A DNA stretch of 64,000 nucleotides, from positions 26,107,050 through 26,171,049 of the forward strand of contig CP092868.1 in the NCBI GenBank assembly GCA_030710605.1, written 5' to 3'. The DNA is from Cordylochernes scorpioides (lineage: Eukaryota > Arthropoda > Arachnida > Pseudoscorpiones > Chernetidae). Below are positions 1 through 64,000 of the stretch, piece by piece. A model generated the notes under the pieces. That model searched no databases. It was not told the origin of the DNA and saw only the letters and a list, made by a program, of their open reading frames with translations. The position numbers and the translations under genes are program-made. Within the stretch, counting starts at the first letter, position 1. Every line of letters begins with the position of its first letter.

Positions 1-201
1 AAAAGTAAATTTAAAAAATTACCTTTTAAAGTTATTGTGTTTATTTATTCGTTGTCTTCCTCGTAGGTCATGATCCGTAGTCTTCGTCTAGGTCCTCTCT
101 CGCTCCCATAACCAATCAAGATATGTACAATAAATATTACAAAAGGAATTATGATAATCTAAATATTCAGTTTTAAATAAATATTAAATATCATAGAATA
201 T
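1..201. repeat. Dispersed repeat R1, left part (continues at 603-670)
   Basis: This sequence reappears with small differences at 36,485-36,720. The Helitron at 202-602 splits it. No coding potential is seen; it serves as the empty-site reference for that insertion. Confidence 0.7.
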
Positions 202-602
202 TCTATATACAGTTACGAGCGTCATGGCCTCTGTCACGGTTTGCTTTTTTTTTTTGGAATGGCGCCCTCCTATTGGTCGGCTACGATCACGCCACCTTTG
301 CCCCCCCCCCCCCCATCATTACCCCCCCCCCCTATTTCTGTAACTATTGTGTTGGAGCGGGTCGCTCCTTAAATAAATGCATACATTAGTTAATAACCAA
401 ATGGAATCCTCTCTTTCTTTTTCCCAGTAAGAGACGCCTACGGAAGCCAACAGTACATAGACAGATAAAGCACATAGGCTATAGTTATTAACTAAAATAT
501 GCATTTATTTAAGGCGCCAATTTATAATTGTGACAAATAATATTTGAATCAAAACATTCACAATCGGGTAAAACACGGGCGTTGCCCGGGTCATTCGGCT
601 AG
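202..602 (+). mobile_element. Non-autonomous Helitron, copy A
   Basis: The element starts TCTATATACAG and ends CTAG, with a GGGCGTTGCCC hairpin about 13 bases before the end; these are standard Helitron termini. It inserts at a T/T junction without target duplication. The flanking repeat occurs uninterrupted at 36,485-36,720, where the site near 36,700 is empty. No Rep/helicase coding is present. Two long C runs (301-314, 323-332) are absent from the sister copy at 37,549, so they expanded after insertion. Confidence 0.85.
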
Positions 603-1265
603 TTTTGAATAAATGTAAGGCGCATTAAAATTGATGTAACAATATGTATTCTCAAGGTTAGAAGCATGAGTCAGCCAAGAACTAGAGGGATGTCTAGACG
701 AGGAAGGTACCCAAGATATGAAGCAGATGTTCTCCCCCCAAAATAGCCGGCAAAGAGTTGCACAATCCCCCCCTCCCCCAAGTCAAGGAAGGCATGTACA
801 TCAATAAGAGGGGTGAAATTGCAACAGCCCTAATTATGGCTGTTGTCTGGACCAAATAAATGATCAGACGCTTCATTGTGGTAGTTGAACGTCTGGCAAG
901 AAAGGATTTTAACCCTACTAGATCACTTCCTTTGTTTTTTTTTTGTTCTCAATCGATTTTTATCTCTTCATTTTTAAACGTAATTTATTATCTATATACG
1001 TATCTAAGTCAATTTTGAAGATATGGCTTAAAATTTCCAGTCTTATTTAAAATTTGAATATAAGATTGTCCCAAAAGTTCTTAAACACTTGGAAAAAAGT
1101 GAAATACCAATATTATTCGCCGTTATGTATAATGTATTTATATTATATATAAAGTAATTGTATTATGTATTCGCGCCAAGTAATAAGAAAAACAATGTTT
1201 TAAGAAAACCACGAAATTTGGAGAAAACCTTAATTATCGTCAAATACCCCCCCCCCCCTTCCATA
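603..1265. other. No definite gene; weak coding-like fragment
   Basis: R1 sequence runs to about 670. From 666 a short open frame (MSQPRTRGMSRRGRYPRYE) runs 26 codons to a stop, and a second phrase (VKEGMYINKRGEIATALIM) follows in another frame across C runs near 770. This could be a decayed exon or chance; no family is recognised. The remainder is AT-rich with a C run at 1,246-1,258. Confidence 0.2.
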
Positions 1266-1514
1266 CAGTGGTACCTCGACATACGAGTTTAATTCGTTCC
1301 GCAACCTTGCTCGTATCTTGAATTACTCGTATCTCGAAGCAAATTTCCCCATACAAAATCCCCATTTAAAATCACAGATTAGTATCTTCAACACTACCGA
1401 ACTGAACTCGTATCTCGAATTTCGCTCATAACTCAAAGCAAAAAATCACTTGCTCGTCGGCTCGTATCTCGAAATACTCGTATGTTGGGGCGCTCGTATG
1501 TCGAGGTACCACTG
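1266..1514. mobile_element. Mariner-type MITE
   Basis: Terminal inverted repeats begin CAGTGGTACCTCGACATAC and are flanked by TA on both sides (1264-1265, 1515-1516), as expected for Tc1/mariner transposition. The internal 200 bp repeat the CTCGTATCTCGAA theme and contain no transposase. Confidence 0.85.
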
Positions 1515-1593
1515 TATATGCATTTTTTTTTATTCTTAAAAAAATTATGGGTATGTGATGTTCCTTCGATTAAATAAATAAATATACTTTACC

Positions 1594-1617
1594 ACACACA
1601 CACACACACACACACAC
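1594..1617. repeat. (CA)n microsatellite
   Basis: An uninterrupted run of about 12 CA units. Confidence 0.9.
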
Positions 1618-1849
1618 AAATTAAGAAACAAATTTATTTATATATCTTTCTAATGCTAAACATACACTTTTTAATATATTCATAGCAACAACAATAATTA
1701 CAGTGCTGCCAAATCCAAATAATTAAAAATAAATTAATTAAACAGAGTATTTAATAATATTATTATAAGGTATATTATAGGGTATATAATGTATTTATTG
1801 GGTAGATTTTTGTAATTATTATTTTCTGGAAATGTGTTATTTATGATGA

Positions 1850-2090
1850 ATATCATCAAATATTATCTCTACAGAACTTAATGCAATGATTAAAGTTATT
1901 AAATGAGAGGTCTTAGTTCATTAGTGGTAAACCCTCTCAGCGGTTTCGTCAAATTAATCTTCAGACCGCTCTACTATTGTTTTGGATTGATTTTGTTATA
2001 TGCCGTTTATTTACTATGGAAAGTAGCTTAGAGATGTTTAGTGAACAATGGACATAAGTTTATAGGTCTGTAGAGGTACATAAATATAAT
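1850..2090 (-). mobile_element. Family III ribozyme-type element, decayed arm
   Basis: Segment 1,905-1,970 matches the scrambled hammerhead family (GAGAGG / CCTCTC helix, GGTTTCG, GACCGCT), but the core CTGATGA has become CTAATGA and one helix no longer pairs. Flanking sequence resembles the arm at 14,720-14,790 (CAAATATTATCTCTACAGA). Confidence 0.5.
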
Positions 2091-2184
2091 TGCAAGGAAT
2101 TTCAACGATCAATTCTTTTCAAAAAATATTATTTGATATTAAATCTATTATTAGCAAAATAAAATTATATACATATTTTATTTA

Positions 2185-2600
2185 TAAAATGAAAGGATTT
2201 AAAAGCAGGAATGCTTATTTTATACATAATACAAACTTCTACTGCCCTTATTGCGATGAAAAATATATTGGGAGGGCTTGGCTCATCAGTGGTGAACCCT
2301 CCCAGCGGTTTCGCCAATTTAATCCACCAGACCGCTTCTCAGAGCTCTAATACTGTATTGGACGATTCTGCTTATATACGTAGCACTGAAGGGTGGAATC
2401 TCAGAAATGGTTTTCAAGAAAACTATGGACATTAGCTTATAGGACAGTAGAATCACATTCCAAGCCCTCCCAATATATTTTTTCATCTCAGTAAGGGCAG
2501 TAGAAGTTTGTATTATGTATAAAAGAAACATTCGTGCTTTTAAATCCTTTCATTTTATATGTATAGATGGCGCGTTATTGCTTTGTGTTAATATTTTATT
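2185..2600 (-). mobile_element. Family III fold-back element with scrambled hammerhead
   Basis: The two arms of this palindrome carry ATACATAATACAAACTTCTA and its complement, and the outer end reads TAGATGGCGCGTTATTGC. Same family as 27,695-28,190. The ribozyme-like core is in the left arm. No protein is encoded; short ORFs here are shadows. Confidence 0.7.
2270..2336 (-). ncRNA. Scrambled-order hammerhead-like motif
   Basis: On the minus strand the order is AGCGGTC, TGGTGG, linker, TTGGC, GAA, ACCGCT, GGGAGGG, TT, CACCA, CTGATGA, GCCAA, G, CCCTCCC. All three hammerhead helices pair (AGCGGT/ACCGCT, TGGTG/CACCA, TTGGC/GCCAA) around CTGATGA, GAAA and GTC, but the strand order is A-B-C rather than A-C-B. 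An extra helix GGGAGGG/CCCTCCC is present. Activity is unknown. Confidence 0.5.
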
Positions 2601-2995
2601 TAATTTATTTTTAATTTATACTCATAATATTTTTGATAATAATAGCTTTAATATTAAAAAAAATATATTTGTAGAAGAGGATTGTTCGATGCAATTTCTT
2701 GTAAATATATATATGCACCTCTACCGGCCTTTAAGCTTATGTCTAAATAGGTTCTTTAAGCATCCCCTTAAGCTGTATTCCTTAGCGTAGTGGGGAGTTG
2801 GCCCTGAGCAAGACAGTATGTCTGGAGTCTTGTACTCCTGATACCCTAGGTATGAAGGCTGTCTTACTAAGCCCAGCTAAATGTTAACAGTCTTATTCCT
2901 ACATTTTTGTGCCTCAGAAGTTCCCATCAACAGGAAACACACCCAATTACTACATCTAAAGAGATAAGCACCACTACCACACAAAAAGATTGAAG

Positions 2996-3470
2996 ATATG
3001 TTGTTGTCGTGTCCAATGAAGAGCCTCAGATGTCTCCATGCATCTCTATCACAGCAGCAGCAATGTCCACTATCTTGGGTGTGTATACTGTATTGTTGTT
3101 GTTGTCGTGTCCAATGAAAAGCCTCAGATGTTTCCATATATCTCTATCACAGCAGTCGAAATGTCCACTATCTTGGGTGTGTATACTGTATTGTTGTTGT
3201 GTCCAATGAAGAGCCTCAGATGTCTCCATGCATCTCTATCACAGCAGCAGCAATGTCCTCTATCTTGGGTGTGTATACTGTATTGTTGTTGTTGCCGTGT
3301 CCAATGAAGAGCCTCAGATGTCTCCATGCATCTCTATCACATCAGCAGCAATGTCCACTATCTTGGGTGTGTATACTGTATTGTTGTTGTTGTGTCCAAT
3401 GAAGAGCCTCAGATGTCTCCATATATCTCTATCACAGCAGTCGCAATGTCCACTATCTTGGGTTGCTGAA
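2996..3470 (+). repeat. 98-bp satellite, array 1 (about 5 units)
   Basis: Units carry TTGTTGTTGTCGTGTCCAAT, TCAGATGTCTCCATGCATCT and GGGTGTGTATACTGTATTG. Unit length varies with the TTG and CAG runs. The same satellite lies inverted at 8,541-9,808 and direct at 44,130-44,790. ORFs across it are repeat artefacts. Confidence 0.9.
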
Positions 3471-3671
3471 GATATAATTAAATGAATTATGCATGAGAGG
3501 TTGAATTTGTAATGATTCTGATGTTCGTTTATCAGCAAATAGAATCATTAAGAAGAAAACACTAGATTCTACCGGGAATAAGTTTCTATTACAAACATTT
3601 AATACGAATCTCTAATTTTCTATCATGAAAGTCATTCTTCAGAAGAACACGATAAGGTGAAATAAATAGCC

Positions 3672-4490
3672 AATTTACACTCATGGTCAAAACTTAAGAA
3701 AGTGGAAAGTCTTTGATGTTGCCCGTGGTCTGTTTATTTTTAAGGAGACAGAGTCAATTTTGTTTACACTTGGTTATCTCATGTGTCTTCAATAAAGGTC
3801 ACTGTAATATCTTTCAGAGTTATTGTCTGAATCCCGATATATATGCTAAAAGGTACAACTTCCTTGAGTTTTGTTCACACTTGGTTATCTCGTGTGTCTT
3901 CAATAAAGGTCACTGTAATATCTTTCAGAGTTATTGTCTGAATCCCGATATACATGCTGAAAGGTACAACTTCCTTTTGTTCACACTTGGTTATCTCGTA
4001 TGTCTTCAATAAAGGTCACTTTAATATCTTTCAGAGTTATTATCTGAATCCCGATATACATTCTAAAAGGTACAACTTCCTTAAATTTTGTCCACACTTG
4101 GTTATCTCATGTGTCTTCAATAAAAGTCACTGTAATATATTTTAAAGTTATTGTCTGAATCCCTATATACATGCTGAAAGGTACAACTTCCTTAAGTTTT
4201 GTTCGCACTTGGTTATCTCGTGTATCTTCAATAAAGGTCACTGTAATATCTTTCAGAGTCATTGTCTGAATCCCGATATACATGCTGAAAGGTACAACTT
4301 ACATTTGTTCACACTTGGTTATCTCGTATGTCTTCAATAAAGGTCACTTTAATATCTTTCAGAGTTATTATCTGAATCCTGATATACATGCTAAAAGGTA
4401 CAACTTCCTTAAGTTTTGTTCACACTTGGTTATCTCGTGTGTCTTCAATAACGATCACTGTAATATCTTTCATATTTATTATCTAAATAA
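3672..4490 (+). repeat. MITE with internally amplified ~110-bp unit (about 7 copies)
   Basis: The left end (ACTCATGGTCAAAACTTAAG) is the terminal repeat of a TA-type MITE seen as a near single copy at 53,250-53,462. Inside, the segment from CACACTTGGTTATCTCGTGT to ATGCTAAAAGGTACAACTTC is tandemly repeated about seven times. The right terminal repeat is missing. Confidence 0.8.
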
Positions 4491-6070
4491 ATATATATAT
4501 TCTGCTAGATCCCTCTTTTTATATAACTCGGATTCCTAGAGATATTTTGCTATAAAGATATATAATTTTAAATACACATTCCTAAATGAATAAATGTTTT
4601 GTAAAAATATATAATTAATATTTTAATATAATATATTAACATACACATATATAGTTTTACACACAATGAACTTTTTTAAAAATAAAAATATACATTAATT
4701 TTTAAATATAGTATATTTACAAAAGAGACGTTACATTTTAAAACAACGCATATTTTTGCATTATTTAGTAACACAATATAATCAAAATATAAAAATAAAA
4801 TTAAAAAAAATAAAATGATGTATAAATAAAAAATATATAGGCAGGTGTTAAATGAAATGCGCTAATATTTCTTTTTGTTGTAAATAGATGGCGCTACGCT
4901 TCCTCGTAGGATTCGTCTGACAAATAAATATGGCAAGCTGTTTAACTAGCTTTGTTTATAACGATTATTAAATTTGAAAAAAATGTTTATAAATAATATT
5001 TATTGAATAAAAATATATATAATTGTGTCTAAATATAATTTAAAAATATTCTTTATTATTTTTAATATTACAAAAGATATTGAAAAGACTTCTAAATATT
5101 AATATTCACAGATTAAACAACTTTATAAATTATATATTTCTATTTATCTCTCTCTCCGTTTATAAATTATACATTAAAAATCTGAAATAAAATTGATATT
5201 TAAAATGTTTATTATAAATAAAATCTGAAAAGAGAGATAGGTTAAACACTTAATATATATATATAATATTTAAAGAAAGTTATAGAAATTTTTTATGTAG
5301 AATTGAAAGTATAATGTCAGTATAGCAAGCTATTACTGAACAATAGAGTTAAATATAATTTATATGAAAGATATAAAGACTTAAAAGTAATATTTTTCTA
5401 ATTTGTTTTTAATTATCATTACTCCTTCTCTAATACAACTATATTTCATATAAATTATATTTAATTCTACTAAAAATATCTAATTTTTCTAATATCACAC
5501 ACACAATGTCTTTATATTTTAAGACTTAATAAGAACTATTTCCGTAAAAATATCTCAAATGCTGAATATATAAGCAGAATAAACGATGCAATACTTGTAG
5601 CGATTCAAACAGAAGAAATTAATAGTATGATTTACCACTTCCAATTTCCAATTATTTTATTTCCAAAGCGTTATATCCCGCAAGGGATACTTGCGCTAAA
5701 CAAGGAGAAAAGTTTATTTACATAAGTTATTTACATTATTCAACGCATGAAAGAATTGTATTTACAAAATGAATTGAACTTTAAATATGATTTTTTTTTT
5801 ATCGGAAATCAAATCGTTAAGTTCACAAACAACTAGTTCATTCTTCATTCTATAATCTTGAAATGTTGATGATATTGCTCCAGACTTTACCTATAAAGAT
5901 ATCACAAGATCTGTACCATGTCTATCAATGAATTTTCGTTTAGATTAAGGCATATAATTTCAATGATTAAGCGGAAATATACATTAATATAATGCTAATT
6001 TAAAAAATTCTCTTTATAATTTATTCCATTATATAAATATGATTTCTATCTGCAAATACGACGCGATTTC
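4491..6070. other. AT-rich sequence without a visible gene
   Basis: Very AT-rich. TAGATGGCGCTACGC at about 4,885 resembles the 3' motif of the ribozyme elements. Segment 5,645-5,740 recurs at 43,593-43,700. Nothing else could be assigned. Confidence 0.6.
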
Positions 6071-6074
6071 AACC

Positions 6075-6262
6075 TATTTATTTATTACCAGTTGCAAACA
6101 AAACACGCTATATCCGATCTGGATAATTGCGCGTGAAACTATTTACAATAATTCATATTGTAGTAGAGTAGGTAATTGAATTATCAAAAAGAAAATAAAC
6201 AATTAAGAAAAAGAGCATTAAATAAACATATACATTAAACAAATAAACAACAACATAAGCAG
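6075..6262. repeat. Dispersed repeat R2, copy 1
   Basis: It matches 12,430-12,612 in the opposite orientation; both share AAACTATTTACAATAATT-like and ATAAACAACAACATAAGCAG segments with many small differences. The class is unrecognised. Confidence 0.65.
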
Positions 6263-6559
6263 ATTTCAACCTATTGTATATTAATGGTCATAATATTATG
6301 GTCATAATCAGACCGAAATATAAAATTTTAGATTCACATCTCAAACTGTCATGAAAATTTGGGTCAAAAACGATTAAAAATTAATTATTGAATATAATAT
6401 TCTAATGAAAAAAGCAACCAAAATCGTCATTAAAGCTCAGTCTATAGATTACAGAATGATGAGATTCAACAAGTTAAATAATAATAATAATTTAAAAAAA
6501 AAGAGTACATTTCTAATTGGATAATAAAAGCCCCAAACAACAATATAAGATAATTTATG

Positions 6560-6890
6560 AAAAAGGCATCTCCTTATCGTGCAACTGAAAGTTGCTGATG
6601 GCTTGCGCCATTTATAGGAATAAATATCAACTCGTTGATTTCTAATTATTCCAGAATTGGCCAATTACCCATTCTTGATTAATCAAGAAAAGCTAACCAC
6701 GGACGAGTTTCGGGCTGTTGGCCCTCATCAGCGTGGTGCAAGCTGTACCTCAACGACCAAAGGTCCTTCAGGCATCTTGAAAAATCATGAAACGGGTAGT
6801 TAAGACAAGAATTGCGTGAGACCGCGACACAATGTGAAAAAATAGTACAAATGTGATATTGTTTTGGGATAAGGTTCATAAATTATGAAA
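6560..6890 (-). mobile_element. Family I hammerhead element
   Basis: On the minus strand the element contains a hammerhead, then GCTTTTCTTGATTAATCAAG, a TTGGCCAA stretch, the GGCGCAAGCCATCAGCAAC block and GATGCCTTTTTC near the end. The same order is found at 23,715-24,160 and 53,893-54,300. It is non-autonomous. Confidence 0.7.
6697..6736 (-). ncRNA. Hammerhead ribozyme H1
   Basis: On the minus strand: stem I CCACG/CGTGG, core CTGATGA, stem II GGGC/GCCC with loop CAACA, then GAAA, a minimal stem III (ACTCGT) and cleavage triplet GTC. A distal AGCT/AGCT pairing extends stem I. The tiny stem III resembles Penelope and retrozyme hammerheads, which may act as dimers. Confidence 0.8.
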
Positions 6891-6949
6891 AAGGCATCTT
6901 TTTTTAACAATATAAGAGTTGTAAGCTTCCCAATTAAAAGAATATAGCA

Positions 6950-7955
6950 ATAACAACTATAATCACAGAACGATGAGCTCCCAAGTCAAAAAGGAACATT
7001 ACGTAAGTTATATAATAGAAACTGCTGTGCGTTCATAGAATGTTGAGCCATCCAAGTCAAGAAGGAACAGCACATAGTTAATATAGTAGAAGCAGCAGTT
7101 ACGATCACAGAATGTTGAGCTCCCAAGTCAAAAAGGAACATTACATATATAATATAATAGAGAAACTGCAGTTATACAATCATAGAATGTTGAGCCATCC
7201 ATTCAAGAAGAAACAGCACATAGTTAATATAGTAGAAGCAGCAGTTACGATCACAGAATGTTGAGCTCCCAAGTTAAAAAGGAGCATTACGTAGGTGATA
7301 TAATAGAAGCTGCAGTTATACAATCATAGAATATTGAACCATCCATTCAAGAAGGAACAGCGCATAATTAAAAGAATTAAGCAGCAATTACGATCACAGA
7401 ATGTTAAGCTATCCAAATCAAAAAGGAACAGTACATATTGTATAGCAACAGATGCTACGATCACAGAACGTTGAGCCTCCCAAGTAAAAAGGAACAATAC
7501 ATAGATAATATAGTATAAGCAACAGTTACGTTCACAGATAGTTGTAATCCTAAGTCAAAAAGGAACAGTACATATTGTATAGCAACAGATGCTACGATCA
7601 CAGAACGTTGAGCCTCCCAAGTAAAAAGGAATAATACATAGATAATATAGTAGAAGCAACAGTTACGTTCACAGATAGTTGTAGTCCTAAGTCAAAAAGG
7701 AACAGTACACATTGAATATCAACACAAGCTACGATCACAGAACGTTGAGTTCCAAAGTCAAAAATAAACATTACAGATAGAAGGGTAACAACCAATCATA
7801 GAATGTTGAAGTCCTAAGTCAAAAAGCAACAGTACATATAATATAGAAGCAGCAACAGATAGGATCACAGAACATTGAGTTCCAAAGTCAAAAATAAACA
7901 TTACAGATAGAAGAGTAACAACAACCGATCACAGAAGGTTGAGCTCCTAAAGGAG
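6950..7955. repeat. ~72-bp tandem array (about 13 units)
   Basis: Degenerate units with GATCACAGAATGTTGAGC, CCAAGTCAAAAAGGAACA and ATAATATAGTAGAAGCAGCA. The array is only in this part of the window. The minus-strand 65-codon ORF within it is an artefact. Confidence 0.85.
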
Positions 7956-7959
7956 TTGT

Positions 7960-8170
7960 ACCCAGTGGACTCCCCCCTACAATACGCCATTCACCTGACC
8001 ATTATTTATCCACCAGCCGATCCGGAAACTGGGACACCCGGGTGACGTCACGTTGCCATGACAACGGCTATTGACCCGGCAGGCGAGGTGGTTATGTAAG
8101 CCTCGACACCAGTCAGCTTGCCATTCACTTCTATAGCCTTGTCCCCAGGACTCATCACAACATCTGACTG
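7960..8170. promoter_or_regulatory. GC-rich island with adjacent CRE and X-box motifs
   Basis: A GC-rich segment in AT-rich surroundings contains the palindromic CRE TGACGTCA (8,043-8,050) and, one base on, GTTGCCATGACAAC (8,052-8,065), a near-perfect RFX X-box. CREB and RFX sites side by side occur in some animal promoters. No TATA box or gene is recognised next to it, so promoter function is an inference. Confidence 0.35.
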
Positions 8171-8540
8171 AAGACTTGTCTTTTTTTACGTTTGTTCAAA
8201 TCTACAAATTTGACTAGCACTTAACGATAATACATTAACAAAGAGAACAAAAAGCTTTAAGTCTTTCTCTAAGAAGTAATAAGAAAATATCTAAGTATTT
8301 CAAGTTTTTAAAGCTGAAATTCTTATTAGAGAATTAAGATTTTTCCACCAAATGAGATGAATTTAAAGAAAAAGACAACTTTGTTTATTAAAACTAATGA
8401 AATGTAATGGATTTCAACTATTAAGGCTTTTGAACTTTATTAAAAAAGAGAATTCTTCACGAATTTGACAAATTTGTGATAGTAGAATATATGATTGTGT
8501 TGATATGATGTGTTGATAACAATTTCTTATTTCATGCCCA

Positions 8541-9808
8541 CTACCTCTATCACAGTAATGGACATTGCGACTGCTGGGATCGAGATGCATGGGGACATCT
8601 GAGGATCTTCATTGGACACGGCAACAACAGCAATACAGTATACACACCCAATATAGTGGACATTGTTGCTGCTGTGATAGAGATGTATGGAGACATCTGA
8701 GGCTTTTCATTGAACACGACAACAACAACAATACAGTATACACACCCAAGATAGTGGACATTGCGACTGCTGTGATAGAGATGTATGGAGACATCTGAGG
8801 CTCTTCATTGGACACGACAACAACAACAATACAGTATACACACCCAAGATAGTGGACATTGCTGCTGTTGTGATAGAGATGCATGGAGACATATGAGGTT
8901 CTAAATTGGACACGACAACAACAACAATACAGTATACACACCCAAGATAGTGGACATTGCGACTGCTGTGATAGAGATGCATGGGGACATCTGAGGCTCT
9001 TCATTGGACACGACAACAACAACAATACAGTATACACACCCAAGATAGTGGACATTGCGACTGCTGTGATAGAGATGCATGGAGACATCTGAGGTGCTTC
9101 ATTGGACACGACAACAATAACAATACAGTATACACACCCAAGATAGTGGACATTGCGACTGCTGTGATAGAGATGTATGGGGACATCTGAGGCTCTTCAT
9201 TGGACACGACAACAACAACAATACAGTATACACACCCAAGATAGTGGACATTGCTGCTGCTGTGATAGAGATGCATGGGGACATCTGAGGCTCTTCATTG
9301 GACACGACAACAACAACAATACAGTATACACACCCAAGATAGTGGACATTGCGACTGCTGTGATAGAGATACATGGAGACATATGAGGTTCTTCATTGGG
9401 CACGGCAACAACAACAATACAGTATACACACCCAAGATAGTGGACATTGCGACTGCTGTGATAGAGATGCATGGGGACATCTGCGGCTCTTCATTGGACA
9501 CGGCAACGACAACAATAGAGTATACACACCCAAGATAGTGGACATTGCGACTGCTGTGATAGAGATACATGGAGACATATGAGGTTCTTCATTGGGCACG
9601 GCAACAACAACAATACAGTATACACACCCAAGATAGTGGACATTGCGACTGCTGTGATAGAGATGCATGGGGACATCTGCGGTTCTTCATTGGGCACGGC
9701 AACAACAACAATACAGTATACACACCCAAGATAGTGGACATTACTGCTGCTGTGATAGAGATGCATGGAGACATCTGAGGCTCTTCATTGGACACAACAA
9801 CAACAACA
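8541..9808 (-). repeat. 98-bp satellite, array 2 (about 13 units, inverted)
   Basis: Strict 98-bp period; this is the reverse complement of array 1 at 2,996. Units vary mainly at CGACTGCTG versus CTGCTGCTG. Overlapping 69-91-codon ORFs on both strands are by-products of the repeat. Confidence 0.95.
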
Positions 9809-9974
9809 TAACAATTTATGCGCTTGCCGAAATCAGAAATCTGTTAAAACGACGTATAGAAACGACCTTTTATCATTTTTTTCTTGGTATTACCGATGGG
9901 TGTAGAAACTTAGCGCCACTACTAAGTACAAGCAAACATATGGCAACTTGTAATATAGTACTAGAACGAATTGG

Positions 9975-10915
9975 TTATAATGTGTATACATACAGTGGTA
10001 CGTATATACAGTACAAGAAGTTACCCCCTTCTATTATACCCGCCATGATTAGCATGGCTCGGTTTTACATGTGTAGACATGTGGTGTACTTACAGTAAAA
10101 ACAGATACCCTCTTCTACTCACCGTAATTATCATGGCTTTGTACTACATGTGTAGACATGTGATGTACATGCAGTACAAGAATTCGCGACCTTCTAACCA
10201 CCACGATTAGCATTGCTTGGTACTACATGTGTAGACATGTGGTGTACTTACAGTAAAAGCAGTCACTTCTTTCTACCCGCCGTAATTATCATGGCTATGT
10301 ACTACATGTGTAGAAATACAGTGATACGTACATACAGTACAAGGAGTCCCTCTCTTCTACCCTATATTATCAGCATACCTTGGTACTACATGTGTAGATA
10401 TGTGGTGTACTTGCAGTACAAGAAGTCGCAACCTTCTAACCACCATGATTAGTATGGCTTAGTACTACATGTGTAGACATGTAGTGTATTTACGGTAAAA
10501 TCCGACACCTCCTTCTACCCATCATGATTAGCATGGCTTGATGCTACAAGTGTAGACATGTGGTGTACTTACAGTAAAAGCAGACACTCTCTATCCATCA
10601 CGATTAGTATGGCTTGGTACTACATGTGTAGACACGTGGTGTACTTACAGTACAAGCAGTCACAACCTTCTATCCACCAGGATTAGCATGGCTTGATGCT
10701 ACAAGTGTAGACATGTGGTGTACTTACAGTAAAAGCAGACACTCTCTATCCACCACGATTAGCATAGCTTGGTACTAGATGTGTAGACACGTGGTGTATT
10801 TGCAGTCAAAGCCCATTATCCACCTGGATTATCATGTCCTTGCACAACATGTGTTGACAGGTGGCGTACTTTACAGTACAAGCAATCACAACCATCTACC
10901 CACCACATGATTGCC
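9975..10915 (+). repeat. ~80-bp minisatellite derived from a SINE tail (about 11 units)
   Basis: Each unit contains CATGTGTAGACATGTG, GTGTACTTACAGTAAAAGCA and a CCACGATTAGCATGG-like palindrome. These are the same three elements, in the same order, as the body of SINE-1 (13,500-13,620; 42,930-43,018). Confidence 0.8.
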
Positions 10916-10985
10916 TTTTACTGTGTTTGTATACTTCAAGTTGATATTTCTTCTAACTAAGTCATTTAGCTTTATGAAATTGGAG

Positions 10986-11248
10986 TACACCTATCCCCCG
11001 ATTTACACGGTAGATACGTTCCTGAAAAAAACGTGTAAATCGAGGGATAGGTGTATATTAAACTATCAAATCTGAATAGGTGTTCGCCCCCTCATGAATC
11101 AGAGCCTCCCAATATTCTTTTCAACATAGGTAATATAGAGTAGAACATCGCATTTTAGTATAGTGCGATAAAAAAAAACGTATTTGGAAAACCGTGTAAA
11201 AGCGAAAACGTGTAAAACAAGTACCGTGTAAATCGGGGGATAGGTGTA
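10986..11248. mobile_element. TA-flanked MITE
   Basis: Terminal inverted repeats TACACCTATCCCCCGATTTA and its complement, with the TA pair as likely target duplication. An internal copy of the right-hand terminus is at about 11,028-11,051. No coding sequence. Confidence 0.75.
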
Positions 11249-11605
11249 CTGTAATACATTTTAAGAATATATATGTTATATTAAAATATTATTTTATTTA
11301 AAATTATATTGTATCGATTCAAATACTCTGTTAAATCGACCGCCAGAGATCACGCTTCCCCTATAAAAACTCATTGTTGTTGTTTCCCGTTGGCCGGCTC
11401 AAACCTTTTGTACATTATGCAAATAAGTTTTACATTTTTTTTAAAATTCTTACGCCTTAAGCCAGGCAGTACTTTTATCACATTATGTTTTTTATATATT
11501 CGATAAGTTCACACACAATTAAAGCAATCTCTAATCAAAACTATTTTTCTAAACGAGGTAAAATCTTCCCAATTACATGCGTGGTAAGGACAAAATACTC
11601 AGGAG
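11249..11605. other. No gene seen
   Basis: AT-rich sequence with a 65-codon ORF (11,309-11,506) that has no recognisable motif or paralogue in the window. Confidence 0.5.
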
Positions 11606-11700
11606 ATAAGTTTCTTCATTAATTTATTAGGACATCAAGCTTTCGGGCACAGCGTGGCCCTTCTACAGGATCAATTGTATAAGAAAAATGATACACTATA
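11606..11700 (-). mobile_element. Penelope-type terminus with decayed hammerhead
   Basis: The minus strand reads CCTGTAGAAGGGC, a loop, GCCCGAAAGCTTGATGTC. Stem II and GAAA are kept, but CTGANGA is altered to CTGTAGA. Related relics lie at 22,270 and 34,700. Confidence 0.4.
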
Positions 11701-12429
11701 TACACGAAGAATAAATCTGCATATGTATTATTAGAAATTAGTTGTAAAATTTTTGAAATAATCGGTAATACTTAGGATTTTTGTTTAAAAAGAACATCGA
11801 GACATAAGCAAATTAATAAAATTTGTTAAGAAGAATAACATACGAATATTACAAGGTATTAAGATAAAAGCGTAATAAGACTGAAAAGACGTTCCTACGA
11901 TTCGACGGAAACTGTGATAAAATTATGAGTATTTATAAGGTAAAACAGTTTAAAAGGATATTAAAATAAATGAACAAAACAGGGAATTCATGGGGTACAT
12001 CAATGGCTATTTATGTAATAAGCTTATATACGGCTCAGGTACATCAATATGTCTGTTTATACTATTATAAAACTATTTTTATTATTATTCTTTCAAGATT
12101 TTAACCACGGCTGCATTAACATAGTATAATCCCCAAGATATTCAAAAATCAAGCAGAAAATCTCTTTTTTTAAATAACATATATGTGAAAAGATAATTAA
12201 AAAAAAAGAAAAACGGTTGGTATTTCAAAAACATATTATATATGGATTCAAGTCGAAATACAATATGTAGAGAAAAAATAAAGGTAAATTATACTTTACA
12301 ATACTGATTATTTATAACTTATTGTGTATAGCTCAACTTGATCAACTTTCTTTCTCCACGATACTAATTATTACAGATAACTTCATCAACTTCCATCATT
12401 GCTTAACATACTGTAAATAACTACCTTGT
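11701..12429. other. AT-rich sequence without a visible gene
   Basis: No ORF, array or element could be assigned. Confidence 0.6.
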
Positions 12430-12612
12430 GGGTTCTTCTATCTGCTTATGTTGTTGCTTATTTGTTTAATGGATATGTTTATTCAATGCTCTTTTTCTTA
12501 ATTGTTTATTTTCTTTTTAATAATTCTGTTACCTACTCTACTACAATTATTGTAAATAGTTTCACGCACAATTATCCAGATCGGATATAGTGTGTCTTGT
12601 TTGTAACTGGTA
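12430..12612. repeat. Dispersed repeat R2, copy 2 (inverted)
   Basis: Reverse-complement relative of 6,075-6,262. The two copies form widely spaced inverted repeats around the 7-11 kb arrays. Confidence 0.65.
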
Positions 12613-12639
12613 AATAACAACAACCGTAAAGATAGAGGC

Positions 12640-12865
12640 TGCCCGATCGACATTCAAAGTTATTCAAATTAAAGATATTTCGACCAGTAAATCTTTTTAT
12701 TGTCTCGACGTTTGGACAAAAATCTTTTGTCCTTGTCTAATGCAATTTTCTAACGCCTTACCAAATGTTATAATTTTTGTTTGCTCCTGACGAGGACAAA
12801 AGAATTTTGTCGAAACGTCGAGACAATAAAAAAGATTTACTGGCCGAAGTATCTATTATTTGAAG
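12640..12865. mobile_element. Family IV fold-back hammerhead element
   Basis: The arms share AGTAAATCTTTTTATTGTCTC and its complement. The right arm carries an intact hammerhead (12,781-12,826). The left arm carries a decayed inverted copy (12,704-12,744, GAAAC changed to CAAAC). The outer end GATAGAGGCTGCC recurs at 22,965 and 54,920. Confidence 0.7.
12781..12826 (+). ncRNA. Hammerhead ribozyme H12
   Basis: CTGACGA (12,787-12,793), long stem II GACAAAA/TTTTGTC with loop GAA, then GAAACGTC (12,812-12,819). Stem I is CTC/GAG, extended by TTG/CAA past a bulged A. The palindromic ACGT stem III is the Penelope-type minimal form. Confidence 0.75.
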
Positions 12866-13047
12866 AATAATAATAATACTGATTATTTATAACATAAAAT
12901 AAAATCTCTTGTACACATATATAGTCCTTTGTTTTTACTTCAATCCCAATTATTGCAGTAGGCTTATAGAACGGATCATATTTGAAAAAAAAAAAAAAGG
13001 ATATATATTGGATAAATGAAGTAGTGGAGCTATTTAAAATAGTTTCG

Positions 13048-13140
13048 GGGAGTCGGTGGAAGGATGGTCTAAACCAGGGGTGGCGAACCTTTTTATATTA
13101 GAAGGCCAATTTTCATTTTACCATTTTTGAGAAGGCCGCA

Positions 13141-13182
<42 letters not shown>

Positions 13183-13640
13183 TATATAATATATGACATT
13201 TATATTAGATATTTTCAATAAAATAATGAAAGTAATTGAAAACTGCGAAACAAAAATTATAGTTTTGAATTTAAGAAAAGGCCACAACTTGGGCAAGAAA
13301 AGGCCACATGCGGCCTTAAGGCCGCACGTTCGCCACCCCTGGTCTAAACCGTTGATTTTCGATTGCTACGACCCGGGTTGGATTCTTGCATTGGGCACTT
13401 TTTTTTTCTGATTTAATTTAAAAAATGCTCCGATGGCCCCCGATTCTTACAAAAGGCCAACCCCACCAGCGAGTGCAAGTAACCAAACGGGGCTCTGGCA
13501 CATTTGTAAGTGCCAAGTCAAACTGCTTTTCACATGTGTAGACATGTGGTGCACTTACAGTAAAAGCAGTCGCCTACTTCTACCCACCATGATTATCATG
13601 GCCTGTACCACTTGTACTAGGGATAAGAAAAAAGTTTCAA
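13048..13640 (+). mobile_element. SINE-1 (tRNA-derived), interrupted by a hAT MITE
   Basis: The head GGAGTCGGTGGAAGGATGG continues after the hAT insert into a B-box-like segment (GGGTTGGATTC, mutated from GGTTCGATTCC). A conserved ~200-bp body follows. Sister copies are at 42,731-43,018, 16,837-17,110 and 45,119-45,400. Confidence 0.75.
13075..13341. mobile_element. hAT MITE inside SINE-1
   Basis: Terminal repeats CAGGGGTGGCGAACC / CGCCACCCCTG are flanked by the 8-bp duplication GTCTAAAC (13,067-13,074 and 13,342-13,349). The intact SINE at 42,745 shows the empty site. The interior has an (AT)n run at 13,148-13,190 and no transposase. Confidence 0.9.
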
Positions 13641-13839
13641 TAGTTGATATTGAGCATTTGTTAATTGGCCAATCAGAGTTAACATGTTTTAATGATCACA
13701 GAAAGCGTAGATTAAACCATAATCATCCTTAAAGAATTTTGGTCTTTCGGAGGAAAAAGCCAGAGAATATCTTTTGCTATGATAAAAGATATTTTATCAA
13801 ATTACGAAACTATTTTAGACGCGTAATATTCTTTTTAAA

Positions 13840-14085
13840 ATAAAACAATTTCTGCTGCCCTTACTGCAATGGAAAAATTAAAGGGAGGGCCTGGCTCATC
13901 AGTGGTGAACCCTCCCAGCGGTTTCGCCAGTTTAATCTACCATACCGCTGTTATATTGCATTTTTGGAACTTCCTTTTATAGTGATACTGATGCTTGACT
14001 CTTCGAATGGGTATTTTAGATGAACTATGGATATAAGCTTTTAGGACAGCAGAATTACATATAATTATAAATATTCTGAAAATAG
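13840..14085 (-). mobile_element. Family III element
   Basis: Contains CTGCCCTTACTGCAATGG, the ribozyme-like core (13,883-13,949) and the downstream CATTTTTGGAACTTCC segment shared with 20,400 and 49,155. Confidence 0.65.
13883..13949 (-). ncRNA. Scrambled-order hammerhead-like motif, CTGGC/GCCAG variant
   Basis: Same order as 2,270-2,336, but the stem II pair is CTGGC/GCCAG and the triplet is GTA. The changed pair remains complementary, which is compensatory evidence for pairing. Confidence 0.5.
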
Positions 14086-14109
14086 AGCAATCCATATTTT
14101 TATATTTGT

Positions 14110-14240
14110 TCATAAAGGGCACATCTTGGATTCAATAAATAATCTTTTATTTCCGATATTTCAATGGGCTAAACGGCCATCTTTTTCAAGGATCTCATCC
14201 CCTCTCGCGGCAAGCCGCGCATTACACTTGAGACACGGGC
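14110..14240. mobile_element. Penelope-like terminal relic
   Basis: ATCTTTTATTTCCGATATTT followed by a GGGCTAAACGGCC hairpin and TTTTTCAAGG resembles the decayed hammerhead ends at 23,405 and 40,807. Confidence 0.3.
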
Positions 14241-14690
14241 GTCTCACAATCTCTTCGGGCGAAAATCATCCAAATGAAAATGTAATGTATACAAATAAAT
14301 ATCGTACAATACTAATTAAAATAAATGAATAAATAGAGTGAAAAGTAAATATCTATATATACAAAATAAATATACCAGGTTGTACCAAAAGTTCGTAAAT
14401 ACTTGAAAAAAGTGAAATACCAATATTATTCGTCATAAAATTATTTAGTGTTATGTATAATATATTTCTAACATGTATATAGTAATTGTATTATGCATTA
14501 TTATGTATTCGCGGTAATAATATTGTAGCGTAGAAATCAAGTCTTTGTATATCTGAAGATGTGAAAGAGTATTTATTGATGACTTCACTACGACCAGTCG
14601 ACAATTATTAACAAATCAACCAAACTATCTACAGCTAGAGAATATCGAGCAAGCAAGCTAGGTAACTAAATGATGATTTTACAAATAATA
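14241..14690. other. No gene seen
   Basis: AT-rich. The phrase CCAAAAGTTCGTAAATACTT and its surroundings resemble 1,070-1,210, so a short dispersed repeat is shared with the window start. Confidence 0.5.
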
Positions 14691-14694
14691 AATC

Positions 14695-14965
14695 TTTAAA
14701 ATTTTACACAAAAAAATTTACTGGCAATGCGCTTCTTTTTAAATATCATCAAATATTATCTCTACAGACCTTACTGCAATGATATAGTTAATGAATGAGA
14801 GGGCTTGGCTCATCAGTAGTGAACCCTCTCAGTGGTTTCGCCAAATTAATGATGAGCCAAGCCCTCTCATTCATTAACTCATATCATTGCAGTAAGGTTT
14901 GAAGATATAATATATGATGATATTTAAAAGAAGCGCATTGCCAGTAAATTTATTTGTGTAAAAAT
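14695..14965. mobile_element. Family III palindrome folded at the ribozyme core
   Basis: Two ~100-bp arms (TTTACTGGCAATGCGCTTCT and complement outermost) meet at TGATGA. The loop contains GAACCCTCTCAGTGGTTTCG. The A strand of the core is deleted, so it cannot form the motif. Confidence 0.65.
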
Positions 14966-15654
14966 TTAACGATAAGATGGCAATTAAATTTAATTTACTA
15001 ATATATCTTTCCAAATATTAACATTGAATAATTGAATTAAATTATAAATATATATTATATTTCTGTACCACAATATTATTGGCCAAGTAATAAGAAAAAC
15101 AACGTTTTAAAGACAAACACCAACTTTTGAGAGAACCTTAAAGATTTTCTAAGGCAGCAAACCTTCTGGAATGTATGGCGACCATTTTAGCTAAGAATAT
15201 AGGTTGGTGAGTCTTAAGAAAACTGGATTTCTGACACAGAATGATATTTTTAAATTTCGTTATGTCAAAAGAGTTCTCAAAATGGTTGAAAAGCCGCTTC
15301 GCTCTTTCAAAAGGAAGAATGTGATTGAGCGAAGAGGGAGGTGTCTTTTTGTGGCACAAAGGCGGAAGTTGTGGTGCCATTTACTTCCTGTGTTTACCTG
15401 TCAGGGTGTTCTGCGTTTGCTTCCTTCCCAGAACTAGAGAATGGCTTCAAATATGTGCTGTTGCTTTTACCGACTGTACAACGGAATATGTTAGAAGAAG
15501 ATAGCCATGTGTTTATATGTTTTTCTGAATGAATTCTCTTTTTCGATTTTGTATTTTGTGTTGGGGGAAGGTGTTGCAGCAGATACAATGCTATTTCGAT
15601 TCAATATTTGCCACAATTTGTATGATAACTCCGTTTAGTTTCTATTGTAGTCTC
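14966..15654. other. No recognised gene
   Basis: A 77-codon ORF (15,204-15,437, +) with basic residues lies in a less AT-rich patch. It has no recognised domain, splice signal or second copy, so it is not called as a gene. Confidence 0.35.
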
Positions 15655-16435
15655 CGAAATAGTGTTGCAGGGGCCAAGCTAATCTTCTCTGTATCCTTCT
15701 ATTGTAGTAGTTGTACCGCCCAAAAAGTATAAAAAGACCATGCTAATCGTCTCTGTATCCTTCCTATTGTAGTAGTTGTACCACCCAACAAGTATCACAG
15801 GGGCCATGCTAATCGTCTCTGTATCCTTCCTATTGTAGTAGTTGTACCGCCCAACAAGTATCACAGGGGCCATGTTAATCTTCTCTGTATCCTTCTTATT
15901 GTAGTAGTTGTACCGCCCAACAAGTATCACAGGGTCCATGTTAATCTTCTCTGTATCCATCCTATTGTAGTAGTTGTACCGCCCAAAAAGTATCACAGGG
16001 GCCATGTTAATCTTCTCTGTATCCATCCTATTGTAGTAGTTGTACCGCCGAACTGGTATCACAGGGACCATGCTAATCTTCTCTGTATCCTTCCTATTGT
16101 AGTAGTTTACCGCTGAACAAGTATCACAGGGGCCATGCTAATCTTCTCTGTATCCTTCCTATTGTAGTAGTTGTACCGCCGAAAAGTATCACAGGGGCCA
16201 TGCTAATCTTCTCTGTATCCTTCCTATTGTAGTAGTTGTACCGCCGAAAAAGTATCACAGGGGCCATGCTAATCTTCTCTGTATCCTTCCTATTGTAGTT
16301 GTTCAATCACCGATCAAGTATCACAGGGGCCATGCTAATCTTTTCTGTATCCTTCCTATTGTAGTAGTTGTACCGTCCAACAAGTATCACAGGAGCCATG
16401 CTAATCTTCTCTGTATCCATCCTATTGTAGTAAGA
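15655..16435 (-). repeat. 66-bp satellite derived from U6 snRNA (about 12 units)
   Basis: On the minus strand each unit contains GATACAGAGAAGATTAGCAT then GGCCCCTG: 28 bases of U6 snRNA including the ACAGAGA box and AGC triad. The rest (GATACTTGTTGGGCGGTAC, ACTACTACAATAGGAAG) is not U6. Since 66 is a multiple of three, the minus strand shows a 22-residue repeat ORF, which is an artefact. No unit has a complete U6 or an obvious U6 promoter. Confidence 0.85.
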
Positions 16436-16836
16436 CCCTATATGCAATCAACCAAGGTGTCATAAGACCCCGGAAGGCCGCCAAGAAAGTTGCCAAGAGG
16501 GAGAGAGGAAACCCCTCCTGAAGAGATGAAGGATGTTCTACGAAACAGGGTCACCCCCCCCCCCCCTGACTGTAAGGTCACGGTCGTGGGGTCAGGTTAT
16601 TTTGGTCAAACCGTTGCTTTACGACCCCCATACACAGAACCCTGTATACCCACCCAGCGATGCTTACATTCATGATTGTTAATGATGGAATTACTTCTAA
16701 GATATTTTCTTTCACATAAAAGACACATATTTCTATATACAATTAGTACACATCAAGTTGTAAAAATAATTTTAGATTACTTGGCTCATCAGTAATGAAC
16801 CTTCTCATTGATTTCGTCAATTCAACCTAACAGATC
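16436..16836. other. No definite gene; GC-richer fragment
   Basis: 16,490-16,675 has a 61-codon ORF with a GxGxxG-like phrase (KVTVVGSGYFG). It spans a C run at 16,555-16,566 and has no other Rossmann context. 16,780-16,850 matches a decayed family III core. Confidence 0.25.
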
Positions 16837-17110
16837 ACTTTAACTATTGTATATCCATTCTTTTTTCTTTTCTTTTTTTGCTTATCCCAAGAACACGTGG
16901 TCCATGATAATCATGGTGGGTAGAAGTTGGCGATTGCTTTTACTGTAAGTGTACCATATGTTTACACATGTGAAAAGCAGTTCGACTTTGCACTTACAAA
17001 TGTGCCAGAGCTCCCGTTTAGTTACTTGCACTCGTTGGTGGGATTGGATATTTGCAAGAATTGGGGGCCATTTGCGCAATTTTTGTATGTAAATTCTGGT
17101 TATATCATCT
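16837..17110 (-). mobile_element. SINE-1 body, reverse orientation
   Basis: Contains CCATGATAATCATGG, TTTACTGTAAGTGTACCATA and CACATGTGAAAAGCAGTT, the complement of the SINE-1 body. The tRNA-like head is not preserved. Confidence 0.7.
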
Positions 17111-17284
17111 GTAATTAAAGGTTTATTCTTTTTGAAGGTATTTAACGAAACTATGAAGAGATTAATCTGTAATTGTAGAGATTTGACAAAACATTTGCTT
17201 CGAACATTGCTCTTTCTAGTAAAGGACAGGACAAATACTAAATACTTTTAAGTCAACATAAGCCAACATTATACATAGCACATT

Positions 17285-18345
17285 CTGTTACTCTTGTAAA
17301 ACATCATTTTGTCTCAAGCCCCAACAATGTACAGAAGTAACAGAGAGGAAGAATGAAATGGTAAAACACATCATTCTGTCTCAAGACCCAACAATGTACA
17401 GAAGTAAAAGACAGGAAGAATGAAATGGTAAAACACATCATTCTGTCTCAAGCTCCAACAATGTACAGAAATAGATAGGAAGAATGAAATGGTAAAAGGC
17501 ATCATTCTGTCCCAAGCCCCAACAATGCACAGAAGTAACAGACAGGAAGAATGAAATGGTAAAACGCATCATTCTGTCTCAAGCCTGAACAATGTACAGA
17601 AGTATCAGACAGGAATAATGAAATGGTAAAACGCATCATTCTGTCTCAAGCCCCAACAATGCACAGAAGTAACAGACAGGAAGAATGAAATGGTAAAACG
17701 CATCATTCTGTCTCAAGCTCCAACAATGTACAGAAGTAACAGACACGAAGAATGAAATGGTAAAACGCATCATTCTGTCTCAAGCCCCAACAATGTACAG
17801 AAGTAACAGACAGGAAGAATGAAATGGTAAAACGCATCATTCTGTCTCAAGTCCCAACAATGTACAGAAGTAACAGACAGGAAGAATGAAATGGTAAAAC
17901 ACATCATTCTGTCTCGACCTCCAACAATGTACAGAAGTAACAGACAGGAAGAATGAAATGGTAAAACACATCATTTTGTCTCAAGCCCCAACAATGTACA
18001 GAAGTAACAAACAGGAAGAATGAAATGGTAAAACGCATCATTTTGTCTCAATCCTCAATAATGTACTGAAGTAACAGACAGGAAGAATTAAATGGTAAAA
18101 CACATCATTCTGTCTCAAGCCCCAACAATGTACAGAAGTAACAAACAGGAAGAATGAAATGGTAAAACGTATCATTCTGTCTCAAGCCCCAACATTGTAC
18201 AGAAGTAACAAACAGGAAGAATGAAATGGTAAAACATATCATTCTGTCTCAAGCCCCAACATTGTACAGAAGTAACAGACAGGAAGAATGAAATGGTAAA
18301 ACGCATCATTCTGTCTCAAGCTCCAACAATGTGAACAACTAGCGG
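17285..18345. repeat. 67-bp satellite, array 1 (about 16 units)
   Basis: Exact 67-bp period with CAACAATGTACAGAAGTAAC, AGACAGGAAGAATGAAATGG and TAAAACGCATCATTCTGTCT. There are no variable spacers, so it is not a CRISPR. The paralogous array is 45,585-46,615. Confidence 0.95.
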
Positions 18346-18836
18346 ACGGGAAGAATGCTGGCAATCACGTGTCATATAGCGGAGCCAATTTGCGAAGAGT
18401 TCCATTGTTATGTTTAACAAAGACCTCCCAGAGAACACGCAAAAACAGAACAACCCTATTAGTGACGTCAGACTAGAGAGTCATAGTTATTTTTTTAAAT
18501 ATCAGTTTTTCATTTGTTGTTATTATATATGCCACAGAGTACAGGCCATAAATAATTGGGGGTGGTGTAAAGGAAGAGGTTTATGATGACTGTCTTTTAC
18601 TTGTGTCAGCTGTTGGCTTAGCGTCCATTGTAGATTGATCCATTGTTTAATTGGAGATAAGACCAGAGAGAGATTGAGATTGAAACTGATTTATTACAAA
18701 GTCCATATAAGATTATATAAGATTAAATATAGATAAAATATAAATAAATAAGATTATATAATGATAAATATATGAATAAATAGATAAAAAATAATTGATA
18801 AATATACATATATATGTATAAAATATATATACAAGG
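18346..18836. other. Array flank without a visible gene
   Basis: Includes GACGTCAGACTAGAGAGTC and a GAGATTGAAACTGATTTATT segment that recurs at 20,155, 46,955 and 48,900. On the minus strand it reads as an AATAAA-containing 3' end. Confidence 0.45.
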
Positions 18837-18953
18837 TCTTCATTGGTTGCGCCCACCGCGGGAAAGACTCCGCCACCGATGGACTGCGAGACAGATATTG
18901 ATATAAATATATGATTAAATAGATGCAAATATATAAAATAATTATTGTACATA

Positions 18954-19116
18954 CAGTAGAACCTCCCTGTAAAGGACAACACTTAATTGCAGAGCCAAAG
19001 TGTCCTTTAGGGAGAGGTGTCCTCTTACTGGAGAGTTGCTAAATAGTAAAAATGGTAATTTTGTAAATGAAAACTGTCATTTGTAGAAAGGTATCCGCTA
19101 AAGGGCGGTTCTACTG
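18954..19116. mobile_element. TA-flanked MITE (163 bp)
   Basis: Terminal repeats CAGTAGAACCTCCCTGTAAA and GGGCGGTTCTACTG with TA on both sides. The paralogue at 47,609-47,768 was inherited with the block. Confidence 0.8.
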
Positions 19117-19143
19117 TATATATATAAAATATATACAAGGTCT

Positions 19144-19377
19144 TCATTGGTGGCGCCCAACGCGGGTTGGACTCGGCCACCGATGGACTGCGAGAGTTCT
19201 TTCCCACAGAGTGGGCAGGTCTAAGTGTTGGCTGGTGTTGTCTACCTCAAGACCAAGATGGTACTTGTAGATGGTAGCCTTCGCCACATTTGTCAGTTTC
19301 ACTGCCTCGGGATGGAGTTCTACACCAAACAGCAATGCCTGTAGATCCAGGGACTTGTCACAGGGGACAAACACTTC
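19144..19377 (-). pseudogene. Decayed coding exon a, block 1 (unrecognised gene)
   Basis: The frame reads EVFVPCDKSLDLQALLFGVE, then LHPEAVKLTNVAKATIYKYH and LWERTLAVHRW before a TGA. Block 2 has the same frame with a proper acceptor (TTTCTATCCAG); here the AG is GG, so the splice site is lost. About half the codon differences between copies are synonymous. A 58-bp piece of its 3' end is repeated at 18,837-18,893. The protein family is not recognised. Confidence 0.4.
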
Positions 19378-19545
19378 CCGGAGAAAAAGAAAGACAATTG
19401 ACAATTAACACAATTTTATTGACATCTTGTCAATATAGGTCAAAGTTGACAGTCCACACTATATATGATAAATTACTAATAATGAAGATAATGATTAAAA
19501 CGAAAAATTAAAATAAAAAATATGCTATATTTCACCATCACTACA

Positions 19546-19662
19546 TCACCATCTCCTCAGCAGTGAAGCATACGATCTAACGTTTTCTTTGTAGATCACG
19601 GAATACATGGTGTCACTGAAGACCCGCTGGCGATTCTCTACCAAACTCTGCAGCGGTGATGG
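19546..19662 (-). pseudogene. Coding exon b, block 1 (unrecognised gene)
   Basis: After acceptor GTCGCTTTAG the frame PSPLQSLVENRQRVFSDTMY, then SVIYKENVRSYASLLRRW, runs 38 codons to TGA. Block 2 keeps the frame with one in-frame codon lost. An AATAAA follows downstream on the minus strand, so it may be a terminal exon. It is called a pseudogene because the neighbouring exons are damaged. Confidence 0.35.
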
Positions 19663-19897
19663 CTAAAGCGACATGTACAGAGAAAGAGAGAATAGTACTT
19701 ACAATATAGTCAGTCAAAAACCTCTAGCCACATTGACATGTGTAGTCATATATTTATTGTAATCATTGTACAAGTAACCCCTCATGGCCTGGTACTACAT
19801 GTGTAGAAATGTGACTAAATTGAGATTGAAACATATTTATTAATCATACATATAAATTTATATAGGGTCAATATATATTTTAAAAAATAATAAAAAA

Positions 19898-20121
19898 TTA
19901 AACTAAAATATTATTTTCATTAGACGAATTACACTGAGGGTCTTCTGGAATGATGTCACATTCCGGCCTGAAGTCAGACAGCGTTTCGCGTAGATCGGAC
20001 ATCTCCCCGACATGTGATATTGTCATGTCGAGGAATAGCTTCAGAACAGACCTCTACTCAGACGTCAGGTACTCGAAGACGTCCTCCCTGTTAGAAGGGG
20101 AAATAACAGCGTCTTCTATCT
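19898..20121 (-). pseudogene. Coding exon c with premature stop, block 1
   Basis: After acceptor AAAACTTTTAG the frame reads KIEDAVISPSNREDVFEYLT and then SE followed by TAG at 20,054-20,056, where block 2 has CAG. Beyond the stop the frame continues (RSVLKLFLDMTISHVGEMSD). A terminal TAA is at 19,898-19,900, with AATAAATATG about 50 bases on. The family is unknown; the lesion is clear. Confidence 0.45.
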
Positions 20122-20234
20122 TCTAAAAGTTTTTATAGAGAGGTGAGAAAGATTGAGATTGAAACTGATTTATTATAACGTCCATATAAGATTATATAAG
20201 GTTAAATACATAAAATGAATAAATAAGATTAACG

Positions 20235-20522
20235 ATGATAGATATCAAAATTCAAAACTATTTTAAAGGCGTAAGATTCTTTTTGATATTAAACAATTTC
20301 TACTGCCCTTACTGCAATGGAAAAATTAATGAGAGGGCCTGGCTCATCAATGGTGAACCCTCTCAGCGGTTTCGCCAATTTAATCTACCATACCGCTGTT
20401 ATATTGCATTTTTGGAACTTCCTTTTATAGTGATACTGGTGATAGACTCTTTGAATGGGTATTTTAGAAGAAATATGGACATAAGCTTTGAGGACAGTAG
20501 AATTACATACATTTATAAATAT
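20235..20522 (-). mobile_element. Family III element
   Basis: Shares TTTCTACTGCCCTTACTGCA and the core with 13,840 and 49,000. It ends in ATACATTTATAAATAT, the target of the ribozyme element inserted at 20,523. Its other arm resumes at about 20,860-20,935. Confidence 0.65.
20331..20397 (-). ncRNA. Scrambled-order hammerhead-like motif, GAGAGGG variant
   Basis: The extra helix is GAGAGGG/CCCTCTC instead of GGGAGGG/CCCTCCC, a compensatory change. Stem II is GCCAG/TTGGC with one G-T wobble. The core has TTGATGA for CTGATGA, so cleavage is unlikely here. Confidence 0.4.
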
Positions 20523-20847
20523 AAATGGAAAATTTGCCGGGAGGAAATTAATCCATGGAAGCAATGGTCGCCTCTCCCGTCAAAATTAACGTCAGAATCT
20601 GACGCCATCTATTGACCGTCGCCGCAACTAGCGGCATTGGGTCGGTGACAAAGCCACAACACCAACTTTGGCAAACTGGTACTGGGCCATTAGCCCGAAA
20701 CCATGGTCTCTAGGTGGACGCTTATCAGTTTGCCAAAGTTGGTGTTGTGGCTTTGTCACCGACCCGAGGCCGCTAGTTGCGGCGACGGTCAATAGATGGC
20801 GTCAGATTCTGACGTTTATTTTGACGGGAGAGGCGACCATTGCTTCC
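20523..20847. mobile_element. Family V fold-back ribozyme element, block-1 specific
   Basis: A ~120-bp inverted repeat (GGTCGCCTCTCCCGTCAAAA outermost) encloses a hammerhead remnant. It is flanked by the 12-bp duplication ATTTATAAATAT (20,511-20,522 and 20,848-20,859). Block 2 at 49,255-49,280 has one copy of that target and no insert. Confidence 0.85.
20675..20714 (+). ncRNA. Decayed hammerhead H9 at the fold-back centre
   Basis: Stem II GGGC/GCCC, GAAA, palindromic stem III ACCATGGT and triplet GTC are kept. The CTGACGA side is replaced by GGTACT, exactly where the inverted arm joins. Compare the intact relative at 36,900-36,939. Confidence 0.6.
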
Positions 20848-21007
20848 ATTTATAAATATATAATATCAAAAAGAATCTTACGCCTTTAAAATAGTTTTGA
20901 ATTTTGATAACAGATGGCGCGCTAGTGCATCATATTAATAATGATAGATATAGGAATAAATATATATAAATAGATGAAATAATTGACAAATATACATATA
21001 TATATAA

Positions 21008-21012
<5 letters not shown>

Positions 21013-21039
<27 letters not shown>
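21013..21039. repeat. (GA)n microsatellite
   Basis: A run of about 13 GA units; shorter in block 2 near 49,750. Confidence 0.85.
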
Positions 21040-21044
<5 letters not shown>

Positions 21045-21221
21045 GGTAGTTATTCATACAAGGTGTAACCATATTCAAAGCCTTCTTAACTCCAATCTCC
21101 AGCCGACTAAGTGTCAACAGACCCACTACCACGAATTGTACGAACTCCTGGAGCCACGTACAGTAACCACACTATCTATCCCCGAGTCAATCTTCAGACT
21201 TATTGTCTTACGTTGTGACAT
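21040..21221 (-). pseudogene. Frameshifted copy of the block-2 coding exon d
   Basis: Starts MSQRKTISLKIDSGIDS, then a two-base insertion relative to 49,714-49,935 shifts the frame to an early stop. The downstream sequence still matches the block-2 codons for LLTLSRLEIGVKKALNMVTP. Family not identified. Confidence 0.4.
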
Positions 21222-21534
21222 CCAGTTGATCAGATGTTTCTACTGGTTCAAAATCACATTAATAGGTACCGCTCAGCAAGAGCAACCTAGTTCATGATAA
21301 TTGAAACAGTGAATAATATGTGAAGGCTATTCATATATTAAACAAATTTTAACGCGGGATCCAATCCCGGTTCATGACTGTCGGGAGTCGAGGGGGTTAC
21401 CCACTCGTCCACCGACTTATTTTCAGATGTTTCCAGGTTTTAGGTAAGTTCCTTAATGTTTTTGCATCCAATATGTTGATACTTAAGAAGGTTTCAATCT
21501 GAATCGGTCTTTACCATGTCAACCTATGTAAAAA

Positions 21535-21825
21535 CAATGTGAAAAAATAGTACAAATGTGATATTGTACTGGAATAAGGTGCATAAATTAATAAAAAGGC
21601 ATCTCTTTATCGTGCAACTGAAAGTTGCTGATGGCTTGCGCCATCTATCGGAATAAATATCAACTATTTTCGTTGATTTTTAATTATTCCAAGAATGGGT
21701 ATTTGGCCAATTCTGGAATAATTAAAAATCAACGAGAATAGTTGATATTTATTCCGATAGATGGCGCAAGCCATCAGAAACTTTCAGTTGCACGATAAGG
21801 AGATGCCATTTTCTTAATATGTAAA
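21535..21825. mobile_element. Family I fold-back element without ribozyme
   Basis: Arms of about 105 bp run from GGCATCTCCTTATCGTG-like ends through GGCGCAAGCCATCAG and CGTTGATTTTTAATTATTCC. The centre is only AAGAATGGGTATTTGGCC, so the hammerhead segment is gone. Paralogue 50,255-50,545. Confidence 0.75.
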
Positions 21826-21879
21826 TACAGTTCGAATTTTTCATTTACAAGGTACCAAGGCATAGTTTTTATAACAAAA

Positions 21880-22229
21880 CCGGTCACCTCTCCTGTCAAA
21901 ATAGACATCAAAACTAGATGCCATCTATTGACCGTTGTCGCCAACTTTGGCAGATTGTGAAGATTTTATTTAATCCCTTGTGGATATCATGGAATAAAGT
22001 CCGCCCTGTACGGAAGAGGACTATTAACCCGAAAACATGGTTTCTAAGTTGGTGTTTCTCAGTTTTCCAAAGATGGTGTTGTGGCTTTGTCAACGATCCG
22101 AGGTCGCTAGTTTGCGGAGACGGTCAATAGATGGCGTCTTGTTTCCACGTCTATTTTGACGGGAGAGCCCCTTTATTTTTATAGATCAATGTCCTCCCGG
22201 CAAAATTTGCATCTATAAAGCTTAGTTTT
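21880..22229. mobile_element. Family V element, decayed
   Basis: Contains GCCATCTATTGACCGT arms, a degenerate hammerhead around 21,990-22,050 (CTGTACGGAAGAGG, ACCCGAAAACATGG) and the TTTTGACGGGAGAG end. In block 2 a LINE splits this element. Confidence 0.6.
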
Positions 22230-22529
22230 AAATAAAGTAAAGCACGAAGGAAGATGAGTTTCTTTTTAATAAACGCGAGCGAGCTTTCGGGCCACACGCC
22301 CTTCTACTGGCTAAAAAGCTAAGAGATTCCAAGAGATACAAGCCTATTTATACTATGGTAAGCAATATTTTAGCATATTTACATATTTTCTTATAGACGG
22401 AGAAACAAAATACAACTATGATTACAATTAAGATATGCAAATATAGGGAAAAGACAATGAGGTAAATTCTAAATCTGACACATTAGGGGAGACCGGAATA
22501 TCACTGTGAAGGGAAGACAGAATAAACAG
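22230..22529 (-). mobile_element. Penelope-type insertion, block-1 specific
   Basis: 300 bp flanked by TTAGTTTT (22,222-22,229 and 22,530-22,537); block 2 shows one copy at about 51,888. The minus strand has CAGTAGAAGGGC, a GTGTGGCCC arm and GAAAGCTCGC, a decayed hammerhead. Confidence 0.7.
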
Positions 22530-22699
22530 TTAGTTTTACTTTCACTCACTGGTGGGGTTGGACTTATGCAATAATCTGAGGCCAATTGAATTCTGGTTTC
22601 TGAAAAAATGATGTTTAACTGGTAGATATCGGGAATATTACGAAAGAAATATAAAAAAAATATCTGTGTTGAAATTAATATATTTAAATATTTCTATGA

Positions 22700-22985
22700 A
22701 AAAAATAGACACTTCGACCAGTTAGAGTTTTTTTTATTTTCTCAACATTTCAACAAAAATCTTTTGTCTTCGTCAGGAGAAGTAAATAAAGCATTTGACA
22801 AGGCAATTGTTCTGAGGTTGTAAGGGCGTTCTCACGTGATTTTTCAAATTTAGTATTTTGATATTTAGAATTTTGTGGAAACGTTGAGAAAATAAAAAAA
22901 CTCTAACTGGCCGAAGTGTCTATTTTTCATATAAATATGAATGCCGGCCAGGGCAGTCTCTATCTTTATGATTTTTAATATTATA
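22700..22985. mobile_element. Family IV fold-back hammerhead element
   Basis: Arms CACTTCGACCAGTTAGAG and complement; the left arm contains H14 and the right arm only the GGAAACGTTGAG half. The outer end is GCCGGCCAGGGCAGTCTCTA. Confidence 0.7.
22740..22780 (-). ncRNA. Hammerhead ribozyme H14
   Basis: On the minus strand: TCTC/GAGA stem I, CTGACGA, an A/T-rich stem II (ACAAAA/TTTTGT), GAAA and triplet GTT. All core positions are permitted, though GTT usually cleaves more slowly than GTC. Confidence 0.6.
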
Positions 22986-23183
22986 ACACGTAGAAAATGA
23001 GGAAAAGCAAACTTTAGGATGACACGGCAATATATTCAAGACAAGTACAAATTAAAATAGATAAAATACAAGAGAAGCAATGGAGGAAGTTTCCGCAGAG
23101 TAATAAAATATATAAAAATCAAAATTCATGTCCGTGTGAGTGTAATAACACCAAATAACATTCATGAAATTTATAAAAATTAT

Positions 23184-23302
23184 CTGTATTGACTCATCCA
23201 TTGATGAGCTCTACTCTTCCCTGGAAGACACCATCAAAAGTCTCAATCTCTACAAGCTTGATACCTTAATATGATTGAGTGGAGATAAGAAAGAAGAAGA
23301 AG
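23184..23302 (+). mobile_element. 5'-truncated LINE tail, block-1 specific
   Basis: 119 bp flanked by ATAAAAATTAT (23,173-23,183 and 23,303-23,313); block 2 lacks it. It ends ATAAGAAAGAAGAAGAAG and its coding tail reads DELYSSLEDTIKSLNLYKLD, related to the longer copy at 24,885-25,295. Confidence 0.8.
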
Positions 23303-23384
23303 ATAAAAATTATATTTTCCTATTTATTCTGACAATAGAGAAATCCATATTTAAATCAATTATATAATAAAAAAGGCATATATT

Positions 23385-23665
23385 GGATTAAATAAAATAT
23401 TTATTTGCCAATATTTCGGTTGGATGAGCACCAACCTTTGTCAAGGCGCATTACATTTTTAAATAAACAGTGCATAAGAGTTTGTTTGTTGTTTCTTATC
23501 CCCTTGTGTAAAGATTACACAAATTCCATGAGTTCATGCTCCTTGAGCTGTTTTATAATAAGCAGCGGCCTCTCCCAAATGTCCTGTTTAGTGTATCTAA
23601 TGCAAGCCAAAATGTATTTTGGAGTTGCAGATGCCAAACTACATTTTGGGCAAGTGGGATAGATT
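23385..23665 (-). mobile_element. Reverse-transcriptase-type C-terminus joined to a Penelope-like end
   Basis: The minus-strand frame reads CPKCSLASATPKYILACIRY, then TKQDIWERPLLIIKQLKEH and ELMEFV before TAA: a CxxC plus TPxxIL pattern like the C-terminal tail of some LINE polymerases. A GGGGATAAGAAACAACAAAC tail follows, then a hammerhead-like end (CTTGACAAAGGTTGG, CCAACCGAAATATTGGC). The block-2 copy has a deletion. Confidence 0.5.
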
Positions 23666-23714
23666 TTGTTATTATTTTATATCTTCAATGGCTTGTTTAT
23701 TCTTAATATATATA

Positions 23715-24160
23715 ATGTGAAAAATAGCACAAATGTGATATTGTACTGGGATAAGGTGCATAAATTAAGAAAAAGGCATCTCCTTATCATGCAACTGAAA
23801 GTTGCTGATGGCTTGCGCCATCTATCGGAATAAATATAAACTATTCTCGTTGATTTTTAATTATTCCAGAATTGGTCAAATACCCATTCTTGATTAATCA
23901 AGAAAAGCTAACCACGGACGCGTTTCGGGCTGTTGGCCCTCATCAGCGTGGTGCAAGCTGTACCTCAACGACTAAAATAATTGGTCATTAAGGCATCCTG
24001 AAAAATCATGAAACGGGTAGTTAAAGCCAGAATTGCGTGAGACTGCGACACAATGTGAAAAAATAGTACAAATGTTATACTGGGATAAGGTTCATAAATT
24101 AAGAAACAGGTATCTCCTTGACGTTCAGATAGCCGAAATATTGGCAAATAAATCTTTTAT
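23715..24160 (-). mobile_element. Family I hammerhead element
   Basis: Same architecture as 6,560-6,890, with an AAAATCATGAAACGGGTAGT segment on the 5' side of the ribozyme. Paralogue 53,893-54,300. Confidence 0.75.
23912..23951 (-). ncRNA. Hammerhead ribozyme H2
   Basis: Stem I CCACG/CGTGG, CTGATGA, stem II GGGC/GCCC with CAACA loop, GAAA, palindromic ACGCGT stem III, triplet GTC. This is the most canonical copy in the window. Confidence 0.85.
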
Positions 24161-24258
24161 TCAATCTAATATATGACTTTTTATTATCTAATTATTCTCT
24201 TTATATTTTAGATTTTTGATAAAAAAGACATCAAAGAATTCTACGCAGACGTCTGAAG

Positions 24259-24291
24259 ATGCCCGTCCTCCAGGAAAAGAAAGAAACTAAA
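24259..24291 (+). CDS. Possible first exon (very short)
   Basis: AAGATGC start context, frame MPVLQEKKETK, then a donor-like GTAAAT. The block-2 copy (54,430 region) is identical. The phase does not join directly to the exon at 26,864, so a link is unproven. Confidence 0.15.
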
Positions 24292-24544
24292 GTAAATTCC
24301 GAACTTAATTAAAAGAAGAAATTCTGTGTAAAAAAAAAAAAAAATTTGACCCAAAGCGGAAGTAACACTGCTCTAGTTTCCTTCTAAATGAGTTTAGGTC
24401 TAATTAGAGAAATTCTGTGATGAACTTTAATATTTTTTGACCAGCGCTCATTTAAAGTTTGTAGAAGTTATCGTTCTATTATTTAAGATTATTTTTATAA
24501 ATTTAATAATTCTCTTTATTAAAATATAATTCATATATATACTC

Positions 24545-24620
24545 TTTCATGGATAAAACTTAAGGAAGTTTTACCTTTCAGCATGTATATGAAATTGAAT
24601 TCGTCCCTGTGCTGATAAGG
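24545..24620. mobile_element. Fragment of the 110-bp MITE family
   Basis: TCATGGATAAAACTTAAGG and CCTTTCAGCATGTATATGA match the MITE terminus; the rest is lost. Paralogue at 54,710. Confidence 0.55.
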
Positions 24621-24639
24621 GACAAAGCACAAAACCTTA

Positions 24640-24800
24640 TAAACAAAGAACAGCCAGCCACGTACGCACTTCGGGCTGTTTGCTCTCGTCATTTTTAATA
24701 TGCAAATTTTCCCTCAAATATATGCAAATAACTATTCAGTATCGTAATTATATCTGTCGAAGGGCTGTTACACCCGAAAGCTTGTATTATCTTGATAAAA
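24640..24800. mobile_element. Decayed hammerhead relics
   Basis: Minus strand: ATGACGAGAGC, CCCGAAGTGCG with CACGTACG stems (core lost). Plus strand: CTGTCGAAGGGCTGT then CACCCGAAAGCTTGT. Both have lost essential residues. Confidence 0.45.
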
Positions 24801-24884
24801 AAGAAAGAAACTATTCCCTCAGCGAAAATTTTCTTTTATTTATATTTTTTTACCGAAGGGATTATGATATCAACTATGTAATAT

Positions 24885-25295
24885 AACTCCACCTTTGCCG
24901 GACCCAAACCCGGATGAAAAAGGAGGAGAGGAAGCAGTAACAAGCTTTCTAACAAACCTGGGCTCAGCTGGTCCGGCTGATAGTACCCTGTAAGAGCTCC
25001 TGATCCAGGGATACAGGATGTCTATACTCCATTGTTAGGAGCGGCCATACATGGAGTCTGTTCCTCATGTCAGAGGTGACCATTACATATTGGAGCTAAG
25101 TCAGCCTGCTACAGAGTAGTGCTCCCAGTCTCGATAACAAAAGCAGACGCATTCAACTTCACCCAATCATTATGGTTATCAAATCTCTTTTGATGAGCTC
25201 TACTCATCTCCAGCAGGCACCATCAAAAATATTAAGCCATACAGGCTTGATACCCTGTTGTGATTGAGTGGAGATAAGAAAGAAGAAGACTATGT
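24885..25295 (+). mobile_element. LINE 3' region, decayed
   Basis: Phrases such as PDPNPDEKGGEEAVTSFL and DELYSSPAGTIKNIKPYRLD precede TGA and the tail GATAAGAAAGAAGAAG. This resembles the 3' coding end of a non-LTR retrotransposon. Several frames are needed, so it is dead. Paralogue 55,290-55,680. Confidence 0.5.
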
Positions 25296-25654
25296 AATAT
25301 ATTTAAATGCAAATTGAACAACCCCTGTGTATGCATCAATCATCTATATTTACAAACTATACAATCTCTCTCTTAACTACAATCTCTCCCTTTCAATATT
25401 TCTTATCCTTTTAACGAACCTAATTAAATTTATGCACTACCCTTTTATCAACAGAAAATACCATTTCTAATATATATCGTCTTTAAAGACAGCTATATTA
25501 GGATCAATAAAGTGTGGTCGTTATTGGGGTAATTATTCTTTTAAAGGAAAAAAAAATTGGATATCTTAGATAGCATCTAATTAATCGTAATTTATAACAG
25601 ATGATTTTTGTATAAGCTATCATATTTCGGAATCATCTTCTAATTCTTACATGT

Positions 25655-25990
25655 TTCTAAATATAAACTTATATTTGGGCTATACATCAATCTTGAAGGT
25701 CATTGCAAGGTGAAAGATACCGAGGGCAAAGCTCAAGGGTAGGCAATTGAACACGTTTACCTCCAAAAAGTTTATACACGACATTCACGAGGTTTGCCAA
25801 GCTTGGGGAAATTCTAGAAAAAAATGAGCGAATAATTCTTTGATACACTGAGAAATATATTTCTCTATACCTCAATAATTTCAACCAATTCAACGAAAAT
25901 ATATCAATATAAATTCTTCTTGACTCTCTATTTCTACAGTTATAACTTTTTATTTATACTTTAAATATATATTTTATATTTTTGTTCTGC
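25655..25990 (-). CDS. Conserved island with 68-codon ORF (unrecognised)
   Basis: The ORF 25,687-25,893 (MNWLKLLRYREIYFSVYQR...) encodes the same 68 residues as 56,087-56,293. By eye the surrounding ~335 bp differ at about one position between blocks, while flanking sequence differs at roughly one in twenty. Inside are acceptor-like TTTTTTTCTAG and donor-like GGAGGTAAAC on the minus strand. It may be an exon, a non-coding constrained element or a gene-conversion patch. Strand and coding status are unproven. Confidence 0.3.
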
Positions 25991-26850
25991 AAATAGAGTA
26001 ATTTGAAATACACCTTTAAAGTTTATTATGAAAAAAACATTTGGAGAAAAATATTTTAAAATATTAAAACTCTTTTGAATTAAAAATAAAGATCATAAAA
26101 TGTCTTGCGTACGAAGGCAAAAAAAAAAAAAAATCGTAATTAAAAATTAAAGCAAAAGAAAACTTATCATAAGAAAATATTGACCAACTATATTGTTTTT
26201 AAGAAAGAATCTGAAACATTCCGCTGCCAAAAGGTCAATGACCTTAGTCCAAAAGACGATCAAAACATCAAAACAATTCTCCCATAAAAATTATTAATAT
26301 AACAATATTTCACTTCAAATACATCAAAATTCTCTCGATATTATTATTATTACAAATATATTTGAATAATATATTATTTTTTTCGAAATATATAGAAAAA
26401 GGGGAATATATTAACTTTATTTTATAACTTAAAACTATTTAGCTTTGAAGTTGTAACTTATAAAATTGAAAAACATAAAAACAAAGCATAATTGAATAAG
26501 AATTTTATAGCAGAAGAATATTGATAATTAATATAATAACCAAACATTATTTTATTTTATTTTTTAATAAACATAATTAATATTAATATTTCTACAAAAT
26601 ATATTTTTTAAAAATGTATATTCACAAATTTTATATATCTTAATATCAAAAGATATTTAAACAATATTTCAATCCGAGAATAAATATTTGAAAAATTTAT
26701 AATTTAAAATAATAATTAAACACAAAAACGTTATAAAATATTTATTAAAATATATTTATAATATAGATATGCTATTAAATATTATATATAAATAAAATTT
26801 AGGGGTTGAAAGCGTATATAACATATTAAATTTATAATAATTATTATTAT
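25991..26850. other. AT-rich sequence, probable intron or spacer
   Basis: No element or ORF is seen. It matches block 2 with scattered substitutions and small indels. Confidence 0.5.
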
Positions 26851-26863
26851 TTGTTTTGTATAG

Positions 26864-27051
26864 GAAAAGAGACAAAGACTTGGATAAACGAATACTTCCT
26901 TAATGTCAATTTCAAAATACGGAACCGTCAAAATTCCTGCCCCCTCATAGACACCTGGGGTAGGGGAGGGTCGCCAGGTCAAGGGGGGGAGGGGGGATAC
27001 TGTCAAGTTCTTTGTGGCGCCAAATTTGACCTTTTGTTATCTTTCCTTTGA
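26864..27051 (+). CDS. Probable terminal exon of an unrecognised gene, block 1
   Basis: Follows a T-rich acceptor (TTTGTTTTGTATAG). The frame reads ETKTWINEYFLNVNFKIRNR, then CPLIDTWGRGGSPGQGGEGG and YCQVLCGAKFDLLLSFL, stopping at TGA. In block 2 the G run is 6 bases longer, so the frame is preserved through the repeat. The frame starts in split phase, so an upstream exon is required. The G-rich part could also form a G-quadruplex. Family unknown. Confidence 0.4.
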
Positions 27052-27232
27052 CTTTTTCTTCCGTCAAGTTCATCTCTAAAAATAGCCACAAATTAATCAG
27101 CAAAAAATGTATTAAGAAAAAGGATTAAATAGTAATAGATACATTTTCCTAATCATTTTATAGTATCGGTTTATAATTAACATAAATTCTTTATTATTTT
27201 AAAATAATAATATATAATTATATTAAAAATAA

Positions 27233-27610
27233 AAATGGCATATCCTGACCAGGATAATATATGCTTTACAGAAGGCAGAGTGCCATTTGGTGGAACAGAA
27301 ATCAACTAAATATTGATTTAGACTGTTCCCTGATATTTGGTCAACCCAATTTCTTAATAAATCAAGAAAAGCAATCCACGAACGCGTTTCGCGCTATTGG
27401 CGCTCGTCAGCGTGGAGTAAACTGTACCACTGCGACCAAAAAGATTTTTGGTCCCAGAGACTTTTTTTTTATTTATCAAGAAATTGGGTTGGCCAAATAT
27501 CAGGGAACAGTCTAAATCAATGTTTAGTTGATTTCTGTTCCACCAGATGGCGTTCTGCCTTCTGTAAAGCACATGTGCTCCTAGTCAATATATGCCATTT
27601 TAATTTTTAA
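27233..27610 (-). mobile_element. Family II hammerhead element
   Basis: Outer ends ATATGCTTTACAGAAGGCAG and complement form a fold-back; the inner arm holds a hammerhead. AGATGGCGTTCTGCC is the family version of the shared 3' motif. Paralogue 57,635-58,012, so it predates the duplication. Confidence 0.75.
27376..27415 (-). ncRNA. Hammerhead ribozyme H4
   Basis: CCACG/CGTGG stem I, CTGACGA, stem II GCGC/GCGC with loop CAATA, GAAA, ACGCGT stem III, triplet GTT. Stem II differs from family I (GGGC/GCCC) but stays paired. Confidence 0.75.
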
Positions 27611-27780
27611 TATCAATACCTGACCTTCTTATTTTTTTCTATCATTTTTTTCATATAATTAAATATATTTTTCGAATAATATATTAAATATATATAAAAT
27701 AAAAGGATTTAAAAGCGCGAATGTTTCTTTTATACATAAAACGAACTTCCACTGTCCTTACTGCGATGGAAAAATATATT

Positions 27781-27847
27781 GGGAGGGCTTGGCTCATCAG
27801 TGGTGAACCCTCCCAGCGGTTTCGCCAATTTAATCTACCAGACCGCT
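27781..27847 (-). ncRNA. Scrambled-order hammerhead-like motif, left arm
   Basis: AGCGGTC, TGGTA, TTGGC, GAA, ACCGCT, GGGAGGG, CACCA, CTGATGA, GCCAA and CCCTCCC in that minus-strand order. Stem I is four pairs here. Confidence 0.5.
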
Positions 27848-28003
27848 TCTCAGAGCTCTAATACTTCGAGCAAATATTTGAATGTAATTCTACTCTCCTA
27901 TAAGCTTATGTCCATAGTATACTTGAAAACCATTTCTAAGATTCCATCCTTCAGTGTAGCATATAAAAGCAGAATGATCCAATACAGTATTAGAGCTCTG
28001 AGA

Positions 28004-28070
28004 AGCGGTCTGGTGGAATAAATTGGCGAAACCGCTGGGAGGGTTCACCACTGATGAGCCAAGCCCTCCC
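28004..28070 (+). ncRNA. Scrambled-order hammerhead-like motif, right arm (best copy)
   Basis: Positions: AGCGGTC 28,004-28,010; TGGTG 28,011-28,015; TTGGC 28,023-28,027; GAA 28,028-28,030; ACCGCT 28,031-28,036; GGGAGGG 28,037-28,043; CACCA 28,046-28,050; CTGATGA 28,051-28,057; GCCAA 28,058-28,062; CCCTCCC 28,064-28,070. Every helix is perfect. Confidence 0.55.
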
Positions 28071-28569
28071 AATATATTTTTCATCGCAGTAAGGACAGTG
28101 GAAGTTCGTTTTATGTATAAAAGAAACATTCGCGCTTTTAAATCTTTTTATTTTATATGTATAGATGGCGCGTTATTGCTTTGTGTTAAATTATATTAAA
28201 TATATATAATATATAAAGTTACGGGAGGATCATATTCATGTACTAAAAGAAACATCTCTCTCTTTAATTGTTCATCAGAACGATGTCACTGTACATAACT
28301 CTATTAAAAAACTTTACTAGTGATGATGTAGAATAAGCCACAACACCAGTTTTGACAAATTCTAATAAAAAGATAATGAATACCATCTTCCCGTAACTTT
28401 GTATTGTATTCTTCCCTGAAAATCGGCCCTTGCCACTTCACAAGCTTAAACAAACTTTTGGAAAATTCGACCGATTTCATAACCCCTCTCTCGTAGTATG
28501 TTATGAAATCAGAGCAGCCCCTGTACTGATTAGGGACAAAGCCAAATGGAGGATGATATTCATGTACCA

Positions 28570-31500
28570 GAAGAGGCACCCAAGAATCAGCAGAACGAGT
28601 GGCTCAGAGTGTGCTATCACCCAAGAATCAGCAGAACGAGTGACCCACCAAGAGTGGCCCAGAGTGTGCAATCACCCAAGAATCAGCAGAACGAGTGGCC
28701 CAGAGTGTGCTATCACCCAAGAATCAGCAGAACGAGTGGCCCACCAAGAGTGGCCCAGAGTGTGGTATCACCCAAGAATCAGCAGAACGAGTGGCCCACC
28801 AAGAGTGGCCCAGAGTGTGGTATCACCCAAGAATCAGCAGAACGAGTGACCCACCAAGAGTGGCCCAGAGTGTGCTATCACCCAAGAATCAGCAAAACGA
28901 GTGGCCCAGAGTGTGCTATCACCCAAGAATCAGCAGAACGAGTGGCCCACCAAGAGTGGCCCAGAGTGTGCAATCACCCAAGAATCAGCAGAACGAGTGG
29001 CCCAGAGTGTGCTATCACCCAAGAATCAGCAGAACGAGTGGCCCACCAAAGTGGCCCAGAGTGTACTATCACCCAAGAATCAGCAGAACGAGTGGCCACC
29101 AAGAGTGGCCCAGGGTGTGCTATCACCCAAGAATCAGCAGAACGAGTGGCCCACCAAAAGTGGCCCAGAGTGTGGTATCACCCAAGAATCAGCAGAACGA
29201 GTGGCCCAGAGTGTGCTATCACCCAAGAATCAGCAGAACGAGTGGCCCACCAAGAGTGGCCCAGAGTGTGGTATCACCCAAGAATCAGCAGAACGAGTGA
29301 CCCACCAAGAGTGGCCCAGAGTGTGCTATCACCCAAGAATCAGCAAAACGAGTGGCCCAGAGTGTGCTATCACCCAAGAATCAGCACAACGAGTGGCCCA
29401 GAGTGTGCTATCACCCAAGAATCAGCAGAACGAGTGGCCCACCAAGAGTGGCCCAGAGTGTGGTATCACCCAAGAATCAGCAGAACGAGTGACCCACCAA
29501 GAGTGGCCCAGAGTGTGCTATCACCCAAGAATCAGCAAAACGAGTGGCCCAGAGTGTGCTATCACCCAAGAATCAGCAGAACGAGTGGCCCACCAAGAGT
29601 GGCCCAGAGTGTGCAATCACCCAAGAATCAGCAGAACGAGTGGCCCAGAGTGTGCTATCACCCAAGAATCAGCAGAACGAGTGGCCCAGAGTGTACTATC
29701 ACCCAAGAATCAGCAGAACGAGTGGCCACCAAGAGTGGCCCAGGGTGTGCTATCACCCAAGAATCAGCAGAACGAGTGACCCACCAAGAGTGGCCCAGAG
29801 TGTGCTATCACCCAAGAATTAGCAGAACGAGTGACCCACCAAGAGTGGCCCAGAGTGTGCTATCACCCAAGAATCAGCAGAACGAGTGACCCACCAAGAG
29901 TGGCCCAGAGTGTGGTATCACCCAAGAATCAGCAGAACGAGTGACCCACCAAGAGTGGCCCAGAGTGTGCTATCACCCAAGAATCAGCAGAACGAGTGAC
30001 CCATCAAGAGTGGCCCAGAGTGTACTATCACCCAAGAATCAGCAGAACGAGTGGCCACCAAAAGTGGCCCAGAGTGTGGTATCACCCAAGAATCAGCAGA
30101 ACGAGTGACCCACCAAGAGTGGCCCAGAGTGTGCTATCACCCAAGAATAGGCAAAACGAGTGGCCCAGAGTGTGCTATCACCCAAGAATCAGCAGAACGA
30201 GTGGCCCACCAAGAGTGGCCCAGAGTGTGCAATCACCCAAGAATCAGCAGAACGAGTGGCCCAGAGTGTGCTATCACCCAAGAATCAGCAGAACGAGTGG
30301 CCCACCAAAGTGGCCCAGAGTGTACTATCACCCAAGAATCAGCAGAACGAGTGGCCACCAAGAGTGGCCCAGGGTGTGCTATCACCCAAGAATCAGCAGA
30401 ACGAGTGGCCCACCAAGAGTGGCCCAGAGTCTGCTATCACCCAAGAATCAGTAGAACGAGTAGCCCACCAAGAGTGGCCCAGAGTCTGCAATCACCCGAG
30501 AATCGGCAGAACGAGTGACCCACCAAGAGTGGCCCAGAGTCTGCTATCACCCGAGAATCGGCAGAACGAGTGACCCACCAAGAGTGGCCCAGAGTTTGCT
30601 ATCACCCAAGAATCAGCAGAACGAGTGGCCCAGAGTGTGGTATCACCCAAGTATCAGCAGAACGAGTGACCCACCAAGAGTGGCCCAGAGTGTGGTATCA
30701 CCCAAGTATCAGCAGAACGAGTGACCCACCAAGAGTGGCCCAGAGTGTACTATCACCCAAGAATCAGCAGAACGAGTGGCCACCAAAAGTGGCCCAGAGT
30801 GTACTATCACCCAAGAATCAGCAGAACGAGTGACCCACCAAGAGTGGCCCAGAGTGTGCTATCACCCAAGAATTAGCAAAACGAGTGGCCCAGAGTGTGC
30901 TATCACCCAAGAATCAGCAGAACGAGTGGCCCACCAAGAGTGGCCCAGAGTGTGCAATCACCCAAGAATCAGCAGAACGAGTGGCCCAGAGTGTGCTATC
31001 ACCCAAGAATCAGCAGAACGAGTGGCCCACCAAAGTGGCCCAGAGTGTACTATCACCCAAGAATCAGCAGAACGAGTGGCCACCAAGAGTGGCCCAGGGT
31101 GTGCTATCACCCAAGAATCAGCAGAACGAGTCGCCCACCAAGAGTGGCCCAGAGTCTGCTATCACCCAAGAATCAGTAGAACGAGTAGCCCACCAAGAGT
31201 GGCCCAGAGTCTGCAATCACCCGAGAATCGGCAGAACGAGTGACCCACCAAGAGTGGCCCAGAGTTTGCTATCACCCAAGAATCAGCAGAACGAGTGGCC
31301 CAGAGTGTGGTATCACCCAAGTATCAGCAGAACGAGTGACCCACCAAGAGTGGCCCAGAGTCTGGTATCACTCAAGAATCAGCAGAACGAGTGGCCCAGA
31401 GTGTGGTATCACCCAAGAATCAGCAGAACGAGTGACCCACCAAGAGTGACCCAGAGTCTGGTATCACCCAAGAATCAGCAGAACGAGTGGCCCAGAGTCT

Positions 31501-33925
31501 GGTATCACCCAAGAATAAGCAGAACGAGTGGCCCAGAGTCTGGTATCACCCAAGAATCAGCAGAACGAGTGGCCCAGAGTCTGGTATCACCCAAGAATCA
31601 GCAGAACGAGTGGCCCACCAAGAATGGCCCAGAGTGTGGTATCACCCAAGAATCAGCAGAACGAGTGTCCCACCAAGAGTGGCCCAGAGTGTGCTATCAC
31701 CCAAGAATCGGCAGAACGAGTGACCCAGAGTTTGCTATCACCCAAGAATCGGCAGAACGAGTGGCCCAGAGTTTGCTATCACCAAAGAATCGGCAGAACG
31801 AGTGGCGCACCAAGAGTGGCCCAGAGTCTGATATCACCCAAGAATCAGCAGAACGAGGGTCTCACCAACAGTGGCCCTGAGTCTGCTATCACCCATAGCA
31901 CGTGGGCCTCGTTCTGCTTATTCTTGGGTGATAGCACACTCTGGGCCACTCGTTTTGCCGATTCTTGGGTGATAGCACACTCTGGGCCACTCTTGGTGGG
32001 ACACTCGTTCTGCTGATTCTTGGGTGATAGCAGACTCTGGGCCACTCTTGGTGGGCCACTCGTTCTGCTGATTCTTGGGTGATACCAGACTCTGGGCCAC
32101 TCTTGGTGGGCTACTCGTTCTGCTGATTCTTGGGTGATACCAGACTCTGGGCCACTCTTGGTGGGCCACACGTTCTGTCGATTCTTGGGTGATACCAGAC
32201 TCTGGGCCACTCGTTCTGCTGATTCTTGGGTGATACCAGACTCTGGGCCACTCGTTCTGCTGATTCTTGGGTGATACCAGACTCTGGGCCACTCGTTCTG
32301 CTTATTCTTGGGTGATACCAGCAGAACGAATGGCCCACCAAGAGTGGCCCAGAGTGTGCTATAACCCAAGAATTAGCAGAACGAGTGGCCCAGAGTGTGC
32401 TATCTTCCAAGAATCAGAAGAACGAGTAGCCAACCAAGAGTGGCCCAGAGTCTGGTATCACCCAAGAATCGGCAGAGTGAGTGGCCCAGAGTGTGCTATC
32501 ACCCAAGAATCAGCAGAATGAGTGGCCCACCAAGAGTGGCCCAGAGTCTGATATCACCCAAGAATCAGCAGAACGAGTGGCCCACCAAGAGTGGCCCAGA
32601 GTCTGATATCACCCAAGACTCAGCAGAACGAGTGGCCAAGAGTGTACTATCACCCAAGAATCAGCAGAACGAGTGGCCCACCAAAAGTGGCCCAGAGTCT
32701 GATATTACCCAATAATCAGCAGAACGAGTGGCCCAGAGTCTGATATCACCCAAGAATCAGCAGAACGAGTGGCCCACCAAGAGTGGCCCAGAGTCTGATA
32801 TCACCCAAGAATCAGCAGAAAGAGTGGCCCACCAAGAGTGGCCCAGAGTGTGCTATCACCCAAGAATCAGCAGAACGAGTGGCCCAGAGTGTGCTATCAC
32901 CCAAGAATCAGCAGAACGAGTGGCCCACCAAGAGTGGCCCAGAGTCTGATATCACCCAAGACTCAGCAGAACGAGTGGCCAAGAGTGTACTATCACCCAA
33001 GAATCAGCAGAACGAGTGGCCCATCAAGAGTGGCCCAGAGTCTGATATTACCCAATAATCAGCAGAACGAGTGGCCCAGAGTCTGATATCACCCAAGAAT
33101 CAGCAGAATGAGTGGCCCACCAAGAGTGGCCCAGAGTCTGATATCACCCAAGAATCAGCAGAAAGAGTGGCCCACCAAGAGTGGCCCAGAGTGTGCTATC
33201 ACCCAAGAATCAGCAGAACGAGTGGCCCACCAAGAGTGGCCCAGAGTCTGATATCACCCAAGAATCAGCAGAAAGAGTGGCCCACCAAGAGTGGCCCAGA
33301 GTGCGCTATCACCCAAGAATCAGCAGAACGAGTGGCCCACCAAGAGTGGCCCAGAGTCTGATATCACCCAAGAATCAGCAGAACGAGTGGCCCACCAAGA
33401 GTGGCCCAGAGTATGGTATCACCCAAGAATCGGCAGAACGAGTGGCCCAGAGTGTGCTATCATCCAAGAATCGGCAGAACGAGTGGCCCACCAAGAGTGG
33501 CCCAGAGTCTGCAATCACTCAAGACTCAGCAAAACGAGTGGCCCAGAGTGTGCTATCACCCAAGAATCAGCAGAACGAGTGGCCCACCAAGGATGGCCCA
33601 GAGTGTGCTATCACCCAAGAATCAGCAGAACGAGTGGCCCAGAGTGTGCTATCACCCAAGAATCAGCAGAACGAGTGGCCCACCAAGAATGGCCCAGAGT
33701 GTGCTATCACCCAAGAATCAGCAGAACGAGTGTCCCACCAAGAGTGGCCCAGAGTCTGATATCACCCAAGAATCATCAGAACGAGTGGCTCACCAAGAGT
33801 GGCCCAGAGTGTGATATCACCCAAGAATCAGCAGAACGAGTGGCCCACCAAGAGTGGCCCAGAGTCTGATATCACCCAAGAATCAGCAGAACGAGTGGCC
33901 CACCAAGAGTGGCCCAGAGAGGAAG
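28570..33925 (+). repeat. 41/55-bp minisatellite, array 1
   Basis: The 41-bp unit (GGCCCAGAGTGTGCTATCAC then CCAAGAATCAGCAGAACGAG) alternates with a 55-bp form carrying 14 extra bases (CCCACCAAGAGTGG). Higher-order copies of about 724 bp are visible (for example 30,425 and 31,149). All three forward frames lack stops, so ORFs to 447 codons arise by chance of composition. An inverted block lies at 31,905-32,325. Confidence 0.95.
31905..32325 (-). repeat. Inverted block inside the 41/55-bp array
   Basis: About eight units run in reverse orientation (TCGTTCTGCTGATTCTTGGG), bounded on the left by TAGCACGTGGGCC and on the right by a direct flip into AGCAGAACGAATGG. Confidence 0.9.
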
Positions 33926-34269
33926 CGGGACAGGTCAATGGCCGCCGTACTTGTCAGTACCAGGCCACGCTGCTGAGGTCACCCAGCGCCAGTCCTACCG
34001 TCGTTACATAACACAAGCTCCCTTCACTGACCCTGAACCTCCTTCACCTACCTACTACCCTTCAAACCTAACCTATCAACAACCCTAACAACCTAACACT
34101 AATCACTAACCAGTATTTTATATCTTTAAAAACATTTTTTTCAATTGTATAATTTTCATACTACATGACCATGCTTCGCCTGAACCCAGCCCGAATGAAT
34201 ATTTATCCTTCTCCTTTTTGTTATAACATACACAAAATATTATTATCATTGTAAAACCATATTTGACAA
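33926..34269. other. 3' flank of array 1
   Basis: Starts GAGGAAGCGGGACAGGTCAA and is shared with 63,566 onward. Includes loose CCTAAC/CCCTAAC words that do not form a telomere array. No gene. Confidence 0.6.
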
Positions 34270-34560
34270 GTATTACCGCAAATGTTTCTTTTGAACGAAA
34301 AATCGTAATTTAATTTAAAGGAGAAATAACGACTATTTCTATCCTTAGTGATGAAGTATGAAAGGATGAATTCCGTTCATCATTACTCTTCACAATCCTG
34401 CGCAAGGATGACACGCAAAATCGTGAAGCGTTCCATACTCTTCACAATTCATTCTTTCATACTTCATCCCTAAAGATAGAAATAGTTGTTATTTCTCTTT
34501 AAAATAAATCACGATTTTTCGTTCAAAAGAAACATTTGCGGTAAAATTTGTCAAACGTTG
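34270..34560. mobile_element. Inverted SINE-2 bodies
   Basis: The arms CGCAAATGTTTCTTTTGAAC and complement are the 3' body of tRNA-derived SINE-2 (complete head at 41,690-41,765). The two copies lie head to head. The right-hand one contains a U6 retrocopy. Confidence 0.75.
34397..34436 (+). pseudogene. 5'-truncated U6 snRNA retrocopy
   Basis: Forty bases match the 3' part of U6 (CCTGCGCAAGGATGACACGC, then a GTGAAGCGTTCCAT end) with one mismatch by recollection of the conserved sequence. Flanked by ACTCTTCACAAT on both sides (34,385-34,396; 34,437-34,448), a 12-bp target duplication. It is not a functional U6 gene. Confidence 0.85.
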
Positions 34561-34958
34561 TTTTACAAGCATAATCCGCATTATATTGTATTATTATCTT
34601 TGTAGTAGTAATGAGTATTAATCTTGAAGATAATCCACCAATATTCAAAATTAATAAAACAAATTAATACTACGTATCTTTTATTTATACATTATTATTG
34701 TAAAAAGCAAGCCTTCGAGCTACACGACGCTTTTCTTTCTACTGACTTATTAAGGTCAATTGGAGAAATACAAACTCATACACACTAATTGACAGAAATT
34801 AAGGAATTGGAAAGTCTTTGATATCGCCGGTCGTCTATTTCGTATCTCACTAGTTGAATTGATCAAAATTAAAAAAAGACAATCTAACAAAGTAACTGAA
34901 CTATGTGGAAATATTTTTATTCTTCACAAGATGCAACCATTTACTCAATAATCTACTC
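34561..34958. other. Repeat relics
   Basis: Contains a decayed Penelope-type end at about 34,700 (GCCTTCGAGCTACACGACGC) and a fragment of the 110-bp MITE at about 34,800 (GGAAAGTCTTTGATATCGCC). Confidence 0.4.
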
Positions 34959-35490
34959 CAAGCATGTCAAACTCAAATCCTAACACGGGCCAAATAAAAA
35001 AGTAATAAGATTATGTGGGCCGCAAAAAATACTTATGGCGATGTACATACGTTATGTATGTAGGTATAATATTATCAAAACTTACGACTTATGTATGGTG
35101 ACCAGTGGTTCGTTATTAATAAATAAATTATGTATAATTACAATTTTTAAAAATTAGGCTACAAATTTTTATAATAAATTATAAAGGACTGCGGCGTGTG
35201 ATTATAAACAATACTTAAAATTATACCGCATAAGTTTCTTTTCTATGGAAAATCAATATTTATTTTAAAGAGAAATATTTACTATTTCTAACTTTTTGAA
35301 TGAAGTATGAGAGGGTGAAAATATGAAGAGTAATGGCGAACGGGAAAAATAAAAGTGTCCAGGGGCGGGAATCGAACCCACAACCTTCTGCTTATAAAAA
35401 AAAAATTATTAAAATATATTGTCTGGTGGGCCGCAAATTTATTCGTTGTGGGCCGCATGAGGCCCGCGGGCCGCGAGTTTGACATGCTTG
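34959..35490. mobile_element. hAT MITE with nested SINE-2 fragment
   Basis: Termini CAAGCATGTCAAACTC and GAGTTTGACATGCTTG, flanked by ATCTACTC / ATCTACTT (8-bp duplication, one difference). GGGCCGC words near both ends are typical of this hAT type. Inside, 35,215-35,395 is SINE-2 with a B box (GGTTCGATTCC on the minus strand). Confidence 0.8.
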
Positions 35491-35890
35491 ATCTACTTCT
35501 TCACTGTGTTCTATGCACAAAAAAACGATGTATATAGTCTTTTGTACATAGATATTCTTTCCTTTTCTTCTTTTTCTTTTTTCTGAGCGAGGATTCAATT
35601 TCTTCCCCTGCTTCTTATTTCTTTTTAGATTCATTTCTAACAGGATAATTGTCTGTATAAGACAGAATGTCTTAATAAAGGCTTGTGAGTGTGTGAATTG
35701 ATCAAAATTAAACGACTAAGAGTTCAAATCTCGATATTTCAACTTTTTTTTGTGTGTGTGTGGGTTGTACATTGTTGTTATTAGTGTCCTTCAAGTCAAC
35801 TCTTTGTGACAATATGGACAAATATTCTCAAAATTTGATCTTTTAGTGACTATCACTCACAGATGCACATTGAAATATTTTATTTTATAG
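35491..35890. other. LINE 3'-end remnants
   Basis: At 35,645-35,690 the signature TGTATAAGAC, a short loop, GTCTTAATAAAGGC and a GT-rich tail marks the end of a LINE. A GT run is at 35,748-35,762. No coding body. Confidence 0.5.
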
Positions 35891-36009
35891 GCCTTGAGGG
35901 ACTCTCTTTGGAGCTCCTGTTGAATGAGGTGGTGAGAAACAGAGCTGGAGCGTTTGCGTTGTTCAAATTTTGGAAGACGGCTGAAGAGAAAAGGAAGCTA
36001 TATACATAA
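35891..36009 (+). CDS. Possible C-terminal exon or LINE ORF end
   Basis: After TTTATTTTATAG a frame opens in phase 2: LEGLSLELLLNEVVRNRAGA, then FALFKFWKTAEEKRKLYT and TAA. It runs 38 codons with codon-like composition and no ATG, so it may be an exon. A LINE-like end (GAATCC...AGTAAAAGGCTTGTTG) follows within 120 bases, so it may be the end of a LINE ORF. Unrecognised. Confidence 0.3.
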
Positions 36010-36179
36010 TCTAACTGATTTAAATAATCATATGTAAATAATATTTGTCAGGATTAGAATGACGAATCCTGTATGGGACTTTGATTCCAGTAAAAGGCTT
36101 GTTGCTTCTGTTGTATATAGTCACAGTGTAGAAAATACTATACTATACCTACTACATATATCTCTGTATTCTTAGTTCT

Positions 36180-36260
36180 CTTCTCTTCAATTACTCTGTA
36201 AACTGGCGAATCCTTTATAGGACGAGAGGTCCTCAATAAAGGCTTTTGTTGTTGTAAAAA
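36180..36260 (+). mobile_element. LINE 3' end with TTG tail
   Basis: GGCGAATCCTTTATAGGACG then GAGGTCCTCAATAAAGGC and TTTTGTTGTTGT: a hairpin, AATAAA and a short repeat tail as in CR1/L2-type LINEs. Confidence 0.55.
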
Positions 36261-36484
36261 ATATATATATATTTTATCTCCATTTTTTTTAACCGTTTAG
36301 AAGAAAAATGTATTTCAAAGTTGTATTTATGAATAGTATATTAATGTTAGTTTTTTTTATTCGTTGTATTATTGCAGCTTTGTAATAATCGTTGCAGATT
36401 TGCAGGGTCATCGACCTTGGTTTCCTCCTTCTTGGTATTATACACGTTTCCCGAGTGGGTTTCCATACTCAAAGCAAATAAATA

Positions 36485-36720
36485 AAAGTAAATAAAGGAA
36501 AATTACCTTTTAAAGTTATTGTGTTTATTTATTCTTCCTCGTAGGACGTGATCCGCAGTCTTCCTCTCCGTCCTCTCTCGCTCCAATAACCAATCAAGAT
36601 ATATATACAATAACAATATTACAAAAGGAATCAAACTATAAAAAGGAATGATGATAATCTAAATAATCTGTTTTAAATAAATATTAAATATCATAGAATA
36701 TTTTGAATAAATGTAGAACG
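36485..36720. repeat. Dispersed repeat R1, uninterrupted copy
   Basis: Relative of 1-201 plus 603-670 without the Helitron. Confidence 0.75.
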
Positions 36721-36774
36721 CATTGATGCAACAATATTTTTATCGTTATAAAAATATATATAAAAGAGACAAAG

Positions 36775-37030
36775 GTCGCCTCTCCCGTCAAAATAGACGT
36801 CAAAACTAGACGCCATCTATTGACCGTCTCCGCAACTAGCGGCCTCGGGTCGGTGACAAAGCCACAACACCAGCTTTGGCAAACTGAAAAGCGTCCATCT
36901 AGAGACCATGGTTTCGGGCTAATGGCCCTCGTCAGTCTATGGCGGACTTTATTCCATGAGATCCACACGGGATCTAATGGAATCCTCACAATCTACCAAC
37001 CTTTGTCTCTTTATATCAAATCCTCTCGGC
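36775..37030 (-). mobile_element. Family V hammerhead element
   Basis: Carries the GTCGCCTCTCCCGTCAAAAT end, GACGCCATCTATTGACC (complement of the shared 3' motif) and an intact hammerhead. Not fold-back. Confidence 0.75.
36900..36939 (-). ncRNA. Hammerhead ribozyme H8
   Basis: Stem I TAGA/TCTA, CTGACGA, stem II GGGC/GCCC with loop CATTA, GAAA, palindromic stem III ACCATGGT (three pairs), triplet GTC. Intact at every core position. Confidence 0.8.
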
Positions 37031-37133
37031 AAAATTTCCAAAAATACATATATTCTGTTATATTAAAGAGTATTAAAAACATAGAATTTATTCTCAAAAT
37101 CTGTGGTGGTGGTACTTATCTCCATGTTTTCAT

Positions 37134-37490
37134 TGGAGTATTTAGATGCCTGTTGATGAGACATCTGACATAGGTAGGAATGTTAGCTGGACATAGTGGG
37201 ACAGATTCATGCCCCAGGAGTTCAGAACTCCAGACATACTGTCCCATCCAGGGTCCCGCCACTTTGAGGCAGTTAGCAGGTCTTGGGGAGGTATCTTCGC
37301 TGTAGAGGAGCAGAATTCATTAGAGTCTTTAGATTCCTGTTGATGGGACATCTGATGTAGGTAGGAATGTTAGCTGGACATAGTGGGATTCATGTCCCAG
37401 GAGTTCAGAACTCCAGACATACTTCACCTGTCCTGTCCAGGGTCACCCTCCCGCCACTTTGAAGCAGTTAACAGGTCTTGGGAAGGCTAA
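37134..37490. repeat. Two tandem ~185-bp repeats
   Basis: GGTAGGAATGTTAGCTGGAC, CCAGGAGTTCAGAACTCCAG and CCGCCACTTTGA words occur twice. A minus-strand 69-codon ORF spans the junction; a related TGTCTGGAGT phrase is at 2,820. Unrecognised. Confidence 0.5.
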
Positions 37491-37548
37491 AAACCTGTAT
37501 GTATATAAAGAAGAAAAGAAGATTACCTATAACCTATGCAAATATGTT

Positions 37549-37960
37549 TCTATATACAGTTACGAGCGTCATGCGTCATCTCTGTCACCGTTTGCTTTTT
37601 TTTTGAATGGTGCTCTCCTATTGGTTGGCTACGATCACGCCACCACTACGCGAGACACTTTGTTTTTGACTTTGCCTCCCCACTCGCTTTTTGGTTTTTG
37701 TAACTATTGTGTTGGAGCGGGTCGCTCCTTAAATAAATGCATATATTAGTTTAAAACTAAATGGAATCCTCTCTTTCTTTTTCCCAGTAAGAGACGCCTA
37801 CGGAAGCCAACAGTACATAGACAGATAAAGCACATAGGCTATAGTTATTAACTAATATATGCATTCATTTAAGGCGCCAATTTATGATTGTAACAAATAG
37901 TATTTGAATAAAAACATTCAATCGGGTAAAACACGGGCGTTGCCCGGGTCATTCGGCTAG
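37549..37960 (+). mobile_element. Non-autonomous Helitron, copy B
   Basis: Same termini as copy A (TCTATATACAG, GGGCGTTGCCC hairpin, CTAG). The interior shares TTGGAGCGGGTCGCTCC and CAGTACATAGACAG blocks. No transposase. Confidence 0.85.
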
Positions 37961-37964
37961 TAAT

Positions 37965-38845
37965 TATATATCAACAACAACAAGCCTTTTATTGAGGACC
38001 TATTCCCTACACTGGATTCACCCTGGTGATAACCGCCAAGAAAAGATGAGTTATTTACAGATGATCGTTCATTTATAAATCTATTTACATACGTCTCTCT
38101 TTTCTCAATGTTTCTTCTATAGCGCAGCCCTGTAAACTGCAAGACATGACTAGATCCTACAGGAATTGCAAAAACTGTTACAACTCACTCCGGACCATAT
38201 ATATAGTTGCCCGGCCATCCTTGCAGCCCTCTATATGGCAGACATCAATCCAGAAAAGGACATCCATACGGACAAGACACCTCAGTTGGCCGGTATTGTG
38301 ATCAGGGTGCATGGACCGATCTGATCTGTAGCCCTCTATATGACAGACATCAATCCAGAAGAGGACATCCATACGGACAAGGAATCTCAGTTGGCCGGTA
38401 TTGTGATCAGGGTGCATGGACCGATCTGATCTGCAGCCCTCTATATGGCAGACATCAATCCAGAAGAGGACATCCATACGAACAAGGCACCTTGGTTGGC
38501 CGGTATTGTGATCAGGGTGCATGGACCGATCTGATCTGAAGCTCTCTATATGGCAGACATCAATCCAAAAGAGGACATCCATACGGACAAGGCACCTCAG
38601 TTGGCCGGTATTGTGATCAGGGTGCATGGACCGATCTGATCTGCTTCATGGACAAAACATCACCACCACCATATAGCAACAACAAGCCTTTTATTGAGGA
38701 CCTATGCCCTACACAGGATTCCCCTGGTGATAACCTCCCAGAAAAGATTAGTTATTTGCATATGATCGTTAATTTACATATCTATTTACATACGGCTCTC
38801 TTTCCTCCCTGTTTCTTCTCTAGCGCAGCCCTGATAAGCTTATAA
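37965..38845 (-). repeat. 105-bp array between duplicated LINE 3' ends
   Basis: Two ~175-bp direct repeats (37,965-38,140; 38,672-38,845), each a minus-strand LINE 3' end (CTCAATAAAAGGCTTGTTG), enclose about four 105-bp units at 38,205-38,640 (ATATGGCAGACATCAATCCA, GGTGCATGGACCGATCTGAT). As 105 is divisible by three, both strands show repeat ORFs (110 and 149 codons) without other coding evidence. Confidence 0.75.
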
Positions 38846-39317
38846 TTATATATCAAAATGATATTATAGGCTATATATATTTTTTTCCATATAACTTTGA
38901 GTATTCCAATTTATTTATTTCCCCCTTCTTTTCTTTATTATCAGGAGAATCCATTTAGAAGACAAAAAAGGCCTTAATAAAGGATGGTCAGTTGATTCTA
39001 GAGTATATAGGGTATTTCTTTTTATTATCTTCTTTGTATTTTGGACTTCTATATATATCCGTGTAAGGTAGTTTCTTTTAATGATGATATTGTGTTAATG
39101 TCATAGAGACAATGTTGTTCGAAGAAGACTTTTTAAAACTGCGATGCTTTGTGCGAATCCGAAAGAGTCCGAAGTCCAGAGATCAGTATGTTGGACTCCC
39201 TCCCACGCCAGGGACCACATCACCACCCATGTTGGTCCGTGGATGCGTAGGCATGGACACAAGGCCACGCCACGCCCGCACTCTCTACCGAGGTCGGTCA
39301 TTCAACACTTTCTCCAC
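38846..39317. other. LINE end and GC-rich array flank
   Basis: A LINE-type end is at 38,940-38,995 (GAATCCATTTAGAAGAC, TTAATAAAGG). 39,110-39,317 is GC-richer with three overlapping 66-79-codon ORFs on both strands; none is recognised, and it leads directly into the 46-bp array. Confidence 0.4.
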
Positions 39318-40262
39318 GAGTGGCCACACGTTCATACACCAGCGTAGATAACGTAGGTACATCTCCCAGACCAGAGTTCATACACCAGCGTAGATAACGT
39401 AGGTACATCTCCCAGACCAGAATTCATACACCAGCGTAGATAACGTAGGTACATCTCCCAGACCAGAGTTCATACACCAGCGTAGATAACGTAGGTACAT
39501 CTCTCAGAACAGAGTTCATACACCAGCGTAGATAACGTAGGTACATCTCCCAGACCAGAGTTCATACACCAGCGTAGATAACGTAGGTACATCTCTCAGA
39601 ACAGAGTTCATACACCAGCGTAGATAACGTAGGTACATCTCTCAGACCAGAGTTCATACACCAGGGTAGATAACGTAGGTACATCTCCCAGACCAGAGTT
39701 CATACACCAGCGTAGATAACGTAGATACATCTCTCAGACCAGAGTTCATACACCAGCGTAGATAACGTAGGTACATCTCTCAGACCAGAGTACATACACC
39801 AGCGTAGATAACGTAGGTACACCTCTCAGACAAGAGTTCATACACCATCGTAGATAACGTGGTACATCTCTCAGACCGGAGTACATACGCCAGCGTAGAT
39901 AACGTAGGTACATCTCTCAGACCGGAGTACATACACCAGCGTAGATAACGTTGGTACATCTCTCAGACCAAAGTTCATACACCAGCGTGGATAACGTAGG
40001 TACATCTCTCAGACCAGAGTTCATACACCAGCGTAGATAACGTAGGTACATCTCTCAGGCCAGAGTTCATACACCAGCGTAGATAACGTAGGTACATCTC
40101 TCAGACCAGAGTTCATACACCAGCGTAGATAACGTAGGTACATCTCTCAGACCAGAGTTCATACACCAGCGTAGATAACGTAGGTACATCTCTCAGACCA
40201 GAGTTCATACACCAGCGTAGATAACGTAGGTACATCTCTCAGACTAGAGTTCATACACCAGC
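39318..40262. repeat. 46-bp satellite (about 20 units)
   Basis: Highly uniform units: AGTTCATACACCAGCGTAGA, TAACGTAGGTACATCTCTCA, GACCAG. No spacers. Confidence 0.95.
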
Positions 40263-40264
40263 GT

Positions 40265-40480
40265 ATATGGAGACAAAACTTAAGAAAATTGTACCTTTTA
40301 GCATTTATATCTGGATTCAGACAATAACTCTGAAAGAAATTTGATACACAATTATCTTTATTGAAAATCTACGAGATAACCAAGTGCGACCAAAATTGCC
40401 TCTGTCTCCTTCAAAATAACAGACAACTGGCGATATAAACGACTTTTCACTTCCTTAAGTTTTTCTCCATGAGTGTATCC
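40265..40480 (-). mobile_element. 110-bp-family MITE, nearly complete
   Basis: Termini GGAGACAAAACTTAAG and CTTAAGTTTTTCTCCATGAG with a single internal unit. It abuts the 46-bp array. Confidence 0.65.
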
Positions 40481-40559
40481 TCAACTACCATGGTACGAAC
40501 CCAAGGTATTTAAGAAGGGCGGATTCATCTCATGTTTTATTAATGAGATAAATTCATCT

Positions 40560-40900
40560 TGCTACCATTGTCTAGTCTCTCCGTGTCTGGGATACCGACC
40601 AGCTTATCCGGAACCTACACAAACTTAAAACGTCCATTTTGTACCATGGTCTTTCTGAACTATACAAGAAGGAATCTAAACCTATAGATTCATCTCTTTT
40701 GATATACTCTAATATATTAGATAATAAAAGGCATATATAGGATTTAATAAAATATTTATTTTGCCAAAGGTTGTGTTTGGAGTTTGTGTATACAAAAATG
40801 TAATGCCTCGATAAAGGTTGGCGTTCAGCCAGGCGAAATATTGGCAAAATAAATATTTTCTTAAATCCAATATATGCCTTTTATTATCTAATGAATTAAG
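40560..40900 (+). mobile_element. Penelope-like coding remnant and 3' end
   Basis: A frame from about 40,578 reads SLRVWDTDQLIRNLHKLKTS, then ILYHGLSELYKKESKPID, ending before a hammerhead-like terminus (CGATAAAGGTTGGCG, GGCGAAATATTGGC at 40,807-40,850). The combination suggests a dead Penelope-like element; the assignment is an inference. Confidence 0.35.
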
Positions 40901-41134
40901 TATGGATTGCTCTATTTTCAAAATTCGAATATATGTTACTAATAAAAGCGATTTACCTTACCCAACAAGATTAGGAAAACAAAGATGCGAGGTATGCCAC
41001 TTTACCTTCTACATAGCTACTTGGACTGTCAGGCCATCAAGCCGATTATAAACAGAGCTACTAAAGAACACATCAACCTACTTTCAGTACCGTGGACTTC
41101 ATCAAGAATCGAAAGAAGACGTATTACGTGGAAT

Positions 41135-41530
41135 TGTCAAATTATATTGACAAACATTTTCAGTTTTTTTTCTGATCAGTTTTTAGCGGGAAGAATGTTG
41201 TCTTCGTTTGTTAGTGAACCAATCTCTCACGTCTTCTCATTGGACGAATGTGGCCATGTCTGTATATAAGAGGGGACTAAGGGAATGCGAATGGGGGCCC
41301 AGAGCGTGGAGAATTGGTGTGGAGACGCTTAAAGTGTTTTTCTACGTGGTCTTTCGGTGTCTGTAATCTTCTTCGCATCCCGGTGTGACCCGAGTCCGAT
41401 CCCTACCAAAGCTACAATAAAGATAAGTACTGTTTTATTTTATTTTACCAATCGTGTGTTTCATTTACCTCCTTCTTGTTGTTGGTGTTGTACTCTTGAC
41501 TGTACGCTGTGTATTAAGTTACATTTACTT
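41135..41530 (+). mobile_element. LTR-like segment (probable solo LTR)
   Basis: TATA box (CTGTATATAAGAGG at about 41,260) and an AATAAA at about 41,416 lie about 150 bases apart, as in an LTR U3-R-U5. Exact ends and a target duplication could not be fixed. Confidence 0.4.
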
Positions 41531-41574
41531 TAGGCCCTAGTATATTCCATTTTTGTGTGATAACCCGTAAGAGT

Positions 41575-41765
41575 AACTTTTGTCAGAATTTAATTTATTT
41601 TAAGGAGAAATAACGATTATTTCTAACCTTAGGGATGAAGTAGGAAAGGAGATGAATTGTGAAGAGTAATGATAAACGGAAAAATAAAGTGTCCAGGGAT
41701 GGGAATCGAACCCACAGTGTACCGCTTACCGGGTAGATGCCATGTCCACTAGGTTATCCTAAACA
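41575..41765 (-). mobile_element. SINE-2 with tRNA-like head
   Basis: On the minus strand an A-box-like TAACCTAGTGG and a perfect B box GGTTCGATTCC lie about 45 bases apart, followed by CCCTGGACACTTTATTTTTC and the SINE-2 body. It is tRNA-derived, not a tRNA gene. Confidence 0.75.
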
Positions 41766-41879
41766 AAACAAAGTTCTCGATATATATTGGTATTTTGTAG
41801 AAAAACATTTCAATCCCCCACTAACCAATACCATGTAATATTTTGAAAGTCTAAATAAAGTTTCGTGGTTGTGTTACAT

Positions 41880-42075
41880 ACATATATGTTAAGAAAAAGG
41901 CATCTCTTTATCGTGCAACTGAAAGTTGCTGATGGCTTGCGCCATCTATCGGAATAAATATCAAGATGGCGCAAGCCATCAGCAACTTTCAGTTGCACGA
42001 TAAGGAGATGCCTTTTTCTTAATTTATGCACCTTATCCCAGTACAATGTTACATTTGTACTATTTTTTCACATAC
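41880..42075. mobile_element. Family I perfect hairpin remnant
   Basis: Two ~60-bp arms (GGCATCTCCTTATCGTGC-type ends, GGCGCAAGCCATCAGC) with almost no loop; the hammerhead has been deleted. Confidence 0.75.
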
Positions 42076-42177
42076 ATATATGTTTTGAAAACATTTTTGG
42101 CAAATAAATATTTTGATTCAATCTAATAATAGAATATATACACATATTCACCTAAACAAGTACATTTCGTTAAAAAT

Positions 42178-42612
42178 ACACTCATGGATATGACTTAAGT
42201 AAGTGGGAAATCTTTGATGTCATCGGTCGTTTGTTATTTGAAGGAGACAGGGGTAATTTTATTCATACTTGGTTATCTGGTTTATCTTCAATAAAGGTCA
42301 CTTTGTATCAAATATCTTTGAGTTATTGTATGAATACCGATATACATGCTAAAATGTACAACTTCCTGAAATTTTGTTCACATTTGGTTATCTCGTGTGT
42401 CTTCAATAAAGGTCACTGTAATATCTTTCAGAGTTATTATCTGAATCCCGATATACATGGTAAAATGTACAACTTCCTAAAGTTTTGTTCACACTTGGTT
42501 ATCTCGTGTGTCTTCAATAAAGATCACTGTGTATCAAATATATTTCAGAGTAATTGTCTGAATATCTAGATAAACATGCTAAAAGGTACAACTTCCTTAA
42601 ATTTTGTCAATC
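42178..42612 (+). repeat. 110-bp MITE with about 3 internal units
   Basis: Left terminus ACTCATGGATATGACTTAAG and three units of the array seen at 3,672. This shows the same internal expansion at a second locus. Confidence 0.75.
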
Positions 42613-42730
42613 TTTGTATATGAGAGAGGTTTTAATAAAACCTTTTGATGTTGTCATTCAAATAAGACACAATAGACATATAATATTATACATAAACACA
42701 TAACTACAATAAACATATAATATTTATAAA

Positions 42731-43018
42731 GGGAGTCGGTGGAAGGATGGTCTAAACCATTGGTTTTCTACCGCTACGACCCGGGTTCGATTCCCGCATT
42801 GGGCACTTTTTTATGTTAAAAAAAAAAAATGCTTCAATGGCCCCCGATTCTTGCAAAAGTCCAACCCCACCAGCGAGTGCAAGTAACCAAACGGGGCTCT
42901 GGCACATTTTTAAGGGCAAAGTTGAACTACTTTTCACATGTGTAGACATGTGTTGCACTTACAGTAAAAGCAGTCGTCTACTTCTACCCACCATGATTAT
43001 CATGGCCTGTACCACGTG
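42731..43018 (+). mobile_element. SINE-1, intact copy with long flanking repeats
   Basis: The head has B box GGTTCGATTCC and carries the empty hAT site GTCTAAAC. An A run and the conserved body follow. Flanks 42,691-42,730 and 43,019-43,058 are imperfect ~39-bp direct repeats (ACACATAACTACAATAAACA), longer than usual target duplications. Confidence 0.8.
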
Positions 43019-43129
43019 TATAAACACATAACTACAATAAACAGAGAATATTTATCAATAAAAAAAAAAAACAACATAAATCGAGAAAGAAAAAAAGGCT
43101 GCGTGTTTTGATATAAAAAGAGAAAGTTG

Positions 43130-43440
43130 AGATGGGGAAGTTCACCAACCTTTATCATTGGATGGCGTCAAGTTATCAGGAACTCTCTCACTCCATTCTT
43201 CTTCAACCCACCACAGTTGATTGTTGGCTTTTCATCCTTTCTTTTTTATCACAATATCTCACATATCTTTTACATCTCTCCATGTAATCGGTATCTTGTT
43301 GAAGTCATTTGTAAAGAATCATTGTCAAGTTTCTCTCTCTATCAACTAAGATTTTACATTTATAATTGAAAATCTAAGAATGAAAGAGAAAAATTTCCTT
43401 TTTTACATACACATACACAAAATTCTTTATTAAGACATAT
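43130..43440 (-). mobile_element. LINE 3' end, minus strand
   Basis: Minus strand: AAAAGAGACAATATGTCTTA then ATAAAGAATTTTGTGTATGTG, the hairpin, AATAAA and GT tail signature. The upstream part is probably its 3' UTR; an 80-codon plus-strand ORF over it is not supported. Confidence 0.45.
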
Positions 43441-43592
43441 TGTCTCTTTTATACATAGATTTACAACGGAGTATCTGCAAATGAAAATAATAAAAAAAGT
43501 AAAAAAGCTAATCACATTTATAATGGTAATAATGAAATCGATTAAGAAAAAAAAAAAAAAGGAATCGCCTGATCGTGCTACTAAAAGTTTCT

Positions 43593-43700
43593 GATTTCCA
43601 ATTATTTTATTTCCAAAGCGCTATATCCCGCAAGGGATACTTGCGCCAAACAGGGAGAAAAGTTTATTTACATAAGTTATTTACATTATTCAACGCATGA
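43593..43700. repeat. Dispersed repeat shared with 5,645-5,740
   Basis: TATATCCCGCAAGGGATACT and ACATTATTCAACGCATGAAA are in both. Confidence 0.7.
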
Positions 43701-43739
43701 AAACATTAGAGATCCAGATTTTGTAGAAAGTTTAGAATG

Positions 43740-44105
43740 TATTTTTATATAAATTTATTCCGATAGATGGCGCAAGCCATAAAAAAATTTTAGTTAAACG
43801 ATCAAGAGATGCTTTTTTTCCCTTTATATATTCACCTGATTCAAAAACAAATCCACTTTTGTGCTATTTTTACAATGATATTTGGTCGTAGAAGTACAGT
43901 CTGCACCACGCTGACGAGGGCCAACAGCCCGAAACGCGTTGGCGGTTAACTTTTCTTGATTTATCAAGAAAATGAGTTGGCCAAATATCAGAGAATAGGT
44001 TGAATCAACGTTTAGTTGATTTCTGTTCCACTAGATGGCGTTCTGTCATCAAAAAGTTCATGTGAACGTAGCCAGGTTATGCCTTTTTTTGATTTTAATT
44101 AAATT
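43740..44105 (+). mobile_element. Family I/II hybrid hammerhead element
   Basis: The left part has GATAGATGGCGCAAGCC (family I); the right part has CTAGATGGCGTTCTGTCATC (family II); a hammerhead lies between. It suggests recombination or template switching between families. Confidence 0.65.
43906..43945 (+). ncRNA. Hammerhead ribozyme H7
   Basis: CTGACGA, stem II GGGC/GCCC with CAACA loop, GAAA, ACGCGT stem III and GTT triplet are intact. Stem I (CCACG against GGCGG) has mismatches, so activity is doubtful. Confidence 0.6.
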
Positions 44106-44129
44106 TATATACAACAGAACTTAATTAAT

Positions 44130-44790
44130 TCAATGTTGTTGTTGTTGTCGTGTCCAATGAAGAGCCTCAGATGTCTCCATGCATCTCTATCACAGCAGCA
44201 GCAATATCCACTATCTTGAGTGTGTATACTGTATTGTTGTTGTTGTCGTGTCCAATGAAGAAGCTCATATGTCTCCATACATCTCTATCACAGCAGTCGC
44301 AATGTCCATTATCTTGGGTGTGTATACTGTATTGTTATTGTTGTTGTGTCCAATGAAGAGCCTCAGATGTCTCCATGCATCTCTATCACAGCAGCAGCAA
44401 TGTCCACTATCTTGGGTGTGTATACTGTATTGTTATTGTTGTTGTGTCCAATGAAGAACCTCAGATGTCTCCATGCATCTCTATCACAGCAATGTCCACT
44501 ATCTTGGGTGTGTATACTGTATTGTTGTTGTTGTGTCCAATGAAGAACCTCAGATGTCTCCATGCATCTCTATCACAGCAGTCGCAATGTCCACTATCTT
44601 GGGTGTGTATACTGTATTGTTGTTGTTGTCGTGTCCAATGAAGAGCCTCAGATGTCTCCATGCATCTCTATCACAGCAATGTCCACTATCTTGGGTGTGT
44701 ATACTGTATTGTTGTTGTTGTGTCCAATGAAGAGCCTCATATGTCTCCATGCATCTCTATCACAGCAGCAGCAATGTCCACTATCTTTTG
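44130..44790 (+). repeat. 98-bp satellite, array 3 (about 7 units)
   Basis: Same unit as 2,996-3,470, with units shortened by loss of CAG and TTG triplets. ORFs are artefacts. Confidence 0.9.
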
Positions 44791-45018
44791 CTCTTCATTG
44801 GAAAATGGGTGCCGTTTCCACGTTAGTCACCTTGAACCAGAATTTGGTTGAATATTCCAAGGGTCCAGGGGGACCGCAGGGAGGTGAATTAATTCAATCA
44901 AACTCATAAATATATTAGTCTGGGAAAATCCGAAGAAAAGAATTTTCTTTTATGTTTTTTTTTACGATAAACATATATTAAAATTTATAATAATATTATA
45001 ATATATATTAAAACACGA
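44791..45018. other. Contig end before the gap
   Basis: No gene. A GC-richer scrap (GGTCCAGGGGGACCGCAGGG) precedes AT-rich sequence. Confidence 0.5.
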
Positions 45019-45118
45019 NNNNNNNNNNNNNNNNNNNNNNNNNNNNNNNNNNNNNNNNNNNNNNNNNNNNNNNNNNNNNNNNNNNNNNNNNNNNNNNNNN
45101 NNNNNNNNNNNNNNNNNN
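45019..45118. other. Assembly gap, 100 N
   Basis: Exactly 100 N, the usual placeholder for an unknown gap length. The next base corresponds to position 16,837 of block 1. Confidence 1.
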
Positions 45119-45400
45119 ACTTTAACTATTGTATATCCATTCTATTTTCTTTTTGCTTATCCCAAGAACACGTGGTACAGGCCATGATAATCATGGTAGG
45201 TAGAAGTTGGCGACTGCTTTTACTGTAAGTGCACCACATGTCTACACATGTGAAAAGCAGTTCGACTTTGCACTTTCAAATGTGCCAGAGCTCCAGTTTG
45301 GTTACTTGCACTTGCTGGTGGGATTGGATATTTGCAAGAATAGGGGGGCCATTTGCGCAATTTTTGTATGTAAATTCTGGTTATATTGTCTGTAATTAAA
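45119..45400 (-). mobile_element. SINE-1 body, reverse orientation
   Basis: Paralogue of 16,837-17,110; it retains CCATGATAATCATGG and CACATGTGAAAAGCAG. Confidence 0.7.
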
Positions 45401-45584
45401 GGTTTATTATTTGTGGATGTATTTATCGAAACAATAAAGAGATTATTCTGTAATTGTAGAGATTTAATAAAACATTTGCTTCGAACATTGTTCTTTCTCT
45501 TAAAGGACAGGACAAATACCAAAGCCTTTTAAGTCAACATAAGCCAACATTATACATAACACATTCTGTTACTGTTGTAAAACA

Positions 45585-46615
45585 TCTTTTTTTACTCAAG
45601 CCCCAACAATGTACAGAAGTAACAGACAGGAAGAATGAAATGGTAAAACGCATCATTCTGTCTCAAGCCCCAACAATGTACAGAAGTAACAGACAGGAAG
45701 AATGAAATGGTAAAACGCATCATTCTGTCTCAAGCCCCAACAATGTACAAAAGTAACAGAAAAGAAGAATGAAATGGTAAAACACATCATTCTGTCTCAA
45801 GCCCCAACAATGTACAGAAGTAACAGACAGGAAGAATGAAATGGTAAAACGCATCATTCTGTCTCAAGACCCAACAATGTACAGAAGTAACAGACAGGAA
45901 GAATGAAATGGTAAAACGCATCATTCTGTCTCAAGACCCAACAATGTACAGAAGTAACAGACAGGAAGAATGAAATGGTAAAACGCATCATTCTGTCTCA
46001 AGACCCAACAATGTACAGAAGTAACAGACAGGAAGAATGAAATGGTAAAACGCATCATTCTGTCTCAAGACCCAACAATGTACAGAAGTAACAGACAGGA
46101 AGAATGAAATGGTAAAACGCATCATTCTGTCTCAAGACCCAACAATGTACAGAAGTAACAGACAGGAAGAATGAAATGGTAAAACGCATCATTCTGTCTC
46201 AAGACCCAACAATGTAAGAAGTAACAGACAGGAAGAATGAAATGGTAAAACGCATCAATATGTCTCAAGCTTCAACAATGTACAGAAGTAACGGACAGGA
46301 AGAATGAAATGGTAAAACGTATCATTCTGTCTCAAGCCCCAACAATGTACTGAAGTAACAGACAGGAAGAATGAAATGGTAAAACGTATCATTCTGTCTC
46401 AAGCCCCAACAATGTACAGAAGTAACAGACAGGAAGAATGAAATGGTAAAACGCATCATTCTGTCTCAAGCCTCAACAATGTACAGAAGTAACAGACAGG
46501 AAGAATGAAATGGTAAAACGCATCATTCTGTCTCGACCTCCAACAATGTACTGAAGTAACAGATAGGAAGAATGAAATAGTAAAACGCATCATTCTGTCT
46601 CAAGCCTCAACAATG
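45585..46615. repeat. 67-bp satellite, array 2 (about 15 units)
   Basis: Same unit as 17,285-18,345, but more homogeneous in the middle (AAGACCCAACAATG units), indicating separate homogenisation. Confidence 0.95.
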
Positions 46616-47095
46616 TGAAGAACTAGCGGACGGGAAGAATGCTGGCAATCACGTGTCATATAGCGGAGCCAATTTGCGAAAAGTTCCATTGTTATGTTTA
46701 ACAAAGACCTCCCAGAGAACACGCAAAAACAGAACAACCCTATTAGTGACGTCAGACTAGAGAGTCATAGTTATTTTTTTAAATATCAGTTTTTATATTG
46801 TTGTTATTATATATGCCACAAGCCATAAAAAATTGGAGGAGGTGTAATGGAAGATGTTTGTGATGACAGTCTTTTACTTCTTTCAGCTGTTGGCTAAGCG
46901 TCCATTGTAGATTGATCCATTGTTTAATTGGAGATAAGACCAGAGAGAAATTGAGATTGAAACTGATTTATTACAATATCCATATAAGATTATATAAGGT
47001 TAAATACAGAATAAATATAAATATGAATAAATAAAATTATATAATGTTAAATATATGAATAAATAGATAAAAAATAATTGATAAATATACATATA
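46616..47095. other. Array flank
   Basis: Matches 18,330-18,812. No gene. Confidence 0.5.
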
Positions 47096-47472
47096 TCTAT
47101 ATATATAAAAATGAATGTTTGTATGTTTGTTTGTATGTATGTCCTGTATACAAATTCGCAGTAGCTCACTAATTCAAACCAAAATTTCCATACACAGGTA
47201 AAAAAATACGGGGAAGACGATAGGCTATTTTAAAAAATATATAAATTAATTATTAAAACTATATATTCAAATTATTCTACTTAGCTCGCGAGCAGCGCCT
47301 CTAGCGGTGAAGATGGGAGGTAATATCAGCTGACCTAATGTACATGTAAAGTTTGGAGTGGGACGTTTCAAAAGAGTGACATCCACGGCGCCAATTTATA
47401 ATTGTAACGAATAGTGTTTGAATAAAACATTTAATCGGGTAAACCCGGGCGTTGCCCGGGTCATTCGTCTAG
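47096..47472 (+). mobile_element. Non-autonomous Helitron, block-2 specific
   Basis: Starts TCTATATATATAAAAATGAA and ends GGGCGTTGCCC hairpin then CTAG. Removing it restores exactly the block-1 sequence at 18,806-18,820 (ACATATATATGTATA), so it inserted between A and T with no duplication. Its last ~75 bp match copies A and B. Confidence 0.95.
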
Positions 47473-47608
47473 TATGTATATATATACAAGGTCTTCATTG
47501 GTGGGGCCCACCGCGGGAAAGACTCCGCCACCGATGGACTGCGAGAGAGATATTGATATAAATATATGAATAAATAGATGTAAATATATAAAATAATTAA
47601 TGTATATA

Positions 47609-47768
47609 CAGTAGAACCTCCCTGTAAAGGACACCTAATTGCAGAGCCAAAGTGTCCTTTAGAGAGAGGTATCCTCTTACTGGAGAGTTGCTAAATAGTA
47701 AAAATAGTAATTTTGTAAATGAAAACTGTCATTTGTAGAGAGGTATCCGCTAAAGGGCGGTTCTACTG
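47609..47768. mobile_element. TA-flanked MITE (160 bp)
   Basis: Paralogue of 18,954-19,116. Confidence 0.8.
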
Positions 47769-47782
47769 TATATATAAAATAT

Positions 47783-47972
47783 TGCCACGTGGAAAATTAG
47801 GGAAGACAAAAACTTCAGGAGGAGACAACAATTTATTTCAGGTAAGGACAAACTATGAATGGTAAACAAAAGATAAGCCACGAGGGAAATTTACAGAGTC
47901 GCAAGATATAAACATAAAAAAATGACCACTCTGTTAATAAAAAATAATAAAATTGATAAATACTATGTTACA
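47783..47972. mobile_element. Small LTR-like insertion, block-2 specific
   Basis: 190 bp beginning TG (TGCCACGTGG) and ending CA (GTTACA), flanked by ATAT on both sides; block 1 has one ATAT and no insert. It is compatible with a solo LTR of a tiny non-autonomous element. The AT-rich target makes the duplication weak evidence. Confidence 0.5.
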
Positions 47973-47987
47973 ATATATACAAAGTCT

Positions 47988-48221
47988 TCATTGGTGACGC
48001 CCACCGCGGGAAAGACTCCGCCACTGATGGACTGCGAGAGTTCTTTCCCACAGAGTGGGCAGGTCTAGGTGTTGGCTGGTGTTGTCTACCTCAAGACCAA
48101 GATGGTACTTGTAGATGGTAGCCTTCGCCACATTTGTGAGTTTCATAGCCTCGGGATGGAGGCCGACACCAAACAGCAATGCCTGTAGATCCAGGGACTT
48201 GTTACAGGGGACAAACACCTC
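47988..48221 (-). CDS. Putative coding exon a, block 2 (unrecognised gene)
   Basis: Acceptor TTTCTTTCTATCCAG, then phase-0 frame EVFVPCNKSLDLQALLFGVG, LHPEAMKLTNVAKATIYKYH and LWERTLAVHQW to TGA. Block 1 keeps the frame but lost the AG. No membrane segment, zinc motif or known domain is evident. It may be the last exon, or its true donor lies near CATCAGTGG. It lies on the minus strand downstream of exons b and c. Confidence 0.4.
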   Translation of the reverse strand, partial: EVFVPCNKSLDLQALLFGVGLHPEAMKLTNVAKATIYKYHLGLEVDNTSQHLDLPTLWERTLAVHQWRSLSRGGRHQ

Positions 48222-48381
48222 CTGGATAGAAAGAAAGACAATTGACAATTAACAAAATTTTATTGACATCTTGTCAATAGAGGTCAAAGTGCACATTCCA
48301 CACTATATATGAGTAATTAACAATATTGAAGATGATGATTAAAACGAAAAATTAAAATAAAAAATATTCTATATTTCACCA

Positions 48382-48495
48382 TCACCATCTCCTCAGCAGT
48401 GAAGCATGCGATCTAACGTATTCTTCGTAGATCGCGAAATACATGGTGTCGCTGGAGACCTGCTGGCGATTCTCCACCAAACTCTGCAGCGGTGG
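48382..48495 (-). CDS. Putative coding exon b, block 2
   Basis: Acceptor GTCGCTTTAG, then PPLQSLVENRQQVSSDTMYF, AIYEEYVRSHASLLRRW and TGA. One codon shorter than block 1, in frame. A donor-like GTTAGA in the middle (phase 0) could join it to exon a; otherwise it is terminal. Confidence 0.35.
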   Translation of the reverse strand, partial: PPLQSLVENRQQVSSDTMYFAIYEEYVRSHASLLRRW

Positions 48496-48588
48496 CTAAA
48501 GCGACATGTACAGAGAGAGAGAGATTGAGATTGAAATATTTTTTATTAATCATACATATAAAATTATATAGGGTTAATATATATATTA

Positions 48589-48650
48589 ACACAAAGCAAT
48601 AACGCGCCATCTATACATATTTATATTCGCGCTTTTAAATCCTTTTATTT
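48589..48650 (-). mobile_element. 62-bp family III 3' tip, block-2 specific
   Basis: The minus strand ends ATGTATAGATGGCGCGTTAT then TGCTTTGTGT, the 3' end of family III only. It is flanked by a ~14-bp AT-rich duplication (TAATATATATATTA). A strongly 5'-truncated copy implies reverse transcription. Confidence 0.6.
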
Positions 48651-48875
48651 TAATATATATATATTATTTTCATCAGACGAATCCCACTGAGGATCGTCTG
48701 GTATGCTATCACATTCCATCCTGAAGTCAGACAGCGTTCTGCTTAGATCGGACATCTCCCCGACATGTGCTATTGCCATGTCGAGGAATAGCTTCAGAAC
48801 AGGCCTCTGCTCAGACGTCAGGTACTCGAGGACGTCCTCCCTGTTAGAAGGAGAGACAACAGCGTCTTCTATCTT
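48645..48875 (-). CDS. Putative coding exon c, block 2 (open where block 1 has a stop)
   Basis: Acceptor AAAACTTTTAG, then KIEDAVVSPSNREDVLEYLT, SEQRPVLKLFLDMAIAHVGE and MSDLSRTLSDFRMECDSIP, an acidic helix-rich stretch. The frame ends in the family III tip inserted at about 48,589-48,650. Function unknown. Confidence 0.4.
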   Translation of the reverse strand, partial: KIEDAVVSPSNREDVLEYLTSEQRPVLKLFLDMAIAHVGEMSDLSRTLSDFRMECDSIPDDPQWDSSDENNIYILK

Positions 48876-48984
48876 CTAAAAGTTTTTATAGAGAAGTGAG
48901 AGAGATTGAAACTGATTTATTATAACGTCCATATAAGATTATATAAGGTTAAATACATAAAATTAATAAATAAGATTAACGATG

Positions 48985-49335
48985 ATAGATATCAAAATTC
49001 AAAACTATTTTAAAGGCGTAAGATTCTTTTTGATATTAAACAATTCCTACTGACCTTACTGCAATGGAAAAATTAATGGGAGGGCCTGGCTCATCAATGG
49101 TGAACCCTCTCAGCGGTTTCGCCAGTTTAATCTACCATACCGCTGTTATATTGCATTTTTGGAACTTCCTTTTATAGTGATACTGTTGATAGACTCTTTG
49201 AATGGGTATTTTAGAAGAAATATGGACATAAGCTTTGAGGACAGTAGAATTACATACATTTATAAATATATAATATCAAAAAGAATCTTACGCCTTTAAA
49301 ATAGTTTTGAATTTTGATAACAGATGGCGCGCTAG
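48985..49335 (-). mobile_element. Family III element
   Basis: Paralogue of 20,235-20,522 plus 20,860-20,935, here uninterrupted. End CAGATGGCGCGCTAGTGC. Confidence 0.7.
49078..49144 (-). ncRNA. Scrambled-order hammerhead-like motif
   Basis: Stem II CTGGC/GCCAG; extra helix GGGAGGG/CCCTCTC with one G-T wobble; core TTGATGA. Confidence 0.4.
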
Positions 49336-49417
49336 TGCATCATACTATAAATGATAGATATATGAATAAATAGATATAAATAGATGAAATAATTGATAAA
49401 TATACATATATATAAAT

Positions 49418-49725
49418 AAAAATAAAAAAGGCATCTCCTGACCACGAGCACATGTGCTTTTTAGATGGCAGAGCGTCATCTAGTGGAGCAAAAATAAACT
49501 AAACGTTTATTTAGCTTGCTCCGTGATATTTGGCCAACCCAATTTCTTGATTTATCAAGAAAAGCCATCCACGAACGCGTTTCGCGCTGTTGGCGCTCGT
49601 CAGCGTGGAGAAGGCTGTAACCACTGCGACCAAAAAGCACATGTGCTCGTGGTCAGGAGATGCCTTTTTTATTTTTAATATCAACACCTGACCCACTTAT
49701 CTTTTATTTTTTTCTATTGTTTTTT
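49418..49725 (-). mobile_element. Family II hammerhead element, block-2 specific
   Basis: 308 bp flanked by CATATATATAAAT (49,405-49,417 and 49,726-49,738); block 1 lacks it. The minus strand contains the hammerhead, TTGGCCAAATATC, CTAGATGACGCTCTGCC and ends GGAGATGCCTTTTTTATTTT. Confidence 0.8.
49569..49608 (-). ncRNA. Hammerhead ribozyme H6
   Basis: CCACG/CGTGG, CTGACGA, stem II GCGC/GCGC with CAACA loop, GAAA, ACGCGT, GTT. It sits in the youngest dated ribozyme element. Confidence 0.8.
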
Positions 49726-49935
49726 CATATATATAAATATATATACAAGAGAGAGAGAAAGAAAGTTATTCATACAAGGTGTAACCATATTCAAAGCCTT
49801 CTTGACTCCAATCTCCAGCCGACTAAGTGTCAACAGACCCACTACCACGAATTGTACGAACTCCTGGAGCCACGTACAGTAGCCACTATCTATCCCCGAG
49901 TCAATCTTCAGACTTATTGTTTCACGTTGTGACAT
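49714..49935 (-). CDS. Putative N-terminal coding exon d, block 2
   Basis: MSQRETISLKIDSGIDSGYC, then TWLQEFVQFVVVGLLTLSRL and EIGVKKALNMVTPCMNN, with an in-frame stop seven codons upstream. The hydrophobic centre could be a membrane segment. A vague likeness to SLC16 transporter N-termini is not enough to name it. The end runs into the element at 49,418. Block 1 is frameshifted. Confidence 0.3.
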   Translation of the reverse strand: MSQRETISLKIDSGIDSGYCTWLQEFVQFVVVGLLTLSRLEIGVKKALNMVTPCMNNFLSLSLVYIFIYMKKQ

Positions 49936-50254
49936 CCAGTTGATCAGATGTTTCTACTGGTTCAAATCATATTAATAGGTACCGCTCAGCAAGAGCAACC
50001 TAGTTCATGATAATTGAAACGGTGAATAATATGTGAAGGTTATTCACATATTAAACAAATTTTAACGCGGGATTCAATCCCGGTTCATGACTGTCGGGAG
50101 TCGAGGGGGTTACCCACTCGTCCACCGACTTATTTTCAGATGTTTCCAGGTTTTAGGTAAGTTCCTTAATGTTTTTTTTGCATCCAATGTGATGATACTG
50201 AGGAAGGTTTCAATCTGAATCGGTCTTTACCATGTCAACCTATGTAAATACAAT

Positions 50255-50545
50255 GTGAAAAAAATAGTACAAATGTGCTATTGTACTGGGATAAGATGCA
50301 TAAATTAAGAAAAGGGCATCTCCTTATCGTGTAACTGAAAGTTGCTGATGGCTTGCGCCATCTATCGGAATAAATATCAACTATTCTCGTTGATTTTTTA
50401 ATTATTCAAGAATGGGTATTTTGCCAATTCTGGAATAATTAAAAATCAACGAGAATAGTTGATATTTATTCCGATAGATGGCGCAAGCCATTAGCAACTT
50501 TCAGTTTCACGATACGGAGATGCCTTTTTCTTAATATGTAAATAC
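50255..50545. mobile_element. Family I fold-back without ribozyme
   Basis: Paralogue of 21,535-21,825. Confidence 0.7.
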
Positions 50546-50589
50546 AGTTCGAAATTTGCATTTACAAGGTACCAAAGCATAGTTTTATA

Positions 50590-50867
50590 TTAAAAAAGGA
50601 CACCTCTTCTGTTGAAATAAACATCAAAACTAGACGCCATCTATCGACCGTTGTCGTAAACTTTAGCAGATTGTGAAGATTTTATTTGATCCCTTGTAGA
50701 TCTCTCATGGAATAAAGTTCGCCCTGAACGGAAGAGGACTATTAACCCGAAACCATTGTCTCCAAGTTGGCGCTTCTCAGTTTACCAAAGATGGTGTTGT
50801 GGCTTTGTCAACGATCCGAGGCCGTTATTTTGCGGAGACGGTCAATAGATGGTGTATTGTTTCCACG
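50590..50867. mobile_element. Family V element, split by a LINE
   Basis: Paralogue of 21,880-22,229; its remainder resumes at 51,813. Degenerate hammerhead near 50,728 (CTGAACGGAAGAGG, ACCCGAAACC). Confidence 0.6.
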
Positions 50868-51800
50868 GGGCGAGATAAGAGCGAACCCCCTGGTGCAAAA
50901 AGATTGTTCGATTGTCTCAGAGCTGCTACCGAATAATTCAACAAGACCTGACATGATATAATGTTTATTCCTTCCTTGCTTTAATTTCTTATATATTTCG
51001 CTTTCTATGAATGAAAATATTGTTTAAAAAATCTACGCTTCAAATTTTTATAACCTTCATTCATCAGCTGAGAAATTATTTTATTGAGACGAAAAATCTT
51101 GGTGTATGTATCATATGTAAATTCCAGTGTTTTTTTTTATTTTTTTTTTATTTTGTATCTTTTTTTTCCTCTCGGATTTACCCTTTTAAATATGTTAATG
51201 AGCTCAATTGTCTTAATTACAATGTATAAATTTCATTATCTAAATATTGATTGTGATTAGCTTTTGCTTTTTTATCTTCATTTGCGGTGAATCCGTGGCA
51301 AATCCATGTATAATAAATTTCTTTTCCTCCAATTTACCCAGACTAATCTATTAGCTTGATTGTTTTATAAAATGTTTCCACTATAATGTATCATTAAGGT
51401 ACTATTATTATTTTTTTTTCCTGTATGTATCCTACATTTCTGCTTGGAGAATCTGTATAAGACTGAAAGGTCTTTATAGGGTTTTTGTTGTTGTTGTTGT
51501 TGTTGTATAATAAATTTATTTTCCTCCAATTTACTCAGACTAATCTATTAGCTTGATTGTTTTATATAATGTTTCCTGTATATACCATCCATATTTCCAA
51601 AAAAATTTTATTTTATTTATTTATTTTTTAAAATTCTTCTTATTTCTTTATTATTTCTTATAATCTGTATATATTTACCATATGTATATATTCTTTCACC
51701 ATTTTTATTTCCCACTTTCTCTGTTTTGTAACCCCAAGGAGAATCCTCTGTAAGACCTGTGTGTCTTAATAAAGGCTTTTGTGTGTGTGTGTGTGTGTGT
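50868..51800 (+). mobile_element. 5'-truncated LINE, block-2 specific
   Basis: 933 bp flanked by ATTGTTTCCACG (50,856-50,867 and 51,801-51,812). It begins within an ORF end (GRDKSEPPGAKRLFDCLRAA, then TE and stop), followed by a long 3' UTR. The UTR contains a tandem ~220-bp duplication, each half with TAATCTATTAGCTTGATTG. It ends GTAAGAC, loop, GTCTTAATAAAGGC and (GT)n. Confidence 0.85.
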
Positions 51801-51880
51801 ATTGTTTCCACGTCTATTTTGACGGGAGAGCCTCTTTATTCTTATAGATCAATGTCCTCCCGGCAAAATTTGCATCTATA

Positions 51881-52234
51881 AAGCTTAGTTTTTTTTACTT
51901 GCACTTACTGGTGAGGTTGGACTTATGCAATAATCTGGGGCAATTGAATCCTGGTGTCTGAAAAGTGGTGTTTAACTGGTAGGTAGCGAGAATAATAGTA
52001 AAGGAATATAAAAACAGAATAGGCATATCCTGACCTTCTCACATGTGCTTTTTAGATGGCAGAGCGCCATCTAGTTGAACAGAAATCAACTAAACATTGA
52101 TTTAACATGTATATTGGTATTTGGCCAACCCATTTTGTTGATAAATCAAGAAAAACCAAAACCACGAATTAAATTATATATACATATAATATTTTTAATA
52201 AAAAAACTTTTAAATAATAATTTTTATGTATATA
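51881..52234. other. Short family II fragment and spacer
   Basis: 52,025-52,160 resembles the arm of family II (AGATGGCAGAGCGCCATCTA). No gene. Confidence 0.45.
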
Positions 52235-52879
52235 CTAGCGGATGTGCCCGGCTTCGCCCGGGTTTTACCCGAGTGAATGTTTGTCTAACGAACATTTGTT
52301 AAAACAATTCTCTATAAACTTATAAAACGTACTCGGCTTCGCCCGGGGTTTTACCCGAGTAAAGGTTTGTCTAGCGAACATTTGTTAAAACAATTCTCTA
52401 AAAACTTATTAAAAAAAAAAAGATATATTTTGATAATTTGAAACTCGTAAATTTGAATCTCTCGATAAAGTGAACATTTTTTCCCGGTCCCTGTGTGCCG
52501 TGTCATCCTGAATTTTGTCTTTCCTAATTTTCTACATTAGAAAATCATAGTTTTATCTAGTGAACATATTTTCCCGTGTCACATTGCCGTGTCATCCTGA
52601 GATAATCTTACTTTTGATAAATAATATTTAAGATAACAAACTTAATGATAAGAAAACTTGTTATCATCGTCACAATGGGGGCGCTGCTTGCGAGTTAAAT
52701 CTACAAATCTGCAAATAACTCTAAGGATATTCAAGATATTCAGGAAATTATTTTTCAAAAACCTTCCCGGTGATATACCTAATAATATCCCAAAATTTCA
52801 CGGCGATTGGATGTATGGTTTTTGAATCTATAGAGTACAGACAAACAGACAGACAGACATTCAATTTTATATATATAGA
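52235..52879 (-). mobile_element. Non-autonomous Helitron with duplicated 3' terminus
   Basis: Minus strand: starts TCTATATATATAAAATTGAA and ends in a GCCCGGGCGAAGCCGGGC-type hairpin with CTAG. It lies between A and T. A ~90-bp tandem copy of the terminal region (without CTAG) lies at about 52,330-52,410. 645 bp, no coding. Confidence 0.85.
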
Positions 52880-53202
52880 TTATATATCCAACAAGGGGCG
52901 CGATATTGAAGTATTTGCGCCTATTAAAGAGAAAACAAAGGAAACAAATTTACATATATTAATCGACAGAGTTCATTAAATTTATATAAACAAAGTGGTT
53001 GGTGTAAAAGAGTTAAATCATTTAGATCTGAGAAATCATACCTTAATTTTTTTTTGAGAAAAAGAACAAAAAAAAAAGTTTAATATTTTCCCCTGAGTTT
53101 ATTGATTAATAAAACTTATTTATAAACTGCATGCCTCGTAGAAATCGTTTTGAACAATGGGAAAAACTCATTATTTTGAAAATATAACTCGAAATTATAA
53201 GT

Positions 53203-53246
<44 letters not shown>

Positions 53247-53249
53247 TAT
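52880..53249. other. No gene seen
   Basis: AT-rich, with an (AT)n run at 53,206-53,238. Confidence 0.6.
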
Positions 53250-53462
53250 ACACATTCATAGACAAAACTTAAAGAAGTGGAGAGTCTTTAATATCGCCGA
53301 ACGTTTATATATATTTTTTTAAGGAGACAGAGGCAATTTTGTTCACACTTGGTTATCTCGTGTGTCTTCAATAAAGGTCACTGTAATATCTTTCAGAGTT
53401 ATTGTCTGAATCCCGATATACATGCTAAAAGGTACAACTTCCTTAAGTTTTGTCTGTGAGTG
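53250..53462 (+). mobile_element. 110-bp-family MITE, single-unit copy
   Basis: Termini CATAGACAAAACTTAAAG and CTTAAGTTTTGTCTGTGAG with one copy of the internal unit; this is the unexpanded form. Confidence 0.75.
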
Positions 53463-53584
53463 TAATTACATCAAATAACATTCATGAAATTTATAAAAAA
53501 TATATTTTCTTATTTATTCTGACAATAGAGAAATCCATATTTAAATCAATTAGATAATAAAAAGGGCGTACATTGGATTAAATA

Positions 53585-53850
53585 AAAGATTTATTTGCCA
53601 ATATTTCGATAGGATGAGTACCAACCATTGTCAAGGCGCATTACATTTTTATATAAACAGTGCATAAGAGTTTGTTTGTTGTTTCTTATCCCCTTGTGTG
53701 AAGATTACACGAATTCCATGAGTTCATGCTCCTCGAGCTGTTTTATGATAAGCCAAAGGTCCTGTTTAGTGTATCTAATGCAAGCCAAAATGTATTTTGG
53801 AGTTGCAGATGCCAAACTACATTTTGGGCAAGTGGGATAGATTTTGTTAT
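53585..53850 (-). mobile_element. RT-type C-terminus with Penelope-like end, block 2
   Basis: Paralogue of 23,385-23,665; a deletion removes part of the WERPLLII region. Dead. Confidence 0.45.
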
Positions 53851-53892
53851 TATTTTATATCTTCAATGGCTTGTTTATTCTTAATATATATA

Positions 53893-54300
53893 ATGTAAAA
53901 AATAGTATAAATGTGATATTGTACTGGGATAAGGTGCATAAATTAAGAAAAAGGCATCTCCTTATCGTGCAACTGAAAGTTGCTGATGGCTTGCGCCATC
54001 TATCGGAATAAATATAAACTATTCTCGTTGATTTTTAATTATTCCAGAATTGGTCAAATACCCATTCTTGATTATTCAAGAAAAGCTAACCACGGACGCG
54101 TTTCAGGCTGTTGGCCCTCATCAGCGTGGTACTGTACTTCAACGACCAAATAATTGGTCATTAAGGCATCCTGAAAAATCATGAAACGGGTAGTTAAAGC
54201 CAGAATTGCGTGAGACCGCGACACAATGTGAAAAAATAATACAAATGTTGTACTGGGATAAGATGCATAAATTAAGAAAAAGGCATCTCCTTGACGTTCA
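53893..54300 (-). mobile_element. Family I hammerhead element
   Basis: Paralogue of 23,715-24,160. Confidence 0.75.
54090..54129 (-). ncRNA. Hammerhead ribozyme H3
   Basis: As H2, with stem II GGGC/GCCT (one G-T wobble). Core and GTC triplet intact. Confidence 0.75.
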
Positions 54301-54914
54301 GCCAATTGAAATATTGGAAAATAAATCTTTTATTCAATCTAATATATGACTTTTTATTATCTAATTATTTTCTTTATTTTTTAGATTTCTAATAAACAAA
54401 GACATCAAAGAATTCTACGCAGACGTCTGAAGATGCCCGTCCTCCAGGAAAAGAAAGAAACTAAAGTAAATTCCGAACTTAATTAAAAGAAGAAATTCTG
54501 TGTAAAAAAAATTTGACCCAAAGCGGAAGTAACACTGCTCTAGTTTCCTTCTAAATGAGTTTAGGTCTAATTAGAGAAATTCTGTGATGAACTTTAATAT
54601 TTTTTGACCAGCGCTCATTTAAAGTTTGTAGAAGTTATCGCTCTATTATTTAAGATTTTTTTTAATAAATTTAATAATTCTCTTTATTGAAATATAATTC
54701 ATATATATACTCTTTCATGGATAAAACTTAAGGAAGTTTTACCTTTCAGCATGTATATGAAATTGAATTCGCCCCTGTACTGATGAGGGATAAAGTACAA
54801 AACTTGATAAATAAAGAAAAGCCAGCCACGTACGCACTTCGGGCTGTTTGCTCTGGTCATTTTTAATATGCAAATTTTCTCCCAAAATATATGCAAATAA
54901 CTATCCAGTACGTA

Positions 54915-55007
54915 TCGTAAAGATAGAGGCTACCTGGCCGGCATTCATATTTATATATAAAAAAAGACACTTCAGCCAGTAAAACTCCAACTGGCCCTTA
55001 TATAAAT
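54915..55007 (-). mobile_element. Family IV 3' tip, block-2 specific
   Basis: 93 bp flanked by ATCCAGTACGTA (54,903-54,914 and 55,008-55,019). Contains GCCGGCATTCATATTTATAT and GATAGAGGCTACC, the 3' end of family IV without its ribozyme. Confidence 0.8.
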
Positions 55008-55114
55008 ATCCAGTACGTAATTATACTGGTCGAAGGGCTGTTACACCCGAAAGCTTGTATTATCTTGATAAAAAAAAAGAAACTCTTCCCTCAGCAAATT
55101 TTCTTTTATTTATT

Positions 55115-55251
55115 ATTATTTTTCAAAAACCTTCCCGGTGATATACCTAATAATATCCCAAAATTTCACGGCGATTGGATGTATGGTTTTTGAATCTATA
55201 GAGTACAAACAAACAAACAAACAGACAGACATTCAATTTTATATATATAGA
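55115..55251 (-). mobile_element. 3'-truncated Helitron fragment, block-2 specific
   Basis: Holds the 5' terminus (minus-strand TCTATATATATAAAATTGAA) and the first ~135 bp of the 52,235 Helitron, then stops; no CTAG end. Absent from block 1 at about 24,850. Confidence 0.75.
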
Positions 55252-55289
55252 TTTTACCAAAGGGATTATGATATCAACTATGTAATATA

Positions 55290-55680
55290 ACTCTACCTTT
55301 GCCGGTCCCAAGCCCGGATAAAAAAGGAGGAGAGGAAGCAGTAACAAGCTTTCTAAAAAACCTGTGCTCAGCTGGCCCGGCTGATAGTACCCTGTAAAGG
55401 CTCCTGATCCAGGGATACATGATGTCTATACTCCATGTTAGGAGTGGCTGTACATGGCGTCTGTTCCTCATGTCAGAGGTGACCATTTCATATTGGAGCT
55501 AAGTCGGCCTGCTACTGAGTAGTGCTCCCAGTCTCGATAACAAAAGCAGACGCATTCAACTTCACCCAATCATTATGGTTGTCAAATCTCTTTTGATGCA
55601 GACATCATCAAAATCTTAAGCCCTACAGGCTTGATAACCTGTTGTGATTGAGTGGAGATAAGAAAGAAGAAGACTATGTA
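55290..55680 (+). mobile_element. LINE 3' region, block 2
   Basis: Paralogue of 24,885-25,295 with a small deletion; tail GATAAGAAAGAAGAAG. Confidence 0.5.
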
Positions 55681-56054
55681 ATATATTTAAATGCAAATTG
55701 AACAACCCCTGTGTATGCATCAATCATCTATACTTACAAACTACACAATCTCTCTCTCTCTCTCTCTTTACTACAATCTCTCCCTTTCAATATTTCTTAT
55801 CCTTTTATAACGAACCTAATTAAATTTATGCACTACCCTTTTATCAACAGAAAATACCATATCTAATATATATCGTCTTTAAAGACAGCTATATTAGGAT
55901 CAATAAAGTGTGGTTGTTATTGAGGTAATTATTCTTTTAAAGGAAGAAAATTTCGATATCTCACATAGCATCTAATTAATTGTAATTTATAACAGACGAT
56001 TTTTGTATAAGATATCATATTTCTCGGGAATATCATCTTCTGATTCTTACATGT

Positions 56055-56400
56055 TTCTAAATATAAACTTATATTTGGGCTATACATCAATCCTGAAGGT
56101 CATTGCAAGGTGAAAGATACCGAGGGCAAAGCTCAAGGGTAGGCAATTGAACACGTTTACCTCCAAAAAGTTTATACACGACATTCACGAGGTTTGCCAA
56201 GCTTGGGGAAATTCTAGAAAAAAATGAGCGAATAATTCTTTGATACACTGAGAAATATATTTCTCTATACCTCAATAATTTCAACCAATTCAACGAAAAT
56301 ATATCAATATAAATTCTTCTTGACTCTCTATTTCTACAGTTATAACTTTTTATTTATACTTTAAATATATATTTTATATTTTTGTTCTGAAAATAGAATA
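56055..56400 (-). CDS. Conserved island, block 2
   Basis: Paralogue of 25,655-25,990; the ORF 56,087-56,293 is residue-for-residue identical. Coding status unproven. Confidence 0.3.
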
Positions 56401-57259
56401 ATTTGAAATACACCTTTAAAAGCTCATTATGAAAAAATCATTTGGAGAAAAATATTTTAAAATATTAAAATTCTTTTGATTTAAAAATAAAAATCATAAA
56501 GTGTCCTGCGTACGAAGTAAAAAAAAAAATCGTAATTAAAAATTAAAGCAAAAGAAAACTTATCATAAGAAAATATTGACCAACTATATTGTTTTTAAGA
56601 AAGAATCTGAAACATTCCGCTGCCAAAAGGTCAATGACCTTCGTCCAAAAGACGATAAAAACATCAAAACAATTCTCCCATAAAAATTATTAATATAACA
56701 ATATTTCACTTCAAATACATCAAAATTCTCTCGATATTATTATTATTACAAATATATTTGAATTATATATTATTTTTTTCGAAATATATAGAAAAAAGGG
56801 GAATATATTAACTTTATTTTATAACTTAAAACTATTTAGCTTTGAAGTTGTAACTTATAAAATTGAAAAGCATAAAAACAAAGCATAATTGAATAAGAAT
56901 TTTATAGCAGAAGAATATTGATAATTAATATAATAACCAAACATTATTTATTATTATTTTTTAATAAACATAATTATTATTAATATTTCTACAAAATATA
57001 TTTTTAAAAATGTATATTCACAAATTTTATATATTTTAATAGCAAAAGATATTCAAATAATATTTCAATCCGAGAATAAATATTTGAAAAATTTATAATT
57101 TAAAATAATAATTAAACACAAAAGCGTTATAAAATATTTATTAAAATATATTTATAATATAGATATGCTATTAAATATTATATATAAATAAAATTTAGGG
57201 GTTGAAAGCGTATATAACATATTAAATTTATAATAATAATTATTATTTGTTTTGTTTAG

Positions 57260-57453
57260 GAAAAGAGACAAAGACTTGGATAAACGAATACTTCCTTAAT
57301 GTCAATTTCAAAATACGGAACCGTCAAAATTCCTGCCCCCTCATAGACACCTGGGGTAGGGGAGGGTCGCCAGGTCAAGGGGGGGGGGGGGGGGGGGGAT
57401 ACTGTCAAGTTCTTTGTGGCGCCAAATTTGACCTTTTGTTATCTTTCCTTTGA
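57260..57453 (+). CDS. Probable terminal exon, block 2
   Basis: Paralogue of 26,864-27,051. Acceptor GTTTTGTTTAG; the glycine run is two codons longer because of the G homopolymer near 57,379, with the downstream frame (YCQVLCGAKFDLLLSFL) intact. Confidence 0.4.
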
Positions 57454-57634
57454 CTTTTTCTTCCGTCAAGTTCATCTCTAAAAATAGCCACAAATTAATC
57501 AGCAAAAAATGTATTAAGAAAAAGGATTAAATAGTAATAGATAAATTTTCCTAATCATTTTATAGTATCGGTATATAATTAACATAAATTCTTTATTATT
57601 TTAAAATAATAATATATAATTATATTAAAAATTA

Positions 57635-58012
57635 AAATGGCATATCCTGACCAGGATAATATATGCTTTACAGAAGGCAGAGCGCCATTTGGTGGAACAG
57701 AAATCAACTAAACATTGATTTAACCTGTTCCCTGATATTTGGCCAACCCAATTTCTTAATAAATCAAGAAAAGCCATCCACGAACGCGTTTCGCGCTGTT
57801 GGCGCTCGTCAGCGTGGAGTAAGCTGTACCACTCCGACCAAAAAGATTTTTGGTCCCAGAGACTTTTTTTTGATTTATCAAGAAATTGGGTTGGCCAAAT
57901 ATCAGGGAACAGGCTAAATCTATGTTTAGTTGATTTCTGTTCCACCAGATGGCGTTCTGCCTTCTGTAAAGCACATGTGCTCCTAGTCAGGATATGTCAT
58001 TTTTATTTTTAA
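57635..58012 (-). mobile_element. Family II hammerhead element
   Basis: Paralogue of 27,233-27,610. Confidence 0.75.
57778..57817 (-). ncRNA. Hammerhead ribozyme H5
   Basis: Identical in core to H6 (CTGACGA, GCGC/GCGC, GAAA, ACGCGT, GTT) with CCACG/CGTGG stem I. Confidence 0.8.
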
Positions 58013-58469
58013 TATCAACACCTGACCTTTTTATTTTTTCTATCATTTTTTCATATAATTATATATATTTTTGAATAATATATCAAATATATAATATATA
58101 AAGTTACGGAAGGATCATATTCAAGTACCTAAAGAGACCTATCTCTCTTTAATTGTTCATCAGAACGATGGCATTGTACATCACTCTATTAAAAAAACTT
58201 TACTCTAGTGAGGATGTATAGAATAAACCAGACAACACCAGTTTTGGCAAATTCTAATAAAATGATAATGAATATCATCCTCCCGCAACTTTATATTGTA
58301 TTCTTCCCTGAAAATCGGCCCTTGCCACTTTACAAGCTTAAACAAACTTTTGACAAATTCGACCGATTTCAAAACCCTTCTCGTAGGATATCATGAAATC
58401 AGAGCAGCCCCTGTACTGATGAGGGACAAAGCTAAATGGAGGATGATATTCATGTACCAGAAGAGGCAT

Positions 58470-61400
58470 CCAATTATCAGCAGAACGAGTGGTCCGAGGT
58501 TGCTATCACCCAAGAATCAGCAGAACGAGTGGCCCAGAGTCTGCTATCACCAAAGAATCAGCAGAACGAGTGGCCCAGAGTGTGCTATCACCTAAGAAGT
58601 AGCAGAACGAGTGGCCCATAGTGTGCTATCACCCAAAAATCAACAGATGAGTGGCCCAGAGTGTTCTATCACCCAAGAATCAGCAGAACGAGTGGCCCAG
58701 AGTGTGCTATCACCCAAGAATCAGCAGAACGAGTGACCCAGAGTGTGCTATCACCCAAGAATCAGCAGAACGAGTGGCCCAGAGTGTGCTATCACCCAAG
58801 AATCAACAGAACGAGTGGCCCAGAGTGTGCTATCACCCAAGAATCAACAGATGAGTGGCCCAGAGTGTTCTATCACCCAAGAATCAGCAGAACGAGTGGC
58901 CCAGAGTGTGCTATCACCCAAGAATCAACAGATGAGTGGCCCAGAGTGTTCTATCACCCAAGAATCAACAGATGAGTGGCCCAGAGTGTGCTATCACCCA
59001 AGAATCAACAGATGAGTGGCCCAGAGTGTTCTATCACCCAAGAATCAACAGATGAGTGGCCCAGAGTGTTCTATCACCCAAGAATCAACAGATGAGTGGC
59101 CCAGAGTGTTCTATCACCCAAGAATCAACAGATGAGTGGCCCAGAGTGTTCTATCACCCAAGAATCAACAGATGAGTGGCCCAGAGTGTTCTATCACCCA
59201 AGAATCAACAGATGAGTGGCCCAGAGTGTTCTATCACCCAAGAATCAACAGATGAGTGGCCCAGAGTGTTCTATCACCCAAGAATCAACAGATGAGTGGC
59301 CCAGAGTGTGCTATCACCCAAGAATCAACAGATGAGTGGCCCAGAGTGTGCTATCACCCAAGAATCAGCAGAACGAGTGGCCCAGAGTGTGCTATCACCC
59401 AAGAATCAACAGATGAGTGGCCCAGAGTGTTCTATCACCCAAGAATCAACAGATGAGTGGCCCAGAGTGTTCTATCACCCAAGAATCAGCAGAACGAGTG
59501 GCCCAGAGTGTGCTATCACCCAAGAATCAACAGATGAGTGGCCCAGAGTGTTCTATCACCCAAGAATCAACAGATGAGTGGCCCAGAGTGTGCTATCACC
59601 CAAGAATCAGCAGAACGAGTGGCCCAGAGTGTGCTATCACCCAAGAATCAGCAGAACGAGTGGCCCAGAGTGTGCTATCACCTAAGAATCAACAGATGAG
59701 TGGCCCAGAGTGTTCTATCACCCAAGAATCAGCAGAACGAGTGGCCCAGAGTCTGCTATCACCCAATAATCAGCAGAACGAGTGGCCCAGAGTGTGCTAT
59801 CACCCAAGAATCAACAGATGAGTGGCCCAGAGTGTTCTATCACCCAAGAATCAGCAGAACGAGTGGCCCAGAGTCTGCTATCACCCAAGAATCAGCAGAA
59901 CGAGTGGCCCAGAGTGTGCTATCACCCAAGAATCAACAGATGAGTGGCCCAGAGTGTTCTATCACCCAAGAATCAGCAGAACGAGTGGCCCAGAGTGTGC
60001 TATCACCCAAGAATCAGCAGAACGAGTGGCCCACCAAGAGTGGCCCAGAGTGTGGTATCACCCAAGAATCAGCAGAACGAGTGGCCCACCAAGAGTGGCC
60101 CATAGTGTGCTATCACCCAAGAATCAGCAGAACGAGTGGCCCATAGTGTGCTATCACCCAAGAATCAGCAGAACGAATGGCCCACCAAGAGTGGCTCAGA
60201 GTGTGCTATCACTCAAGAATCAGCAGAACGAGTGGCCCACCAAGAGTGGCCCAGAGTGTGGTATCACCCAAGAATCAGCAGAACGAGTGGCCCACCAAGA
60301 GTGGCTCAGAGTGTGCTCTCACTCAAGAATCAGCAGAACGAGTGGCCCACCAAGAGTGGCCCAGAGTGTGGTATCACCCAAGAATCAGCAGAACGAGTGG
60401 CCCACCAAGAGTGGCCCATAGTGTGCTATCACCCAAGAATCAGCAGAACGAGTGGCCCATAGTGTGCTATCACCCAAGAATCAGCAGAACGAATGGCCCA
60501 CCAAGAGTGGCTCAGAGTGTGCTATCACTCAAGAATCAGCAGAACGAGTGGCCCACCAAGAGTGGCCCAGAGTGTAGTATCACCCAAGAATCAGCAGAAC
60601 GAGTGACCCACAAAGAGTGGCCCAGAGTCTACTATCACCCAAGAATCAGCAGAACGAGTGGCCCAGAGTGTGGTATCACACAAGAATCAGCAGAACGAGT
60701 GGCCCATCAAGAGTGGCCCAGAGTCTGGTATCACCCAAGAATCAGCAGAACGAGTAGCCCATCAAGGGTGGCCCAGAGTGTGCTATCACCCAAGAATCAG
60801 CAGAATGAGTGGCCCACCAAGAGTGGCCCAGAGTGTGCTATCACCCAAGAATCAGCAAAACGAGTGTCCCACCAAGAGTGGCCCAGAGTCTGGTATCACC
60901 CAAGAATCAGCAGAACGAGTAGCCCACCAAGGGTGGCCCAGAGTGTGCTATCACCCAAGAATCAGCAGAACGAGTGGCCCATAGTGTGCTATCACCCAAG
61001 AATCAGCAGAACGAGTGGCCCAGAGTATGGTATCACCCAAGAATCAGCAGAATGAGTGGCCCACCAAGAGTGGCCCAGAGTCTGGTATCACCCAAGAATC
61101 AGCAGAACGAGTGCCCCACCAAGAGTAGCCCAGAGTGTGCTATCACCCAGGAATCAGCAGAACGAGTGGCCCAGAGTCTGCAATCACCCAAAAGTCAGCA
61201 GAACGAGTGGCCCACCAAGAGTGGCCCAAAGTCTGATATCACCCAAGAATCGGCAGAACGAGTGGCCCACCAAGAGTGGCCCAGAGTGTGCTATCACCCA
61301 AGAATCAGCAGAACGAGTGGCCCATAGTGTGCTATCACCCAAGAATCAGCAGAACGAATGGCCCACCAAGAGTGGCTCAGAGTGTGCTATCACTCAAGAA

Positions 61401-63560
61401 TCAGCAGAACGAGTGGCCCACCAAGAGTGGCCCAGAGTGTGGTATCACCCAAGAATCAGCAGAACGAGTGACCCACAAAGAGTGGCCCAGAGTCTACTAT
61501 CACCCAAGAATCAGCAGAACGAGTGGCCCAGAGTGTGGTATCACACAAGAATCAGCAGAACGAGTGGCCCATCAAGAGTGGCCCAGAGTCTGGTATCACC
61601 CAAGAATCAGCAGAACGAGTAGCCCATCAAGGGTGGCCCAGAGTGTGCTATCACCCAAGAATCAGCAGAATGAGTTGCCAACCAAGAGTGGCCCAGAGTG
61701 TGCTATCACCCAAGAATCAGCAGAACGAGTGTCCCACCAAGAGTGGCCCAGAGTCTGGTATCACCCAAGAATCAGCAGAACGAGTAGCCCACCAAGGGTG
61801 GCCCAGAGTGTGCTATCACCCAAGAATCAGCAGAATGAGTGGCCCACCAAGAGTGGCCCATAGTGTGCTATCACCCAAGAAACAGCAGAACGAGTGGCCC
61901 ATAGTGTGCTATCACCCAAGAATCAGCAGAACGAGTGGCCCAGAGTATGGTATCACCCAAGAATCAGCAGAATGAGTGGCCCACCAAGAGTGGCCCAGAG
62001 TCTGGTATCACCCAAGAATCAGCAGAACGAGTGCCCCACCAAGAGTAGCCCAGAGTGTGCTATCACCCAGGAATCAGCAGAACGAGTGGCCCAGAGTCTG
62101 CAATCACCCAAAAGTCAGCAGAACGAGTGGCCCACCAAGAGTGGCCCAAAGTCTGATATCACCCAAGAATCGGCAGAACGAGTGGCCCACCAAGAGTGGC
62201 CCAGAGTGTGCTATCACCCAAGAATCAGCAGAACGAGTGTCCCACCAAGAGTGGCCCAGAGTCTGATATCACCCAAGAATCAGCAGAACGAGTGTCCCAC
62301 CAAGAGTGGCCCGAGTGTGCTATCACCCAAGAATCAGCAGAACGAGTGTCCCACCAAGAGTGGCCCAGAGTCTGATATCACCCAAGAATAAGCAGAACGA
62401 GTGGCCCACCAAGAGTGGCCCAGAGTCTGATATCACCCAAGAATCAGCAGAACGATTGCCCACCAAGATTTGCCCAGAGTCTGATATCACCCAAGAATCA
62501 GCAGAACGAGTGGCCCACCAAGAGTGGCCCAGAGTCTGATATCACCCAAGAATCAGCAGAACGAGTGTCCCACCAAGAGTGGCCCAGAGTCTGGTATCAC
62601 CCAAGAATCAGCAGAACGAGTGTCCCACCAAGAGTGGCCCAGAGTGTTCTATCACCCAAGAATCAGAAGAACGAGTGGCCCACCAAGAGTGGCCCAGAGT
62701 CTGCAATCACCCAAGAATCAGCAGAACGAGTGTCCCACCAAGAGTGGCCCAGAGTGTGCTATCACCCAAGAATCGGCAGAACGAGTGGCCAAGAGTTTGC
62801 TATCACCCAAGAATCGGCAGAACGAGTGGCCAAGAGTTTGCTATCACCCAAGAATCGGCAGAACGAGTGGCCCAGAGTGTTCTATCACCCAAGAATCGGC
62901 AGAACGAGTGGCCAAGAGTTTGCTATCACCCAAGAATCGGCAGAACGAGTGGCCCAGAGTGTTCTATCACCCAAGAATCGGCAGAACGAGTGGCCCACCA
63001 AGAGTGGCCCAGAGTCTGATATCACCCAAGAATCAGCAGAACGAGTGTCCCACCAAAAGTGGCCCAGAGTCTGGTATCACCCAAGAATCAGCAGAACGAG
63101 TGGCCCACCAAGAGTGGCCCAGAGTCTGATATCACCCAAGAATCATTAGAACGAGTGGCCCACCAAGAGTGGCCCAGAGTTTGATATCACCCAAGAATCA
63201 GCAGAACGAGTGGCCCACCAAGATTGGCCCAGAGTCTGATATCACCCAAGAATCAGCAGAACGAGTGGCCCACCAAGATTGGCCCAGAGTCTGATATCAC
63301 CCAAGAATCAGCAGAACGAGTGGCCCACCAAGAGTGGCCCAGAGTCTGATATCACCCAAGAATCAGCAGAACGAGTGGCCCACCAAGAGTGGCCCAGAGT
63401 CTGGTATCACCCAAGAATCAGCAGAACGAGTGGCCCACCAAGAGTGGCCCAGAGTCTGAAATCACCCAAGAATCAGCAGGACGAGTGGCCCACCAAGAGT
63501 GGCCCAGAGTCTGATATCACCCAAGAATCAGCAGAACGAGTGGCCCACCAAGAGTGGCCC
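58470..63560 (+). repeat. 40/41/55-bp minisatellite, array 2
   Basis: Same unit and flanks as array 1. A uniform 40-bp variant (CAACAGATGAGTGG) dominates 58,620-59,950. A higher-order repeat of about 920 bp is seen (61,145 and 62,065). No inversion here. Long ORFs are artefacts. Confidence 0.95.
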
Positions 63561-63904
63561 AGAGAGGAAGCGGGACAGGTCAATGGCCGCCGTACTTGTC
63601 AGTACCAGGCCACGCTGCTGAGGTCACCCAGCGCCAGTCCTGCCGTCGTTACATAACACAAGCTCCCTTCACTGACCCTGAACCACCATCACCTACCTAC
63701 TACCCTTCAAACCTAACCTATCAACAAACCCTAACAACCTAACACCAATCACTAACGAGTATTTTTAACTTTAAAAACATTTTTTCAATTGTATCATTTT
63801 CATACTACATGACCATGCTTCGGTCTAGCGCCCAGCACGAATTGAATATTTATCCATCTCCTTTATTGTTATAACAAACACAAAATATGATTATCATTGT
63901 AAAA
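63561..63904. other. 3' flank of array 2
   Basis: Matches 33,920-34,260; no gene. Confidence 0.6.
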
Positions 63905-64000
63905 CGATGTTTGACAATTTTTCCCGCAAATGTTTCTTTTGAACGAAAAATCGTAATTTATTTTAAGGAGAAATAACGACTATTTCTATCCTTAGGGATG
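63905..64000. mobile_element. SINE-2 body, cut by the window end
   Basis: CGCAAATGTTTCTTTTGAAC to CTATTTCTATCCTTAGGGAT, as at 34,275. Confidence 0.7.

What the first reader, a model, noticed from the sequence alone, without database searches (positions are those of the whole stretch)
28004..28070. A hammerhead with its strands in a non-standard order
Family III carries all hammerhead parts: AGCGGT/ACCGCT, TGGTG/CACCA and TTGGC/GCCAA helices around GTC, GAAA and CTGATGA. A standard hammerhead reads A (III-C17-I), C (I-CTGATGA-II), B (II-GAAA-III), in any circular permutation. Here the order is A, B, C, which makes all three helices cross. An extra 7-bp helix (GGGAGGG/CCCTCCC) joins the A-B linker side to the 3' end. 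Copies at 2,270, 13,883, 20,331, 27,781 and 49,078 show compensatory changes (TTGGC/GCCAA to CTGGC/GCCAG; GGGAGGG/CCCTCCC to GAGAGGG/CCCTCTC). It could be a pseudoknotted single-chain form, or a ribozyme that folds properly only between two RNAs or in tandem transcripts.
Basis: partly seen in the sequence, partly recalled or inferred. Interest (0 to 1): 0.9.

Follow-up and report, generated by a model that had tools for sequence, protein, structure and literature searches.

The report
Rearranged hammerhead ribozyme in a retroelement
A self-cutting RNA whose parts come in an unusual, knotted order, until now reported from anonymous environmental sequences, sits in a very abundant jumping element of a large unnamed eukaryotic genome, and many inserted copies of the element begin exactly where this RNA is expected to cut itself.

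Summary
The motif is real. At 28,004-28,070 (+) all hammerhead parts stand in the order cleavage site, GAAA, CUGAUGA, with a fourth helix. This is the "type-SGC" non-circular permutation that Eckert et al. 2023 found in metatranscriptomes and showed to cleave in vitro as a single chain. The fold is known; its place is new: that paper reports no SGC copy from a known genome.

Here it lies in ~370-bp units with Penelope/retrozyme-like anatomy: direct tandem units, an inverted head-to-head arm, end repeats of mostly 12-14 bp. The 2.62-Gb genome holds 74,815 exact matches to a G-then-C core pattern (reversed pattern: 0).

Evidence for cleavage in life: insertion joints exactly at the predicted bond number 100 (subfamily A) against 17, 45 and 27 at offsets -3, +1, +3, and 415 (subfamily B) against 83 (-3) and 110 (+3). 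The other side of the bond shows no comparable excess (11 and 1 places). Of 20 places fetched most join this end to different partners; two or three are doubtful. One is a solo insert with a 15-bp end repeat.

Not shown: cleavage in a tube, RNA expression, the host species, the enzyme that moves it.

The parts
28004..28070 (+). type-SGC hammerhead motif (S block, G block, C block, fourth helix)
   Evidence: sequence and motif scan; order as in PMC10085705
28004..28015 (+). S block: stem III 3' strand AGCGG, U16.1, C17, stem I 5' strand UGGUG; predicted cleavage between 28010 and 28011
   Evidence: genome-wide excess of joints at this bond
28023..28036 (+). G block: stem II 3' strand UUGGC, GAAA, stem III 5' strand CCGCU
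28037..28043 (+). 5' strand of the fourth helix (stem I-II bridge) GGGAGGG, joined to stem III with no linker
   Evidence: pair counts
28046..28062 (+). C block: stem I 3' strand CACCA, CUGAUGA, stem II 5' strand GCCAA
28064..28070 (+). 3' strand of the fourth helix CCCUCCC
27865..28191 (+). direct unit of the insertion (5'-truncated), with TATAAAAG upstream of the ribozyme; inner boundary approximate, read by eye
27698..27864 (-). inverted arm, head to head with the direct unit; carries its own SGC motif at 27781-27847; inner boundary approximate
27680..27697 (.). left copy of the direct repeat TATATTAAATATATATAA (target-site duplication)
28192..28209 (.). right copy of the same direct repeat
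2270..2336 (-). second copy, stems I-III 5/5 paired, core intact
13883..13949 (-). copy of subfamily B (H17 = A, stem II CUGGC/GCCAG)
20331..20397 (-). subfamily B copy with C3 changed (UUGAUGA), probably inactive
49078..49144 (-). subfamily B copy with C3 changed (UUGAUGA), probably inactive; in an insertion 48990-49344 with an 11-bp repeat
1905..1970 (-). decayed copy of subfamily C
16773..16839 (-). old, decayed copy with altered stems

Best explanation
The element is a short non-autonomous retroelement unit (~370 bp, Penelope pLTR- or retrozyme-like) that carries a type-SGC hammerhead ribozyme. Fold: two side-by-side hairpins (stem III, and the fourth helix) whose loops join through stems I and II, which brings GAAA, CUGAUGA and the U16.1-H17 site into a hammerhead core. 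The RNA cuts itself between H17 and position 1.1. A Penelope-type reverse transcriptase (inferred, supplied in trans) starts inside the 3' part of the RNA at staggered nicks, often on both target strands, and runs to the RNA's 5' end. When the RNA was already cut, that end is the ribozyme site. Shown here: the motif, its copy number, the anatomy, the end repeats, and the one-sided excess of insertion joints at the predicted bond. Inferred: RNA-level cleavage as the cause, the enzyme, and the benefit (most simply, cutting tandem or read-through transcripts to unit length).
For: Exact type-SGC block order and four helices. 74,815 exact core matches in the genome, 0 for the reversed pattern. Joints at the predicted bond: A 100 against 17 (-3), 45 (+1; 16 of these read AAGC or CAGC, as a 5-base deletion in an intact copy would) and 27 (+3); B 415 against 83 (-3) and 110 (+3); Poisson tails against the mean of -3 and +3 are 7e-34 and 7e-127, and A keeps 86 after merging near-duplicates. 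One-sided: the 24 bases up to C17 followed by foreign letters 11 places, three bases on 1 place. Twenty of the 100 A places fetched: 21 joints with one common end and many partners. L101: solo insert from the site to ...GCTTTGTG with a 15-bp repeat. L058: in a 122-bp tandem three of four copies start at the site. Repeats of 11 bp or more at insertion ends in 25 of 90 distinct segments, 15 of 1,771 in mismatched pairs. Pairing 89.6% over 62 distinct motifs, 49 double-changed cells against 20.8 in shuffles (0 of 500), in all four helices. In vitro single-chain cleavage of other SGC ribozymes (PMC10085705).
Against: Most insertions do not start at the site: 5 automatic and 2 by-eye events among the 120 of 135 copies whose upstream homology ended inside the context, and the window insertion does not. 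Some of the counted joints are not clean: of 21 read, L116 looks like an old S block with one extra base and L117 like a small local duplication, and in L102 (context TCAG) the inverted arm shares TGGTG with the unit, so the joint cannot be placed; TCAG makes 3 of the 100 A places and 14 of the 100 B places listed (of 415). B was not cleared of near-duplicates. Stem I is weakest: 80.5% of cells paired, its outer pair unpaired in 41 of 62. Two covariation measures are not significant: pairs changed on both sides 10 against 7.5 (53 of 500 shuffles), further pair types 28 against 26.4 (131 of 500); most double changes are inherited subfamily marks. For a studied PLE with a type I hammerhead, cleavage was not needed for insertion in vitro, uncut RNA was the main substrate and no reads ended at its cut site (PMC11167929). 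No Rfam match on the motif. No expression data.
Confidence: 0.8

Rival explanations
1. The ribozyme folds only in tandem transcripts or between two RNAs: S and C of one unit and G of the next give an ordinary nested hammerhead.
For: Direct tandem units at 366-372 bp exist (L001, L003, L036, L098). Retrozyme hammerheads of amphibians cleave better as dimers (abstract of PMC7229834).
Against: The fourth helix, with its own double changes (12 of the 49 cells), has a use in the single-chain SGC fold and none obvious in the dimer. SGC RNAs cleave as single chains in vitro. The loops of a dimer would be hundreds of nucleotides long.
Confidence: 0.1
2. A DNA-level feature (transposase site, break or recombination hot spot, or template switching at short shared sequence) that resembles a ribozyme; the joints at the site have nothing to do with RNA cleavage.
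For: Copies are palindromic with long inverted arms. The inverted arm contains TGGTG, so some joints (context TCAG) can be microhomology joints.
Against: A break hot spot would show on both sides; the 5' side shows 11 and 1 places (how many copies keep those 24 bases was not counted). TCAG is 3 of 100 in A and 14 of 100 listed in B. End repeats of mostly 12-14 bp, tandem units and 5' truncation fit reverse transcription. The exact core with its stems does not turn up in 60 shuffled windows.
Confidence: 0.05
3. Insertion 5' ends at the site come from transcription start or reverse-transcriptase stops, not from self-cleavage.
For: A TATAAAAG stands upstream in both subfamilies; breakpoints upstream of the site are common.
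Against: TATA to site is 49 nt in A and 39 nt in B (counted by hand on the units printed), yet both peak at the same bond. A stop at structure should fall at the 3' side of the first hairpin, about 26 nt further on.
Confidence: 0.1
4. A relic: the ribozyme worked when the copies spread and has no present role.
For: Many copies are decayed; two window copies lack C3; one lineage has a replaced S block (L010, L021, L029).
Against: 33 places (the window's own among them) match the 67-base query at 100% over its whole length, which suggests recent spread.
Confidence: 0.2

Closest known systems
Type-SGC hammerhead ribozymes (HRIMA-1 motif and SGC variants), PMC10085705 (parts 1-6 of 8 read)
   Same: Block order S-G-C; the conserved core nucleotides; crossing stems I-III; a fourth helix joining the other sides of stems I and II; zero linker between stem III and that helix occurs there in a few.
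   Different: Published ones come from environmental sequences, HRIMA-1 found near hairpin ribozymes and thought to belong to circular RNA replicons; here in a nuclear genome in very many copies, inside a retroelement. The linker between stems I and II is 7 nt here in A and B, typically 3 there.
Metazoan retrozymes (type I hammerhead), PMC7229834 (abstract and passages seen)
   Same: Short units without a known gene, tandem copies, very many copies, target duplications longer than 4 bp.
   Different: Ribozyme is SGC, not type I; an inverted head-to-head arm is common here; circular RNA not tested.
Penelope-like elements and their pLTRs (PMC3846280, PMC11167929; passages seen)
   Same: Direct pLTR-like units plus an inverted one, head to head; target duplications; internal start of reverse transcription and extension of both target strands fit two-armed inserts; a hammerhead in the repeat.
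   Different: The insertions with end repeats are 207-1,072 bp, too short for RT and GIY-YIG; end repeats here mostly 12-14 bp (8-10 in the passages seen); the PLE ribozyme is a minimal type I.
Pistol ribozyme (recalled, not looked up)
   Same: Pseudoknotted, active site said to resemble the hammerhead.
   Different: Different conserved letters; not tested.

Membership tests
type-SGC hammerhead ribozyme | Blocks in the order S, G, C on one strand | tested here: met
type-SGC hammerhead ribozyme | CUGANGA, GAAA, U16.1-H17 and the A15.1-U16.1 and 10.1-11.1 pairs | tested here: met
   two of the six reader-named window copies fail at C3
type-SGC hammerhead ribozyme | Stems I, II, III and the I-II helix supported by covariation | tested here: inconclusive
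   double changes in all four helices, 49 cells against 20.8 (0/500); but two of five measures not significant and few independent events
type-SGC hammerhead ribozyme | Self-cleavage at H17/1.1 | not testable with these tools
   indirect only: insertion joints peak at this bond
metazoan retrozyme | Type I hammerhead | tested here: not met
   order is S-G-C; the standard hammerhead-like motifs of the window lie elsewhere
metazoan retrozyme | Short tandem units with target duplications over 4 bp | tested here: met
metazoan retrozyme | Circular RNA made from the unit | not testable with these tools
   no RNA data
Penelope-like element | RT and usually GIY-YIG open frame between pLTRs | tested here: not met
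   25 insertions with end repeats are 207-1,072 bp; a PLE-like frame lies beside, not in, one copy (L018, PF01541 E 0.0078, under Pfam's cut-off); a genome-wide search for a full element was not made
Penelope-like element | Direct and inverted head-to-head pLTRs with a target duplication | tested here: met
   compared with passages of PMC3846280

The most novel reading that the evidence does not exclude
A non-circularly permuted, pseudoknotted hammerhead is the working RNA-processing ribozyme of one of the most abundant retroelements of a eukaryote (probably an animal), so the permutation is not a rarity of environmental RNA replicons. Its cut ends are written into the genome as the 5' ends of hundreds of insertions, a genomic read-out of ribozyme cleavage in living germ cells, and eukaryotic retroelements become one possible source of the orphan metatranscriptomic SGC ribozymes.
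Probability: 0.5. Interest if true: 0.82.

Novelty: new variant of a known kind. Interest (0 to 1): 0.74.

Why it matters
The SGC permutation overturned the belief that hammerheads come only in circular permutations, but it had no known genome and no life story. Here it has both: a genome, tens of thousands of core matches, a retroelement, and insertion ends at the predicted bond. The one-sided excess of insertion ends gives a way to score ribozyme cleavage in life from a genome alone, usable for any ribozyme-bearing retroelement. A structural puzzle of the 2023 paper, how stem III and the I-II helix can be joined with no linker, can be studied on a natural family in which that is the rule among the 62 motifs aligned here.

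Tried and rejected
Rfam: U6, miRNA-like, twister-P1, HH9-like and other weak hits, none on 28,004-28,070; one chance-level miRNA match (MIR6151, 21.2 bits, gathering score 71) overlaps a rearranged copy near 14,816. Protein families on 10 of the 46 window frames of 110 aa or more: nothing that explains the element. Host naming: TTAGG arrays exist (748 positions; the 100 listed are one internal array on C1), so an arthropod is only hinted. Alignment-based breakpoint calling bridged some joints with gaps (L021, L032), hence the pattern counts. Rows dropped: 25 of 135 copies with breaks in or below the S block, then 10 rows with shifted or non-homologous S blocks, then identical motifs, leaving 62. 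The 135 copies are not a random sample: mostly the first 3 Mb of C1, best-identity places and the window. The 20 joints fetched were picked by me for variety. A script timed out. Offset -1 was asked once and not answered. A genome search for GIY-YIG or a full PLE was planned and not run; the 12 searches went on counts.

Full report
WHAT IS THERE. The window belongs to a 2.62-Gb genome in 24 contigs, unnamed; it is C6:26107050-26171049. Read 5' to 3': stem III strand, U16.1, C17, stem I strand (block S); 7-base linker; stem II strand, GAAA, stem III strand (block G); GGGAGGG; UU; stem I strand, CUGAUGA, stem II strand (block C); G; CCCUCCC. A scan for this order with exact core and at least four of five pairs in each of stems I-III finds four copies in the window and none in 60 composition-shuffled windows. 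The minimum-energy nested fold makes two neighbouring hairpins, stem III and the fourth helix (-26.8 kcal/mol, z -2.4); stems I and II would then join the two loops.

KNOWN OR NOT. The order is the type-SGC non-circular permutation of Eckert, Friedrich, Weinberg and Weinberg, NAR 2023 (PMC10085705; I read parts 1-6 of 8 of the text). They report 583 SGC sequences; five candidates expected to work cleaved as predicted; breaking any of four helices in SGC-3 stopped cleavage and compensation restored it; in a few, stem III and the I-II helix are joined with no nucleotide between, as here. [quoted passage not shown] Six searches of the paper library (I saw listings and abstract starts) showed no later report of SGC ribozymes in a genome; only open-licence PMC papers are held.

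HOW MANY. The pattern GCGAAACN{12,25}ACTGATGAGC, which fixes the G-then-C order but leaves most helix letters and the whole S block free, has 37,480 + 37,335 exact matches; read backwards, none. This counts G-C cores, not complete ribozymes. In my non-random sample, 110 of 135 distinct copies keep homology upstream of the S block by an automatic alignment that bridged a few true breaks. Three subfamilies stand out: A (H17 = C, stem II UUGGC/GCCAA), B (H17 = A, CUGGC/GCCAG) and C (stem I UAG/CUA, fourth helix GAGAGGG/CCCUCUC).

COVARIATION. On 62 distinct motifs the 23 pairs are formed in 89.6% of cells; 49 cells are changed on both sides against 20.8 in shuffles (0 of 500 as high), and sliding the partners drops pairing to 35-55%. 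Double changes occur in all four helices: III col 3/31 (2), 4/30 (1), 5/29 (1); I col 9/46 (8), 12/43 (4); II col 20/59 (20), 24/55 (1); IV col 35/66 (10), 34/67 (1), 40/61 (1). Against this: the number of pairs with such a change (10 against 7.5; 53 of 500) and of further pair types (28 against 26.4; 131 of 500) are not significant, stem I is paired in only 80.5% of cells, and most double changes are inherited subfamily marks. The alignment supports the structure but would not prove it alone.

THE ELEMENT. Copies sit in insertions with a Penelope-like plan. L036: an inverted partial unit, then two direct units 371 bp apart, a 13-bp repeat at both ends. The window insertion: inverted arm 27,698-27,864, direct unit 27,865-28,191, repeat TATATTAAATATATATAA at 27,680-27,697 and 28,192-28,209. 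Of 90 distinct segments 25 have an end repeat of 11 bp or more, 22 of these 12-14 bp; mismatched pairs give 15 of 1,771. The 25 insertions are 207-1,072 bp long. PLEs are described as direct plus inverted, head-to-head pLTRs with target duplications and palindromes at the inverted junction (PMC3846280, passages). A PLE protein nicks and extends both target strands and starts reverse transcription inside its RNA; in that work hammerhead cleavage was not needed for insertion and uncut RNA was the main substrate (PMC11167929, passages). Metazoan retrozymes are short tandem units with type I hammerheads, up to 120,000 in axolotl by a section title (PMC7229834, abstract and passages). A PLE-like frame with a weak GIY-YIG match lies next to one copy (L018), so a helper of that kind may exist in the genome; I did not search for one genome-wide.

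THE FOOTPRINT. If the RNA cuts itself and is then copied to its 5' end, insertions should begin exactly at position 1.1. The sample suggested it: among the 120 of 135 copies whose upstream homology ended inside the context, automatic alignment put L052, L054, the L058 array (one event), L096 and L097 at offset 0 or -1, and L021 and L032 fit by eye. The test was then made genome-wide with patterns of equal exact end (...TTGGCGAAACCGC for A...CTGGCGAAACCGC for B) and four 'not this letter' positions upstream of the tested joint. A: offset -3 17, 0 100, +1 45, +3 27. Of the 45, 16 read AAGC or CAGC, which an intact copy with five bases deleted would give, and four are one local cluster on C21. 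B: -3 83, 0 415, +3 110. Reversed patterns: 0 in each. Merging equal 4-letter contexts within 1 Mb leaves 86 of 100 for A, with 36 different contexts; the Poisson tails against the mean of -3 and +3 are 7e-34 (A) and 7e-127 (B, not merged). The excluded letters differ between offsets, so the counts are comparable only roughly. The other side of the site shows no such excess: the 24 bases up to C17 followed by foreign letters 11 places, six of which read GCTG and three AACC, as internal deletions could; three bases further on 1 place. How many copies keep those 24 bases was not counted.

I fetched 20 of the 100 A places, chosen for variety. They hold 21 matches, all starting at UGGUGG by construction, joined to different depths of an inverted arm or to other DNA. 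CTGATGA is intact in 18 of 21. L101 is the cleanest: flank, 15-bp repeat TGTGAATATAATAGT (part may belong to the element's end), nine extra bases, then the element from position 1.1 to ...GCTTTGTG, then the same repeat. L103 and L113 also have repeats of 12-13 bp. L108 is a palindrome whose two arms both start at the site. Not all are clean: L116 looks like an old S block with one extra base, L117 like a small local duplication, and in L102 the inverted arm shares TGGTG with the unit (context TCAG: 3 of 100 in A, 14 of the 100 listed of 415 in B). In L058, a 122-bp tandem of four, three copies start at the site and the first does not.

WHY NOT OTHERWISE. Transcription start: TATAAAAG stands 49 nt before the site in A and 39 nt in B, yet the peak is at the same bond in both. 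Enzyme stops at structure should fall before the first hairpin, on its 3' side. DNA breaks: one-sidedness and end repeats speak against. Microhomology accounts for a minor share by the contexts. Dimer-only folding: the fourth helix would have no obvious use. What remains open: efficiency (most insertions come from RNA not cut at this site; the published SGC rates are slow, 0.007-0.19 per min), circles, the enzyme, the host, and whether cleavage helps the element.

VERDICT. The ribozyme fold is a known kind; its setting, a very abundant retroelement in a nuclear genome, and the genomic trace of its cleavage are new as far as the searches show.

Noticed in passing
window 6682-6747, 23897-23962, 27361-27426, 49554-49619, 57763-57828 (all -): Five standard hammerhead-like motifs (Rfam HH9, 24.7-28 bits, under the gathering score of 52) with a very short stem III by eye, like the minimal type I ribozymes of Penelope-like elements.
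   Followed up: partly
window 55284-55335 and 24880-24934 (+): Two twister-P1-like motifs (44.3 and 33.3 bits, under the gathering score of 67.2) in near-identical sequence; the window thus shows three ribozyme kinds in repeats.
   Followed up: no
window 15625-16457 (-): Tandem array of 12 U6 snRNA matches, ten over the first 65 of 105 model positions, one over 59, one full length: a U6-derived satellite.
   Followed up: no
window 28.4-33.9 kb and 59.4-63.7 kb: Two G+C-rich, strand-asymmetric minisatellite blocks, open in several frames, with the same peptide repeat (...VAQSVLSPKNQQNEWP...).
   Followed up: no
L058:505-986: Four 99% identical 122-bp tandem copies; in three the unit runs from the ribozyme cleavage site to a fixed point in the 3' part, as if made from cleaved RNA by template jumping.
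   Followed up: partly
L010:1501, L021:1501, L029:2379 (+): A lineage in which the S block is replaced by ...GTTGTGCAAATC and stem II is mispaired; copies seem to have spread without a working SGC ribozyme.
   Followed up: no
L018:2226-3032 (-): Penelope-like open frame with RT-like letters (by eye) and a weak GIY-YIG match, beside an SGC insertion; candidate helper family.
   Followed up: partly
window 20531-20845 (-): Long inverted repeat with a short centre, a foldback element beside an SGC copy.
   Followed up: no
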